The notes under the pieces were generated by a model. It ran no database searches. It worked only from the letters and a program-made list of their open reading frames with translations, and was not told the DNA's origin. Of a stretch of 64,000 nt of DNA, positions 1 to 64,000 are shown one piece after another (the stretch's first letter is position 1; the number at the start of each line of letters is the position of its first letter). Source of the stretch: Pseudomonas sp. IAC-BECa141. Its GTDB lineage: Bacteria > Pseudomonadota > Gammaproteobacteria > Pseudomonadales > Pseudomonadaceae. The position numbers and the translations under genes were made by a program. Location: assembly GCF_020544405.1 (NCBI RefSeq), contig NZ_CP065410.1, forward strand, positions 5,547,501 through 5,611,500, given 5' to 3'.

Positions 1-40
1 ATAGACATCTAAAATTCGCCGTCAACCCCTTATTTCAACT

Positions 41-1240
41 TTACTCAGATTTCAGCGTAATCCGTGCAAAAGCTTTCTTGCCCGCCTGACAAACGTGCGT
101 CGCACCCAGTACGTATATAAAGGAACGATCAACCACCTCGCCATCTACACGCACACCACCGGAAGCCAGCAGATCACGAGCAGCCGCCGAGTTCTTCACC
201 AGACCCGCCTTATTAAGAACAGCAGCAATCGGCATATCCTCAACCGCAGTCAACTCGACCTCTGGCAGATCATCCGGCAGCTCGCCATCCTTCATACGGT
301 TACCCGCACCACGGTGAGCATTGGCTGCAGCCTCTTCACCATGGAAGCGCGCAACAATCTCTTCAGCCAGCTTGATCTTGATATCACGCGGATTAGCACC
401 CGCTTCAACATCGGCGCGGAAAGCGTTTATCTCATCCATCGAACGGAAGCTGAGCAATTCGAAGTAGCGCCACATCAACGCATCGGGAATCGAAACCAGC
501 TTGCTGTACATGACACCCGGTGCTTCCTGGATACCGACGTAGTTGCCCAGCGACTTGGACATCTTCTTCACGCCATCCAGACCTTCAAGCAATGGCATCG
601 TCAGAATGCACTGCGCTTCCTGCCCATAACCACGCTGCAGCTCACGCCCCATCAGCAGGTTGAACTTCTGATCGGTACCACCCAGCTCAACGTCAGCGCG
701 CAATGCTACAGAGTCATAACCCTGAACCAGCGGATAGAGGAATTCATGAATGGCGATCGGCTGGTTGGTGGTGTAGCGCTTGTCAAAGTCATCACGCTCG
801 AGCATACGAGCGACGGTGTATTGCGAAGTCAGACGAATAAAGTCCGCAGGCCCCATCTGATCCATCCAGGTGGAGTTGAACGCGACTTCGGTTTTCGCCG
901 GATCAAGAATCTTGAACACCTGAGTCTTGTAGGTCTCGGCGTTTTCCAGAACCTGCTCACGGGTCAACGGAGGACGCGTGGCGCTCTTGCCGCTCGGGTC
1001 ACCAATCATCCCGGTGAAATCACCAATAAGGAAGATCACCTGATGCCCCAATTCCTGGAACTGGCGCAGCTTATTAATAAGCACAGTGTGACCAAGGTGC
1101 AGATCAGGCGCAGTTGGATCGAAGCCGGCCTTGATTCGCAGCGGCTGGCCACGCTTGAGCTTTTCGATAAGCTCGGACTCGACCAACAGTTCTTCCGCAC
1201 CACGTTTAATCAGCGCTAGCTGCTCTTCAACCGACTTCAT
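41..1240 (-). CDS. tyrS: Tyrosyl-tRNA synthetase (TyrZ type)
   Basis: Charges tRNA-Tyr with tyrosine in the cytoplasm. The 399-residue protein has the class I HIGH-type motif HLGH at about residues 48-51 and a KMSKS motif at about 226-230. The S4-like RNA-binding domain occupies roughly the last 65 residues. KMSKS, rather than the KFGKT of the E. coli enzyme, places it in the TyrZ branch. The reading frame is open a further 21 codons upstream to 1303, but family proteins start near the MKSVEEQ sequence, so the ATG at 1238-1240 is chosen. It is transcribed divergently from the M23 peptidase gene. The 40 bases between its stop and the window edge hold nothing I recognise. Confidence 0.97.
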
Positions 1241-1352
1241 AACAGACCCGCAAGGCTCAGATTCAAAGGGAACCAACCATACAAGATCGCGCACCAAATA
1301 CAAGTTTTGCCCGGCGCACGGACGTCAATCCACAGACAGGGCGTCCGTAGAC

Positions 1353-1381
1353 TTGCTTCAGAGATGATTTGGTTATATTTT
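1353..1381 (+). promoter_or_regulatory. Candidate sigma-70 promoter for the M23 peptidase-anmK unit
   Basis: TTGCTT (1353-1358) and TATTTT (1376-1381) are separated by 17 bases, in an AT-rich part of the divergent tyrS/M23 intergenic region. The -10 would lie about 70 bases upstream of the ATG at 1451. Matches to consensus are moderate, so this is a proposal from sequence only. Confidence 0.4.
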
Positions 1382-1450
1382 ATACAGTTATTTCATCTTC
1401 ATCATGTCATTCATCTTTTCCAATTCATCTTTTTCAAAGTCAAATTACTT

Positions 1451-2875
1451 ATGACCACTGAACCGTCTAAAGCGCCACCGCTTTACCCGAAGACCCACCT
1501 GCTCGCCGCAAGTGGGATCGCCGCCCTTCTCAGTCTGGCGCTCCTGGTGTTTCCATCCAGTGATGTCGAAGCCAAAAAGACAACGCTGAGCCTTGAACTG
1601 GAAAGTCCTGCTGAACAACTGACACAAGATCAAGACGCTGCCGACGCAGTCCAAGCCACAAATGAGTCCGTAGCTTCCCCTTTCGCTCAGATCGAAAACA
1701 GCGCCGAAGAGACGCAGGAAACGGCTCAGGCCGCACCTGCGCCTACGCCGGCCGTCGAAGAAAAGAAGGCTCCAAATCACAGGGAAGTGCTCGTTTCCAA
1801 GGGCGATACGCTTTCTACACTGTTCGAGAAAGTCGGCCTTCCGGCCGCGACCGTTCATGAAGTGCTGGCCAGCGATAAACAAGCCAAGCAATTCAGTCAG
1901 CTCAAACATGGCCAGAAACTCGAATTCGAATTGAATCCACAGGGCCAACTGACCAACCTGCACACCAAGGTCAGCGACGTTGAAACCATCACCCTGACCA
2001 AGAACGACAAGGGTTATGTATTCAACCGCGTTACTGCCAAACCGACTGTCCGCACTGCTTATGTACACGGCGTGATCAACAGCTCGCTGTCGCAGTCCGC
2101 CGCCCGCGCAGGTCTGTCCCACAGCCTGACCATGGACATGGCCAGTGTCTTTGGCTACGACGTCGATTTCGCCCAGGATATCCGCCAGGGCGATGAGTTC
2201 GATGTGATCTATGAACAGAAAGTGGTCAACGGCAAAGCTGTTGGCAACGGTCCGATCCTGTCCGCCCGCTTCACCAACCGCGGCAAGACTTACACTGCGG
2301 TGCGTTACACCAACAAACAGGGCAACAGCAGCTACTACACGGCCGACGGCAACAGCATGCGCAAGGCGTTCATCCGCACACCGGTAGATTTCGCCCGCAT
2401 CAGCTCGAAATTTTCCATGGGTCGCAAACACCCGATCCTCAACAAGATCCGCGCTCACAAAGGCGTTGACTACGCCGCGCCGCGCGGTACACCAATCAAG
2501 GCTGCCGGTGACGGCAAAGTGCTGCTGGCCGGCCGTCGCGGCGGTTACGGCAACACCGTGATCATCCAGCATGGAAACACGTACCGTACGCTGTATGGCC
2601 ACATGCAGGGTTTCGCCAAGGGCGTGAAGACCGGCGGGACTGTCAAACAAGGCCAGGTGATCGGTTACATCGGCACCACTGGCCTGTCCACCGGTCCGCA
2701 TCTGCACTATGAGTTCCAGGTCAACGGTGTTCACGTCGATCCATTGGGCCAGAAGCTGCCGATGGCCGACCCGATCGCCAAATCCGAACGCGCTCGCTTC
2801 CTGGCGCAGAGCCAGCCATTGATGGCTCGCATGGACCAGGAAAAGGCCACCATGCTGGCTTCGAGCAAACGTTAA
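1451..2875 (+). CDS. Murein DD-endopeptidase, M23 family (MepM-like)
   Basis: Predicted zinc metallopeptidase that cleaves peptidoglycan cross-links in the periplasm. The 474-residue protein has an N-terminal membrane anchor or signal segment (about 16-36). An Ala/Glu-rich linker follows, then a LysM/OapA-like module from about residue 110. The C-terminal M23 domain carries the zinc ligands H336/D340 (HKGVD) and the HLH motif at 417-419. The frame is open 48 codons further upstream, but that stretch is low-complexity and the ATG at 1451 gives a proper anchor. anmK starts 3 bases after the stop, so the two are almost certainly co-transcribed, linking wall cleavage to wall recycling. The orthologue in other pseudomonads is usually annotated simply as peptidase M23. 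Confidence 0.93.
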   Translation: MTTEPSKAPPLYPKTHLLAASGIAALLSLALLVFPSSDVEAKKTTLSLELESPAEQLTQDQDAADAVQATNESVASPFAQIENSAEETQETAQAAPAPTPAVEEKKAPNHREVLVSKGDTLSTLFEKVGLPAATVHEVLASDKQAKQFSQLKHGQKLEFELNPQGQLTNLHTKVSDVETITLTKNDKGYVFNRVTAKPTVRTAYVHGVINSSLSQSAARAGLSHSLTMDMASVFGYDVDFAQDIRQGDEFDVIYEQKVVNGKAVGNGPILSARFTNRGKTYTAVRYTNKQGNSSYYTADGNSMRKAFIRTPVDFARISSKFSMGRKHPILNKIRAHKGVDYAAPRGTPIKAAGDGKVLLAGRRGGYGNTVIIQHGNTYRTLYGHMQGFAKGVKTGGTVKQGQVIGYIGTTGLSTGPHLHYEFQVNGVHVDPLGQKLPMADPIAKSERARFLAQSQPLMARMDQEKATMLASSKR

Positions 2876-3970
<1,095 letters not shown>

Positions 3971-3985
3971 CAAAACCCAGACAAC

Positions 3986-4022
3986 AAAACGCCGCAGAAC
4001 CGTGAGGCTCTGCGGCGTTTTA
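3986..4022. terminator. Bidirectional terminator between anmK and erpA
   Basis: A perfect stem pairs AACGCCGCAGA with TCTGCGGCGTT, flanked by A and T runs on both sides. It lies between convergent anmK and erpA and could end transcription from both. Confidence 0.9.
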
Positions 4023-4042
4023 TTGTGTAGGGTGAAACGCTA

Positions 4043-4393
4043 TCAGATCGAGAACGAGGAGCCGCAACCACAAGTAGTGGTGGCATTCGGGTTCTTGATC
4101 ACGAAACGCGAACCTTCCAGACCTTCCTGGTAATCCACCTCGGCACCCGCCAGGTACTGGAAGCTCATCGGATCGACTACCAGACTGACGCCTTCGCGCT
4201 CGACAATGGTATCGTCCTCGGCCACATCTTCATCGAAGGTGAAGCCGTACTGAAACCCTGAACAACCGCCGCCCGTAACGAATACGCGCAGCTTCAAGCG
4301 ATCATTCCCCTCTTCATCGACCAGGCTCTTCACCTTGTGCGCGGCACCTTGAGTGAATTGCAAAGCCGTGGGGGTGAAGGATTCGACGCTCAT
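4043..4393 (-). CDS. erpA: Iron-sulfur cluster insertion protein ErpA
   Basis: A-type carrier that delivers Fe-S clusters to apoproteins. The 116 residues match the family length. The three conserved cysteines are present: C44 in GGGCSG, and C108 and C110 in TTCGCG near the C-terminus. The gene is monocistronic, convergent with anmK, with a good promoter candidate just upstream. Confidence 0.97.
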
Positions 4394-4440
4394 GCTGACT
4401 ATCTCCCGGCGTTACGCCGCCATAATGCGTGATGACGCGC

Positions 4441-4470
4441 ATTATCCGCTTGTCCTAGAAAATCGGTCAA
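4441..4470 (-). promoter_or_regulatory. Candidate sigma-70 promoter of erpA
   Basis: Read on the minus strand, TTGACC (4470-4465) and GATAAT (4446-4441) are each 5 of 6 to consensus with an 18-base spacer. They lie about 50 bases upstream of the erpA ATG. No clear IscR site was recognised. Confidence 0.55.
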
Positions 4471-4516
4471 CTATTGTTACGGTATATCAATAAACCTGAT
4501 CAACCGATCAGAATGC

Positions 4517-4543
4517 AAAAAGGCCCGTCAAACGGGCCTTTTT
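4517..4543. terminator. Terminator downstream of argC
   Basis: AAAAAGGCCCGT-CAA-ACGGGCCTTTTT is a perfect GC-rich hairpin with a T run. It lies 18 bases after the argC stop on the minus strand and is symmetric enough to work in either direction. Confidence 0.88.
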
Positions 4544-4561
4544 ACCGAGCAAGATCAGCTG

Positions 4562-5596
4562 TTACGGCAGCATGCCCGCGTGGGACAGACCCAGACGCTC
4601 ATCCAGCCCGAACAGGATGTTCATGTTCTGCACTGCCTGACCCGACGCACCCTTGACCAGATTGTCGATCACGGAAAGCACCACCACCAGATCGCCATCC
4701 TGCGGACGATGAACCGCAATTCGGCAGACATTGGCGCCACGCACGCTGCGGGTTTCCGGGTGGCTACCAGCCGGCATCACGTCGACGAACGGCTCATTGG
4801 CATAACGCTTTTCGAACAACGCCTGCAGATCCACCGAACGATCCACCACGGTCGCGTAGAGCGTGGAGTGAATGCCACGGATCATCGGAGTCAGGTGCGG
4901 CACAAAGGTCAGACCGACATCCTTGCCTGCGGCACGACGCAGTCCCTGGCGAATTTCCGGCAGGTGGCGGTGACCTTTCACCGCATAAGCCTTCATGCTT
5001 TCCGACGTCTCGGAGTACAGCGAGCCTACGGCAGCACCGCGACCGGCACCGCTGACGCCAGACTTGCAGTCGGCGATCAGGTGCGAAGCGTCGGCAATGC
5101 CCGCCTCAAGCAACGGCAGGAAACCCAGCTGCGTCGCGGTCGGATAGCAACCCGGCACGGCAATCAGACGCGCCTTCCTGATTTGCTCGCGATTGACTTC
5201 CGGCAAGCCGTAAACCGCCTCGTCCAGCAACTCCGGCGCGCCGTGCGGCTGGCCGTACCACTTGGCCCACTCATCGGCGTCCTGCAGACGGAAGTCTGCC
5301 GACAGGTCGATGACCTTGGTGCCGGCCGCCAGCAACTCGCCGGCCAGTGCATGGGCAACGCCGTGCGGAGTGGCGAAGAACACCACGTCGCAAGCGCCCA
5401 GGGTCTTGATGTCCGGCACGCTGAATGCCAGACCGTCATAGTGACCGCGCAGGTTCGGGTACATATCAGCCACGGCCAGACCGGCCTCGGATCGGGAAGT
5501 GATTACCACCACTTCTGCCTGCGGATGCTGTGCCAACAGACGCAGCAATTCGACACCGGTGTAACCCGTGCCGCCGACGATACCGACCTTGACCAT
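4562..5596 (-). CDS. argC: N-acetyl-gamma-glutamyl-phosphate reductase
   Basis: Reduces N-acetylglutamyl-5-phosphate to the semialdehyde with NADPH in arginine synthesis. The 344-residue protein starts with the nucleotide-binding GGTGYTG motif (about 8-14). It has the catalytic cysteine C150 in VPGCYPT. The frame is open 24 codons upstream to 5668, but the start at 5596 places the Rossmann motif at the usual distance from the N-terminus. It is divergent from hemJ and followed by a terminator. Confidence 0.97.
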
Positions 5597-5731
5597 AAAC
5601 CTGCCCTCAACGAACCCACTGGAAAGCCGTCGATAATAGGGGCCGCGCGCCCCTGCGACAACCGCCAAGGTGACGTGCGGACGCTCAAGCCTCTACTATC
5701 CGGCCTACCGTGAATTGGGGAATAACCAAAA

Positions 5732-6160
5732 ATGCTCTATCTATGGATCAAAGCGCTTCATATCGTCAGCATCGTGTGCTGGTTTGCCGGCCTCTTCTAT
5801 CTTCCGCGACTGTTCGTTTATCACGCGCAAAGTGAAGACACGATCAGCAAGGAACGCTTCAGCATCATGGAGCGCAAGCTGTATCGCGGCATCATGGGCC
5901 CGGCAATGATCGCCGCGCTGATCTTCGGCGGCTGGCTGATCTACCTGAACCCGGGCATCTTCAGCAGCGGTGGCTGGATCCACGCCAAACTGACCCTGGT
6001 CGTGCTGTTGATTGGTTACCACCACATGTGCGGCGCGCAGGTAAAACGTTTTGCCCGTGGCGAGAACACCCGCAGCCATGTCTTTTATCGCTGGTTCAAT
6101 GAAGTGCCGGTTCTGATATTGCTGGCTATCGTAATTCTGGTCGTGGTCAAGCCGTTCTAA
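5732..6160 (+). CDS. hemJ: Protoporphyrinogen IX oxidase HemJ
   Basis: Four-helix inner-membrane protein that oxidises protoporphyrinogen IX to protoporphyrin IX in haem synthesis. The 142 residues show an N-terminal helix with a conserved histidine (WIKALHI, H10), a W-F/Y-A-G-L-F-Y-L-P-R-L-F signature, and further membrane segments ending in a hydrophobic tail. These match the HemJ/UPF0093 family. It lies divergent from argC and 33 bases before the nitronate monooxygenase gene. Confidence 0.9.
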   Translation: MLYLWIKALHIVSIVCWFAGLFYLPRLFVYHAQSEDTISKERFSIMERKLYRGIMGPAMIAALIFGGWLIYLNPGIFSSGGWIHAKLTLVVLLIGYHHMCGAQVKRFARGENTRSHVFYRWFNEVPVLILLAIVILVVVKPF

Positions 6161-6193
6161 CTTCAACAAATACAACTTTCCGGGGTACTTCCG

Positions 6194-7162
6194 ATGTCGC
6201 TGCCCACTCTGCTCGAACAACGTCTGCGTCTGCCTGTGGTGGCAGCGCCGATGTTCCTGATCTCCAATCCTGAACTGGTGCTGGCTTGTTGCCGCAACGG
6301 CGTGGTTGGCAGCTTCCCGGCGCTGAACCAACGCGAAAGCAGCGGGTTCAAGGCCTGGCTGGAGCAGATCGAAGCGGGACTGGCGACACTCGAGAACCCG
6401 GCGCCTTATGCCGTGAATCTGATTGTTCACAAGAGCAATCCACGCCTGGAGGCGGATCTGAACATCTGCGTCGAGCACAAGGTACCTATCGTCATCACCA
6501 GCCTCGGCGCGGTGAAGGAAGTGGTAGACGCCGTGCACAGTTACGGCGGCCTGGTCTTCCATGACGTGACGACCCGCCGCCACGCAGAAAAAGCCGCCGA
6601 GGCCGGTGTGGATGGTTTGATCGCCGTCGCAGCCGGCGCCGGTGGGCACGCCGGCACCTGGAGCCCGTTCTCGCTGATCGCCGAGATCCGCGAGTTCTTC
6701 GACAAGACTCTGTTGCTTGCAGGATGTTTGAACCATGGGCATGAGATTCTCGCCGCACAACTGCTCGGCGCGGATCTGGCCTACCTCGGCACGCGATTTA
6801 TCGGCACCACTGAAAGTCATGCGCCTGACGCCTACAAGAAGATGCTGCTGACTGCCAAAGCAGCCGACATCATTCATACTCCTGCCGTGTCCGGTGTTCC
6901 GGCCAGTTTCATGCGCCAAAGCCTGGAGGCCGCCGGTTTCGACATGGCAGCCCTGCAAGGCAAGGGTGAAGTTAATTTCGGCGACAAGCTCAAGCCGATC
7001 AACGACGAAGCCAAGGCCTGGAAAACCGTGTGGTCAGCGGGCCAGGGCGTAGGGCAGATCGATGATCTGCCAGGCGTGGATCAACTGGTGACGCGTCTCG
7101 ATGCTGAATACCGCCAGGCCCTGGAGCACGCAGCGCAACTGCCGAAACGCTGGCCGCGCTGA
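6194..7162 (+). CDS. Nitronate monooxygenase family protein
   Basis: FMN-dependent TIM-barrel enzyme that oxidatively denitrifies nitronates such as propionate-3-nitronate. The 322-residue protein opens with a flavin-binding segment around APMFLISN (about 18-26). It carries the family catalytic histidine H152 in GAGGHAG. The fold and motif are clear, but the physiological substrate is not evident from context. It could be transcribed with hemJ upstream; an 83-base gap separates it from the DUF805 gene. Confidence 0.88.
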   Translation: MSLPTLLEQRLRLPVVAAPMFLISNPELVLACCRNGVVGSFPALNQRESSGFKAWLEQIEAGLATLENPAPYAVNLIVHKSNPRLEADLNICVEHKVPIVITSLGAVKEVVDAVHSYGGLVFHDVTTRRHAEKAAEAGVDGLIAVAAGAGGHAGTWSPFSLIAEIREFFDKTLLLAGCLNHGHEILAAQLLGADLAYLGTRFIGTTESHAPDAYKKMLLTAKAADIIHTPAVSGVPASFMRQSLEAAGFDMAALQGKGEVNFGDKLKPINDEAKAWKTVWSAGQGVGQIDDLPGVDQLVTRLDAEYRQALEHAAQLPKRWPR

Positions 7163-7245
7163 ATGAAACCCGGCCGGTCGCTGCCTGACCGGCCTCACAC
7201 TGACTGCCCCCCTTCAATTTATCTCGCGACAAGGATGCCTCGGCC

Positions 7246-8196
7246 ATGAGCGAACCCCGTTACAAGATCGTTTTCGACGGCGCGCTCCAGCCTGGCGTCG
7301 ACATCACCACGGCCAAGCTCAACCTGGCCAATCTGTTCAAAAGCGATGTCGCCGCCATCGAGCGCCTGTTCAATGGCCGCACCGTCGCGCTCAAGCGTGA
7401 TCTTTCGCATAGCGATGCGCAGACTTATCTGCAAGCGCTGAGCAAGACCGGGATCGATGCCCGGATCGAAGCGGAAACGCCCATCGAACTGAATCTGTCG
7501 GATGTCCACGAGCAAAGCGCTGCCGTCGCGGAGCCTGATTCGCCTTATGCGCCCCCTCGCGCCGCCGTCGGCGAAAACCTGCCGGCATTTGCGCCGCTGA
7601 AGCCGTTCGGTGCTGAAGGCAGGATCGGCCGCTTGCGTTATCTGGCATGGTCGATGGTGTTGAGCCTGGTAACCCTGCCAATCGTCAGCGTGTTCGCGCT
7701 GATCGGCCTGGGCCTGGTCAGCGCCGACTCGACGACCGGCCTGATCATCGGCGGTCTCCTCGCCTTCTTCCTGTTTCTGGCCTTCGCGATCATTGGCATC
7801 CTGTTCAGCATTCAGCGCTTGCACGATATCGGCTGGTCGGGATGGCTGTGGCTGCTGACCCTGGTTCCATTCGTGGGCAGTTTCTTCCCGCTGGTGATCA
7901 TGGTCGTGCCGGGCAATACCGGCGCCAACCGCTATGGCCCGCCGCCGCCGCCGAACAGCACGGCAGTCAAAGTGCTGTGTTCGCTGTGGATCGTGTTTAT
8001 CGGGTTGTTCTTTGTGGGTGGCATGCTGGGCGGGATCACTGCCATCCAGCAGGAATATGAAAGCAGCCTTGAAAGCAGCTACGAGAGCGGTTCGGTGAAC
8101 ACCGATGAAATCGATGTCGAAGTCGAGCCCGCCGCGAATTCGGCAGACGATGCAGCCGAAGCCGCCCTCGCCCCTGTAGACTCTGCGAAAGAATGA
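7246..8196 (+). CDS. DUF805 membrane protein with an N-terminal soluble domain
   Basis: A 316-residue protein of unknown function. Residues 1 to about 75 form a soluble alpha/beta-looking domain beginning SEPRYKIVFDG. A Pro/Ala-rich linker runs to about 115. A DUF805 domain then begins with the typical GRIGRLRYLAW motif, followed by three or four hydrophobic helices and an IQRLHDIGWSG signature. The tail is acidic, rich in Glu, Asp and Ser. Many DUF805 proteins are membrane units of about 120-150 residues, so the N-terminal domain is an addition. Nothing nearby fixes its job. Confidence 0.8.
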   Translation: MSEPRYKIVFDGALQPGVDITTAKLNLANLFKSDVAAIERLFNGRTVALKRDLSHSDAQTYLQALSKTGIDARIEAETPIELNLSDVHEQSAAVAEPDSPYAPPRAAVGENLPAFAPLKPFGAEGRIGRLRYLAWSMVLSLVTLPIVSVFALIGLGLVSADSTTGLIIGGLLAFFLFLAFAIIGILFSIQRLHDIGWSGWLWLLTLVPFVGSFFPLVIMVVPGNTGANRYGPPPPPNSTAVKVLCSLWIVFIGLFFVGGMLGGITAIQQEYESSLESSYESGSVNTDEIDVEVEPAANSADDAAEAALAPVDSAKE

Positions 8197-8257
8197 ACAA
8201 CGCTCCCCGCCGTGACACCTGCGTCCACGGCGCGGCGCTGTTGCGATGGAGATTTGC

Positions 8258-9046
8258 ATGACCCGTTACGCTCTGATCACCGGCGCCTCCAGCGGCATCG
8301 GCCTGGCCATGGCCGAAGCCCTGGCGCGCCGTGGCCGCAGCCTGATTCTGGTGGCCCGACAGCGTGATCAGCTGGAAAGCATCGCGATTGAACTGACTCA
8401 ACGCTTCGGCGTGGAAGTGCTGTTCCGCGCCTGTGATCTCGGTGAGCCGCTGCGCCTGTCCGGTTTTCTGCTGGAGCTCGAAGAAGGCGACCGGCAGATC
8501 GATCTATTGGTCAACTGTGCCGGCATCGGTACTTGCGGCCCGTTCCTTGCCCAGGACTGGATGACCGAACAGGACCTGATCGAAGTGAACATCCTCGCCC
8601 TTACCCGCCTCTGCCATGCCATCGGCAACAGCATGGCGTTGCAGGGCGGCGGGCAGATTCTCAATGTCGCGTCGGTGGCGGCTTTCAACCCCGGGCCGTG
8701 GATGAGCACCTACTACGCCAGCAAGGCGTATGTCCTGCACTTCTCGGAAGCACTTCGAGTGGAACTGAAGAAATGCGCGGTCAAGGTGTCGGTTCTCTGC
8801 CCCGGCCCGACTCGCACCGCGTTCTTCAGCACGGCACAACTGAACAACGACAAGCTCAACGCCAGCAAATTGCTGATGAGTCCCGAGGAAGTCGCGCTGT
8901 ATACCGTGCGCGCCCTGGAGAAAAACCGCGCGATCATCATTCCCGGACGCCGAAACCGCTGGTTCGCCTTTCTGCCCCGGCTCGGTTCGCGCTGGCTCAA
9001 TCGCACAATTGTCGGCATGGTCAACAAGGCTTACTGCCCGCGCTGA
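8258..9046 (+). CDS. Short-chain dehydrogenase/reductase
   Basis: NAD(P)-dependent classical SDR of 262 residues. The cofactor motif TGASSGIG is at residues 8-15, the NCAG motif near 86-89, the catalytic serine at about 139, and YxxxK at 152-156. An upstream ATG at 8246 is in frame, but GGAG at 8248-8251 sits 6 bases before the ATG at 8258, so the latter is preferred. The C-terminal segment with basic residues and GRRNRW resembles DltE/YqjQ-like SDRs. The substrate is unknown. Confidence 0.88.
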   Translation: MTRYALITGASSGIGLAMAEALARRGRSLILVARQRDQLESIAIELTQRFGVEVLFRACDLGEPLRLSGFLLELEEGDRQIDLLVNCAGIGTCGPFLAQDWMTEQDLIEVNILALTRLCHAIGNSMALQGGGQILNVASVAAFNPGPWMSTYYASKAYVLHFSEALRVELKKCAVKVSVLCPGPTRTAFFSTAQLNNDKLNASKLLMSPEEVALYTVRALEKNRAIIIPGRRNRWFAFLPRLGSRWLNRTIVGMVNKAYCPR

Positions 9047-9126
9047 AGGGCCGGCAGGCAAATGACTGGGCGCGGTGTGCCCTCGTGGGTACACTCAGTC
9101 CAGCTCAAACAACGGAGAAAACAGCT

Positions 9127-9465
9127 GTGGATACTCTGTTCACCAAGATCATCAACCGGGAAATCCCGGCGAAGATCATCTACGAGGACGACCAGGTTCT
9201 GGCGTTCCACGACATCGCCCCACAGGCACCGGTGCATTTTCTGGTGATCCCGAAGAAACCGGTGCGCACCCTCAACGACCTGACCGAAGACGACAAGGCA
9301 CTGGCCGGGCACATCCTGTTTACCGCTCAGCGTCTGGCGCTGGAGCTGGGTTGCGAGGAAGGCTTCCGGGTGGTGATGAACTGCAATGAAATGGGCGGGC
9401 AGACTGTCTACCACATTCACATGCACGTACTCGGTCAACGCCAGATGAACTGGCCTCCGGGCTGA
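9127..9465 (+). CDS. HIT family nucleotide-binding hydrolase (HinT-like)
   Basis: Purine nucleoside phosphoramidase-like protein of 112 residues. The signature histidine triad HIHMH (about 96-100) lies near the C-terminus, followed by the WPPG ending typical of bacterial HinT. The start is a GTG at 9127, with a GGAG ribosome-binding site at 9114-9117. The frame is open far upstream through the SDR gene, but that is out-of-frame reading. It is 80 bases downstream of the SDR gene. Confidence 0.92.
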   Translation: MDTLFTKIINREIPAKIIYEDDQVLAFHDIAPQAPVHFLVIPKKPVRTLNDLTEDDKALAGHILFTAQRLALELGCEEGFRVVMNCNEMGGQTVYHIHMHVLGQRQMNWPPG

Positions 9466-9481
9466 TTGAACCCAAAGATCG

Positions 9482-9502
9482 GTGGGAGCGCCCTGCTCCC
9501 AC
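9482..9502. repeat. REP-like palindrome
   Basis: GTGGGAGC-GCCCT-GCTCCCAC is an 8-bp perfect stem of the REP type dispersed in Pseudomonas intergenic DNA. It lies between the HIT gene and coq7, and related copies occur elsewhere in this window. Confidence 0.7.
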
Positions 9503-9572
9503 GTGACCCAGCGCAAACCTTCCCCGGCCGATTCAGTTAAACTGGCCGCCGAGATTCCTCCCGGAGGTCAGC

Positions 9573-10220
9573 ATGACTACCCAACGTCACTACTCGCCCA
9601 TTGATCGTCTTCTGCTGCAAGCCGATGCCGCGATGCGTACCTTGCTGCCATTCAGCGGCCAGCCGTACCGTCCGTCGCCGGCAATCGTGCAGCCCGATGT
9701 GCAGATGAGCGATGAAGACACCCGCCACGTCGCCGGCCTGATGCGCATCAACCACACCGGTGAAGTCTGCGCCCAGGCGCTGTATCAGGGCCAGGCCCTG
9801 ACCGCCAAGTTGCCGCAGGTGCGCGAGGCCATGGAGCATGCGGCTGAAGAAGAGATCGATCATCTGGTCTGGTGCGAACAGCGCATTCACCAGTTGGGCA
9901 GCCACACCAGCGTGCTCAATCCGCTGTTCTATGGCATGTCGTTCGGCATCGGCGCAGTCGCCGGGTTGATCAGCGACAAGGTCAGCCTCGGATTTGTCGC
10001 CGCCACCGAGCATCAAGTCTGCAAACATCTGAACGAGCATCTTGAGCAACTGCCGGCCGAGGACGAAAAATCCCGGGCGATTCTGGAGCAGATGCGTATA
10101 GATGAAGAACATCATGCGGAGAGTGCACTGGAGGCCGGTGGTTTCCGTTTCCCGGCGCCGGTGAAGTTCGGCATGAGCCTGCTGGCCAAAGTGATGACCA
10201 AGAGCACTTACCGGATCTGA
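9573..10220 (+). CDS. coq7: Demethoxyubiquinone hydroxylase Coq7
   Basis: Di-iron monooxygenase that hydroxylates 2-polyprenyl-3-methyl-6-methoxy-benzoquinol in ubiquinone synthesis. The 215-residue protein shows ferritin-like iron ligands in [18 protein letters not shown], and a C-terminal DEEHHAE motif. This is the bacterial Coq7 (UbiF-replacing) form common in Pseudomonas. It is convergent with speD across a shared terminator. Confidence 0.96.
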
Positions 10221-10231
10221 AAAACGCCCAC

Positions 10232-10268
10232 AAAAAAGGCGACTGCCGCAAAGCAGTCGCCTTTTTTT
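10232..10268. terminator. Bidirectional terminator between coq7 and speD
   Basis: A-run, then GGCGACTGC paired with GCAGTCGCC around a CGCAAA loop, then a run of seven T. The symmetric flanks let it serve both convergent genes. Confidence 0.93.
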
Positions 10269-10281
10269 GTGCCCGGATTTC

Positions 10282-11076
10282 TTAGCTCGGCATATTGCGC
10301 GCGTAGAAGATTTCCAGCATTTCGTGTTTCACACGCTCGGTCACCTGAGCGCGTTGCTCGGAAGACAGGTTGCTGGTGGCATCACCGAACAGGTAGTTAT
10401 CCAGTTCGAAGTTCTTCAGCAGCATTTTGGTGTGGAACAGGTTTTCCTGATACACGTTCACGTCGGTCATCTGGTACGCGTCGCGGGTGTCTTCGGAGAG
10501 GTAGTTCTGGATCGAGTTGATCTCGTGGTCGATGAAATGCTTGTTGCCTTCAACGTCACGGGTGAAGCCGCGCACACGGTAATCCACGGTCACGATGTCC
10601 GAATCGAACTGGTGAATGAGGAAATTGAGTGCTTTGAGCGGTGAAATGACACCACAGGTCGACACGTCGATGTCCACACGGAAAGTCGCGATACCGGCGT
10701 CCGGATGGATTTCAGGGTAGGTGTGCACCGTGATGTGGCTCTTGTCGAGGTGGGCCAGGATGATTTCGGGCAACGGGCCCGGGGACTCTTCGATCTGGCT
10801 TTCGGTCGGGGTCACCGGCTCTTCCGAGATCAGAATCGTGACGCTGGCACCCTGAGGCTCATAGTTCTGACTCGCAATGTTCAGAATGTTGGCACCAATG
10901 ATTTCGACAACTTCCGTGAGGATCTGCGTCAGGCGTTCGGCGTTGTACTCTTGATTGATGTACTCGACGTAAGCCTGCTGGTCTTGCGGGGTTTCCGCGT
11001 AGCAGATGTCATAGATGTTGAAGCTCAAGGTCTTTGTCAGGTTATTGAACCCGTGGAGCTTGAGTTTGCTTTTCAC
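10282..11076 (-). CDS. speD: S-adenosylmethionine decarboxylase proenzyme
   Basis: Makes decarboxylated SAM, the aminopropyl donor for spermidine. The 264-residue protein is of the E. coli SpeD class. Self-cleavage to form the pyruvoyl group is expected at K112-S113 in the AHLDKSH motif, by analogy to Lys111-Ser112 in E. coli. The VSTCG motif follows at about 138-142. The start is a GTG at 11076: reading from an upstream codon at 11118 would add 14 residues absent from the family. The upstream 237 bases to the OsmC gene hold no gene. Confidence 0.95.
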
Positions 11077-11313
11077 CGTTAAAAACTCTCTATGTATGCG
11101 GCACGGCCGCGTGATCAAGCATGCCCGTCAAGTGCGAACAACGCACCTGCGTAGGACGGTTAACACCTCTTCGCGATGGCGATTTTGGTTATCTGTTCAG
11201 GCGGATGACCCGTCGGTTGACTGATCACTGCCCTGAAAAAAGTGGCGCATTATGCAGACGTCAGCGGGGGATCGCCAGAGTCTGCACTGCTTTTATGATA
11301 GTTGAGTGTCGGC

Positions 11314-11742
11314 TCAGCCGAGTTCGACGATTTCGTAGTCGTGGGTGATCGCTACACCGGCCGCGCCGAGCATGATCGAGGCCGAGCAATACTTCTCGGC
11401 AGACAGTTCGATAGCGCGCTTGACCTGGGCTTCTTTCAGACCACGCCCCTTGACCACAAAGTGCATGTGGATCTTGGTGAACACTTTCGGATCTTCGGTC
11501 GCGCGCTCGGCTTCCAGAAAGGCCTCGCAGCTTTCAACGGCCTGACGGGACTTCTTCAGAATGCTGACCACGTCGAAATTACTGCAACCGCCGACACCCA
11601 GCAGGAGCATTTCCATCGGGCGGACACCCAGGTTACGACCACCGGCGTCCGGCGGACCGTCCATGACCACGACATGACCGCTGCCGGATTCGCCGAGGAA
11701 CATGGCTTCGCCAGCCCATTGGATGCGTGCCTTCATCGCCAA
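11314..11742 (-). CDS. OsmC/YhfA family protein
   Basis: Small peroxidase-fold protein of 142 residues. One conserved cysteine is in VGGCSNFDVVS (about residue 58) and the second in KYCSASIMLG. Both are typical of the OsmC superfamily, YhfA branch, which lies beside crp in enteric genomes. Here too it is divergent from vfr, the Crp orthologue. The specific substrate is unknown. Confidence 0.9.
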   Translation of the reverse strand: MAMKARIQWAGEAMFLGESGSGHVVVMDGPPDAGGRNLGVRPMEMLLLGVGGCSNFDVVSILKKSRQAVESCEAFLEAERATEDPKVFTKIHMHFVVKGRGLKEAQVKRAIELSAEKYCSASIMLGAAGVAITHDYEIVELG

Positions 11743-11972
11743 GACTCCACTGTAGAAAAAAGGGTCGCCAGCTTAGCACAGGGCCCTGCCCGGACAGCGA
11801 GCAGGTTCCTAGGACAAATGCACCTTTGACGTAGGTGATTTCTCGAAATTTCGACGAAGTGTCTGGTAAGCTGGCGCCAATTCGCTGGCGCCCTAGCCAG
11901 ACTGTGGAGCGACCGCCTCAGCGCCTCATATAAAAACCAAATATAACCGTGCAGTCTTTTCGGGATACAACC

Positions 11973-12617
11973 ATGGTTGGTATTACCCCCACACCCAAAA
12001 TCAAGAACCTCGACAAGTTGCTGATGCATTGCCAGCGCCGACGTCATGCGGCCAAGAGCAACATCATCTGCGCCGGGGATCGCTCCGACACGCTGTACTT
12101 CATCATCCGCGGCTCGGTCACGATCCTGATCGAGGATGACGACGGCCGCGAGATGATCATCGCGTACCTGAACGCCGGGGACTTCTTCGGTGAGCTGGGC
12201 CTGTTCGAAGAAGCCGGCCAGGAACAACAGCGCAGCGCCTGGGTGCGGGCCAAGGTTGAATGCGAAGTCGCGGAAATCAGCTACGCCAAGTTCCGCGAAC
12301 TGTCGCAACAGGATCCAGACATTCTTTACGTCCTCAGCGGACAAATCGCACAACGCCTGCGTAATACCACGCGCAAGGTCGGCGACCTGGCGTTCTTCGA
12401 CGTCACCGGCCGTGTCGCTCGCTGTTTGCTCGAGCTGTGCAAACAACCGGACGCCATGACCCACCCCGACGGCATGCAGATCAAGGTGACCCGTCAGGAA
12501 ATCGGCCGGATTGTCGGTTGCTCGCGAGAGATGGTCGGTCGCGTGCTCAAGGATCTTGAGGAGCGCAACCTGGTGGATGTGAAAGGCAAGACCATGGTGG
12601 TCTTCGGCACTCGCTGA
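11973..12617 (+). CDS. vfr: cAMP-binding global regulator Vfr (Crp family)
   Basis: Transcription factor of the CRP/FNR family that controls virulence and metabolic genes in Pseudomonas when bound to cAMP. The 214-residue protein has an N-terminal cyclic-nucleotide domain with the phosphate-binding FGELGLF segment. A C-terminal helix-turn-helix is seen in [25 protein letters not shown]. The ATG at 11973 gives the same start and length as P. aeruginosa Vfr; an upstream in-frame start at 11949 would add 8 residues. Confidence 0.95.
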
Positions 12618-12627
12618 GTTCCAAAGC

Positions 12628-13326
12628 TCAGCCGGCGTAGATCTGCGCCAGCATCAAACGAAAGAGTTCATCGAGACGTGCCAAGGCATGGGGCGCGGGG
12701 AATTTTTCATGCAGAGCGATGTGGCTGGCGGCACGTACCCGATGCTCCAGACCACACGCTTCGTTGAAGCGGTTGACCGCCGCGACCATCGACTCACGCT
12801 CGTCATCCACCAGCATCGCACCGTGAACCAACCCCACCGGACGCTGACCGCCCTGACTCTGACGCCAGCGCTGGGCGGTGCCGACCATCTTGCGACCGTC
12901 GAGATTGACGTTGAAGCGCCCATCGCAGAACGCCCCGTCGATTTCACCCAACGACGAAGTGCCACCCAACTCATCCAGCAACTCGCAGATCGGGTCGCAC
13001 AACCGCCGATAACCGGTTTCGATGCGGTTCAGATCGCCTTCGCTGCGAGGCGGCGCATAGACCAGTGCAATGTTGATGGTGGAAGCCGATTGCGGAACAG
13101 GTTCGCCGCCGGTTTCACGCAACAGCACCGGCCAACCGGCAGCAGCGGAGACTTCGCAGGCGTGATCGAATCCGGGCAAGCGATTCAAACGGCGCGGCAT
13201 GACCAAAGCACGGTCGCTGGGTTGCCAAAAAAGCAGACCAGATTCGGCATCACCAGCGCAGACCGAGGCCAGAAGATCCTGTTCGGCTTGCAGGCCGGCT
13301 TCGATGGTCAGGGAGGTGGGGATCAT
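12628..13326 (-). CDS. Lipoate-protein ligase A family protein
   Basis: A 232-residue member of the biotin/lipoate A/B ligase fold family. It shows the RETGGEPVPQ segment, corresponding to the family RRxGGG-V loop with the third glycine replaced, and a GRKMVGTAQRW segment, corresponding to the substrate-binding lysine of LplA. A stretch GLVHGAML follows. It is shorter than full LplA (about 335) and lacks the C-terminal domain. It may be a ligase or an octanoyl/lipoyl transferase; activity is not certain. It is convergent with vfr (10-base gap). Confidence 0.75.
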   Translation of the reverse strand: MIPTSLTIEAGLQAEQDLLASVCAGDAESGLLFWQPSDRALVMPRRLNRLPGFDHACEVSAAAGWPVLLRETGGEPVPQSASTINIALVYAPPRSEGDLNRIETGYRRLCDPICELLDELGGTSSLGEIDGAFCDGRFNVNLDGRKMVGTAQRWRQSQGGQRPVGLVHGAMLVDDERESMVAAVNRFNEACGLEHRVRAASHIALHEKFPAPHALARLDELFRLMLAQIYAG

Positions 13327-13366
13327 AAGGTTTCCATAGGACGCTGAGTCTGAGGTGAATCTTATG

Positions 13367-13391
13367 CCGCCTTCGCGGGCAAGCCCGCTCC
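13367..13391. repeat. REP-like palindrome
   Basis: The sequence CCTTCGCGGGCAAGCCCGCTCC is a typical Pseudomonas REP half-element with a GCGGGC-AA-GCCCGC core. It sits between trpC and the lipoate-ligase-like gene, downstream of trpC. Confidence 0.7.
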
Positions 13392-13421
13392 ATCAAGGGC
13401 CGGGCGCCTGCGAAGACTCGA

Positions 13422-14258
13422 TCAGTCGAGGGTCGAACCGCTCACCGGGACGCCGCGTTCCGGGAAGAACAGACGCTGCAGTTCGATGCCCGGGCTTTCG
13501 GCGCGCATGAACGCTTCGCCGACCAGGAACGCGTAAACATCGCTGATTTCCATCAGTTCGACATCGGCACGATTGAGGATCCCGCTCTCGGTGACCACCA
13601 GCCGATCGCGCGGAATGCGTGGCAGCAGGTCGAGGGTGGTTTCCAGACTGACATCAAAGGTGTGCAGATTGCGGTTGTTGACCCCGACCAGTGGCGTGTC
13701 GAGGGTTTTCAACGCGCGCTCCAGCTCGTCGCCGTCGTGCACTTCCACCAACACGTCGAGGCCGACGTCTTTGGCGACTGACGCCAGTTCAGCCATTTTC
13801 ACGTCATCCAGCGCAGCGACGATCAACAGCACGCAATCGGCGCCAAGGGCACGGGCTTCGACGATCTGATACGGATCGATCATGAAGTCCTTGCGGATCA
13901 CCGGCAGCGAGCACGCGGCGCGGGCCTGTTGCAGGTAAACATCGGCGCCCTGGAAGTAGTCGATATCGGTCAGCACCGACAGGCAGGTCGCCCCGCCCTT
14001 CTCGTAACTTTTGGCGATGTCGGCGGGAACGAAGTCCTCGCGGATCACGCCCTTGCTCGGCGATGCCTTCTTGATTTCGGCAATCACTGCCGGTTGTTTC
14101 TTCTTGGCCTGCGCCAGCAATGCCTGGGCAAAACCACGGGGTGCATCGGCCGCCTTGGCCAGACTTTCCAGCTCGCTCAGGCTCACACGGGCGCTACGCT
14201 CGGCGACTTCCTGAACCTTGCGGGCCAGAATGTTTTCCAGAACCGTCGGTACACTCAT
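13422..14258 (-). CDS. trpC: Indole-3-glycerol phosphate synthase
   Basis: Converts CdRP to indole-3-glycerol phosphate in tryptophan synthesis. This monofunctional 278-residue TIM barrel has the catalytic [10 protein letters not shown] motif near residue 61 and the phosphate-binding VTESGI segment. Its ATG overlaps the trpD stop by 4 bases (ATGA), indicating translational coupling. It is the last gene of trpGDC. Confidence 0.98.
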
Positions 14259-15304
14259 CCCTCATTCTCCACTTTGAATACCGCGGTAAAGGCACCCAAC
14301 TCCTCGAGTTTTTCCCGAGCAAGACCGGTGTGCAGAGCGTCGTGGGCCAGAGCCACGCCCTCTTTCAGACTTGTCGCCAGATCGGCTGCATACAGCGCCG
14401 CACCGGCATTGAGCACGATCATTTCGGCAGCCTTCTGACCGTTCTCGGTCTTGCGCTTGCCCAGTGCATCGCGGATCAGCGCCAGCGAGGCTTCCGGGCC
14501 TTCGACCGACAGACCGTGCAGGCTCTGGCTCTTCATGCCCAGATCTTCCGGTTCGACCCAATATTCGGTGATTTGATCGTCCTTCAACTCGGCAACAAAG
14601 GTGGGTGCCGCCAGACTGAATTCGTCCAGACCATCCTTCGAATGCACCACCAGCACGTGTTTACTGCCAAGACGCTGCAAGACTTCAGCCAACGGCCGGC
14701 ACAGCGCAGGCGTGAACACGCCCACCACCTGATGTTTCACACCGGCCGGATTCGTAAGCGGGCCGAGCATGTTGAACAAGGTACGCAGGCCGAGATCGCG
14801 ACGCGGGCCGGCAGCGTACTTCATGGCTTTGTGGTGAGTCTGGGCAAACATGAAACCGATGCCGACGTTGTCGATACAGCGCGCCACCTGAACCGGGGTC
14901 AGGTTGAGGTAGATGCCGGCGGCCTCCAGCAGATCGGCGCTGCCGCTCTTGCCCGACACTGCACGGTTACCGTGTTTGGCCACGGTGCAACCCGCCGCGG
15001 CGACCACAAAGGACGATGCGGTCGACACGTTGAAAATGTTCGCGCCGTCACCGCCGGTGCCGACCACGTCGACCACGCGGTCGAGAGTCTGGAGTTCGAC
15101 CTTGTCCGCCAGCTCGCGCATCACCGACACAGCGCCGACGATTTCGTCGATGCTTTCGCTCTTCATGCGCATGGCCATCATGAACGCGCCGATCTGCGCG
15201 TCCGTGCATTGGCCGGTCATGATTTCGCGCATCACGTCGCGCATTTCCTCGGTGCTGAGGTCGAGGTGATCGACGATACGGCTCAGGGCTGTCTTGATAT
15301 TCAT
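14255..15304 (-). CDS. trpD: Anthranilate phosphoribosyltransferase
   Basis: Transfers phosphoribose from PRPP to anthranilate. The 349-residue protein carries the PRPP-binding [14 protein letters not shown] motif near residues 84-97 and the [19 protein letters not shown] region. It is the middle gene of trpGDC: 9 bases after trpG, and overlapping trpC by 4 bases. Confidence 0.98.
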
Positions 15305-15313
15305 GGAAAGTCC

Positions 15314-15907
15314 TTAGCGCGTGCCGCCAGTTTGTTTGAGGAAGTTGGCGAACAGTTCATGGCCCTGTTCGGTGAGGATCGATTCCGGGTGGAACTGTAC
15401 GCCCTCGATGTTCAGGGTTTTGTGACGCAGGCCCATGATTTCGTCGACCGAGCCGTCATCGTGCTGAGTCCACGCGGTCAGCTCCAGGCAATCGGGCAAC
15501 GTTTCGTGTTTGACGATCAGGGAATGATAGCGGGTGACGGTCAGCGGGCGGTTCAGACCGGCAAACACGCCCTTGTCCTCGTGAAATACCGGGCTAGTCT
15601 TACCGTGCATCACCTGTCGGGCGCGGACGACATCCCCGCCAAAGGCCTGGCCGATGGACTGGTGGCCGAGGCAGACGCCCAGGATCGGCAGTTTGCCGGC
15701 AAAGTGCTTGATGGCTTCGATGGAAATGCCGGCTTCGGTCGGCGTACACGGGCCTGGGGACACAACGATCCGCTCAGGGTTGAGCGCTTCGATTTCGGCG
15801 ATGGTCAATTCGTCGTTGCGCACCACTTTGACCTCGGCTCCCAGCTCGCCGAGGTATTGCACAACGTTGTAAGTAAAGGAGTCGTAGTTGTCGATCATCA
15901 GCAACAT
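15314..15907 (-). CDS. trpG: Anthranilate synthase glutamine amidotransferase subunit
   Basis: Class I glutamine amidotransferase subunit that supplies ammonia to TrpE. The 197-residue protein has the nucleophile C79 in GVCLGHQ and the FHPES His/Glu pair near residue 170. The frame is open 36 codons further upstream to 16015, but [14 protein letters not shown] is the usual N-terminus, so the ATG at 15905-15907 is used. The extended leader upstream carries a candidate attenuator. Confidence 0.97.
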
Positions 15908-16044
15908 GGCGTTTCGAACCTCTTGAATTCTGACTTGAAAACAGCCTTCGGATGACTTGCCAGAGCGCTGCACACTGGCGGACGCGCAGGTCGCATCGGC
16001 ACAGCGGCATTTCAAAGGGGCAAGGAAGGCAAAGCGATACAGAT

Positions 16045-16057
16045 CCGGCGGGGCCGG
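16045..16057 (-). promoter_or_regulatory. Candidate attenuator hairpin in the trpGDC leader
   Basis: On the minus strand CCGGC-CCC-GCCGG forms a short GC-rich stem 10 bases after the stop of the Trp-rich leader ORF, followed by a weak GCTTTGCC rather than a long U run. A similar hairpin follows the gph stop before trpE. Whether it is a terminator or one arm of a larger switch cannot be settled by eye. Confidence 0.4.
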
Positions 16058-16067
16058 CAGAAAAGAT

Positions 16068-16154
16068 TCAGGCGCGCCAACGCCAGCGGGCGTGTGCCTT
16101 GATGACTTGATCCAGAAGTTTGCTGGTGATCAACACGGGGAAGGTCTCGTTCAT
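16068..16154 (-). CDS. Candidate tryptophan leader peptide upstream of trpG
   Basis: A 28-codon ORF starting at ATG 16154 and ending in ARWRWRA. It has two tryptophan codons near the stop, 160 bases upstream of trpG. Its last 22 residues match the C-terminus of Gph, just upstream of trpE, at 15 of 22 positions. The DNA of the last 13 codons is nearly identical. Attenuation of both trpE and trpGDC has been reported for P. putida, which fits a TrpL role. No strong ribosome-binding site precedes the ATG, so the true start could be internal. In 15908-16308 I see, besides this ORF and hairpin, only the divergent estA upstream region. Confidence 0.6.
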
Positions 16155-16308
16155 ACGTTTCGGCACAGTAACTTAGCTGGGCGGAGCGTGCAATATGGCC
16201 GGGGCCGCGGGGATAAAACAATGGGAGGGTTGACGACCGATGGCAAAACGCCGGAAGTTTTTGGTACTGTCGTTTCGTTCACTACAACAATAAATAAACG
16301 GACTGCTC

Positions 16309-18219
16309 ATGATCAAACAGACATTGTTTGTACCGCTCGCCGGATGCCTGCTCGCGATGGCTTGCGCCCAGGCAAACGCCTCACCCAATCCTTATTCGAA
16401 TTTCGTGGTTTTCGGCGACAGCCTCAGCGACGCGGGAACCTTCACCGACAGCGGCGGCCCGGCCGGATCGGGCAAACGCTTCACCAACCGCACGGGGCCG
16501 AACTATCAGGACGGCAGCGGTGAGTTCTATTCGCTCAACGCCACCCAATTGCTCGGCGGCCGCCTCGGCTTCACACCGGACCAGACCGCCGCCTCGTCGT
16601 CTACCGTACGTCCCGACCAAGGCTTGCCGGATGGCAATAACTGGGCCGTGGGCGGCTACCGCACCGACCAGATTCTCGACTCGATCACCAGCCAGTCCGC
16701 CACTGGCGAACGCACCCGCGCCGGTTACCTGCCGTCGAACGGCTTCCGTGCCGACCCGAATGCCCTGTATTACCTGACCGGGGGCGGCAACGACTTCCTT
16801 CAGGGCCGCGTCACCAGTCTTCCTCAGGCGAATGCCGCCGCCGATCGACTGGTCGACAGCGTACGCACACTGCAAGGTGCCGGCGCCCGTTACATCATGG
16901 TCTGGCTGTTGCCGGACATCGGCCTGACACCAGCCATCAACGGCTCGCCGCTGCAAGCCTTCACCTCGCAACTCAGCGCCCAGTTCAATACCGAACTGGT
17001 CAGCCAGTTGCAGAGCGTCAACGCCAACGTCATTCCGCTGAACGTTCCGGTTCTGCTCAAAGAGGCATTCGCCAATCCGGCGCAGTTCGGCCTGGCCACT
17101 GACCAGAACCTGGTCGGCACCTGCTTCAGCGGCAGCGGCTGTACCGAGAACGCCCGATACGGGATCAACAGCGCCACCCCGGACCCGACCAAGCTGATCT
17201 ACAACGACGCCGTCCACCCGACCGAGGCCGGGCAGCGCCTGATTGCCGATTACGCTTATTCGCTGCTGGCCGCGCCATGGGAAGCAACCCTGTTACCGCA
17301 AATGGCTCAAGGCACCTTGCGTTCGCATCAGGACGAATTGCGTAACCAGTGGCTGGCGGATTGGGAAAACTGGCAGGCCGTTGGCCAATGGCGGGCGATT
17401 GTCGCCGGTGGCGGCCAGCATCAGGATTTCGATAGCCAGCGCAGCGGCGCCAGCGCCGACGGCAACGGTTACAACCTGAACATCGGCGGCAGCTACCGTC
17501 TCAACGACGCGTGGCGCGTGGGCGTGGCGGCGGGTTTCTACAACCAGAAACTGGAGGCCGGCGACAATGATTCGGACTACAAGCTGAACACTTATCTGGG
17601 TACCGCGTTCGCCCAGTATCAGCAGAACCGCTGGTGGGGTGATGCCGCAGTGACCGCCGGGCATCTGGATTACGACAGCCTCAAACGCAAATTCCAGCTG
17701 GGGGTCAACGAGCGCGGTGAGAAAGGCGATACCGACGGTTATGTTCTGGCCTTCAGCGGACGCGTGGGTTACGACATTGCGCCGCAAGCGAGCAGCCCAT
17801 GGCATCTGTCGCCGTTCGTCAGTGCCGACTTTGCCAAGGTTGAAGTCGATGGATATTCGGAAAACGGCGCCGACTCCACCGCACTGACGTTCGATGACCA
17901 GTCGCGCATTTCCCGGCGTCTCGGCCTCGGGATCCAGGGCAAGTATCAGATCACCTCGCAGACCCAGGTGTTCGGCGAATTCGCCCATGAGCGCGAGTAC
18001 AACGACGACACCCAGAATGTGACGATGAACCTCAACAGCCTGCCGAACAACCGCTACACCCTGGCCGGCTACGCCCCTCAAACCAACCTGAACCGCCTGA
18101 ACCTGGGCGTGAGCCACAACCTCACCAAGGACCTGGCATTGCGCGCCAGCTACGACATCCGCAAGGATGACGACTTCACCCAGCAAGGGATCAACGTCGG
18201 CGTAGCGCTCGACTTCTGA
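16309..18219 (+). CDS. estA: GDSL-type autotransporter esterase EstA
   Basis: Outer-membrane esterase with the catalytic domain displayed at the cell surface. The 636-residue protein begins with a signal peptide ending near ANA-S (residue 24). The GDSL nucleophile S38 lies in FGDSLSDAG, block III is GGGNDF near residue 160, and the Asp-His pair is in DAVHPTEAG near 305-308. From about 370 a C-terminal beta-barrel runs to a terminal phenylalanine (VGVALDF), as needed for outer-membrane insertion. Length is close to P. aeruginosa EstA (646). It lies alone between trpGDC and trpE and ends at a strong terminator. Confidence 0.95.
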
Positions 18220-18231
18220 TTCGCAGGCCAC

Positions 18232-18269
18232 AAAAAAACGCGGCGCCCTCACAGGCGCCGCGTTTTTTT
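18232..18269. terminator. Bidirectional terminator between estA and trpE
   Basis: A7, then CGCGGCGCC paired with GGCGCCGCG around CTCACA, then T7. The near-perfect symmetry lets it end both estA and trpE transcripts. Confidence 0.95.
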
Positions 18270-18289
18270 GTGGCTGAATCATCAATCAC

Positions 18290-19768
18290 TCAGTCCGGGG
18301 TTTGCTCGGCCAGCGCAACAGCGCGGAACATTGCCCGGCGCTTGTTGATGGTTTCTTCCCATTCCAGCGCCGGCACCGAGTCGGCGACGATACCGCCACC
18401 GGCCTGCACGTGCAGTTCGCCGTTCTTGATCACGGCGGTGCGGATCGCAATCGCAGTGTCCATGTTGCCGTTCCAGGCGAAGTAGCCGACCGCACCGCCA
18501 TACACACCACGCTTGACCGGCTCCAGCTCGTCGATGATTTCCATCGCGCGGATCTTCGGTGCGCCGGACAAGGTACCCGCCGGCAGGATCGCCCGCAGCG
18601 CGTCCATCGCCGTCAGCCCGGTTTTCAACTGACCGGTCACGTTGGACACGATGTGCATCACGTTGGAATAACGCTCGATGACCATCTTCTCGGTGAGCTT
18701 CACCGAACCGATTTCCGAAACGCGACCGGTGTCGTTGCGTCCGAGATCGATCAGCATCAGGTGCTCGGCGATCTCCTTGTCGTCCGACAGCAGGTCTTCT
18801 TCCAGCGCCACGTCCGCCTCTTCGGTAGCCCCGCGAGGACGGGTGCCGGCAATCGGGCGTACGGTGATCAGGTTGTCTTCGACCCGCACCAGCACTTCCG
18901 GCGAACTGCCGACGACATGGAAATCGCCGAAGTTGAAGAAGTACATGTAGGGGGTCGGGTTGAAGCAACGCAGCGCGCGGTACAGATCGATGGGTGCCGC
19001 CTTGAAGTCGATCGACATGCGCTGGGACGGCACGACCTGCATGCAGTCACCGGCGAGGATGTATTCCTTGATGGTGTCGACGGCTTTTTCGTAGTCGTCC
19101 TGAGTGAAACTGGAGCGGAACACCGGCTCGGCGGCCTGCTGCTTGCTGAAGTCCAGGCCACGGCGCGGGGTGATCGGCTGACGCAGTTTTTCCAGCAGTT
19201 GCTGCAATTGCGCCTGGCCCTGCTCGTAGGCATCGGCCTGCGCCGGATCGGCCAGCACGATCGCGTGCATCTTGCCGGCGAGGTTGTCGAACACCACCAC
19301 CGCATCGGAAACCATCAGCAGGATGTCCGGCACGCCCAGCGGATCCGGGTTCGGGCATTTGCCGAGGCGCTTCTCTACATAGCGCACGCAGTCGTAACCG
19401 AAGTAACCCACAAGGCCACCGTTGAAACGCGGCAGACCGGCGATGGTCGGCACGTTGTAGCGGGCCTTGAAGGTTTCAACGAAAGCCAACGGGTCTTCGA
19501 CGTCGTGGCTTTCGGTCTCGACGCCATCGACGGTGATGCTGACGTGATGATCGTGAACCCGCAGCACGGTGCGGCACGGCAGGCCGATGATCGAGTAACG
19601 GCCCCATTTCTCGCCGCCCTGCACCGATTCGAGCAGGTAGGAGTTGGGCTGGTCGGCCAGTTTCAGGTAGATCGACAGCGGCGTGTCGAAGTCGGCCAGG
19701 GTTTCACAGGCCAGCGGGATGCGGTTGTAGCCATCAGCGGCCAGACGCAGGAATTCTTCGCGAATCAT
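18290..19768 (-). CDS. trpE: Anthranilate synthase component I
   Basis: Uses chorismate and ammonia from TrpG to make anthranilate, the first step of tryptophan synthesis. The 492-residue protein shows an LLES feedback-binding segment near residues 45-50. The conserved chorismate-binding C-terminal half includes PSQRMS, GTRPRG, DLGRND and GTLSGAPK. It is the last gene of rpe-gph-trpE; gph ends 71 bases upstream, with a probable Trp-responsive leader at the junction. Confidence 0.98.
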
Positions 19769-19815
19769 AGGGTGCCTCGTGGTGTGAGGTGCAAATCAGT
19801 CAGGTGTGCAAACGC

Positions 19816-19829
19816 GCCGGCAGGCCGGC
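19816..19829 (-). promoter_or_regulatory. Candidate attenuator hairpin between gph and trpE
   Basis: On the minus strand GCCGG-CCTG-CCGGC forms a 5-bp GC stem about 10 bases past the gph stop, followed by GCGTTTGC. Position and sequence parallel the hairpin after the leader ORF upstream of trpG. The U tract is weak. Confidence 0.4.
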
Positions 19830-19839
19830 CAGGAACAAG

Positions 19840-19884
19840 TCAGGCGCGCCAACGCCAGCGGGCCAGGGCCTTGATGACTTTCAT
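19840..19884 (-). CDS. TrpL-like leader embedded in the 3' end of gph
   Basis: The last 14 codons of gph begin with an internal ATG and end ARWRWRA, with two tryptophan codons close to the stop. That is the same length as E. coli TrpL (14 residues). A ribosome stalling here would be at the gph stop, 71 bases before trpE. No clear ribosome-binding site precedes the internal ATG, so translation of gph itself may provide the sensing ribosome. This is a candidate regulatory reading of a coding segment. Confidence 0.5.
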   Translation of the reverse strand: MKVIKALARWRWRA

Positions 19885-20658
19885 CCAGAGTTTGCGGGTG
19901 ACCACCACGATGGCGTTTCCAGAAGGGGATTGAGAAGCGTCGGGCAACGTTATCTCAGCGGCCGTATCCAGGCAACCGGGAATTAGCTTGCGCAGATCGT
20001 CGATGACCAGCGCCGGGGATTCCTCGGCGATCGGCCGGCCATGGTTGTAGCCGTAACTCAGCGCAACACATTTGACCCCCGCCGCTTTCGCCGCCAGCAC
20101 GTCGCTGCGCGAATCGCCGACGAACAGCGATTGCGAGGCCGGAATGCCGGACATCTTCATGACAAAGAACAGCGCTGCCGGGTCAGGCTTTTTCTGCGGC
20201 AGCGTATCGCCGCCGATGATCCACTTGAAGTAGCGGCCGATCTTCATCTGATCCAGCAGCGGCGCGACGAAGCGCTCCGGCTTGTTGGTGATCAGCGCCA
20301 TGGCCACGCCCTGCTTGTGCAGCCATTTCAGGGTGTCACGCACGCCGGGATAGACCACGGTCAGTTCATGGCTGGCGCCGTAGGCTTCCATGAATACCTC
20401 CAGCGCATGCTCGGCTTCGACGTCATCCACGGCGGAATGATCGATGCCGCCGGCCAAGGCGCGGCGCACCAGCACCGGCGCGCCGTTGCCGACCCACTCG
20501 CGCACCGACTCGATACCGGCAGGCTTGCGCCCGAGGGAGAGCAGCATGTTATCCACCGCCGCCGCCAGGTCGGGTACCGAATCGATCAGCGTGCCATCCA
20601 GATCGAACATCACCAACCGCGGCAGTTGCCCCGGGAACAGCTGCTCAAAACCGCTCAT
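19840..20658 (-). CDS. gph: Phosphoglycolate phosphatase
   Basis: HAD-family phosphatase that removes 2-phosphoglycolate. The 272-residue protein has the catalytic DLDGT motif (D19, D21), the ITNKP motif near residue 123, and a GDSRSD metal-binding segment. About 45 residues beyond the core HAD fold lead to a basic, Trp-containing tail that may double as the trpE leader. The ATG overlaps the rpe stop by 4 bases (ATGA), so it is translationally coupled to rpe. Confidence 0.96.
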
Positions 20659-21329
20659 GGGCGAGCCAGCGCCAGTTCGGAACGCATCTTGTCGATGACT
20701 TCCTGATAGTTCGGCGCATTGAAGATCGCCGAGCCGGCCACAAAGGTGTCGGCGCCAGCGGCAGCGATTTCACGGATATTGTTGACGTTGACGCCGCCGT
20801 CGATTTCCAGGCGGATGTCACGGCCCGAGGCATCGATGATCGCGCGCGCTTCGCGCAGCTTGTCGAGGGTGCCCGGAATGAATTTCTGCCCGCCGAAGCC
20901 CGGGTTGACGCTCATCAACAGGACCATGTCGACTTTGTCGATCACGTACTTGAGCACGTCCAGCGGGGTCGCCGGGTTGAACACCAGGCCGGACTTGCAG
21001 CCGCCTTCACGAATCAGTTGCAGCGAACGATCGACGTGCAGCGTGGCTTCCGGGTGGAAGGTGATGTAAGTGGCGCCGGCCTCGATGAAGTCGCCGACGA
21101 TGCGATCCACCGGGCTGACCATCAGGTGCGCGTCGATCGGCGCGGTAATGCCGTACTTGCGCAGCGCGGCGCAGACCATCGGGCCGATGGTCAGGTTCGG
21201 CACATAATGGTTGTCCATGACATCGAAGTGAACGAAGTCGGCACCGGCGGCCAGAACGTTGTCCACTTCCTCGCCGAGGCGGGCGAAGTCGGCGGAGAGA
21301 ATCGACGGAGCAATAACGAAGGGCTGCAT
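20655..21329 (-). CDS. rpe: Ribulose-phosphate 3-epimerase
   Basis: Interconverts ribulose-5-P and xylulose-5-P. The 224-residue TIM barrel has the metal-binding [16 protein letters not shown] segment near residues 37-52 and VNPGFGGQ near 143. The ATG at 21329 gives the normal N-terminus ([15 protein letters not shown]); the frame is open 22 codons further up. It is first in rpe-gph-trpE. Confidence 0.97.
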
Positions 21330-21443
21330 GACGCACCTTTTCTGAGCTAAATCACGATGGCGCGCATTGTATACCTCAAGTTTCCGCGCGCGCACCGTGA
21401 CCGCGATGATTGGGTTGTGCCATGACCGGCGGCCGGGCGGTTC

Positions 21444-22592
21444 TCAGTACGCCGCCCGGTAGATCTTCTCGATGTCGGCGGCGCTGAGCTTGCGCGGGTT
21501 GTTGCGCATCAGGCGCTCGATCCCCGCGGCCTCTACGGCCATGGCCGGGATCGCCTCTTCGGGCACGCCGAAACTGCGCAGACCCAGCGGAATTTCTACC
21601 GCCGCGCACAGTTCGGTCATCGCCGCGACGGCGCTGTCGGCCGCTTCATTGAAACTCAGATGAGCGGTCTTTACCCCCATGGCTTCGGCAATATCCTGCA
21701 TCCGTTCGACGCAGGCCATCTTGTTCCAGGTCATCACATACGGCAGCAACAGCGCATTACTGACGCCGTGGGCAATGTTGAAGCGCCCGCCCAGCGGATA
21801 CGCCAGCGCATGCACCGCGCCGACCCCGGCGTTGCCGAACGCCATGCCGGCCATCAGGCTGGCGGTGGCCATGTCTTCCCGGGCCTGCAGGTTGGACGGA
21901 TTGGCGTAGGCCTTGGGTAAGGAGCGGGCGATCAACCTGATGGCGCCGATGGCCAGCGAATCGGTAATCGGCGAGGCATTCAGCGACAGATAGGACTCGA
22001 TGGCATGCACCAGCGCATCGACGCCACTGGCGGCGGTGACACTGCGCGGGCAGGTCAGGGTCATCTGCGGGCTGACCAGCGCCACGTCCGGCAACAGGTA
22101 GTCGCTGACAATGCCCTTCTTCAACTGAGCGACCTTGTCCGAAAGAATCGCTACGTTGGTCACCTCAGAACCTGTGCCGGCCGTGGTCGGGATGGCGATC
22201 AGCGGCGGGCCCTTGCGCGGCACCTGATCGACGCCGAACAGATCCTCCAGCGCACCGTGATAACCGGCATACGCCGCGACACTCTTGGCGATGTCGATGG
22301 CACTGCCGCCGCCCAGACCGATCAGCCCGTCATGCCCGCCTTCGCGATAGACGCGCATGCAATCCTCGACGATGGCGATTTCCGGATCCGGCAGCACCCG
22401 GTCGAAGATTTCGTACTCGCGCTCGCCGATCTGCGCCAGCGCCAGCTCCACCGTGCCGGACTTGACCAACGCGGCATCGGTGACGATCAGCGGGTTATCG
22501 ATGTCCAGCCGCGTGAGCTCGGCCGCCAGCTGCTCGATGGCTCCGGCGCCGGTGATCAGTTTGTGAGCGATCTTGAACGAGGAAAGACTCAT
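21444..22592 (-). CDS. Iron-containing alcohol dehydrogenase
   Basis: Group III alcohol dehydrogenase of 382 residues. It has the GGGSAIDIAK nucleotide-binding motif near residues 96-105, and metal ligands in SGVDALVHAIE (Asp, His) and HALAYPLGGRFNIAHG (two His). It resembles YiaY/FucO/4-hydroxybutyrate dehydrogenase relatives, so the substrate is not fixed. The start at 22592 (MSLSSFK) is preferred over 22661. It lies upstream of rpe on the same strand with a 114-base gap. Confidence 0.9.
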   Translation of the reverse strand: MSLSSFKIAHKLITGAGAIEQLAAELTRLDIDNPLIVTDAALVKSGTVELALAQIGEREYEIFDRVLPDPEIAIVEDCMRVYREGGHDGLIGLGGGSAIDIAKSVAAYAGYHGALEDLFGVDQVPRKGPPLIAIPTTAGTGSEVTNVAILSDKVAQLKKGIVSDYLLPDVALVSPQMTLTCPRSVTAASGVDALVHAIESYLSLNASPITDSLAIGAIRLIARSLPKAYANPSNLQAREDMATASLMAGMAFGNAGVGAVHALAYPLGGRFNIAHGVSNALLLPYVMTWNKMACVERMQDIAEAMGVKTAHLSFNEAADSAVAAMTELCAAVEIPLGLRSFGVPEEAIPAMAVEAAGIERLMRNNPRKLSAADIEKIYRAAY

Positions 22593-22688
22593 CGTGCGCA
22601 GCCTCTTATAGATGTGGGAGCTGAGCACAAGCGTAGCTGGGGAATCGGGGTTGTCTGTCATTCAGCGCATGAATGACCAGAGCAGCAC

Positions 22689-22781
22689 TTGTGGGAGCGA
22701 GCTTGCTCGCGAAGGCGGCGCCACATGCGCAATCTGTATCGCCTGACACATCGCTTTCGCGAGCAAGCTCGCTCCCACAGG
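22689..22781. repeat. Inverted pair of REP elements
   Basis: Two copies of a 23-24-base REP sequence, GTGGGAGCGAGCTTGCTCGC plus flank, face each other at 22690-22713 and 22756-22781 with about 42 bases between. This is the arrangement of Pseudomonas REP doublets (REPIN/BIME). It lies between the ABC transporter operon and the alcohol dehydrogenase gene and may stabilise or end the upstream mRNA. Confidence 0.88.
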
Positions 22782-22797
22782 TTTTGGTAGCGGACTC

Positions 22798-23622
22798 TTA
22801 GACTTGAGCAGTACGCAATTTCTCACTCCGCCCACGCAACCACTCCAGCGTCAGCAGCAGAATCACCGAGAAGGCGATCAGCAACGTAGCAGCGGCGGCG
22901 ATGGTCGGGCTCAGGTTCTCGCGAATCCCGCTGAACATCTGCCGAGGCAACGTCGCCTGCTCGGGACCTGCGAGGAACAACGTCACCACCACTTCATCGA
23001 ACGAAGTCGCAAAGGCAAACAGCGCCCCGGAAATCACCCCCGGCGCAATCAGCGGCAAGGTCACCCGACGGAATGTCACCAGCGGCGAGGCACCGAGACT
23101 GGCCGCCGCCCGCACCAGATTGTGGTTGAAGCCCTGCAAGGTCGCCGACACCGTGATGATCACGAACGGCACACCGAGCACCGCGTGCACTACGATCAGC
23201 GAGAAGAAACTGTTGCCCAGCCCCAGCGGCGCGAAGAACAGGTAACTGGCCACACCGATGATCACCACCGGCACCACCATCGGCGAAATCACCAGCGCCA
23301 TCACCAACGGCTTGCCGGGGAAGTCGCCACGGGTCAGGCCGATCGCCGCCAGCGTGCCGAACACCATTGCCAGCACGGTCGCGGCCGGGGCCACGATGAT
23401 GCTGTTCTTCAGCGAACGCATCCATTCCGCCGAAGCGAAGAAGTCCTGATACCACTGCAGCGAAAAGCCCTGCAGCGGATACACCAGAAAACTGCCCGAG
23501 TTGAACGACAGCGGCACGATCACCAGCACCGGCAGGATCAGGAACAACAGGATCAAGCCGCAGAGGATCCGCAAGCTGTAGAACCACACCCGCTCGACGG
23601 GCGACATATAAGGACTCAGCAT
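22798..23622 (-). CDS. ABC transporter permease (PotC/YdcV type)
   Basis: Inner-membrane permease of 274 residues with six hydrophobic segments. The EAA-type cytoplasmic loop is VRAAASLGASPLVTFRRVTLPLIAPG, typical of spermidine/putrescine-type importers. It is the last gene of the four-gene ABC operon, 12 bases after the partner permease. The substrate is inferred as a polyamine or related cationic compound from family only. Confidence 0.9.
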   Translation of the reverse strand: MLSPYMSPVERVWFYSLRILCGLILLFLILPVLVIVPLSFNSGSFLVYPLQGFSLQWYQDFFASAEWMRSLKNSIIVAPAATVLAMVFGTLAAIGLTRGDFPGKPLVMALVISPMVVPVVIIGVASYLFFAPLGLGNSFFSLIVVHAVLGVPFVIITVSATLQGFNHNLVRAAASLGASPLVTFRRVTLPLIAPGVISGALFAFATSFDEVVVTLFLAGPEQATLPRQMFSGIRENLSPTIAAAATLLIAFSVILLLTLEWLRGRSEKLRTAQV

Positions 23623-23634
23623 TTCAAATTCCCC

Positions 23635-24882
23635 TTAGCTCAGGCGCAGGCGACTGGCGCCCACCAGCCAGCTGTAGATCAGATAAAGCACCACGGTCGC
23701 CAGCAGCAACAGCCCGCCGAGCGCAGTGGCCATGCCCCAGTTGATGCTGGTGTTGGTGTAGAACGCGACGAAGTAGCTGACCATCTGATCGTTCGGGCTG
23801 CCCAGCAGCGCCGGGGTGATGTAGTAGCCGATGGCGAGGATGAACACCAGCAGGCAACCGGCGCCGACACCGGCGTAGGTCTGCGGGAAGTAGACCCGCC
23901 AGAAGCTGGCGAACGGATGACAGCCGAGGGAAATCGCGGCACGCATGTAGGTTGGCGAGATGCCTTTCATCACGCTGTAGATCGGCAAGATCATGAACGG
24001 CAGCAGGATGTGCACCATCGAGATGTAGACCCCGGTGCGGTTGAACACCAGTTCCAGCGGTTTATCGATGATGCCCATTGCCATCAGCGCGCTGTTGATC
24101 AAACCGCCGGATTGCAGCAACACGATCCACGCGGCGACCCGCACCAGAATCGAAGTCCAGAACGGCAGCAGCACCAGAATCATCAGCAGGTTGCTCTGAC
24201 GCGACGGCAGGTTGGCCAGCAAGTAGGCCAGCGGATAGGCCAGCACCAGGCAGATCACGGTGATAATCAGGCCCATCCAGAACGTCCGGGCGAAGATATC
24301 GAGGTAGATCGCCTGATCCGGGGTCGCCGGGGCAATTTCACCGAGGTCGTCGATGCGGTGGTCCACCGCTGCCAACAGATAGAACGGGGTGATGCTGCTG
24401 GTGTTGCGCTTCACCGCTTGCCAATAGGCCGGATCGCCCCAACGCTCGTCGAGGCCTTCCAGCGCTTCTTTATAAGAGGCCGGTTCGCTGGCAAATGGCA
24501 GCGAGCGGGCAGTTTTGGTCAGCAGGCTGCGATAGCCGGCCAACTCCATGTTCAGGCGCTTGGACAGATCGCCCAGGGTCTGGTTTTTGCGCGCTTCGGC
24601 GAGGTCCTCGCTGGCGGCTTTGTAGACCGGTTCTGCGGGCAGGCCTCGGCCGTCCCAGGCAGCAATCGCGGTCACGGTGCGCGGCATGCCGCCGACCACT
24701 TCCGGGTTGCCGACGCTTTTATAGAGCAGCGCCACGATCGGCACCAGGAACACCAGCAACAGAAACAGCACCAGCGGCGCGATCAGCGCCTGGGCCTTCC
24801 AGCGGTTGACCCGCTCGGCGTGCTTGAGCCGCTGCTTCAAGGTGGGGCTGTTGCCCTCGTTCAGGGGAACGGCGATGGCCAT
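23635..24882 (-). CDS. ABC transporter permease (PotB/YdcU type)
   Basis: A 415-residue permease, longer than PotB (about 285). A soluble insert of about 130 residues lies between the first transmembrane segment (about 29-50) and the core. The core carries the helices and the loop RAAISLGCHPFASFWRVYFPQT. Such inserts occur in the larger polyamine-type permeases of pseudomonads. The start at ATG 24882 (MAIAVPLNEG) is preferred over 24951. The partner permease follows after 12 bases. Confidence 0.9.
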   Translation of the reverse strand: MAIAVPLNEGNSPTLKQRLKHAERVNRWKAQALIAPLVLFLLLVFLVPIVALLYKSVGNPEVVGGMPRTVTAIAAWDGRGLPAEPVYKAASEDLAEARKNQTLGDLSKRLNMELAGYRSLLTKTARSLPFASEPASYKEALEGLDERWGDPAYWQAVKRNTSSITPFYLLAAVDHRIDDLGEIAPATPDQAIYLDIFARTFWMGLIITVICLVLAYPLAYLLANLPSRQSNLLMILVLLPFWTSILVRVAAWIVLLQSGGLINSALMAMGIIDKPLELVFNRTGVYISMVHILLPFMILPIYSVMKGISPTYMRAAISLGCHPFASFWRVYFPQTYAGVGAGCLLVFILAIGYYITPALLGSPNDQMVSYFVAFYTNTSINWGMATALGGLLLLATVVLYLIYSWLVGASRLRLS

Positions 24883-24958
24883 GACGTACTCCGCAAATCT
24901 TTGATCGTTACAGAGGCGGTAAACCGTCTCTGTTGTGTTGGAACACCGCAACCTGACT

Positions 24959-25061
24959 GATCGTTCCCACGCTCTGCGTGGGAATGCCGCCCGGGACGCT
25001 CCGCGTCCCTGTGACGCAGAGCGTCACTGGATGCGTTCCCACGCAGAGCGTGGGAACGATC
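24959..25061. repeat. Composite inverted repeat with four nested hairpins
   Basis: A 26-base sequence at 24959-24984 is repeated as a perfect inverted copy at 25036-25061. Each arm is itself a hairpin (TTCCCACGC...GCGTGGGAA). Two further hairpins lie between: GGGACG-CTCCG-CGTCCC (about 24994-25010) and GTGACGC-AGA-GCGTCAC (about 25011-25027). It sits between the binding-protein gene and the permease gene inside the ABC operon. Confidence 0.85.
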
Positions 25062-25082
25062 ACAGGAGGGCGAGCCCTCTGG

Positions 25083-26126
25083 TTACTTCGCAGCCCAGGA
25101 ATTGAAGCGCTGCTCCAGTTGCTCGCCGTTGTCAGCCCAGAAGCTGACGTCGATCTGCACCTGGTTCGCGATGTTTTCCGGGGTGGTCGGCATGTCTTTC
25201 AGGATCGCCTTGTCCAGCAACGGCACGGCCTGGGAGTTGGCCGGTCCGTAGGCGATGTTTTCCGAGTAGGTCTTCTGCTGTTGCGGCTGCACCGAGAACG
25301 CGATGAATTTCTTCGCCGCTTCGGCGCGCTTGGCGTCCAGACCTTTCGGGATGGCCCAGGCGTCGAAGTCGTAAATGCCGCCGTTCCACACCACTTTCAG
25401 GTTGGATTCTTTCTGCACGGCGGCGATACGACCGTTGTAGGCCGAGCTCATGACCACGTCACCGGAGGCGAGGTACTGCGGCGGCTGGGCGCCGGCTTCC
25501 CACCACTGAATGTTCGGTTTCAGCTCGTCGAGCTTCTTGAACGCGCGATCCTGACCGCCCTTGCTGGCCAGTTCCTTGTACACGTCTTTAGGCGCAACGC
25601 CGTCGGCCATCAGTGCAAATTCGAGGGTGTATTTGGCGCCTTTGCGCAGGCCGCGCTTGCCCGGGAATTTTTTGGTGTCCCAGAAATCCGCCCAGCTGGT
25701 CGGTGCGGTTTTCAGCTTGTCGGCGTTGTAGGCCAGCACGGTCGACCACACGAAGAAGCCCACGCCGCATGGCTGGATCGCGCCTTTGACGTAATCTTCG
25801 GACTTGCCGAACAGCGCAGGATCCAGTTGCTCGAACATGTCTTCGTCGCAGCCACGGGACAGCTCCGGCGATTCAACCTCTACCAGATCCCAGGACACGC
25901 TTTTGGTGTCGACCATGGCTTTGACCTTGGCCATCTCACCGTTGTACTCGCCGGCGACGATCTTGCCGTTGCCCGCCGCTTCCCACGGTGCGTAGAAGGC
26001 TTTGACTTGCGCCGCCTTGTTCGCCCCGCCAAACGACACCACGGTCAGATCCGGCCCAGCGGCCATTGCGCTTGCCGCACCCATCAGGCCCAGGGTCAGG
26101 GCTGTGAACTTCAGGGATCTCAACAT
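25083..26126 (-). CDS. Extracellular solute-binding protein of polyamine-type ABC transporter
   Basis: Periplasmic binding protein of 347 residues. The signal peptide probably ends at AMA-A near residue 23. The mature part follows the PotD/SBP family 8 pattern, with VVSFGGANKAAQ, a WDLVEVESPEL segment and GPANSQAVPLLD near the C-terminus. The ATP-binding protein gene is 48 bases upstream. The downstream permeases are separated by a large inverted repeat, a layout that could raise binding-protein mRNA above permease mRNA. Confidence 0.93.
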   Translation of the reverse strand: MLRSLKFTALTLGLMGAASAMAAGPDLTVVSFGGANKAAQVKAFYAPWEAAGNGKIVAGEYNGEMAKVKAMVDTKSVSWDLVEVESPELSRGCDEDMFEQLDPALFGKSEDYVKGAIQPCGVGFFVWSTVLAYNADKLKTAPTSWADFWDTKKFPGKRGLRKGAKYTLEFALMADGVAPKDVYKELASKGGQDRAFKKLDELKPNIQWWEAGAQPPQYLASGDVVMSSAYNGRIAAVQKESNLKVVWNGGIYDFDAWAIPKGLDAKRAEAAKKFIAFSVQPQQQKTYSENIAYGPANSQAVPLLDKAILKDMPTTPENIANQVQIDVSFWADNGEQLEQRFNSWAAK

Positions 26127-26174
26127 TTATTGTTCTCTCCACGTGCAGGGTTGGTGTTGGTATTGCCGGGGCGC

Positions 26175-27299
26175 TTAATGCGCCTCTAGAAGAGGATCTA
26201 GCGCGCGAACGTGCTCGACCTGCCAGCCAAGCGGAACCACGTCACCGACCGCAAGCGCAGGATCGAGCTCGGCAATCGGTTGTTTCACGAAGAAGTCGGT
26301 CTTGCCGCAGACTTCCAGGCGCACCCGGACGTGGTCGCCCAGATAGATGAATTCGGCCACCCGCCCGGAGAAGCGGTTGACGCATTGGTCGCTCGAACCG
26401 TTGAGGCTGACGCGCTCCGGACGAATCGACAGGGTGACCGGTTCGCCGGTCTGGCCGATGTTGACCGCCAGTGCCTCGACCTTTTCCCCACGCCCCAGCT
26501 CGACCACGCAGCGCTCGCCGTTCTGGCTGAGCAGGCGACCGTTGAGGCGGTTGTTCTCGCCGATGAAGTTGGCGACGAAAGTGTTTTTCGGTTCTTCGTA
26601 GAGGGTACGCGGCGGGGCGATCTGCTGGATTTCGCCCTGATGGAATACGGCAACGCGATCGGACATGGTCAGGGCTTCGCCCTGGTCGTGGGTCACGTAG
26701 ACCACGGTCACGCCGAGGCGCTGGTGCAGGTGTTTGATTTCCATCTGCATGTGTTCGCGCAGTTGTTTATCGAGAGCGCCAAGCGGTTCGTCCATCAGCA
26801 CCAATTGTGGTTCGAACACCAGCGCGCGGGCCAATGCCACACGCTGTTGCTGACCGCCGGACAGTTGCGCCGGGTAACGCGATGCGAAGGCATCGAGCTG
26901 GACCATGCTCAGGACTTTCTTGACCTTGTCGCTGACGTCGCTCTTGTTCAGGCCACGCACGGTCAGCGGGAACGCCAGGTTCTCGGCGACGGTCATGTGC
27001 GGAAACAGCGCGTAGTTCTGGAACACCATGCCGATGTCGCGCTTGTGCGGCGGCACGTTGTTGATCGCGCGACCGGCCAGGAGAATTTCACCGGCGGTCG
27101 GTGTTTCGAAACCGGCGAGCATCATCAGGCTGGTAGTCTTGCCGGAGCCGGACGGCCCGAGCAGGGTGAGGAATTCGCCCTTGCGGATGTCCAGGTTGAG
27201 GTCTTTGACGATCAGGTTCTCGCCGTCGTAGCTCTTCTGCACTCCACGAAAGCTGACCAGCACATCGCTGGCCCCTGCGTTTGATTCGACCTGGCTCAT
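26175..27299 (-). CDS. ABC transporter ATP-binding protein (PotA-like)
   Basis: ATPase subunit of 374 residues. Walker A is GPSGSGKTT at about 48-56, the signature LSGGQQQR near 147, Walker B LVLMDEP, and the H-loop VTHDQ. A C-terminal TOBE-like domain follows with LSIRPERVSL. The ATG at 27299 has an AAGG about 9 bases upstream and is preferred to the GTG two codons earlier. It is the first gene of the operon, after a 278-base regulatory region with a perfect palindrome. Confidence 0.94.
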   Translation of the reverse strand: MSQVESNAGASDVLVSFRGVQKSYDGENLIVKDLNLDIRKGEFLTLLGPSGSGKTTSLMMLAGFETPTAGEILLAGRAINNVPPHKRDIGMVFQNYALFPHMTVAENLAFPLTVRGLNKSDVSDKVKKVLSMVQLDAFASRYPAQLSGGQQQRVALARALVFEPQLVLMDEPLGALDKQLREHMQMEIKHLHQRLGVTVVYVTHDQGEALTMSDRVAVFHQGEIQQIAPPRTLYEEPKNTFVANFIGENNRLNGRLLSQNGERCVVELGRGEKVEALAVNIGQTGEPVTLSIRPERVSLNGSSDQCVNRFSGRVAEFIYLGDHVRVRLEVCGKTDFFVKQPIAELDPALAVGDVVPLGWQVEHVRALDPLLEAH

Positions 27300-27410
27300 A
27301 CCCACACCTTTGTTATTGATGACTGCTGTGGGATTAAGCCTAGTGGCTGCTCACAGTCACGCAAATCGGGGCGCAGGAGAGAATCGCCTCAGCCGGATGG
27401 AAGGCCGGGG

Positions 27411-27426
27411 GTAGGGATTGCCCTAC
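27411..27426. promoter_or_regulatory. Operator-like perfect palindrome upstream of the ABC operon
   Basis: GTAGGG-ATTG-CCCTAC is a perfect 6+4+6 inverted repeat, 112 bases upstream of the ATP-binding protein start. NarL/LuxR-type response regulators bind short inverted repeats of this shape, and one is encoded immediately upstream. No second perfect copy was noticed in the window. Assignment to that regulator is inference. Confidence 0.55.
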
Positions 27427-27541
27427 AAGGATGGCGTTAATGGATAAAGCAGGGACGAGCGCGGAGCTGCAAGCTTCAATAACAAGCAAAAGCGCGTGTC
27501 GCTAACAGATATGCCCAATATCGCAGGATCGATGAAGAAAC

Positions 27542-27567
27542 CTGTGGGAGCACACTCGCTCCCACAG
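27542..27567. repeat. REP-like palindrome
   Basis: CTGTGGGAGC-ACACTC-GCTCCCACAG is a 10-bp perfect stem lying 16 bases after the response-regulator stop on the minus strand. It belongs to the same REP class as the doublet near 22.7 kb and may act as a transcript end. Confidence 0.75.
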
Positions 27568-27583
27568 TGGATAGAGGTGTGGT

Positions 27584-28213
27584 TCAGAGCAGCTTGTGTT
27601 CCATCGCGTACTTCACCAGCTCGGCGAGGGAGGTGATATTGAGTTTCTGCATCAGCCGCGCCTTGTGGGTGCTGATGGTCTTGCTGCTCAGGGCCAGTTG
27701 CTGGGCGATGTCGTTGACGTTGGCGCCTTGCGCCAGACGTTCGAACACCGAGAACTCGCGCTCGGACAGCAATGAGTGCAGTGGTCGCGCATCGGTCAGG
27801 CCGACTTCAAACACCATTCGGTCGGCCAGTTCGGGATCAATGTAGCGCCCACCCGCCGCGACCTTGCGGATCGCCGTCAGCAGCAGCGCCGGATCGCTGT
27901 CCTTGGTCGCATACCCGGCGGCACCGACCTTCAGCGCCCGGGCGGCCATCTGCGCTTCGTCGTGCATCGACAGCACCAGAATCGCCGGCGGACTGCTCAG
28001 TGCGCGGATCCGTGGAATCGCTTCGAGCCCGTTGACGCCGGGCATCGAGATATCCAGCAACACCACTTCGCAGGGCACATTGCGCAGGGTTTCCAGCAAC
28101 TGCTCGCCATTGCTCGCCTCCCCCACCACTTGCAGATCCCTGGCCAGGCCGATCAATTGCTTGATGCCTTCGCGAACGATGGTGTGGTCTTCGGCTACCA
28201 GTACACGGATCAC
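27584..28213 (-). CDS. NarL/UhpA-family response regulator
   Basis: A 209-residue regulator. The receiver domain has acidic residues near the N-terminus (AEDH), phosphoacceptor D54 in VLLDISMPG, and a conserved lysine near 105. A LuxR-type helix-turn-helix lies at about 143-205 (LSEREFSVFERLAQG ... SSKTISTHKARLMQKL). It starts exactly after the kinase stop, with no intergenic base, so the pair is coupled. Placement upstream of the ABC operon suggests it controls transport. Confidence 0.93.
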   Translation of the reverse strand: MIRVLVAEDHTIVREGIKQLIGLARDLQVVGEASNGEQLLETLRNVPCEVVLLDISMPGVNGLEAIPRIRALSSPPAILVLSMHDEAQMAARALKVGAAGYATKDSDPALLLTAIRKVAAGGRYIDPELADRMVFEVGLTDARPLHSLLSEREFSVFERLAQGANVNDIAQQLALSSKTISTHKARLMQKLNITSLAELVKYAMEHKLL

Positions 28214-30613
28214 TTACTTCTCCTCATCCAGTGGCACCCGCACGCTCAGTGTGGTGCCCTCGCCCGGCTCGCTGTCGAGTGACAGCTGCCCGCCCATGAT
28301 CAACACCCGCTCGCGCATGCCCACCAGTCCAAAGGACGTCGGCCTGCCGGCAGCGGCGACAAATCCTACGCCATCATCGCTGACCGTCAGACACAATTCG
28401 TCGCCTTCCTGGGTCAGCGTCAGCTCCACAGTATGCGCCTGGGCATGGCGCATGACGTTGGTTAGCGCCTCCTGAAGAATGCGGAACAGACCGATGGCCT
28501 TGGCGTCGCTGAGCGGCGGCAGATTGTCCGGCACCTGCACCAGACAGGGAATGTGCGTGCGCGCCTCGAACCGCCGCGCCTGCCACTCGATCGCCGAGGC
28601 GATCCCGGCATCGAGGATCGGTGGGCGCAACGCCGTCGCCACATCGCGCACCAGCTGGAACAACTGGGCGATCAGGCGCTTCATGCTGTTCAGCCGTTCG
28701 TTCAGACCCGGGTCGAGTTGCGCGTAGGCCAGTTCGCACATCGACGTCTCCAGTTTCAGCACCGTCAGCATCTGTCCCAGCTCATCGTGAACCTCGCGGG
28801 CAATCCGCGCCTTTTCTTCTTCCCGCACGCTTTCCAGATGCGCCGACAACTCGCGCAGTTGCTCGCGGGAGGCCGCCAGCTCCAGTTCGATGCGTTTGCT
28901 TTCGGTGATGTCCCAGACGATGCCGTCCCAGACATAGGACCCGCCTTCCAGTTGACGGGTAATCGCCTTGATCTCGGCCCAGCGCTGCTCGCCCTGGCGC
29001 GTAAGGATCCGGCCCTGCCACGACCAGTCGCTGTCGGTGTCCAGCGCCTGGTCCTGGGTCTGGTGATAACCGGCCCGGTCATCCGGATGCACCAGACTGC
29101 GCAGGCCCATGTCGCGATGGGCGATGGCGGCCGGCGCATAACCGACCAGACTTTCGCTGCCCTCGCTGATGTAGGCAAAGTCGATCTGCCCGGTCACCGG
29201 TGCTCGCTCGAGACGAAATACCAGCCCCGGCACGTTGGCCGCGATACCTTGCAGCCGCGCCTCGCTTTCCTGCAACGCAGCCAGGGCACGACGACGCTCG
29301 GTGACATCGGTGAGGTAAACCACCAGGTACTCGCCATCGCGAAAACGCAGGAAGCTCAGCGACACGTCGGCCGGCAGCACACTGCCATCGGCCCGAACAC
29401 AATTGGTTTCAAAACTCAGCGGCCCCTCTTCGCTGGCCCGGGCGCGCTTCCACAGGTTGAGCCAGCGATCCATGTGCAGGCCCGGTTCGAAGTCGATCAA
29501 CGGCCGGTCGATGATGGCGCCCTGTGGATAACCGAGCATGTTTTCTGCCGCTCGATTGGCGTAACGCACATGGCTGTCCCAGTTGACCCAGAGAATGCCG
29601 ACGGTGCTCTGATCGATGGAAAACTGGGTCAGGCGCAGGGCTTCTTCGCTTGCGGCGCGCAGGGCGATGTCTTCCCGCGCATCGAGCAGGCGTTGCTCAA
29701 GACTGCGTTGCTGGCGGCGTTGCCAGAACACGATGGCCATGCAACTGAGCAGCAGCACCGCGAACAACAGACTCAGGTTCTGCCAAAAGCCCGGCGACTC
29801 GGAAAGCCTTGGATACTTGGGTTGCAGCCATTGCGCATGCAGGCGCTCCAGATCCTTGGCCGGGATGGCTCGCAGGGCGCTTTCGACGATTCCGGCCAGC
29901 TCTGGCCAGTCGCGGCGGGTGCCGATGCGCAGCAACTGCGGCAAACCGATGTCTCCGACTACCACCAGCCCGGCAAACTCCGGTTCCGCCGACAGCCGCC
30001 CGAGTTGCGCCTCATCGACCACCGCGTAGGACGCCTGCTGAGTCAGCAGCAGTTGCAGCGCCTGGCGCTCCATCGGTACGCCTTGCAGATTCAGGTGCGG
30101 ATAATTGCCGCGCAGGTAATCGGCGGTGACGCCGGGCATGCGCACGGCGACGCGGGTCTGGCTGTCGAGTTTTTCCAGCTCCACGGTCGCGCTGCCCTTC
30201 TGGTCGCTGACCACCAATTGCGGCACACGCATGTACGGGTCGGAAAACTGCCACAGACGCAGCCCGCCCGGGGTCTGGGTCAGGCCCGGGGCGATGTCGA
30301 TTTCGCCATCCCGGGCAGCGGCCTCCAGTTGTGCCAGATCCTGAAAATTGCGCCAGCTCAGCTCGACATTCAGCGCCCTGGCCAATGCCTTCATCACTTC
30401 AACGTTGGCCCCCGACAGCCGCTGCAAGCGTCGGTCGTATTGCGCGTATGGCGCCTGCAACACCAGGCCGACGCGCAATTCGTTGTGCTGTGCGAGCCAC
30501 TGTTGCTCACTCGCCGACAACCGCGCGAGGTGACTCGGTGGCGCAGGCGCCGCCCAACCCATCAAGGGAAACGCCAGACAGCCGATAACCCACAGGCAGC
30601 AAAAACGCATCAT
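28214..30613 (-). CDS. Hybrid-sensing histidine kinase with periplasmic SBP-3, PAS and HisKA_3 domains
   Basis: A 799-residue sensor kinase. In order it has: a signal sequence (about 1-21), a periplasmic family-3 solute-binding domain (about 32-260, LRVGLVLQAPYAQYD ... GEIDIAPGLTQTP), one membrane helix (about 272-292) and two PAS/PAC domains. A HisKA_3 dimerisation helix follows with the phosphoacceptor histidine in REVHDELGQ, then an HATPase domain (EALTNVMRHA, DDGVGF). The kinase class matches its NarL-type partner. ATG codons at 30613 and 30610 both fit; in-frame GTG and TTG codons lie upstream (30628, 30634). The periplasmic domain suggests it senses an amino acid or amine. Confidence 0.92.
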   Translation of the reverse strand: MMRFCCLWVIGCLAFPLMGWAAPAPPSHLARLSASEQQWLAQHNELRVGLVLQAPYAQYDRRLQRLSGANVEVMKALARALNVELSWRNFQDLAQLEAAARDGEIDIAPGLTQTPGGLRLWQFSDPYMRVPQLVVSDQKGSATVELEKLDSQTRVAVRMPGVTADYLRGNYPHLNLQGVPMERQALQLLLTQQASYAVVDEAQLGRLSAEPEFAGLVVVGDIGLPQLLRIGTRRDWPELAGIVESALRAIPAKDLERLHAQWLQPKYPRLSESPGFWQNLSLLFAVLLLSCMAIVFWQRRQQRSLEQRLLDAREDIALRAASEEALRLTQFSIDQSTVGILWVNWDSHVRYANRAAENMLGYPQGAIIDRPLIDFEPGLHMDRWLNLWKRARASEEGPLSFETNCVRADGSVLPADVSLSFLRFRDGEYLVVYLTDVTERRRALAALQESEARLQGIAANVPGLVFRLERAPVTGQIDFAYISEGSESLVGYAPAAIAHRDMGLRSLVHPDDRAGYHQTQDQALDTDSDWSWQGRILTRQGEQRWAEIKAITRQLEGGSYVWDGIVWDITESKRIELELAASREQLRELSAHLESVREEEKARIAREVHDELGQMLTVLKLETSMCELAYAQLDPGLNERLNSMKRLIAQLFQLVRDVATALRPPILDAGIASAIEWQARRFEARTHIPCLVQVPDNLPPLSDAKAIGLFRILQEALTNVMRHAQAHTVELTLTQEGDELCLTVSDDGVGFVAAAGRPTSFGLVGMRERVLIMGGQLSLDSEPGEGTTLSVRVPLDEEK

Positions 30614-30686
30614 TGAAGTCTCATACACTGACAAATTCTGACCAACCCATTAGGCTGCCGGGATAACTTCTGGCCTGGAATAACCG

Positions 30687-31676
30687 ATGCCCCCTGTCTA
30701 TCGCCTGGCAATGCCAGCATTGTGCCTGTCGCTGATCCTGCCTTGCGCATTTTCCGTCGAAGCTGCAGATCCGACGCCCACTCCCGCCGCAGAAAAAGCC
30801 GCCGAAGAAAAACCGGTCGAACGCCAGCCACTGCTTGAGCGTAGTCAGGAAGAAGCCGCGGCACTCGAGCGCATGGTTCCGGCCCAGGAACAACAGCAAC
30901 TGCAAGCCGGCAGCGACACCTTCCTCGCCCTGTGGAAACCGGCCAACACCGCCGAACCCAAAGGCGCGGTGATCCTCATTCCCGGTGCCGGCGAAACCGC
31001 TGACTGGCCCCAGGCGATCGGCCCGTTGCGCCGCAAGCTGCCGGATGTCGAGTGGAGCAGCCTGAGTATCACCCTGCCCGATCTGCAAAGCGATACCATC
31101 GCACCGCGCGTAGCCGAAGCCCCCGCCGCACCGAAAACCGCCGATCCGGGCAGCAAGGATTCGACCACCGCCGAGCCGATTGAACAAGCCGCCGGCGGCG
31201 AAGCCGAGGTGGCCGACAAGGTCGTTGCTGAATCCACCGAGGAACAGTCCAAGGCCGACGCCGAGCGAATCTTCGCTCGCATTGACGCTGCACTGGCCTA
31301 CGCCGAGCAACAGAGCGCGCGCAGTATCGTCGTCCTCGGTCATGGCACCGGCGCTTATTGGGCCGCACGTTACTTGAGTGAGCGCCAGACCTCACAGGTC
31401 GAGAAGCTGGTGCTGGTGGCCGCGCAGACCCCGGTCAAGGCCAAACCGGAACTGGTGGAACTGACACCGACCCTGAAGCTGCCGACAGCGGATATTTTCT
31501 ACATGGACAAACCGCTGGACCGCAACGCGGCACTGGAGCGCATGCAGGCGAGCAAGCGGCTGAAGACGTCTGCGTTCAGTCAGGTCGCGCTCAAGGCCTT
31601 GCCGGACAACAAGGCTGAGCAGGAACAATTGTTCCGTCGAGTGCGTGGCTGGTTGAATCCGCAGAGCCCTGACTAA
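30687..31676 (+). CDS. DUF3530 alpha/beta-hydrolase-like protein
   Basis: Predicted secreted or periplasmic protein of 329 residues with a signal peptide ending near VEA (about residue 27). An alpha/beta-hydrolase-like core is suggested by VILIPGAGETADWP and the elbow sequence VLGHGTGAYWAARYL. The usual nucleophile position G-x-S-x-G reads G-H-G-T-G. A low-complexity Ala/Glu/Lys-rich insert lies at about 135-190. Function is unknown. It is divergent from the histidine kinase and ends at a terminator. Confidence 0.82.
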   Translation: MPPVYRLAMPALCLSLILPCAFSVEAADPTPTPAAEKAAEEKPVERQPLLERSQEEAAALERMVPAQEQQQLQAGSDTFLALWKPANTAEPKGAVILIPGAGETADWPQAIGPLRRKLPDVEWSSLSITLPDLQSDTIAPRVAEAPAAPKTADPGSKDSTTAEPIEQAAGGEAEVADKVVAESTEEQSKADAERIFARIDAALAYAEQQSARSIVVLGHGTGAYWAARYLSERQTSQVEKLVLVAAQTPVKAKPELVELTPTLKLPTADIFYMDKPLDRNAALERMQASKRLKTSAFSQVALKALPDNKAEQEQLFRRVRGWLNPQSPD

Positions 31677-31701
31677 AAGCCCCGACTGGCAAAACGCAGA
31701 C

Positions 31702-31735
31702 AAAAAAAATCGCAGCCCAACGCTGCGATTTTTTT
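31702..31735. terminator. Bidirectional terminator between DUF3530 gene and djlA
   Basis: A8, TCGCAG-CCCAACG-CTGCGA, T7. It lies between convergent genes and is usable in both directions. Confidence 0.92.
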
Positions 31736-31738
31736 CGC

Positions 31739-32506
31739 CTAGCGAAAATCCCGCCGTTCGCGAATCAACCTGTAGGCATTGTGCAATTCGCGGGTCCTCT
31801 CGGTGGCCTCGCGCACCTGCGCCGGCGTGGCGCCGGTCCCGGCTACCTTGTCCGGGTGATGCCGGCTGAGCAAGCGTCGGTAGGCACGCTTGATCTGCGC
31901 CGGTTCGCTGGTGGCCGATACGCCGAGCAGGCGCATCGCCTCCTGATAACTCACCGCGGCGCTGACGATCGGACGCTTGTGCGGCTCATAATCCGCCGCC
32001 AACGCCTGGATCTGGTGCGTCGTCCAGCCCAGCCACTTGCCCCACTGCGCCAGCAATTCACGCTCGCTGACACCGGCCCGGCCATCAGCCCAGACCATTC
32101 GCCAGCAGGCGCGCAACACGCCTTCAGCCGCATGGGGTTGAGCGCTTAACCGACGCAGATAACCGCGCAGATTGTCGTTGCCGGACTTGCCGCGATTGAA
32201 CGCGGCAATCGCCCGGCGCTGTGCCGGCTCGCTCATTTCCAGCGAGTGCATCTCCTGACGCGCCTGCTGGATGTGACCGTCCGTGACCCGCCCGTCGCTC
32301 TTGGCCAGACGCCCGAGCAACACGAACAACAGTTCGTCGTTGCGCAGCATCGGCCGACCGCCGAGTTTTTCCCGCAAATGCCCCCAGCTCTGCAAATGAA
32401 GGCGCCGATCCAGCGCCTGCCCCAACAAAGCACCCAGCATGGCCCCCGGAATGCTGGCGATAGCAAAACCCGCTCCGGCTCCAATCAGAGTCCCTGGCCA
32501 CAACAT
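31739..32506 (-). CDS. djlA: Membrane-anchored DnaJ-like co-chaperone DjlA
   Basis: A 255-residue type III J-protein. Its N-terminal glycine-rich helix (about 2-31, GTLIGAGAGFAIASIPGAMLGALLG) anchors it in the inner membrane. A TerB-like helical domain occupies the middle. The C-terminal J domain carries the HPD motif in RLLSRHHPDKV near residue 220, needed to stimulate DnaK. It is the last gene of amgK-murU-djlA, one base after the murU stop. Confidence 0.93.
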   Translation of the reverse strand: MLWPGTLIGAGAGFAIASIPGAMLGALLGQALDRRLHLQSWGHLREKLGGRPMLRNDELLFVLLGRLAKSDGRVTDGHIQQARQEMHSLEMSEPAQRRAIAAFNRGKSGNDNLRGYLRRLSAQPHAAEGVLRACWRMVWADGRAGVSERELLAQWGKWLGWTTHQIQALAADYEPHKRPIVSAAVSYQEAMRLLGVSATSEPAQIKRAYRRLLSRHHPDKVAGTGATPAQVREATERTRELHNAYRLIRERRDFR

Positions 32507-32507
32507 A

Positions 32508-34195
<1,688 letters not shown>

Positions 34196-34325
34196 TGCAA
34201 GGGTCTCCGACGGCGCTAGCCGTCAAGCGGGTCATGCTTTATTATCCAGCATCTTTTTCAGACCATCGAGAGGCGTGCGGCCCACACCGCGGGCAGATGG
34301 CACGCAGGAAGCCCGGACTAATAAG

Positions 34326-37100
34326 ATGGCATTGAAATCCCCCGCGTTTCGTAAAAAATTTCCGTTGTTGGTAACCGGCAGTCTGCTGGCTATGCAACCT
34401 CTGGCCAGTTCATTCGTTGTTGCCGCCGAGCAGTATGACTGCGCCGTCTCGGCAACGGGTGGCTGGGCCTGCTCGCCGAAGACACCGGCCGCTGCCTTGC
34501 CGCCGCGTCCCGTGCATGACGGCAGTGCCGTCAGCGCCGCCGGCGAAGCACCGGCCGAGAGCGGTTCCACCGCCGAGTCCGGGCCCAAGCCGGTACTGGT
34601 TACCGAATCCAAGGGCCGTGGCCTGAAATCCCGTAGCGAAGACTACAGTCACCTCGACTGGGTTCCGCGCGAGAAGCTCACCGCCGCCCAATTGGCCGAG
34701 ACCGGTCCTTACTGCTCTGGTTCCTATATCGAACCGATTCGTCCTGGCATGAATGACAAGACGAATAAAAGTGACGCGCCGACCTTCATCGGTGCCAAGG
34801 CGTCGCGTTATCAGCAGGATTCGCAGGTCGCGAGTCTGGCCGGTGACGTGGTCATGCGTCAGGGCAGCATGCAGGTCGAAGCCGACGAGGCCAACCTGTA
34901 TCAGGCCGAGAGCCGTGGCGAACTGGCCGGCAACGTGCGCATTCGCGACAACGGCGCGCTGATCGTCGGCGACCACGCCGACGTGCAGCTCGACACCGGT
35001 GAAGCCAAGGTCGATAACGCCGAATACGTGATGCACAAGTCGCGCATCCGCGGTAACGCGCTGTACGCCAAGCGTGCCGAAAACGCGATCATCCGTCTGA
35101 AGGACGGCACGTACACCACGTGCGAACCGAACAGCAACGCCTGGCAGCTCAAGGGCAACAACATCACCCTGAACCCTGCCACCGGCTTCGGTACCGCGAC
35201 CAACGTGACGCTGCGGGTCAAGGACATTCCGGTTCTGTACACGCCGTACATCTACTTCCCGATCGACGATCGTCGTCAGTCGGGTTTCCTGCCGCCGACC
35301 ATCGGCTCCGGCAGCGATACTGGCTTCATGCTGGTGACCCCGTACTACTTCAACCTGGCACCGAACTACGATGCCACGTTGTACCCGCGCTACATGAGCA
35401 AGCGCGGCATGCTGATGGAAGGCGAGTTCCGCTATCTGACCAAGTCGAGCGAAGGCCAGTTCGGTGCGGCGTACCTCAACGACGAGGACGACGAACGCAA
35501 GGGCCAGACCGACTACGACAAGACTCGCTACATGTACAACTGGCAACACAAGGGTGGTCTGGACTCCCGCGTGTTCACCCAGGTGGATTACACCAAGATC
35601 AGCGATCCGTATTACTTCCAGGATCTGCAGACCGACCAGATCGGCGTGAAAAGCGCCGACTACGTGAACCAGCAGGGCTCGGTTACCTACCGTGGCGACA
35701 GCTACACCGCCCGCTTGAATGCCCAGGCGTACCAGCTGGCGACCGTATCGAACATCACGCCGTATGACCGCCTGCCGCAGATCACCTTCAATGGTCAGCT
35801 GCCGTATCACCCGGAAGGCCTGAATTTCGATTACGAGACCGAGATCGTCCGGTTTGATCGCGATCTGAAAAACGGCGACTTCGTGAATGAAGACGGCACT
35901 GTCGAGCCTCGCCTCGACAACAACGTGGTCGGCCTCGCTCGCGCCAATGGCGATCGTCTGAATCTGAAACCAGGTGTCAGCCTGCCGATGAACTGGACTT
36001 ATGGGTTCTTGAAGCCATCGCTCAAGTACCAATACACCCAGTATCAGCTTGATCTGGATCAGCGAGGTAAAAGTACGTTGCTGGCCGATGAAAAGTTCGG
36101 CAGCAGCCAGAGCCGTGGCGTGCCAATTGCCAGTATCGACGGCGGCCTCTACTTCGACCGCAACACCCAATGGTTCGGCAAGGACTACCGTCAGACTCTA
36201 GAGCCACGCCTGTTCTATCTCTATGTACCAGAGAAAGACCAGTCGGACATTCCGGTATTCGACACCAGCGAGTACACCTTTAACTACGCCTCGTTGTTCC
36301 GCGACAACCGCTTCTCCGGCTCCGACCGTGTCGGCGACGAGAACAAGCTGTCGCTGGGCGTGACCAGTCGCTGGATCGAAGATGACGGCTTCGAACGTCA
36401 ACGCATCAGCGTCGGCCAGGCGCTGTACTTCAAGGATCGCAAGGTTCAATTGCCAGGCATCGCGTTCAATGATCGCGACGACGCAAAATCCAGCGTTTCC
36501 CCGTACGCCCTGGAATACGAATACCGCTGGAACCGCGACTGGCGCACCACGGCCGATTACAACTGGGATCCGGACAGCCGCAGCCCTCGTTCAGGCAGCG
36601 CGATGTTCCACTACCAGCCTGAAGACAACCCGAACAAGGTGGTCAACGTCGGCTATCGCTATCGCAACGACCAGGTCCGTTACGACCAGAACACCGGTAA
36701 ATGGTCGGTGGGTGGTGGTGACTATGGCACTCCGGGCCAGCCTGGCTACGTGAAGGACTACTACAAGATCCAGCAGCATGATTTCTCGGTCATCTGGCCG
36801 ATCGTTCCGCAGTGGAGCGCGATCAGCCGCTGGCAGTACGACTACAACCGCAATCGCACGCTGGAAGCCTTCGGTGGTTTCGAATATGACAACTGCTGCT
36901 GGAAACTGCGCCTGATCAACCGTTACTGGGTCAGCTATGACGAATTCAGTCAGAACGCCCCGGAAAACGAAAAAGGCGACCACGGCGTCTTCCTCCAAAT
37001 TGTTCTGAAGGGACTCGGCGGCCTCACTGGCGCCAAGGTAGAGAGCTTCCTCGACAAAGGCATCCAAGGTTATCGTCAACGTGAAGACCAAGCTTTCTGA
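34326..37100 (+). CDS. lptD: LPS-assembly protein LptD
   Basis: Outer-membrane beta-barrel that inserts lipopolysaccharide into the outer leaflet together with LptE. The 924-residue protein begins with a signal peptide, followed by a Pseudomonas-type N-terminal extension. A periplasmic OstA/jellyroll domain lies at about 140-300, then the barrel. Four cysteines, two near the N-terminus ([12 protein letters not shown]) and two adjacent near the C-terminus (DNCCWKLR), fit the known disulfide pattern. ATG 34326 is preferred over the upstream in-frame start at 34275. It overlaps surA by 20 bases. Confidence 0.97.
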
Positions 37101-38397
37101 TTGTCTGCGCCCGCTGATGCTGGGCGCGCTGTTCCTGGGTACCGCGGCAAACGCCGCGGTACAGCCCATCGACAAAGTGGTGGCCATCGTCGACAACGAC
37201 GTGGTCATGCAGAGCCAGCTGGACCAGCGTGTCCACGAAGTTCAGCAAACCATCGCCAAGCGTGGCGGCGGCTTGCCGCCTCCGGGCGTACTGGATCAGC
37301 AGGTGCTCGAGCGCCTGATTATCGAAAATCTGCAACTGCAGATCGGCGAACGTTCCGGTATTCGCATCACCGATGAAGAGCTGAACCAGGCAGTCGGCAC
37401 CATTGCCCAGCGCAACAACATGACCCCGGAGCAGTTCCGCGTCGCGCTGTCCCGTGATGGCCTGTCCTATGAGGATGCTCGCGAGCAGATCCGCCGCGAA
37501 ATGGTCATTAGCCGTGTGCGTCAGCGCCGCGTGGCCGAGCGCATTCAGGTATCGGAACAGGAAGTGAAGAACTTCCTCGCCTCCGACCTGGGCAAGATGC
37601 AACTGTCCGAAGAGCTGCACCTGGCCAACATCCTGATCCCGACCCCGGAAAGCGCCAACTCCGAAGCGATTCAGAGTGCAGCACGCAAGGCGATGGAGGT
37701 TTACCAGCAGCTCAAGCAAGGTGCTGACTTCGGCCAGATGGCCGTGGCCAACTCCGCCAGTGACAACGCGCTGGAAGGCGGCGATATGGGCTGGCGTAAA
37801 GCCGCTCAATTGCCACCGCCGTTCGATCGCGAACTGAGCGCCATGTCGCCGGGCGACATCACTCAACCGGCACGCACTCCAGGTGGTTTCATCATCCTGA
37901 AGCTGCTGGAAAAACGCGGCGGTGGAAGCCAGATGCGCGACGAAGTGCATGTGCGCCACATTCTGGTCAAGCCAAGTCCGGTTCGCGACGAAGCCAAGAC
38001 CAAGGAACTGGCTCAGTCGCTCTATAACCGCATCGAAGCTGGCGAAGACTTCGCTGAACTGGCGAAAAAATATTCGGAAGACCCGGGGTCCGCTCTTAAC
38101 GGCGGCGACCTGAACTGGATCGACCCGAACGCACTGGTACCGGAATTCCGCGCTGTGATGGCCAAGTCCCCGCAGGGTCAGCTGTCCAAGCCGTTCCAGA
38201 CCCAGTACGGCTGGCACGTTCTGGAAGTCCTTGGCCGTCGCGCCACCGACAGCACCGAACAGGCCCGCGAGCAGCAGGCGATGACCGTATTGCGTAACCG
38301 CAAATACGACGAAGAGCTGCAAACCTGGCTGCGTCAGATCCGTGACGAAGCGTACGTAGAGATCAAACTCCCTGGTGCAGACCAGGCAGCGCAGTGA
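37081..38397 (+). CDS. surA: Periplasmic chaperone/peptidyl-prolyl isomerase SurA
   Basis: Chaperone that escorts outer-membrane proteins, including LptD, to the BAM complex. The 438-residue protein starts at a GTG inside the last codons of lptD and has a signal peptide ending near ANA-A (residue 25). The N-terminal SurA domain precedes two parvulin domains at about 180-280 and 290-390 ([10 protein letters not shown] in the second). The 20-base overlap with lptD and the GTGA overlap with pdxA indicate one transcript. Confidence 0.97.
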
Positions 38398-39383
38398 AAC
38401 CCAAGCGTTTCGCGCTGACACCCGGCGAACCAGCCGGCATCGGTCCCGACCTGTGCCTGCTGCTCGCCTCGCAAGCCCAGCCACATCCCCTGATTGCCAT
38501 CAGCAGCCGCGACCTGCTCCAAGAGCGGGCCGCGCAGCTGGGGCTGGCTGTCAGCTTGCTGGAAGTGACACCTGACAACTGGCCGGACGCTCCGGCGCCC
38601 GCCAACAGCCTGTACGTCTGGGATACTCCGCTCAGCGCCCCCGTGGTCGCCGGGCAACTGGACAAGGCCAACGCCGCATTCGTCCTCGAAACCCTGACCC
38701 GCGCCGGCAATGGTTGCCTGAACGGTGACTTCGCCGGGATGATCACCGCTCCGGTTCACAAGGGTGTAATCAACGAGTCGGGCATCGCGTTTTCCGGTCA
38801 CACCGAATTTCTCGCCGACCTGACCCACACCGCCCAAGTGGTGATGATGCTCGCCACCCGCGGTTTGCGCGTGGCGCTGGTCACCACTCACCTGCCCTTG
38901 CGCGACATCGCCGATGCGATCACGCCGGAGCGGCTGGAACGGGTCACGCGGATTCTGCACGCCGATCTGCAACAAAAATTCGGCATCGCCCAACCGCGCA
39001 TCCTGGTCTGCGGACTCAACCCGCACGCCGGTGAAGGCGGTCATCTGGGCCATGAAGAAATCGACATCATCGAACCCACATTGGAGCGCCTGCGCGGCGA
39101 GGGCATGGACCTTCGTGGCCCGCTGCCTGCCGACACTCTGTTTACCCCCAAATATCTGGAGCACTGCGACGCGGTGCTGGCGATGTACCACGACCAGGGC
39201 CTGCCCGTGCTGAAATACAAAGGCTTCGGCGCAGCGGTCAATGTGACCCTGGGCCTGCCGATCATTCGCACGTCGGTCGACCATGGCACTGCCCTGGATC
39301 TGGCCGGCAGCGGCAAGATCGACACCGGCAGCCTGCAAGTCGCCCTGGAAACCGCCTACCAGATGGCCGAGACCCGTTTATGA
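38394..39383 (+). CDS. pdxA: 4-hydroxythreonine-4-phosphate dehydrogenase
   Basis: Catalyses an NAD-dependent step of pyridoxal-5-phosphate synthesis. The 329-residue protein begins with [15 protein letters not shown] and has metal-binding histidines in [18 protein letters not shown] and MYHDQG. It starts at a GTG overlapping the surA stop (GTGA) and overlaps rsmA by ATGA. Confidence 0.97.
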
Positions 39384-40198
39384 CCGAGCAATACCAACAC
39401 AAGGCGCGCAAACGCTTTGGCCAGAACTTCCTGCACGATGCCGGCGTCATCGACCGCATCCTGCGCTCCATCAGTGCCAAGGCCGGCGACCGCATGCTGG
39501 AAATCGGACCGGGCCAGGGCGCATTGACCGCCGGCATCCTCAACTCCGGTGCCCAGCTGGACGTGGTGGAGCTGGACAAGGACCTGATCCCGATCCTCAA
39601 CCAGCAGTTCGCCGGCAAGAGCAATTTCAACCTGCATCAGGGCGATGCGCTGAAGTTCGACTTCAACAGCCTGAACGCTGCGCCGAACAGCCTGCGCGTG
39701 GTCGGCAACCTGCCGTACAACATCTCCACGCCGCTGATTTTCCACCTGCTGAACAACGCCGGCATCATCCGCGACATGCACTTCATGTTGCAGAAGGAAG
39801 TGGTCGAACGTCTGGCCGCAGGTCCTGGCGGCGGCGATTGGGGCCGTCTGTCGATCATGGTTCAGTACCACTGCCGGGTCGAACACCTGTTTAACGTCGG
39901 CCCGGGCGCATTCAATCCGCCGCCGAAAGTCGACTCGGCGATCGTCCGCCTGGTACCGCACGCGGTGCTGCCGCATCCCGCCAAGGATCATCGCCTGCTC
40001 GAGCGCGTGGTACGCGAAGCCTTCAACCAGCGTCGCAAGACCTTGCGCAACACCCTCAAGCAGTTACTGAGCAACGCCGAGATCGAAGCCGCCGGCGTCG
40101 ATGGCAGCCTGCGCCCCGAGCAACTCGACCTGGCCGCGTTTGTGCGTTTGGCTGACAAGCTCGCCGAACAGCCGGGGAAAGCGCCTGAAGCCGACTGA
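39380..40198 (+). CDS. rsmA: 16S rRNA dimethyladenosine transferase
   Basis: Dimethylates the two adjacent adenines near the 3' end of 16S rRNA. The 272-residue protein has the early FGQNFLHD segment, the SAM-binding [11 protein letters not shown] motif (about 40-50) and the catalytic NLPYNIST motif near residue 113. It overlaps pdxA by 4 bases; apaG follows after 116 bases. Confidence 0.98.
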
Positions 40199-40314
40199 CC
40201 GGTAATCATCGCTATCGGGCGGAACCCCGACTCTGGTCTACTGCCCGATACTTGCCTAGACTGAACCCCAATCAGCTACGCCCCGCGTCCCGCTTCGTTT
40301 TTAAGGCCTTTTGC

Positions 40315-40695
40315 ATGTCCGATCCTCGCTACCAGGTCGATGTCAGTGTCGTTACCCACTATCTGGCAGACCAATCGCAACCCGAGCACGAGCGCTTTGC
40401 CTTCGCCTACACCATCACCGTGCAGAACAATGGCGAGCAACCGGCCCGCCTGATGTCGCGCCATTGGGTCATCACCGATGGCGACGGGCATGTCGAAGAA
40501 GTGCGCGGCGCCGGTGTGGTCGGCCAGCAACCGCTGATCGGCGCTGGCAAAAGCCACACCTACAGCAGTGGCACGGTGATGACCACCAAGGTCGGCACCA
40601 TGCAAGGCAGCTACGAAATGGTCGCCGACGACGGCAAGCATTTCGATGCGATCATCAAGCCCTTTCGCCTCGCCGTTCCCGGAGCGCTGCACTGA
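40315..40695 (+). CDS. apaG: ApaG (Co2+/Mg2+ efflux-associated protein)
   Basis: Small fibronectin-III-like protein of 126 residues. Conserved segments include [20 protein letters not shown] and [20 protein letters not shown]. The biochemical role is still unclear. The ATG at 40315 (MSDPRYQ) is preferred over 40252. The stop codon overlaps the apaH ATG by one base. Confidence 0.96.
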
Positions 40696-41576
40696 TGGCG
40701 ACGTATGCCGTCGGCGACCTTCAAGGCTGCCTCGAACCGCTCAAGTGCCTGCTCAAACAGGTCGCGTTCGACCCGGCCCTGGATCGCCTGTGGCTGGTCG
40801 GCGATCTGGTCAACCGCGGCCCGCAGTCACTGGAAACCCTGCGCTTCCTTTATGGCATGCGCGACTCCCTGGTCTGCGTCCTCGGCAATCACGATCTGCA
40901 CCTGCTTGCAGCGGCGAAGAACATCGAGCGGATGAAAAAATCCGACACGCTGCGTGAAATCCTTGAAGCGCCCGACTGCGCCGACCTGATGGAATGGCTG
41001 CGCCAGCAGAAACTCATGCACTACGACGAGCAGCGCGAAGTGGCCATGGTGCACGCGGGCATTGCGCCGCAATGGTCGCTGCGCAAGGCGCTCAAGTACG
41101 CTGAAGAAGTCGAGACTGCGCTGCGTGATGACAACCTGCTTCCGCTCTTCCTCGACGGCATGTACGGCAATGAGCCGGCGAAATGGGACAGCGGCCTGAA
41201 AGGCGTGACACGCCTGCGAGTCATCACCAATTACTTCACCCGCATGCGTTTCTGCACAGCCGAAGGCAAGCTCGACCTCAAGACCAAGGAAGGCCTCGAC
41301 ACCGCGCCAGCGGGCTACAAACCCTGGTTCCAGCACAAGGAGCGCAAGACCCGCGGCCTGCGGATCATCTTCGGTCACTGGGCGGCGCTGGAAGGCAACG
41401 TGCTCGAGCCAGGCATTTCAGCCCTGGACACCGGTTGCGTGTGGGGCGGCAGCCTGACCCTGATGAACGTCGACAGCGGCGAACGCCTGTCATGCAAATG
41501 CGACGACCACGGGGCCGTCCTGCCCACCGTCGCGCCACTGATCACCGAATCTTCTCCCGTCAGCGCCCCGCGCTAG
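40695..41576 (+). CDS. apaH: Diadenosine tetraphosphatase (symmetrical)
   Basis: Hydrolyses Ap4A to two ADP, which also affects NpnN RNA caps. The 293-residue metallophosphatase has GDLQGC (about 7-12), GDLVNRGP and [10 protein letters not shown] in the expected order. It follows apaG with a one-base overlap. Confidence 0.97.
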
Positions 41577-41609
41577 ACTGCGATTTCAGCCGAGCCACAG
41601 GAGCCCGCC

Positions 41610-41939
41610 ATGAGCGAATTCAAACGTATCCCACCGGAACAGGCCCAGGCCCTGCGCGAGCAAGGCGCGGTGGTCGTCGACGTCCGTGACCCGGCAACAT
41701 TTGCCGCACTGCACATCAGCGGCTCGAAGCATCTGGACAATCATTCCCTCCATGCTTTCATTCAGGGCGCCGACCTCGATGCCCCCACCGTCGTAGTCTG
41801 CTACCACGGCAACTCGAGCCAGAGTGCCGCCGCGTATCTTGTGAGCCAGGGCTTCTCCGACGTCTACAGCATGGACGGCGGCTTCGAACTGTGGCGTACG
41901 ACTTTTCCGTCGGAAACCGCGCAAGGCACCTCCGAATAA
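41610..41939 (+). CDS. glpE: Thiosulfate sulfurtransferase GlpE
   Basis: Single-domain rhodanese of 109 residues with the active-site cysteine C64 in VVCYHGNSS and the [10 protein letters not shown] start. It transfers sulfur from thiosulfate to cyanide or thiol acceptors. It lies 33 bases after apaH, as in other pseudomonads, and is probably the last gene of the block. Confidence 0.95.
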
Positions 41940-41982
41940 TTTTTTTGTAACGTGCAAGCCCCGGCTCCCGTGGGCTCGCGCG

Positions 41983-42005
41983 GTGGCAGACGAACGGTCT
42001 GCCAC
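41983..42005. terminator. Hairpin downstream of glpE
   Basis: GTGGCAGAC-GAACG-GTCTGCCAC is a perfect 9-bp stem 43 bases after the glpE stop. No T run follows, so it may be a Rho-assisted or processing structure rather than a classic terminator. Confidence 0.5.
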
Positions 42006-42045
42006 AACTAATTACGTATCTCGCCTTTACCTCCCGAATTCCCAA

Positions 42046-42052
42046 CTATCCT
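42046..42052 (+). promoter_or_regulatory. Candidate RpoS-type -10 upstream of yeaG
   Basis: CTATCCT is one base from the CTATACT element favoured by sigma-S, about 185 bases upstream of yeaG. YeaG-family genes are known RpoS targets in enterics. A GCCGGT-AC-ACCGGC palindrome lies at 42082-42095. No good -35 was seen. The rest of the 297-base gap between glpE and yeaG shows no gene. Confidence 0.35.
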
Positions 42053-42236
42053 TAAGCCCAGGCCATCCAAAACAGGGGAGAGCCGGTACACCGGCGCACG
42101 GGTCATCGGGAGTGACTTTCGCGATTTTCGATCGTGGAAGGGTTCTGGGGGGTAAACAACAGCTGCCATTGCAGCTGCTTGCCAGCATCGACTGAGTGAT
42201 CCGGCGTCGGCTCCACGTATCGAGCGAGGTGACGTC

Positions 42237-44159
42237 ATGAGTATCTTTAGCCACTTCCAACAACGCTTCGAGTCCACACGCCAGGAAGAATTCTCCCTGC
42301 AGGAGTACCTGGAACTGTGCAAAAAGGATCGCAGTGCCTACGTTTCCGCCGCCGAGCGTCTGTTAATGGCCATCGGCGAACCGGAATTGCTCGACACCTC
42401 GACCAATTCGAGGCTGTCGCGAATCTTTTCCAACAAGGTGATCCGTCGCTATCCGGCCTTTGAAGACTTCCACGGGATGGAAGAATGCATTGACCAGATC
42501 GTGTCGTATTTCCGCCATGCGGCCCAAGGCCTGGAAGAGAAGAAACAGATCCTCTATCTGCTCGGCCCCGTCGGCGGCGGTAAATCGTCCCTGGCCGAGA
42601 AGCTGAAACAACTGATGGAAAAAGTGCCCTTCTATGCCATCAAGGGCTCGCCGGTATTCGAATCGCCACTGGGTCTGTTCAACGCCACCGAAGATGGCGC
42701 GATCCTCGAAGAGGACTTCGGCATTCCACGGCGCTACCTGAACACCATCATGTCGCCTTGGGCCACCAAGCGTCTGGCCGAATTCGGCGGCGACATCAGC
42801 CAGTTCCGCGTGGTCAAGCTGTACCCGTCGATTCTCAACCAGATCGCCGTCGCCAAGACCGAACCGGGTGACGAAAACAACCAGGACATTTCCGCGCTGG
42901 TGGGCAAGGTCGATATCCGCAAACTCGAAGAATTCCCGCAGAACGACGCCGACGCCTACAGCTACTCCGGTGCGCTGTGCCGGGCCAACCAGGGCCTGAT
43001 GGAATTCGTCGAAATGTTCAAGGCACCGATCAAGGTGCTCCATCCATTGCTGACCGCCACGCAAGAAGGCAACTACAACAGTACCGAAGGCCTCGGCGCG
43101 ATTCCGTTCACCGGGATTCTGCTAGCCCACTCCAACGAATCGGAGTGGCACACCTTCCGCAACAACAAGAACAACGAAGCCTTCATCGACCGGATCTACA
43201 TCGTCAAGGTGCCGTACTGCCTGCGGGTCAGTGACGAGGTGAAGATCTACGACAAGCTGCTGTTCAACAGCTCACTGTCCAAGGCGCATTGCGCGCCGGA
43301 TACCCTGAAGATGCTCGCGCAGTTCACCGTACTGTCGCGCCTGAAAGAGCCGGAAAACTCCAACATCTACTCCAAGATGCGCGTGTATGACGGCGAAAAC
43401 CTCAAGGACACCGATCCGAAGGCCAAGTCGATCCAGGAATACCGCGATGCAGCGGGCGTCGATGAAGGCATGAACGGTCTGTCGACCCGGTTTGCGTTCA
43501 AGATCCTGTCCAAGGTATTCAACTTCGATCCGCATGAAATCGCTGCCAACCCGGTACACCTGCTCTATGTGCTGGAACAGCAGATCGAACAGGAACAGTT
43601 CCAGGCCGAAACCCGCGAACGCTATCTGCGCTACCTGAAAGAGTACCTGGCGCCGCGTTATATCGAATTTATCGGCAAGGAGATCCAGACCGCCTACCTC
43701 GAGTCCTACAGCGAGTACGGCCAGAACATCTTCGACCGCTACGTGCTGTATGCGGACTTCTGGATTCAGGATCAGGAATACCGCGATCCGGAAACCGGCG
43801 AGATCCTCAACCGCGTCGCCCTCAACGAGGAGCTGGAAAAAATCGAGAAACCGGCCGGTATCAGCAATCCGAAGGATTTCCGCAACGAAATCGTCAACTT
43901 CGTATTGCGCGCCCGGGCCAACAACAACGGCAAGAACCCGACCTGGCTCAGCTACGAAAAACTGCGGGTGGTTATCGAGAAGAAAATGTTCTCGAACACC
44001 GAGGACCTGCTGCCAGTCATCAGCTTCAATGCCAAGGCCAGCAAAGAGGATCAACAGAAACACAACGACTTCGTTACACGAATGGTCGAACGCGGCTACA
44101 CCGACAAACAGGTACGACTGCTTTCCGAGTGGTATCTGCGGGTCAGAAAGTCACAGTAA
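42237..44159 (+). CDS. yeaG: PrkA-family serine protein kinase YeaG
   Basis: A 640-residue AAA-plus-kinase fusion protein tied to stationary phase and nitrogen or nutrient stress. Walker A GPVGGGKSS is at about 110-118, and the C-terminal half holds the PrkA kinase-like domain. Length matches E. coli YeaG (644). It heads the conserved yeaG-yeaH-spoVR set, with a structured 205-base spacer before yeaH. Confidence 0.95.
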   Translation: MSIFSHFQQRFESTRQEEFSLQEYLELCKKDRSAYVSAAERLLMAIGEPELLDTSTNSRLSRIFSNKVIRRYPAFEDFHGMEECIDQIVSYFRHAAQGLEEKKQILYLLGPVGGGKSSLAEKLKQLMEKVPFYAIKGSPVFESPLGLFNATEDGAILEEDFGIPRRYLNTIMSPWATKRLAEFGGDISQFRVVKLYPSILNQIAVAKTEPGDENNQDISALVGKVDIRKLEEFPQNDADAYSYSGALCRANQGLMEFVEMFKAPIKVLHPLLTATQEGNYNSTEGLGAIPFTGILLAHSNESEWHTFRNNKNNEAFIDRIYIVKVPYCLRVSDEVKIYDKLLFNSSLSKAHCAPDTLKMLAQFTVLSRLKEPENSNIYSKMRVYDGENLKDTDPKAKSIQEYRDAAGVDEGMNGLSTRFAFKILSKVFNFDPHEIAANPVHLLYVLEQQIEQEQFQAETRERYLRYLKEYLAPRYIEFIGKEIQTAYLESYSEYGQNIFDRYVLYADFWIQDQEYRDPETGEILNRVALNEELEKIEKPAGISNPKDFRNEIVNFVLRARANNNGKNPTWLSYEKLRVVIEKKMFSNTEDLLPVISFNAKASKEDQQKHNDFVTRMVERGYTDKQVRLLSEWYLRVRKSQ

Positions 44160-44192
44160 ACCGCGGCCGGTCAGACCGGTTGTCGTCAGCCC

Positions 44193-44228
44193 GAGGCCTG
44201 TGCCCGCATTTTCTGCTACACAGGCCTC
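44193..44228 (+). promoter_or_regulatory. Stem-loop in the yeaG-yeaH spacer
   Basis: GAGGCCTGTG and CACAGGCCTC form a perfect 10-bp stem around a 16-base loop, 34 bases after the yeaG stop. There is no T run, so a processing or stability element is as likely as a terminator. A smaller CCGGT-CAG-ACCGG hairpin lies just upstream, near 44168-44180. Confidence 0.55.
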
Positions 44229-44364
44229 TGGAAGGTGTTCGAAAGGCGGTAGCGAGGTTCAGGCAGCACCCAAAGCGCTTGGGGGAGCGTGTACGTCCCT
44301 TGGCATTCGGTTCAATGCTGCATGACCGCTCGCCCCTTTGCAGGACAGCTTCTAAGGAGCAGTC

Positions 44365-45636
44365 ATGAGCTATGTGATCGACCGACGTCTCAATGGCAAG
44401 AACAAGAGCACGGTGAACCGTCAGCGGTTCCTGCGGCGTTACCGTGACCACATCAAGAAGGCTGTCGAAGAGGCGGTCAGCCGGCGTTCCATTACCGATA
44501 TGGAGCACGGCGAGCAAATCAGCATTCCCGGTCGCGATATCGACGAACCGGTGCTTCACCATGGTCGCGGCGGCAAGCAGACCGTGGTTCACCCCGGCAA
44601 CAAGGAATTTACCGCTGGCGAACACATCGCCCGTCCGCCCGGAGGCGGAGGTGGCCGTGGGCCGGGCAAGGCCGGTAACTCTGGCGAAGGCATGGACGAG
44701 TTCGTCTTCCAGATCACCCAGGAAGAATTCCTCGAATTCATGTTCGAGGATCTCGAACTGCCGAACCTGGTCAAGCGCAACCTGACCGGTACCGACACCT
44801 TCAAGACCGTACGCGCAGGGATCAGTAACGAAGGCAATCCGTCGCGGATCAACATTATTCGCACCCTGCGTTCTGCTCATGCGCGGCGCATTGCCCTGTC
44901 GGGCAGCAGCCGCGCCAAACTGCGTGAAGTCAAAGAGGAACTGGCGCGACTCAAACGCGAAGAGCCGGATAACTTCGGCGATATTCAGGATCTCGAGGCG
45001 GAAATCGAAAAACTCAGCGCGCGCATCCACCGCGTGCCATTCCTCGATACTTTCGACCTCAAGTACAACCTGTTGATCAAGCAGCCAAACCCCAGTTCGA
45101 AAGCCGTGATGTTCTGCCTGATGGACGTTTCCGGCTCCATGACCCAGGCGACCAAGGACATCGCCAAACGGTTTTTCATTCTGTTGTACCTGTTCCTCAA
45201 GCGGAACTACGACAAGATCGACGTGGTGTTCATCCGCCACCACACTAGCGCACGTGAAGTGGATGAAGAGGAGTTTTTCTACTCCCGCGAAACCGGCGGC
45301 ACCATCGTCTCCAGTGCCCTGAAACTGATGCAGGAGATCATGGCCGAGCGCTATCCGAGCAACGAGTGGAACATCTACGCCGCCCAGGCTTCCGACGGCG
45401 ATAACTGGAACGATGACTCGCCGATCTGCCGCGACATCCTGATCAACCAGATCATGCCGTTCGTGCAGTACTACACTTACGTGGAGATCACCCCGCGCGA
45501 ACATCAGGCCTTGTGGTACGAGTACGAACGCATCGCCGAAGCCTTTTCCGACACTTTTGCCCAGCAACAACTGGTCTCGGCCGGGGATATCTATCCGGTC
45601 TTCCGTGAACTCTTCCAGCGCAGGTTAGTGACATGA
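44365..45636 (+). CDS. yeaH: DUF444 / YeaH von Willebrand-like protein
   Basis: A 423-residue protein with a VWA-type domain carrying a MIDAS motif DVSGS at 254-258. A glycine-rich stretch lies near residue 92-105 ([11 protein letters not shown]). YeaH proteins accompany YeaG kinases, but their biochemical role is not settled. GGAG upstream of ATG 44365 supports the start. It overlaps the SpoVR gene by 4 bases. Confidence 0.94.
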
Positions 45637-47204
45637 CCGCCAAGACCGCCAAAGAGCAGAAGCGCCAACCCATATCCACCGGCTCGGAATGGACCTTCGA
45701 GCTGATCCAGGCGTACGACCGCGAAATCGCCCGCATCGCGGCCGGCTACGCCCTGGATACCTACCCTAACCAGATAGAAGTGATCACCGCCGAACAGATG
45801 ATGGACGCCTACGCTTCGGTCGGCATGCCGCTTGGCTATCACCATTGGTCCTATGGCAAGCATTTCCTCAGCACCGAGAAATCCTACAGTCGCGGGCAGA
45901 TGGGGCTGGCGTACGAGATCGTGATCAACTCGGACCCGTGCATCGCTTACCTGATGGAAGAAAACACCATCTGCATGCAGGCACTGGTGGTTGCGCATGC
46001 CTGCTACGGCCACAACAGTTTCTTCAAGGGCAACTATCTGTTCCGCACCTGGACCGATGCCAGTTCGATCATCGATTACCTGGTGTTCGCCAAGCAGTAC
46101 ATCATGCAGTGCGAGGAGCGCCACGGGATCGACGCCGTGGAGGATCTGCTCGACTCCTGCCACGCCCTGATGAACTACGGTGTCGACCGCTACAAACGTC
46201 CGTATCCGATTTCCGCCGAGGAAGAACGGCGTCGGCAGAAGGATCGCGAAGAGCATCTGCAGAAGCAGATCAACGACCTGTGGCGCACCATCCCCAAAGG
46301 CGCGGACAAGTACAGCGACAAGGACAACGCACGCTTCCCGGCCGAACCGCAGGAAAACATTCTGTATTTCATCGAGAAACACGCCCCGCTGCTGGAGCCC
46401 TGGCAACGCGAGATCGTGCGGATCGTGCGCAAGATCGCTCAGTATTTCTATCCACAGCGCCAGACCCAGGTGATGAACGAAGGCTGGGCGACGTTCTGGC
46501 ACTACACGCTGATGAATGACCTGTATGACGAGGGCTTGGTGACGGACGGCTTCATGATGGAGTTCTTGACGTCCCACACCAGCGTGGTATTCCAGCCTGG
46601 GTTCGACAGCCCTTATTACAACGGCATCAACCCGTATGCGCTGGGGTTTGCGATGTATCGCGACATCCGTCGCATGTGCGAAGAGCCCACGGAAGAAGAC
46701 CGTCGCTGGTTCCCGGAAATCGCCGGCAGCGACTGGCTGTCGACCATCAAGTTCGCCATGAGCAGCTTCAAGGATGAGAGCTTCATCCTGCAGTACCTGT
46801 CACCCAAGGTGATCCGCGACCTTAAGCTGTTCAGCATTCTCGATGACGATCAGAAAGACGACTTGCTGGTGCCCGCCATTCATGACGAGGGCGGTTACCG
46901 GATCATTCGCGAGACCCTGGCCGCGCAATACAACCTGGGCAACCGCGAACCGAACGTGCAGATCTACAGCATCGACCGCCGCGGCGACCGCTCGCTGACC
47001 CTGCGCCACCAGCAGCACGACCGCAAACCGCTGGGTGATTCCACTGAGGAGGTCCTGAAACACCTGCATCGGCTGTGGGGCTTCGACATTCATCTGGAAA
47101 CCCTGCAGGGCGACCAGATCATGAAGACCCATCACGTTCCACCCCGCAGCGAACATAGCGAGGGGGATTACGGTCGCCTCGACCTGGCCGTCATTCATCT
47201 TTGA
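45633..47204 (+). CDS. ycgB: SpoVR family protein
   Basis: A 523-residue member of the SpoVR/YcgB family, named for a Bacillus cortex-formation gene but widespread in non-sporulating Proteobacteria. Conserved segments include [34 protein letters not shown] and [15 protein letters not shown]. The ATGA overlap with yeaH shows coupling. Its exact activity is unknown. Confidence 0.94.
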
Positions 47205-47267
47205 TCCCGTTCAGGCCTCCGAAAGTCCGGCGCAAGGGTTATCCTGTCGGGCCAAAGGAGGTTTTTT

Positions 47268-48497
47268 ATGCAGATTTACAAGGTCGGCGGTGCGGTTCGT
47301 GATCGCCTGCTGGGCAAACCGGTCACGGATATCGATTGGGTGGTGGTCGGCGCGACGACAGAAGAAATGCTTGCCAAGGGGTTTCGCCCGGTCGGCGCGG
47401 ACTTCCCGGTTTTCCTTCATCCGAAAAGCGGCGAGGAGTACGCCCTCGCCCGCACCGAGCGCAAGAGCGGTCGCGGTTATGGTGGTTTCACCTTTCACGC
47501 CAGCCCCGAAGTCACGCTTGAAGAAGACCTGATCCGCCGCGACCTGACGATCAACGCCATGGCCGAAGACGATCAGCAAAACCTGACTGATCCCTATCAC
47601 GGCCAGCGCGATCTCGAAGAGCGGATTTTGCGCCACGTTTCCCCCGCATTTGCCGAAGATCCGCTCAGGGTTCTGCGCGTTGCGCGCTTTGCCGCCCGTT
47701 ACGCGGCGCTCGGCTTCAAGGTCGCGCCCGAAACCCTGGAGCTGATGCGTCAGCTCAGCGAATCGGGTGAACTGGAAGCCCTTACGGCCGAACGCAGCTG
47801 GAAAGAGATTTCCCGCGCACTGATGGAAGATCAACCCCAAGTGTTCATTCAGGTGTTGCGCGATTGCGGCGCCTTGAAGGTACTGATGCCGGAGGTCGAT
47901 GCCTTGTTCGGCGTACCGCAGCCGCAAGCCCATCACCCGGAAATCGACAGCGGCATTCACACCCTCAGCGTGCTTGAGCAGTCAGCCTTGCACAAACAGC
48001 CGCTGACCGTGCGCTGGGCCTGCCTGCTGCACGATCTCGGCAAAGGTCTGACCCCGCAAGAAGAATGGCCACGGCATATCGCCCATGAGCACAAAGGCCT
48101 GAAGTTGATCAAAGCGGTCAACGAGCGCTTCAAGGCACCGAAAGACTGTCAGGAACTGGCCTTGTTGGTCGGCCAATATCACACCCATGGGCATCGTGCC
48201 CTGGAATTGAAGGCTTCGACCTTGCTTGAGTTGCTGCAAAGCTTTGACGTTTACCGTCGACCACAGCGGTTCGAAGAATTCATCAGCGCGTGCGAAATGG
48301 ATGCCCGAGGCCGCAAAGGGCTTGAACAGCGTAGTTATCCACAAGCGGATTACCTGCGCGGCGCGGCCAATGTGGCGCGCGGCGTGGCAGTGCAGCCGTT
48401 GCTGGAGAAGGGATTCAAGGGCCCGGAACTGGGCGAGGCACTCAAGCGCGAACGGCTCAAGGCATTGAAGGCTTACAAGGAGTCGGCGTCGTCCTGA
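47268..48497 (+). CDS. cca: Multifunctional CCA tRNA nucleotidyltransferase with HD domain
   Basis: Adds or repairs the CCA end of tRNAs. The 409-residue protein has the nucleotidyltransferase signature KVGGAVRD and the catalytic DIDW aspartates near the N-terminus. The [10 protein letters not shown] motif follows, and a C-terminal HD phosphohydrolase domain has CLLHDLGKG near residue 252. That makes it the multifunctional gamma-proteobacterial form. AAGGAGG at about 47254-47260 precedes the ATG at 47268. Confidence 0.97.
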
Positions 48498-48502
48498 AAA
48501 CA

Positions 48503-48533
48503 TTTGATCCGCCCCCCCCGAGGGCGGATCAAA
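48503..48533. terminator. Hairpin between convergent cca and folK
   Basis: TTTGATCCGCCC pairs with GGGCGGATCAAA over 12 bp. The loop and left arm contain an uninterrupted run of eight C (48512-48519). It is suited to end both convergent genes although T runs are short. Confidence 0.75.
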
Positions 48534-48537
48534 ATGT

Positions 48538-49056
48538 TCAAGACAAGTGTGAAGGCGTGAGTTGAGTACCACGCCACTCAAATCCGACCGGCGCCAGCAC
48601 CTGATCGATCTGCGCTTCGGCCCACAATGTGGCGAAGCTTTTTCCCACACCCGGATGTACCCGATCCGGCGCAATCAAAGACAGCGGCCACAGCACAAAG
48701 GCATTTTTAAGAATTTCCGCACGGGGAAGAATCAGCCCGTCGAAGTTGCCCGTCAAATCGCCGTACAGCAATACGTCAATATCCAGCGGCAAGCCCTTGC
48801 GATCCGGCGCATAGCGACCGTTGTCCGCTTCTATGAATTTCAAGCGGCGATCCAGCTCGATCAACGGCAGATCGGTGAACGCCGATACCACGAAGTTGAA
48901 GAACGGCCCGCTCTTGATTCCCACCGGCTGGCTTTCGAATACAGGCGAGCAGCGGATATCCACCAGAAACGTGGACAAGGCATCCAGACCGGCCTGCAAA
49001 TGGGTTTCGCGCTCGATATTGCTACCGAGCCCGAGGTAGACCTGGGTCAGCGGCAT
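48538..49056 (-). CDS. folK: 2-amino-4-hydroxy-6-hydroxymethyldihydropteridine pyrophosphokinase
   Basis: Activates hydroxymethyl-dihydropterin for folate synthesis. The 172-residue protein opens with VYLGLGSNIE and has the HPPK signature around DRKGLPLDIDVLLYG (about residues 84-98). It overlaps the end of folB by 10 bases, so the two folate genes are coupled. Confidence 0.96.
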   Translation of the reverse strand: MPLTQVYLGLGSNIERETHLQAGLDALSTFLVDIRCSPVFESQPVGIKSGPFFNFVVSAFTDLPLIELDRRLKFIEADNGRYAPDRKGLPLDIDVLLYGDLTGNFDGLILPRAEILKNAFVLWPLSLIAPDRVHPGVGKSFATLWAEAQIDQVLAPVGFEWRGTQLTPSHLS

Positions 49057-49403
49057 CCGCGCTCGATCTCCACTCCCACACCACCCTTGGCGGCCGGCAC
49101 GGCGCCGGGCTTGGTCAGTTTGAGGCGCACCCAGGTGATCTTGAATTCGTTCATCAGCACTTCGACCAGACGCTCGGCGAAGGTCTCGACCAGTTGATAC
49201 CGGGACTGCTCGGCAAAGGCCTGGATCCGCGTAGACACACTGGCGTAATCGAGCGCCAGGGTCAGGTCGTCACCGGCAGCGGCCGGGCGATTGTCCCAGG
49301 CGAAGCTCAAATCAAGACGCAGGCACTGTCGGATGCCGCGCTCCCAGTCGTAGGCACCGATAACGGTGTCGACTTCCAGGCCCTCGATAAACACTCTGTC
49401 CAA
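49047..49403 (-). CDS. folB: Dihydroneopterin aldolase
   Basis: Cleaves dihydroneopterin to hydroxymethyl-dihydropterin. The 118-residue protein shows the IGAYDWER segment (about 15-22), the [11 protein letters not shown] helix and the [16 protein letters not shown] C-terminus. The start is taken as TTG 49403 because GGAG sits 6 bases upstream and the length then equals the family norm. An in-frame start at 49427 would add 8 unconserved residues. Confidence 0.94.
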
Positions 49404-49477
49404 GCACTTCTCTCCGCTGCACGACAAGGGCGCAATGCGCCGTTAGAATCAGGGCGTCCTCGCCCGGAATAGTTAGC

Positions 49478-50047
49478 ATGTTTTGGTTACTGGCGATCCT
49501 CGCCTACCTGCTCGGCTCTCTGTCCTTCGCCATTTTGCTCAGCCGCCTGACCGGAAATCCGGATCCGCGAATGAGTGGCTCGGGTAATGCCGGCGCCACC
49601 AACATGCTGCGCCTGGCCGGACGCAAACTCGCAATCCTGACCCTGCTGGGTGACCTGTGCAAAGGCCTGTTGCCGGTGCTGATTGCCTCGGCTGTGGGCC
49701 TTTCGCTGCAGGATCAGGCGTGGATCGGCGTCTGCGCCGTGATCGGTCACCTGTTCCCGCTGTACTTCCGCTTTCGCGGTGGCAAGGGCGTTGCCACGGC
49801 AGCCGGCATGCTGCTGGCCCTGTATCCACCCGCCGCGCTGCTGGCCGTATGCACCTGGCTGCTGACGTTCTACCTGACCCGCACCAGCTCGCTGGCGGCG
49901 CTGATCGCCACTCCGCTGACCCTGCCGTTGCTGGCCTGGCAGGAACCGGCAGCGCTATTGCCGATGAGCACGCTGACTCTGCTGATCGTCTGGCGCCACC
50001 GGGGCAATCTACGCGACCTGTTCGCCGGGCGCGAACGGCATTTTTAA
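49478..50047 (+). CDS. plsY: Glycerol-3-phosphate acyltransferase PlsY
   Basis: Transfers acyl groups from acyl-phosphate to glycerol-3-phosphate in the inner membrane. The 189-residue protein has five hydrophobic segments and the three PlsY motifs: [18 protein letters not shown] and [13 protein letters not shown]. It is divergent from folB and convergent with tsaD. Confidence 0.96.
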
Positions 50048-50070
50048 ATACCGCAAGTGAGCACCGCTCA

Positions 50071-51096
50071 TCACAGCGCCGACAGCTGCTCCATCGGCCA
50101 GCGCGCCTGCACACTGATCGCCAGGCTTTCCTGCTGACCGGCCTGCAAACGCTGGCAACCGGCAAACGCGATCATCGCGCCGTTATCGGTGCAAAACTGG
50201 GGACGGGCATAGAACACATCGCCCTTCATGTCGCCGAGCATTTTCTCCAGCGAAACACGCAACGCCTTGTTGGCACTGACGCCGCCGGCGATCACCAGGC
50301 GCTTCATGCCGGCCTGCTTAAGGGCACGCTTGCACTTGATGGTCAAAGTCTCCACCACGGCCTGCTGGAACGCCAGCGCGATGTCGCAACGGGCTTGCTC
50401 GCTGTCGTCCCCGGCGCTGACGCACTGCTGCCAGGTGTTGAGGGCGAAGGTCTTCAGGCCGCTGAAGCTGAAATCCAGACCCGGGCGATCACACATCGGA
50501 CGCGGAAAGGTGAAACGTCCTGCGACGCCCTTCTCTGCCAGCTTGGCGATTTCCGGTCCGCCCGGATAATTCAGGCCCATCATTTTTGCGGTCTTGTCGA
50601 ACGCTTCGCCCGCCGCATCGTCCAGCGTCTCGCCAAGCAGGCTGTATTGGCCGATACCATCGACCTGAACCAACTGCGTATGACCACCGGAGACCAACAA
50701 AGCGACGAACGGGAACTCCGGCGGCTTTGGTTCAAGCATCGGCGCCAGCAAGTGGCCTTCCATGTGGTGCACGCCGAGCGCCGGAATGCCCCAGGCAAAA
50801 GCCAGCGCCTGGGCGCAGGAAGCCCCCACCAGCAACGCCCCGACCAGGCCGGGACCCGCAGTGTAGGCGATGGCGTCGATCTCGGTCGGTACGCAATCGG
50901 ACTCGGCCAGCACCTGACGAATCAGGGGCAGCATGCGCTTGACGTGATCGCGCGAAGCCAGCTCCGGCACGACGCCGCCATAGACGCGATGCAGGTCGAT
51001 CTGACTGAACAGCGCGTCGGCCAGCAGGCCGCGCTCGCTGTCGTACAAAGCGACGCCGGTTTCGTCGCAGGAAGTTTCTAATCCCAGTACTAGCAT
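50071..51096 (-). CDS. tsaD: tRNA t6A threonylcarbamoyltransferase subunit TsaD
   Basis: Catalytic subunit of the complex that adds the threonylcarbamoyl group to A37 of ANN-decoding tRNAs. The 341-residue ASKHA-fold protein has the metal-binding HMEGH motif (H111, H115), and LETSCDETG at the N-terminus. It is divergent from rpsU, the usual gamma-proteobacterial arrangement. Confidence 0.97.
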
Positions 51097-51183
51097 GGGT
51101 TTGCGCCTTGTTTAGGCTGAATTCGAAGGCGCGCATAATAGTCGCCGCGTGATGCCCCGACCAGCGGTTTTCGATCAGAGGCT

Positions 51184-51212
51184 TTGCATTCCGAGCGATG
51201 AGGGGTTAACAT
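51184..51212 (+). promoter_or_regulatory. Candidate promoter of rpsU
   Basis: TTGCAT (51184-51189) and TAACAT (51207-51212) have a 17-base spacer, about 83 bases upstream of the rpsU ATG. It would give an untranslated leader of roughly 75 bases. The match is moderate. Confidence 0.45.
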
Positions 51213-51295
51213 CCGCAACCCTTAAAAACCGACGTCTTCAAGTGCTCTTTTGCCGCGAGGATGTTGACCCCGGTAATGAATGAAGGTAGCTCTGG

Positions 51296-51511
51296 ATGCC
51301 AGCCGTCAAAGTTAAAGAGAACGAACCCTTCGACGTAGCTCTGCGTCGTTTCAAGCGCTCCTGCGAAAAAGCCGGTGTACTGGCTGAAGTTCGTAGCCGC
51401 GAATTTTACGAGAAGCCAACTTCTGAGCGTAAGCGCAAGGCAGCTGCTGCTGTTAAGCGTCACGCCAAGAAAGTTCAGCGCGAACAGCGCCGCGCCGTTC
51501 GTCTGTACTAA
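51296..51511 (+). CDS. rpsU: 30S ribosomal protein S21
   Basis: Small basic ribosomal protein of 71 residues with the typical [26 protein letters not shown] start and Lys/Arg-rich tail. It is first of the macromolecular synthesis cluster rpsU-dnaG-rpoD. A hairpin 26 bases past the stop separates it from dnaG. Confidence 0.98.
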
Positions 51512-51536
51512 TACACAGACGATCGTAGCAAGCTTC

Positions 51537-51569
51537 TGCCAAGCCCGGCCCTCAGCCGGGCTAATGGCA
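51537..51569 (+). terminator. Hairpin after rpsU
   Basis: TGCCA plus AGCCCGGC pair with GCCGGGCT and TGGCA, a two-part stem of 13 bp with an AA bulge and a CCTCA loop. Only three T occur just after. By analogy with the E. coli rpsU-dnaG junction it may be a leaky terminator or processing point that lowers dnaG expression. Confidence 0.6.
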
Positions 51570-51990
51570 TTTGCGTAAAACGCTTGATGCTTCACCGTCG
51601 AAGCCGCAGATGCGACCGAGACAAACCCGCTTCACCGCGTCAGGCCTGGCTCTTTTGCCAGCGGTGCACGTCTTTTCTGACGAGCCTTTCAAGGCTACTG
51701 ACGAGCACACCCACTGATTCCTCTTACGACGATCAGCCCAAGGCACCTGCTGCGTGCCCGCTTCATGAGCTATCCGAGGCCGATTACAGGCCGTCAGCGG
51801 ATTCAGCGCAACATTTTCGAATAGTCGAAGACTGATGAGTACTAACGTCAGTGAATTTTCGGCAGATACACTTCCCGACAGCGATTACGCAAACGACACC
51901 GGTCGAGCCGCCCCATGTGCGCGCATCACTCAATGACCCGCGTCCGGCGCCCTTTCGCATCGGACCCTTTACAGCGCAGACGAGAACGCC
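51570..51990 (+). other. Gene-free stretch between rpsU and dnaG
   Basis: About 420 bases with no supported gene. The only sizeable open frame (51584-51835) has unnatural, Ser/Pro/Arg-rich composition and no family resemblance. P. aeruginosa has a yqeY-type gene here; I see no remnant of one in any frame. The stretch may hold internal promoters for dnaG-rpoD, but none stands out. Confidence 0.6.
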
Positions 51991-53958
51991 ATGGCCGGGC
52001 TGATTCCCCAGAGCTTCATTGACGACCTTCTGAACCGCACCGACATCGTCGATGTGGTCAGCTCGCGCGTGCAATTGAAGAAGGCCGGCAAGAACTACAC
52101 CGCCTGCTGCCCGTTCCATAAAGAGAAAACCCCGTCGTTCAGCGTCAGCCCCGACAAGCAGTTCTATTACTGCTTTGGCTGCGGCGCCGGCGGCAACGCC
52201 CTCGGCTTTCTCATGGATCACGACAACCTGGACTTCCCCCAGGCCGTCGAGGATCTGGCCAAAGCCGCCGGCATGGAAGTCCCGCGTGAAGAAGGCGGCC
52301 GCTCGAACAAACCGCGCCAACCGACCGACTCTCCGCTGTACCCGCTACTCACCGCCGCGGCCGACTTTTACCGGCAGGCTCTAAAGAGCCATCCGGCACG
52401 CAAGGCGGCGGTGGATTACCTCAAGGGACGCGGCCTGACCGGCGAGATCGCCCGAGACTTCGGCCTCGGATTTGCACCGCCGGGCTGGGACAACCTGCTC
52501 AAACACTTGAGCAGCGACACCTTGCAGCAGAAGGCCATGATCGAAGCCGGCCTGCTGATCGAGAATGCCGAAACCGGCAAACGCTATGACCGCTTCCGCG
52601 ATCGCGTGATGTTCCCGATACGCGACACCCGCGGGCGGATCATCGCTTTCGGCGGCCGGGTGCTCGGCGACGACAAACCCAAATACCTGAACTCGCCGGA
52701 AACTCCGGTTTTCCATAAAGGCCAGGAACTCTACGGCCTTTACGAAGCCCGCAAAAACAATCGCAACCTTGACGAAATCATCGTCGTCGAGGGCTATATG
52801 GACGTCATCGCCCTCGCCCAGCAAGGCCTGCGCAATGCTGTGGCGACACTGGGCACCGCGACCAGCGAAGAACACCTCAAACGCCTGTTTCGCGTCGTGC
52901 CGAACGTGCTGTTTTGCTTTGACGGCGACCAGGCCGGCCGCAACGCCGCCTGGCGTGCGCTGGAAGCAACACTGTCCAGCCTGCAGGACGGGCGTCGTGC
53001 ACGCTTTCTGTTTCTGCCTGAAGGCGAAGACCCGGATACGTTGATTCGTGCCGAGGGCACTGATGCCTTCCGCGCCCGGATCAATCAGCATGCTCAGCCG
53101 CTGGCGGACTACTTTTTCCAACAACTGACCGAAGAAGCCGACCCGCGCTCGCTGGAGGGCAAGGCCCACATGGCCACGCTCGCAGCACCGTTGATCGACA
53201 AGATCCCCGGCGCCAACCTGCGCATCCTGATGCGCCAGCGCCTGACCGAGATCACCGGCCTGAGCAGCGAAAGCGTCAGCCAGTTGGCCCAGAGCGCTCC
53301 GCAGGAAGCGCCGCCGGCCTACGACCCCGGCATCGATTACGACGCCATGCCGGACTACAGCGACTACCATCAGCCGCAGGCACAGGACATGTATGTGCCG
53401 CAGCAGGAATGGACGCCGAAGAAACCCGGCGCCGGCGGCAAGAAATGGGACAAGAAGCCATGGGACAAAAATGGCAAGCGTGGCGGTGATCGTGATCAAC
53501 CACGTGCCCCACGCGTGCCGGCCGCCGTCGAACCACCGACACTGGCCGCCCTGAGAACCTTGCTGCATCACCCGCAACTGGCGGAAAAAGTCGAGAATGC
53601 CGGGCACTTCGCGGACGAGAACCAGACCAACGCACAACTTCTGGTGGCACTGCTTGAAGCCGTACAGAAGAATCCCAAGCTAAACTCATTTCAGTTGATC
53701 GCGCGATGGCACGGAACCGAACAGGGCCGCCTGCTCAAGGCGCTGGCGGAAAAGGAATGGTTGATTGACGGAGACAACCTTGAACAACAGTTTTTCGACA
53801 CCATTACTAGCTTGTCAGCCCGCCAACGCGAGCGAAATCTGGAACAACTGCTCAGGAAAGCGCGTCAAAGCGAACTGAGCACTGATGAGAAAAATCAACT
53901 GCGCGACCTTTTAAGTCGCAATGTTTCCGCATCAAACCCGACCTCAACTGGCGCGTGA
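51991..53958 (+). CDS. dnaG: DNA primase
   Basis: Synthesises RNA primers at the replication fork. The 655-residue protein has the N-terminal CHC2 zinc finger (C40, H43, C61, C64). The TOPRIM core shows VVEGYMDVIAL and FDGDQAG. A low-complexity Gly/Lys/Pro-rich linker lies at about 470-515, and the C-terminal helicase-interaction domain follows. rpoD begins 67 bases downstream. Confidence 0.98.
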   Translation: MAGLIPQSFIDDLLNRTDIVDVVSSRVQLKKAGKNYTACCPFHKEKTPSFSVSPDKQFYYCFGCGAGGNALGFLMDHDNLDFPQAVEDLAKAAGMEVPREEGGRSNKPRQPTDSPLYPLLTAAADFYRQALKSHPARKAAVDYLKGRGLTGEIARDFGLGFAPPGWDNLLKHLSSDTLQQKAMIEAGLLIENAETGKRYDRFRDRVMFPIRDTRGRIIAFGGRVLGDDKPKYLNSPETPVFHKGQELYGLYEARKNNRNLDEIIVVEGYMDVIALAQQGLRNAVATLGTATSEEHLKRLFRVVPNVLFCFDGDQAGRNAAWRALEATLSSLQDGRRARFLFLPEGEDPDTLIRAEGTDAFRARINQHAQPLADYFFQQLTEEADPRSLEGKAHMATLAAPLIDKIPGANLRILMRQRLTEITGLSSESVSQLAQSAPQEAPPAYDPGIDYDAMPDYSDYHQPQAQDMYVPQQEWTPKKPGAGGKKWDKKPWDKNGKRGGDRDQPRAPRVPAAVEPPTLAALRTLLHHPQLAEKVENAGHFADENQTNAQLLVALLEAVQKNPKLNSFQLIARWHGTEQGRLLKALAEKEWLIDGDNLEQQFFDTITSLSARQRERNLEQLLRKARQSELSTDEKNQLRDLLSRNVSASNPTSTGA

Positions 53959-53972
53959 GGTCATAGCTCAGG

Positions 53973-53978
53973 TATAAT
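53973..53978 (+). promoter_or_regulatory. Candidate -10 element directly upstream of rpoD
   Basis: A perfect TATAAT lies 48 bases before the rpoD ATG, in the short dnaG-rpoD gap. No good -35 is visible at normal spacing, so this may be an activator-dependent or minor promoter, or chance. Confidence 0.35.
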
Positions 53979-54025
53979 CCTCGGCTTGTTTTTTGCCCGC
54001 CAAGACCTTCAGTGGATAGGGTGTT

Positions 54026-55873
<1,848 letters not shown>

Positions 55874-55879
55874 CACCAT

Positions 55880-55905
55880 AACCCCCGGCCCAGGCCGGGG
55901 GTTTT
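55880..55905 (+). terminator. Terminator after rpoD
   Basis: AACCCCCGGCC-CA-GGCCGGGGGTTTTG is a GC-rich perfect hairpin followed by a short T run, 7 bases after the rpoD stop. Confidence 0.9.
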
Positions 55906-55999
55906 GTTTATATGGCAGATTAAATACCCAGCTCCGCCCTCCCCCCGCGCACAGCCCGTCTACACTCGAAACATTCCCCCGAGCCATAACGAGACCGTT

Positions 56000-58900
56000 A
56001 TGCCCAGACTGGCGTCCGTGCTTTTTTTGCTGTCACTGATGATCTGGACCGCAACGGCTGACGCGCTGACTCTGACCGATGAAGAACGTAGCTGGCTGGC
56101 GGCTCACCCGGACTTGCGACTGGGTGTCGATGCGTCGTGGCCGCCCTTCGAGTTTCGCGACGACCAGAACCGCTATCAGGGCCTGGCGGCGGACTATATC
56201 GATGTGATTCGCCAACGCCTGGCGGTCAAACTTACCCCCATCGAGCCGGTGAGCTGGACAGTCGTGCTCGAACAGGCGAAAAACGGCACGATCGACCTGC
56301 TGCCGGGCATCATGTCCACCCCGGAGCGCCAGAGCTACCTGTCTTTCACTCGCCCCTATCTCGACTTTCCGATCGTCATCCTCGCCCATGTCGGCGGCCC
56401 GCAACCGCGCAAGCTCGAGGAGCTTTACGGTTTGAAAATCGCCGTGGTCGAGAACTACGCGCCCCATGAGCTGCTGCGCACACATCATCCCGACCTGAAT
56501 CTGGTGGCGATGCCCAACGTCAGCTCCGCGTTGCAGGCCTTGGCCACCGATGAAGTGGACGCGGTGGTCGGCGATCTGGCCTCCAGCGTCTGGAGCCTGC
56601 GTCAGCTCAAACTGGATGGTTTGTATGTCAGCGGCGAAACCCCTTACCGCTATCAACTGGCGATGGGCGTCCCGCGTGACAACAAGGTGCTGGTGGGGAT
56701 TCTGGACAAGGTGCTGGCCGACATGTCCCCGGAGGAAATCAGCAGCATTCAGGAACATTGGGTCGGCAACGTCCTCGATCACCGGACATTCTGGTCGGAT
56801 CTGCTGGTTTACGGTTTACCGGGGCTATTGCTTCTGGTCATCGTCCTGGCGATGGTGATCCGCATCAACCGTCGCCTGAGTTCGGAGATCGCCCGACGTA
56901 TCGATCTCGAACAGGAACTGCGCAGCAGCGAATACCACTATCGCGGACTGGTTGAGAGTCTTTCGGCCATCGCCTGGGAAGCGCGGATCAGTGACTTCAC
57001 CTACAGCTATGTTTCGCCCCACGCCGAGGATCTGCTCGGCTATCCGCTGTCCCATTGGCTGATTCCAGGCTTCTGGCGCAACATCATTCACCCCGCCGAT
57101 CTGACTCGCGCCCAGAGCTTCTGTGATCACGAAGTGCTGGCCGGGCGCGATCACAGTCTCGATTACCGGGTGATCACCGCTGACGGCCGTTGTTTGTGGG
57201 TGCGTGACATTGTCAGCCTGATCGAACATGGCCACGAACCGGTGATGCGCGGCCTGATGATCGACATCAGCGAAACCAAGCGCACCGAAGAGGCGTTGCG
57301 CCTGTCGGAACAGAAATTCGCTTCGGTATTCCAGCAATGCCCGGACATTCTGGTCATCGCCCGGCTATCCGACGGCTGCCTGCTGGAGGTCAACGAAGCC
57401 TTCGAAGAACAGATCGGGCTGAAGGCCGAAGAGGTGATTGGCCAGACCGCTACCGAACTCAACATCTGGGGCATTCCCGGAGTCGGCCCGGGCCTGCTTC
57501 AGCGGCTGCAGGCCGGCAGCATTCGCAATCTGGAGATGCCCTTTCGCCGCAACAATGGCCAGGTGTTCACCGGGCTGATTTCCGCCGAACCCTTCGAGCT
57601 CGACACCACTCCCGCGCTGGTTGTGGTGGTCCGCGACATTACCCAGCTCAAGGAAACCCAACAGCAACTGCAAACTTCCGAAGAGAAGTTCGCCAAGGCC
57701 TTCCACGCCTCGCCAGACGGTCTGCTGCTGTCGCGCCAGAGCGATGGTCTGCTGCTGGAAGTCAACGAAGGTTTCAGTCGTATCACCGGTTTCAACAGCG
57801 CCATGTCGGTGGATCGCTCGACGCTGGACCTGGGAATCTGGGTCAACCTTAACGAACGCAAGCAAATGCTCGACCTGCTTCACCGCGACGGGTTCGTTCG
57901 CGACTTCAGCTGCCATATCCGCCGCAGCGACGGGCAGATCCGCCTCTGCGAGGTATCCAGCCGTCCGCTGCCGATCGGCGATGAAGATTGCATGCTGACC
58001 ATCGCCCGGGACATTACCGAACGCCACCTGATGCAGGAAAAACTGCAACAGGCCGCGACCGTGTTCGAAAGCACTGCCGAGGGCGTGCTGATCACCGACA
58101 CCCAGCAACACATCAGCGCGGTGAACCGGGCCTTCACCGAAATCACCGGCTACAGCGAAAGCGAAGCGCTCGGTCACACTCCGCGCCTGCTTGCATCTGG
58201 CCTGCACGACAGCGCGTTCTACGCGGCGATGTGGCATCAATTGACTGCCGAAGGTCATTGGCAGGGCGAAATCTCCAACCGGCGCAAGAACGGCGAGCTG
58301 TACCCGAGCTGGCTGACCATCAGCGCCGTGCGCAACCGCGACAAATTCATCACCCACTTCGTTGCTGTGTTCGCCGATATCTCCAGCCTCAAGCACGCCC
58401 AGGCCAAACTCGACTATCAGGCGCATCACGACCCGCTGACCGGCCTGCCGAACCGCACGCTGTTCGAAAGTCGCCTGTTGATGGCTCTCAATAGCCAGCA
58501 GGAAAACGGTGGTCAAGGTGCGGTGCTGTTTCTCGACCTCGACCGCTTCAAGCACATCAACGACAGCCTCGGTCACCCGGTCGGCGATCTGCTGCTCAAG
58601 GGGATCGCCGTGCGCCTGAAGGAGCAGCTGCGTGATATCGACACCGTCGCGCGCCTGGGGGGCGATGAATTCATCATTCTGTTGCCCGGCCTGCAACAGC
58701 CCGGCGATGCCGACAACATCGCCACCAAACTACTGAACTGCTTTGGCGCACCCTTCCAGGCCGGCGAGCATGAGTTCTTCATCAGCGCCAGCATCGGCAC
58801 CAGCCTCTATCCGCGCGACGGCTGCGATGTTGCGACCCTGATCAAGAACGCGGACGCGGCGATGTATCGCTCCAAGGCCAAGGGCCGCAACCGGGTCGAA

Positions 58901-59746
58901 AGCTACACCCGCGATCTCACCGCCCAGGCCAGCGAGCGTGTGGCGCTGGAGCACGAACTTCGCCGAGCCATCGAGCGCGAGGAGTTGTACCTCTATTACC
59001 AACCGAAAATCAGCCTCGACGATCACAGTCTGGTCGGCGCCGAAGCCCTGATCCGCTGGCGCCACCCGAACTTCGGCGAAGTGCCGCCAGAGCACTTCAT
59101 CCCGCTGGCGGAAGAGAACGGGATGATCCTGCAAATCGGCGACTGGGTGCTGGAAACCGCCTGCCGGCAGATGTTCGAGTGGGGCCAGATCTATGAATCT
59201 CTCGGCCCGCTGTCGGTGAACCTCGCCGGCGCGCAACTGCGACAGCCAAACCTGCTGGGACGCATCGAGCAACTGCTCAAGGACAACCGCCTGCGGCCGG
59301 AATTACTGCAACTGGAAATTACCGAAAACTTCATCATGAGCCAGGCCGAAGAAGCGCTGGCGGTGTTGCACCAGCTCAAACACCTGGGCGTGCAACTGGC
59401 CATCGACGACTTCGGCACCGGCTATTCTTCACTGAGTTATCTCAAACGCCTGCCACTGGACATCCTCAAGATCGACCAGTCTTTCGTCCGCGGCCTGCCC
59501 GACGACCCGCACGACGCGGCAATCGTGCGCGCAATCATCGCCCTGGGCCGCAGCATGCAATTCACCGTGATCGCCGAAGGCGTGGAAACCCAGGCCCAGC
59601 AACAATTCCTCACCGCCGAAGGCTGCGAACAGATCCAGGGCTACATCGTCAGCCTGCCGCTGCCACCTGAAGAGTTCGCCGCGACGTTTCTTCGTATAGC
59701 CGTATCAGATTTTTCGGATAGCACAGCCGAGAAACCGTCGCTATAA
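56000..59746 (+). CDS. rmcA: RmcA-like c-di-GMP phosphodiesterase (SBP-3, PAS, GGDEF, EAL)
   Basis: A 1248-residue membrane signalling protein. It has a signal peptide (about 1-22), a periplasmic family-3 solute-binding domain (about 28-255) and a membrane helix (about 267-290). Four PAS domains (about 300-840), a GGDEF domain with intact GGDEF at 887-891, and a C-terminal EAL domain follow. The EAL domain has E1015-A-L, DDFGTGYSS and EGVET intact. Architecture, size (P. aeruginosa RmcA is 1245) and position beside rpoD match RmcA, a redox-responsive regulator of c-di-GMP and matrix production. The ATG at 56000 is chosen; the frame is open 32 codons upstream into the rpoD terminator. Confidence 0.92.
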   Translation: MPRLASVLFLLSLMIWTATADALTLTDEERSWLAAHPDLRLGVDASWPPFEFRDDQNRYQGLAADYIDVIRQRLAVKLTPIEPVSWTVVLEQAKNGTIDLLPGIMSTPERQSYLSFTRPYLDFPIVILAHVGGPQPRKLEELYGLKIAVVENYAPHELLRTHHPDLNLVAMPNVSSALQALATDEVDAVVGDLASSVWSLRQLKLDGLYVSGETPYRYQLAMGVPRDNKVLVGILDKVLADMSPEEISSIQEHWVGNVLDHRTFWSDLLVYGLPGLLLLVIVLAMVIRINRRLSSEIARRIDLEQELRSSEYHYRGLVESLSAIAWEARISDFTYSYVSPHAEDLLGYPLSHWLIPGFWRNIIHPADLTRAQSFCDHEVLAGRDHSLDYRVITADGRCLWVRDIVSLIEHGHEPVMRGLMIDISETKRTEEALRLSEQKFASVFQQCPDILVIARLSDGCLLEVNEAFEEQIGLKAEEVIGQTATELNIWGIPGVGPGLLQRLQAGSIRNLEMPFRRNNGQVFTGLISAEPFELDTTPALVVVVRDITQLKETQQQLQTSEEKFAKAFHASPDGLLLSRQSDGLLLEVNEGFSRITGFNSAMSVDRSTLDLGIWVNLNERKQMLDLLHRDGFVRDFSCHIRRSDGQIRLCEVSSRPLPIGDEDCMLTIARDITERHLMQEKLQQAATVFESTAEGVLITDTQQHISAVNRAFTEITGYSESEALGHTPRLLASGLHDSAFYAAMWHQLTAEGHWQGEISNRRKNGELYPSWLTISAVRNRDKFITHFVAVFADISSLKHAQAKLDYQAHHDPLTGLPNRTLFESRLLMALNSQQENGGQGAVLFLDLDRFKHINDSLGHPVGDLLLKGIAVRLKEQLRDIDTVARLGGDEFIILLPGLQQPGDADNIATKLLNCFGAPFQAGEHEFFISASIGTSLYPRDGCDVATLIKNADAAMYRSKAKGRNRVESYTRDLTAQASERVALEHELRRAIEREELYLYYQPKISLDDHSLVGAEALIRWRHPNFGEVPPEHFIPLAEENGMILQIGDWVLETACRQMFEWGQIYESLGPLSVNLAGAQLRQPNLLGRIEQLLKDNRLRPELLQLEITENFIMSQAEEALAVLHQLKHLGVQLAIDDFGTGYSSLSYLKRLPLDILKIDQSFVRGLPDDPHDAAIVRAIIALGRSMQFTVIAEGVETQAQQQFLTAEGCEQIQGYIVSLPLPPEEFAATFLRIAVSDFSDSTAEKPSL

Positions 59747-59747
59747 T
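59742..59747 (+). promoter_or_regulatory. tRNA promoter -10 overlapping the rmcA stop
   Basis: A perfect TATAAT spans the rmcA TAA stop and is followed by a GC-rich discriminator (CCGCGGCC), typical of stable RNA promoters. The tRNA begins 15 bases later. The -35 is not clear. Confidence 0.6.
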
Positions 59748-59761
59748 CCGCGGCCTACTGA

Positions 59762-59838
59762 GGGCCTATAGCTCAGTTGGTTAGAGCAGAGGACTCATAA
59801 TCCTTTGGTCCACGGTTCAAGTCCGTGTGGGCCCACCA
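59762..59838 (+). tRNA. tRNA with CAU anticodon, probably tRNA-Ile2
   Basis: A 77-base cloverleaf with encoded CCA. The acceptor stem is GGGCCTA/TGGGCCC, the D arm GCTCAGTTGGTTAGAGC, the anticodon loop CTCATAA (anticodon CAT) and the T arm CACGG-TTCAAGT-CCGTG. The GACTCATAATC...TTGGTC pattern resembles E. coli tRNA-Ile2 (lysidine-modified CAU) more than elongator tRNA-Met, so AUA-isoleucine is favoured; Met remains possible. Confidence 0.9.
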
Positions 59839-59844
59839 AACATG

Positions 59845-59875
59845 AAAAAGCCGCGCACTCGCGCGGCTTTTTTTC
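59845..59875 (+). terminator. Terminator after the tRNA
   Basis: A5, GCCGCGC-ACTC-GCGCGGC, T7. A textbook terminator 6 bases after the tRNA CCA. Confidence 0.95.
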
Positions 59876-60041
59876 GCCAGTCGGTTGGCGTTTACGTTCT
59901 TCCCAAACGCAATGTTCGGAAGACTACCGCAAAGTCTGTAGGTTATTTCCCAAGCTGTGTTTTCACTCAGTTTTCGGCCTTGTTGGCCTTTTCTCCGAGC
60001 GAGTAATCTCCGGGCGCCGCTGTTCGCCAAGGATTACTTTC

Positions 60042-60602
60042 ATGCTCGTGAATGCTGCGCCGCTGATAAAAGAATCTAGTGGCCAACAAACATGGATCGA
60101 CTTAGCTCTGCCCGACCTGCGTACGCTGGCCAGGGAGCTTCGCTCAGCCGCAATTGATGAAGTGAAAAGGGCAGACGATGCGCAAGGAGCCCTCAGAATT
60201 CTCCTGGTTCACTTCGGATTCATCGATGAAGCGTTGCTCGCAGTTACCATCCTCACCCCGATCGGAAACGTTGCGGTCATGAGGGACAAACTTGCCCACA
60301 TCGTCGAAAAACGCGCTGACTCACGAGAGCGCTACGTTCGGCATGCGATTGATACGCTGACGGGACCGTTTGAAATATGGAGAGTGCTGTACGACAACGG
60401 CGGATACCGCATGGCCTTCATCAATGCCTACGAGGCAAAGAATGACATGCTCGTCGTGGTGGATGTCAGGCACGGACATGTCCTGTGGAACTTCATGCAT
60501 GCCCCGGCTAGAGCGATGAACAAGCACCGCCAAGGCGAGCTTCTCTACAAGAGATACGTTCTTCAGGACAAACAAAAAGGGGAGCCTGTTGGCTCCCCTT
60601 GA
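60042..60602 (+). CDS. Stand-alone phage-type (PBECR-like) nuclease domain protein
   Basis: A 186-residue protein. Residues 80-170 (RDKLAHIVEKR ... RERYVRHAIDTL ... EIWRVLYDNGGYR ... LLYKR) resemble the C-terminal barnase/EndoU/colicin-like PBECR domain. That domain is fused to Mu-type minor head proteins in many prophages. Here there is no head-protein part or other phage gene. AAGGA 8 bases before ATG 60042 supports the start; the open frame runs upstream through the tRNA but that part is not protein-like. Base composition is more AT-rich than its neighbours. The stop lies in the terminator hairpin. It could be a domesticated domain, toxin-like protein or prophage remnant. Confidence 0.65.
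   Translation: MLVNAAPLIKESSGQQTWIDLALPDLRTLARELRSAAIDEVKRADDAQGALRILLVHFGFIDEALLAVTILTPIGNVAVMRDKLAHIVEKRADSRERYVRHAIDTLTGPFEIWRVLYDNGGYRMAFINAYEAKNDMLVVVDVRHGHVLWNFMHAPARAMNKHRQGELLYKRYVLQDKQKGEPVGSP
60577..60600 (+). terminator. Terminator-like hairpin overlapping the end of the PBECR-like gene
   Basis: AAGGGGAGCC-TGTT-GGCTCCCCTT is a perfect 10-bp stem ending at the stop codon, preceded by an A run and followed by GAATATTTG. The coding sequence thus runs through the terminator. The 309 bases from here to the Lrp gene hold no supported gene; a TAAAAT at 60793-60798 is a possible -10 for that gene. Confidence 0.7.
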
Positions 60603-60911
60603 ATATTTGAATCCTGATATTGGCATCCTCAGGAAATGGGATGAAGAGGTCTCACCTTACACCGATGTTGCAGCATCGCTGAGGTACCTACGTCTGCTGA
60701 AGCCCTGCAAGGCAGCAGATTTCGCGCTCTTGAGGCCATTTTTGATAAAGGCAGCAGGCAAGTCAAATCATTTGTCTGTTCTTTTGTTTCGGTAAAATCC
60801 CCCGATCCGATGACTGCCTAATCCCCCGCCGCTCAATCAGCGCTTACAAGCGCCTCGCGTGACGAGCCTGTAACATGCAGCCCCATTGATCCATACCGCT
60901 GGAGCCTGCCC

Positions 60912-61373
60912 TTGCCCGACATCCGCCCACCCGTGCTCGATGAAATCGACCGCCAGCTGATCGCCGCCCTGCAAATCAATGCCCGTGAGAGCGTGGCGAT
61001 GCTGGCCCGGCAATTGGGGATCGCCCGTACCACCGTGACTTCGCGACTGGCGAGGCTGGAAAAGGCCAAGGTCATCACAGGTTATGGCGTGCGTCTGGGC
61101 CAACGCGTGGTGGATGGCGGTTTGCAGGCCTACGTCGGGATCAAGGTGCAGCCACGCTCCGGCAAAGAGGTACTGCGCCGCTTGAGCGCAATGGCTCAGG
61201 TACAGCAATTGTGCGCAGTGAGTGGCGAATTCGATTACGTGGCGTGGCTGCGTACTGATTCACCGGAACAGCTCGATCAGCTTCTGGATCAGATCGGCAG
61301 TGTAGACGGGGTAGAGAAGACCACGACGTCGATCATCCTCAGCAGCAAGATTGATCGCGGACATCCAGTCTGA
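60912..61373 (+). CDS. Lrp/AsnC family transcriptional regulator
   Basis: A 153-residue feast/famine regulator. The N-terminal winged helix-turn-helix (about 10-60) includes LDEIDRQLIAALQINARESVAMLARQLGIARTTVTSRL-type sequence, and a C-terminal RAM ligand-binding domain follows. The start is TTG 60912 with GGAG 7 bases upstream. It lies just upstream of davBA on the same strand, so it probably senses lysine or a product and controls that operon; the ligand is inference. Confidence 0.92.
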   Translation: MPDIRPPVLDEIDRQLIAALQINARESVAMLARQLGIARTTVTSRLARLEKAKVITGYGVRLGQRVVDGGLQAYVGIKVQPRSGKEVLRRLSAMAQVQQLCAVSGEFDYVAWLRTDSPEQLDQLLDQIGSVDGVEKTTTSIILSSKIDRGHPV

Positions 61374-61394
61374 TCACTGCCTTCGTCATATTGC

Positions 61395-61406
61395 AGCATC
61401 AATGCT
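61395..61406. promoter_or_regulatory. Short inverted repeat upstream of davB
   Basis: AGCAT-CA-ATGCT lies 113 bases upstream of the davB ATG in the Lrp-davB gap. It could be a half of an Lrp-type site, but with only 5 bp per arm it may be chance. Confidence 0.25.
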
Positions 61407-61472
61407 CAAAACGACGACACATTGCGTCTTATTAACGTGTTCTACGCTCCCTAGAATGGCTGGCATCTTTTC

Positions 61473-61479
61473 CTATACT
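61473..61479 (+). promoter_or_regulatory. Candidate sigma-S-type -10 of davB
   Basis: CTATACT matches the extended -10 preferred by RpoS and lies 40 bases upstream of the davB ATG. No consensus -35 is present at the usual spacing, which is tolerated by RpoS holoenzyme. Confidence 0.45.
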
Positions 61480-61519
61480 CAGACGCGCATCCAGCGTCGG
61501 GTCGCCAGCAAGGTCAGCC

Positions 61520-63202
61520 ATGAACAAGAACAATCGCCATCCTGCAGACGGTAAGAAACCAGTCACCATTTTTGGCCCGGACTTCCCTTTCGCCTTCGAC
61601 GACTGGATTGAACACCCGGCCGGCCTCGGCAGCATTCCCGAGCACAATCACGGTGCCGAAGTGGCAATCGTCGGGGCCGGTATCGCCGGTCTGGTGGCGG
61701 CTTATGAGCTGATGAAACTCGGCTTGAAACCCGTCGTGTATGAGGCCTCGAAGCTCGGCGGCCGTCTGCGTTCGCAAGCGTTCAATGGCACCGATGGCAT
61801 CGTCGCCGAACTCGGCGGCATGCGTTTTCCGGTGTCGTCCACCGCGTTCTATCACTACGTCGACAAACTCGGTCTGGAAACCAAGCCCTTCCCCAACCCG
61901 CTGACGGCGGCGTCCGGCAGTACCGTGATCGACCTGGAAGGCAAAACTCATTACGCACAAAGCCTGAAGGATCTTCCTGCACTGTTCCAGGAAGTTGCCG
62001 ATGCCTGGGCTGACGCTCTGGAGGCCGGCTCGCAGTTTTCGGATATCCAGCAAGCGATTCGTGACCGTGACGTGCCACGCCTCAAAGAATTGTGGAACAC
62101 CCTGGTGCCGCTATGGGACGACCGCACGTTCTACGACTTCGTCGCCACCTCCAAAGCTTTCGCCAAATTGTCGTTCCATCACCGCGAAGTGTTCGGCCAG
62201 GTCGGTTTCGGCACCGGCGGCTGGGATTCGGACTTCCCCAACTCGATGCTGGAAATTTTCCGCGTGGTGATGACCAACTGCGACGATCACCAACATCTGG
62301 TGGTCGGCGGTGTGGAACAAGTGCCACAGGGTATCTGGCGTCATGCGCCGGAGCGCTGCGTCCACTGGCCACAGGGCACCAGCCTGAAATCGCTGCACCA
62401 CGGCGCACCGCGCTCCGGGGTAAAGAAAATTGCTCACGCACCCGACGGGCGTTTCGCAGTCACCGACAACAACGGCGACACCCGCGAATATGCGGCCGTA
62501 CTGACCACCTGCCAGAGCTGGCTGCTGACCACCCAGATCGAATGCGACGAAACCCTGTTCTCGCAAAAGATGTGGATGGCACTGGACCGCACGCGCTACA
62601 TGCAATCGTCGAAAACGTTCGTGATGGTCGACCGCCCGTTCTGGAAGGACAAGGATCCGGAAACCGGTCGCGATCTGATGAGCATGACCCTCACCGATCG
62701 CCTGACCCGTGGTACTTACCTGTTCGACAACGGCGACGATAAACCGGGCGTGATCTGCCTGTCGTACTCGTGGATGAGCGATGCGCTGAAGATGCTCCCG
62801 CACCCGGTGGAAAAACGCGTGAAGCTGGCGCTGGATGCGTTGAAGAAGATCTACCCGAAAGTCGACATCGCCGCGCGAATCATCGGCGATCCGATCACCG
62901 TATCGTGGGAAGCCGATCCGCACTTCCTCGGCGCGTTCAAGGGCGCCCTGCCCGGCCACTATCGCTACAACCAGCGCATGTACGCACACTTCATGCAGGA
63001 CGACATGCCGCCGGAGCAGCGCGGGATTTTCATCGCCGGCGACGACGTGTCGTGGACGCCAGCGTGGGTCGAGGGCGCGGTGCAGACTTCGCTCAACGCG
63101 GTATGGGGAATCATGAAGCACTTCGGCGGGTCCACACATAAAGAGAACCCCGGCCCGGGAGATGTGTTCAACGACATCGGCCCGATCGCCCTGCCCGAGT
63201 AA
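61520..63202 (+). CDS. davB: L-lysine 2-monooxygenase
   Basis: FAD enzyme that oxidatively decarboxylates L-lysine to 5-aminopentanamide (delta-aminovaleramide), first step of the aminovalerate pathway. The 560-residue protein has the dinucleotide-binding VAIVGAGIAGLVAAYEL motif at about 49-65, the GGR and GGMRFP FAD contacts, and a C-terminal FAD segment near GIFIAGDDVSWTPAWVEGAV. Length and sequence agree closely with P. putida DavB as I recall it. AAGG precedes the ATG. davA follows after 12 bases. Confidence 0.95.
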   Translation: MNKNNRHPADGKKPVTIFGPDFPFAFDDWIEHPAGLGSIPEHNHGAEVAIVGAGIAGLVAAYELMKLGLKPVVYEASKLGGRLRSQAFNGTDGIVAELGGMRFPVSSTAFYHYVDKLGLETKPFPNPLTAASGSTVIDLEGKTHYAQSLKDLPALFQEVADAWADALEAGSQFSDIQQAIRDRDVPRLKELWNTLVPLWDDRTFYDFVATSKAFAKLSFHHREVFGQVGFGTGGWDSDFPNSMLEIFRVVMTNCDDHQHLVVGGVEQVPQGIWRHAPERCVHWPQGTSLKSLHHGAPRSGVKKIAHAPDGRFAVTDNNGDTREYAAVLTTCQSWLLTTQIECDETLFSQKMWMALDRTRYMQSSKTFVMVDRPFWKDKDPETGRDLMSMTLTDRLTRGTYLFDNGDDKPGVICLSYSWMSDALKMLPHPVEKRVKLALDALKKIYPKVDIAARIIGDPITVSWEADPHFLGAFKGALPGHYRYNQRMYAHFMQDDMPPEQRGIFIAGDDVSWTPAWVEGAVQTSLNAVWGIMKHFGGSTHKENPGPGDVFNDIGPIALPE

Positions 63203-63214
63203 GAGGAATCCCTG

Positions 63215-64000
63215 ATGCGTGTAGCCCTTTACCAATGTCCACCGCTGCCACTGGAACCTGCTGCCAACCTCCAGCGCCTGCATCAACTGGCGATGGAGGC
63301 CAAAGGCGCCGATCTGCTGGTGGTGCCGGAAATGTTCCTGACCGGCTACAACATCGGCAAGGAGGCGGTTGCGACATTGGCCGAGGTCCACAACGGTGAA
63401 TGGGCGCAGCAGATTGGACGAATCGCCAAGGCTGCCGGTCTGGCAATTCTTTACGGTTACCCGGAGCGAACCGCCGAAGGACAGATCTATAACGCCGTGC
63501 AACTGATCGACTCGAACGGTGAGCGCCTGTGCAATTACCGCAAGACGCATCTGTTCGGTGATCTGGACCGTTCGATGTTCAGCCCCGGCGATGGCGACTT
63601 TCCCATCGTCGAGCTCAACGGCTGGAAGCTCGGTTTTCTGATCTGCTACGACCTGGAATTCCCGGAAAACGCCCGGCGCCTGGCCCTCGAAGGCGCCGAG
63701 CTGATTCTGGTACCGACAGCCAACATGATTCCTTTCGACTTCATTGCCGATGTTTCCGTCCGCTCCCGCGCCTTTGAAAACCAGTGCTACGTGGCTTACG
63801 CCAACTACTGCGGCCACGAAGGCGACATCCATTACTGCGGACAAAGCAGCATTGCCGCGCCGGATGGCAGCCGCATCGCAAAGGCCGGACTGGACGAAGC
63901 ACTGATCGTCGGCGAGCTGGATCGCCAGTTGATGGCCGACTCCCGTAGCGCCAACCGCTACTTCAACGACCGCCGCCCCGAACTTTACGACGCGCTCAGC
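63215..64000 (+). CDS. davA: 5-aminopentanamidase (delta-aminovaleramidase), 3' end cut by the window
   Basis: Nitrilase-superfamily amidase that releases ammonia from 5-aminopentanamide to give 5-aminovalerate. 262 codons are visible with no stop. The family is about 264 residues long, so only the last few codons are missing. The catalytic triad is present: E39 in VVPEMFLTGY, K110 in YRKTHLFGD and C144 in LICYDLEFPE. It lies 12 bases after davB and is surely co-transcribed with it. Confidence 0.94.
   Translation, partial: MRVALYQCPPLPLEPAANLQRLHQLAMEAKGADLLVVPEMFLTGYNIGKEAVATLAEVHNGEWAQQIGRIAKAAGLAILYGYPERTAEGQIYNAVQLIDSNGERLCNYRKTHLFGDLDRSMFSPGDGDFPIVELNGWKLGFLICYDLEFPENARRLALEGAELILVPTANMIPFDFIADVSVRSRAFENQCYVAYANYCGHEGDIHYCGQSSIAAPDGSRIAKAGLDEALIVGELDRQLMADSRSANRYFNDRRPELYDALS

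What the first reader, a model, noticed from the sequence alone, without database searches (positions are those of the whole stretch)
19840..19884. The C-terminus of Gph doubles as a TrpL-like leader for trpE
The last 14 codons of gph begin with an internal ATG and end ALARWRWRA, with two Trp codons just before the stop. The stop is 71 bases from trpE and is followed by a GC hairpin. Length and Trp placement mimic E. coli TrpL. If real, the ribosome that senses charged tRNA-Trp may be the one finishing Gph, so a metabolic enzyme carries an attenuator leader as its own tail. Attenuation of trpE has been reported in P. putida; the embedding in gph is what I infer from this sequence.
Basis: partly seen in the sequence, partly recalled or inferred. 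Interest (0 to 1): 0.8.

Follow-up and report, generated by a model that had tools for sequence, protein, structure and literature searches.

The report
Tryptophan leader peptide inside gph tail
In this Pseudomonas the last 22 codons of a sugar-phosphate phosphatase gene look like the tryptophan-sensing leader peptide of the next gene, trpE, nested with its own predicted promoter inside the phosphatase gene, so the enzyme seems to carry a gene-control device as its tail.

Summary
In detail: gph ends [14 protein letters not shown], 71 nt before trpE. Comparison shows that this tail is a trp leader peptide, not a Gph domain. All 121 gph-trpE junctions examined at genus/family level keep WRWR before trpE. 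In 103 the leader is fused in frame to gph; in 18 gph ends earlier and the peptide is a separate ORF. A paralogous 22-aa leader precedes trpGDC in this window. Corrections: the likely start is GTG 19908 (in frame in 121 of 121), not ATG 19884 (absent in 3), giving 22 aa with three Trp codons. A promoter-like TTGN3-N17-TAN3T precedes the GTG in 150 of 157 trpE leaders (5 of 4303 control windows), so trpE probably has its own promoter inside gph. The leader start can pair with the trpE ribosome site; partner-swap tests favour coevolution, with some imperfect controls. The readout is unsettled: no U-rich terminator here, and folding did not show that stalling frees the trpE ribosome site. The gph linker is not conserved as protein, yet its frame stays open more than a rough neutral estimate predicts, so Gph-finishing ribosomes may matter. 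New variant of a known kind.

The parts
19840..20658 (-). gph, phosphoglycolate phosphatase, 272 aa; HAD core to about residue 226
   Evidence: NF009698 matches 1-272, TIGR01449 matches 16-225
19909..19980 (-). linker of gph (residues 227-250), not conserved as protein; holds the promoter-like element
   Evidence: residues 228-248 differ at codon positions 1/2/3 by 0.345/0.260/0.300 against 0.144/0.102/0.412 in the core
19970..19975 (-). predicted -35 TTGCCT of a trpE promoter inside gph
   Evidence: TTGN3-N17-TAN3T in 150 of 157 leaders, 5 of 4303 control windows; not listed by the standard scan
19947..19952 (-). predicted -10 TAACGT (start of transcription expected near 19940, inferred)
   Evidence: spacing exactly 17; only 3 of 6 matches to TATAAT
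19915..19920 (-). weak ribosome-site-like GGAAAC before the GTG (GAGA in many other lineages)
   Evidence: complementarity weak
19840..19908 (-). trpE leader ORF, GTG start, 22 aa [22 protein letters not shown], in frame with and forming the end of gph
   Evidence: paralog
19885..19887 (-). Trp codon 8 of the leader
   Evidence: an extra upstream Trp at leader positions 6-10 in 120 of 121 loci
19849..19857 (-). Trp codons 18 and 20 (TGG CGT TGG), the likely stall site
   Evidence: WRWR motif in 121 of 121 junctions chosen by gph match, not by motif
19903..19910 (-). helix I 5' strand UCGUGGUG (overlaps the leader GTG)
19777..19784 (-). helix I 3' strand CACCACGA (overlaps the trpE ribosome site)
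19890..19895 (-). helix II 5' strand GCAAAC
19808..19813 (-). helix II 3' strand GUUUGC
19816..19829 (-). hairpin after the leader stop, followed by GCGUUUGC (no U-run)
19775..19778 (-). trpE Shine-Dalgarno GAGG
   Evidence: trpE sites mean -5.93 kcal/mol over 119 loci
18290..19768 (-). trpE, anthranilate synthase component I
16165..16193 (-). predicted trpGDC leader promoter TTGCAC-N17-TACTGT
   Evidence: motif in 25 of 30 trpG leaders
16068..16136 (-). trpGDC leader ORF, GTG start, 22 aa [22 protein letters not shown], paralog of the trpE leader
15332..15907 (-). trpG, 191 aa

Best explanation
The end of gph is a nested trpE control module: a sigma70-like promoter and a 22-codon leader ORF (GTG 19908 to TGA 19840) with three Trp codons, followed by a hairpin and by sequence that can pair back to the leader start. 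In the main Pseudomonas lineages this module is read in frame as the last ~45 residues of Gph, of which the last 22 are the leader peptide. Supported by comparison: leader identity, GTG start, promoter-like element, fused and unfused states, a paralogous leader before trpGDC, coevolving pairings. Inferred: when charged tRNA-Trp is short, ribosomes stall at Trp 18/20. Those ribosomes may have started at the GTG on trpE's own transcript or be finishing Gph on read-through transcript. Stalled and queued ribosomes keep the leader start region from pairing with the trpE ribosome site, so trpE is translated; when Trp is plentiful the pairing closes. This last step, the readout, is the least certain.
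For: WRWR kept in 121 of 121 junctions; separate ORF in any frame in unfused relatives; paralog at trpGDC; 117 of 119 genus genomes hold the codon pattern. Promoter-like element 150 of 157 against 5 of 4303. Tail differs 0.015/0.002/0.077 at codon positions 1/2/3 against 0.144/0.102/0.412 in the core, linker without codon periodicity. Helices I and II: own partners bind better than swapped partners, 0 of 20000 swaps as good for each, 41 nonredundant loci of 157. Changes on both strands include GCAAAC/GUUUGC, GCACAG/CUGUGC, CACACAC/GUGUGUG, GCAAGC/GCUUGC and ACACAU/AUGUGU. trpG leaders, 23 nonredundant of 30, show no such pairing (17837 and 15675 of 20000 swaps as good).
Against: Equilibrium folding of 40 loci with ribosomes placed at the Trp codons did not expose the trpE Shine-Dalgarno: mean unpaired 0.286 with none, 0.258 with a stall at Trp 18, 0.271 with a stall plus a ribosome at the GTG (raised by over 0.05 in 15 of 40); in L001 0.002 without ribosomes and at most 0.04 with any. 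Some pairing controls deviate too: reversed 3' region for helix II z -2.87 against -5.04 real, one decoy z -2.68, GCAAAC region against trpE RBS z -2.28. With five loci dropped, helix I weakens to 69 of 20000. In several loci (L037, L060, L064, L070, L101, L102) the best partner found for GCAAAC is a hairpin arm rather than GUUUGC, and L070, L075, L087, L090 and L098 lack the CCACGA of helix I. The standard promoter scan found nothing, and the promoter pattern was chosen after one search had shown it. The GTG ribosome site is weak. No expression data.
Confidence: 0.6

Rival explanations
1. Same leader, but the readout is transcription termination: the post-stop hairpin (or Rho in the C-rich stretch before trpE) ends the transcript when Trp is plentiful, as in classical attenuation.
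For: A hairpin with changing sequence follows the stop in most junctions (read by eye; rough partner-swap test z -2.07, 104 of 5000). In L206/L207 it is followed by a U-run. A paper on P. aeruginosa 3' ends reports premature ends next to a potential GTG uORF before trpGDC, above its cut-off only in azithromycin-treated biofilms (PMC8297930; passages and one section seen). Attenuation of P. putida trpE and trpGDC is the title claim of Olekhnovich and Gussin 2001 (title seen in a reference list; paper not held).
Against: Only UUU after the hairpin in the window and no terminator-like site on this strand. About 10 nt between stop and hairpin leave no room for an E. coli-type antiterminator. Helices I and II can form only after RNA polymerase has passed the hairpin (reasoning). 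The 3' end paper names trpE only in a reference title.
Confidence: 0.35
2. The fusion with gph is passive: only ribosomes starting at the GTG on transcripts from the nested promoter matter, and Gph merely reads through regulatory DNA.
For: Promoter-like element and GTG are conserved in fused and unfused lineages; the linker shows no protein-level conservation; fusion is patchy on the tree; the leader is kept in L106 and L058, where gph ends early.
Against: In 96 loci of the main fused group the 69-nt linker has about 493 parsimony substitutions, of which 9.2 stop-creating ones are expected if unconstrained; only 2 of 96 loci have lost the frame. The leader ribosome site is weak.
Confidence: 0.4
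3. The tail is a real functional C-terminus of Gph and the Trp codons are a coincidence.
For: NCBIfam NF009698 models all 272 residues as Gph.
Against: Absent from gph in 18 of 121 junctions, where the peptide is a separate ORF, out of frame with gph in 14 of the 18; linker unconstrained as protein; paralog before trpGDC.
Confidence: 0.02

Closest known systems
E. coli trpL ribosome-mediated attenuator (recalled)
   Same: Short leader ORF before a trp gene with two Trp codons 3-5 codons before the stop, hairpin after the stop, leader transcript of similar predicted length.
   Different: Leader is in frame inside gph, likely starts at GTG, 22 aa with three Trp codons; no U-rich terminator in the window; no E. 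coli-type antiterminator seen; no Rfam match.
trpE and trpGDC attenuation in Pseudomonas putida (Olekhnovich and Gussin 2001, J Bacteriol 183:3256; title only seen)
   Same: Same genes in the same genus; very likely the same leaders.
   Different: Paper not held, so it could not be checked whether it already places the leader inside gph or names the GTG start.
ampC attenuator overlapping frdD in E. coli (recalled)
   Same: Promoter of a downstream gene embedded in the end of an upstream gene.
   Different: No Trp-coding leader and no in-frame fusion of a leader peptide to the upstream protein.
ermC-type translational attenuation (recalled)
   Same: Proposed readout: a stalled leader ribosome opens a helix over the downstream ribosome site.
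   Different: Signal would be uncharged tRNA-Trp rather than an antibiotic; readout not shown here.

Membership tests
Trp leader peptide (ribosome-mediated control) | Short ORF with several Trp codons just upstream of a trp gene | tested here: met
Trp leader peptide (ribosome-mediated control) | Trp codons conserved across relatives | tested here: met
   WRWR in 121 of 121 junctions picked by gph, not by motif. More distant order members: 17 of 29 fetched loci have trpE in the fetched stretch, and by my reading 15 of the 17 have a separate ORF ending in or close to WRW or RWRW
Trp leader peptide (ribosome-mediated control) | Expression responds to tRNA-Trp charging | not testable with these tools
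   No expression data
E. coli-type transcription attenuator | Intrinsic terminator (hairpin plus U-run) before the structural gene | tested here: not met
   Hairpin followed by GCGUUUGC; no terminator-like site on this strand in 17500-21500
E. coli-type transcription attenuator | Mutually exclusive antiterminator | tested here: inconclusive
   Alternative pairings exist, none of the E. coli layout seen
Rfam Trp_leader or other Rfam family | Match to a curated model | tested here: not met
   None at gathering score here; the only window match is a tRNA at 59762-59835; one weak unrelated match at E 2
Translational attenuator (SD occlusion relieved by stalling) | Conserved helix over the downstream ribosome site | tested here: met
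   Helix I, 0 of 20000 swaps as good; 69 of 20000 with five loci dropped; not formed cleanly in every lineage
Translational attenuator (SD occlusion relieved by stalling) | Stalled ribosome frees the downstream ribosome site | tested here: inconclusive
   Equilibrium folding shows no consistent gain; kinetics not modelled

The most novel reading that the evidence does not exclude
The in-frame fusion is itself selected: ribosomes finishing Gph on rpe-gph-trpE transcripts are a main Trp sensor for trpE, so the enzyme's own C-terminus is the leader peptide and a housekeeping ORF is kept open to deliver ribosomes to an attenuator.
Probability: 0.3. Interest if true: 0.8.

Novelty: new variant of a known kind. 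Interest (0 to 1): 0.6.

Why it matters
It shows how a leader peptide can be absorbed into an upstream enzyme and then be annotated as part of it (the NCBIfam Gph model runs to the last leader residue). It gives testable coordinates for trpE control in Pseudomonas, a paired paralogous leader at trpGDC that lacks the trpE-type pairing, and a natural set of fused and unfused species for asking whether the ribosome of an ordinary gene can serve as the sensor of an attenuator.

Tried and rejected
Rejected: ATG as the leader start; the tail as a Gph domain; pairing of the leader ribosome site with the post-hairpin region (2565 of 5000 swaps as good); pairing of the leader stop with the trpE SD (4-5 bp, looked at by eye only). 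A plain MAFFT alignment with RNAalifold gave no useful consensus because the hairpin region misaligns, so pairings were tested by partner swapping; no covariance model was built and the count of structure pairs was not used. Folding with occluded ribosomes did not support the readout. A first script read leaders one base out of frame and was redone. The script scores L103 as unfused because gph is partly duplicated there; its places show it fused, so 102 and 19 become 103 and 18. The tree carries the same wrong label, is a quick one, does not keep the three outgroup rows together, splits some same-genus rows (L225 and L226; L205 from L202, L204 and L233), and leaves out most fused rows over 91% identical to the window's Gph; its six changes are an upper guide only. 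Fourfold sites of the linker (0.126) and of residues 249-257 (0.141) are as low as those of the tail (0.130), because sites are compared only where the first two bases agree and because the promoter lies there, so fourfold sites alone do not single out the tail. Literature: nine searches were answered; judged by titles and abstract starts, none of the papers listed describes the embedding in gph. Passages of PMC2965389 say nothing on Pseudomonas trp. Subscription papers are mostly not held.

Full report
Observation. gph (19840-20658, minus) ends [14 protein letters not shown] with two TGG codons before TGA, 71 nt from trpE, followed by a GC hairpin. NCBIfam NF009698, a 272-residue Gph model, covers the tail to its last residue, while the general phosphoglycolate phosphatase model and the Pfam HAD models end at or before residue 226.

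Relatives. Gph was searched in 119 genus genomes (118 with a match) and 145 order genomes (71 with a match). 120 stretches were fetched on top of the loci returned: all 118 genus matches, the 3 family matches outside the genus, and 29 of the 66 remaining order matches. All 121 genus and family junctions (gph identity 56% or more) keep the WRWR motif before trpE; they were chosen by gph, not by the motif. The script fused and 19 not; one of the 19, L103, carries a partial tandem duplicate of gph and is fused, giving 103 and 18. In the 18, gph is 226-239 aa long (258 in L058, where a frameshift ends it), and the peptide MK(V/I)[10 protein letters not shown](A/L) or a close variant is a separate ORF 64-73 nt before trpE, out of frame with gph in 14 of the 18. 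Of the 29 order loci 17 have trpE within the fetched stretch; by my reading 15 of these 17 have a separate ORF ending in or close to WRW or RWRW. I infer that the separate leader is older and that fusion with gph is a lineage-specific state. On a rough TrpE tree of 134 rows the label needs 6 changes, at least 2 forced by well supported branches; L103 is mislabelled there and some rows look misplaced, so 6 is probably too many. They are the nearest relatives and do not sample the genus.

Two leaders. The codon pattern hits 117 of 119 genus genomes and 45 of 59 family genomes, usually once or twice each, three times in G262 (the place list is cut). A second class of hit precedes trpG. In this window it is GTG 16136 to TGA 16068, [22 protein letters not shown], the same length as the trpE leader. 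Taking the in-frame GTG furthest upstream within 42-75 nt of the Trp pair, trpE leaders are 22 aa in 109 of 121, 27 in 9 and 23 in 3. The GTG is in frame in 121 of 121; the ATG is missing in 3. All 30 trpG leaders examined have the GTG. A further Trp codon lies upstream in 120 of 121 trpE leaders. Ribosome-site energy is weak for the GTG and absent for the ATG.

Nested promoter. A position-weight scan first pointed to a site before the leader: its best score beats all gph-body windows in 86 of 121 loci. The pattern TTGN3-N17-TAN3T, written down after that scan, occurs in the 80 nt before the GTG in 150 of 157 trpE leaders (121 plus 36 from the family search), against 5 of 4303 windows of the same length further upstream in the same loci; 25 of 30 trpG leaders have it too. 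In the window it is TTGCCT (19975-19970) and TAACGT (19952-19947). It lies in the gph linker and is found in fused and unfused lineages alike. The loci are related, so 150 of 157 is not 150 independent events.

Selection. Among 86 nonredundant of 95 fused loci, the linker (residues 228-248) differs about equally at all codon positions (0.345, 0.260, 0.300), unlike the core (0.144, 0.102, 0.412). The tail (residues 258-271) is nearly invariant (0.015, 0.002, 0.077). Fourfold sites differ 0.130 in the tail and 0.405 in the core (lowest 14-codon core window 0.250), but they are also low in the linker (0.126), so that measure alone does not single out the tail. The linker is thus not kept as protein and the tail is kept at the nucleotide level. 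Yet only 2 of 96 loci of the main fused group have lost the frame, where 9.2 stop-creating substitutions would be expected without constraint. This is a rough estimate: it ignores indels and the promoter's own constraint, and L058 may be a sequencing error.

RNA pairing. The leader start region can pair with the trpE ribosome site (helix I), and GCAAAC with GUUUGC after the hairpin (helix II). A first test of both together on 30 nonredundant loci gave 2 of 20000 swaps as good as the real partners. With 41 nonredundant loci neither helix was matched in 20000 swaps. Controls: helix I reversed z -0.78 against -4.51 real; helix II reversed z -2.87 against -5.04; nine of ten upstream decoys between z -1.11 and 1.49, one at -2.68; four downstream decoys between -0.28 and -1.83; GCAAAC region against trpE ribosome site -2.28; leader ribosome site against post-hairpin region 0.06. 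With five loci dropped (L100, L196, L206, L211, L212) and a narrower window, helix II stays at 0 of 20000 (reversed 660) and helix I gives 69 of 20000 (reversed 10689); a run of six Watson-Crick pairs is found in 29 of 36 real and 22 of 36 reversed cases, so run length alone is weak evidence. trpG leaders show no such pairing. An inner pairing between the region around the leader ATG and the leader stop region also scores (1 of 5000). Helix I is not clean in every lineage, and in several loci GCAAAC pairs better with a hairpin arm. Swapping does not model the tree, so these numbers are not probabilities.

Readout. I expected stalled ribosomes to free the trpE ribosome site. Equilibrium folding over 40 loci did not show it. 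There is no U-rich terminator in the window, although L206/L207 have a U-run after the hairpin. PMC8297930 (passages and one section seen) reports premature 3' ends next to a potential GTG uORF before trpGDC in P. aeruginosa, above its cut-off only in azithromycin-treated biofilms; trpE occurs there only in a reference title. The readout stays open between translational occlusion and termination.

Verdict. The start codon, the length, and the picture that Gph ribosomes alone do the sensing are not. Attenuation of trpE in P. putida was already claimed (title seen); whether the embedding in gph is in print could not be settled with the open library.

Noticed in passing
16068-16193, minus: A paralogous 22-aa leader with its own promoter-like element precedes trpGDC; trpG leaders lack the pairing seen at trpE.
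   Followed up: partly
L103 (G051 contig 1, 1591660-1596000): The 3' part of gph with its leader is duplicated in tandem before trpE.
   Followed up: no
L058 (G034): The gph frame is shifted in the linker so that gph stops in a TGA overlapping the leader ATG (ATGA); may be real or a sequencing error.
   Followed up: partly
L206 and L207, after the leader stop: In another genus of the family the post-stop hairpin is followed by a run of T, as in an intrinsic terminator.
   Followed up: no
L251: The trpG leader of one genome has three WR units (WRWRWRA) instead of two.
   Followed up: no
16309-18219, plus: A 636-aa ORF that looks like an autotransporter esterase lies between trpE and trpGDC on the other strand (function by recall).
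   Followed up: no
L100, L123, L124: Insertions between the post-hairpin box and the trpE ribosome site, some with inverted repeats by eye.
   Followed up: no
G079 and G014 (L118): The two genus genomes without the codon pattern: G079 also has no Gph match at the cut-off; G014 has a diverged leader, KVLGRWRWRH.
   Followed up: no
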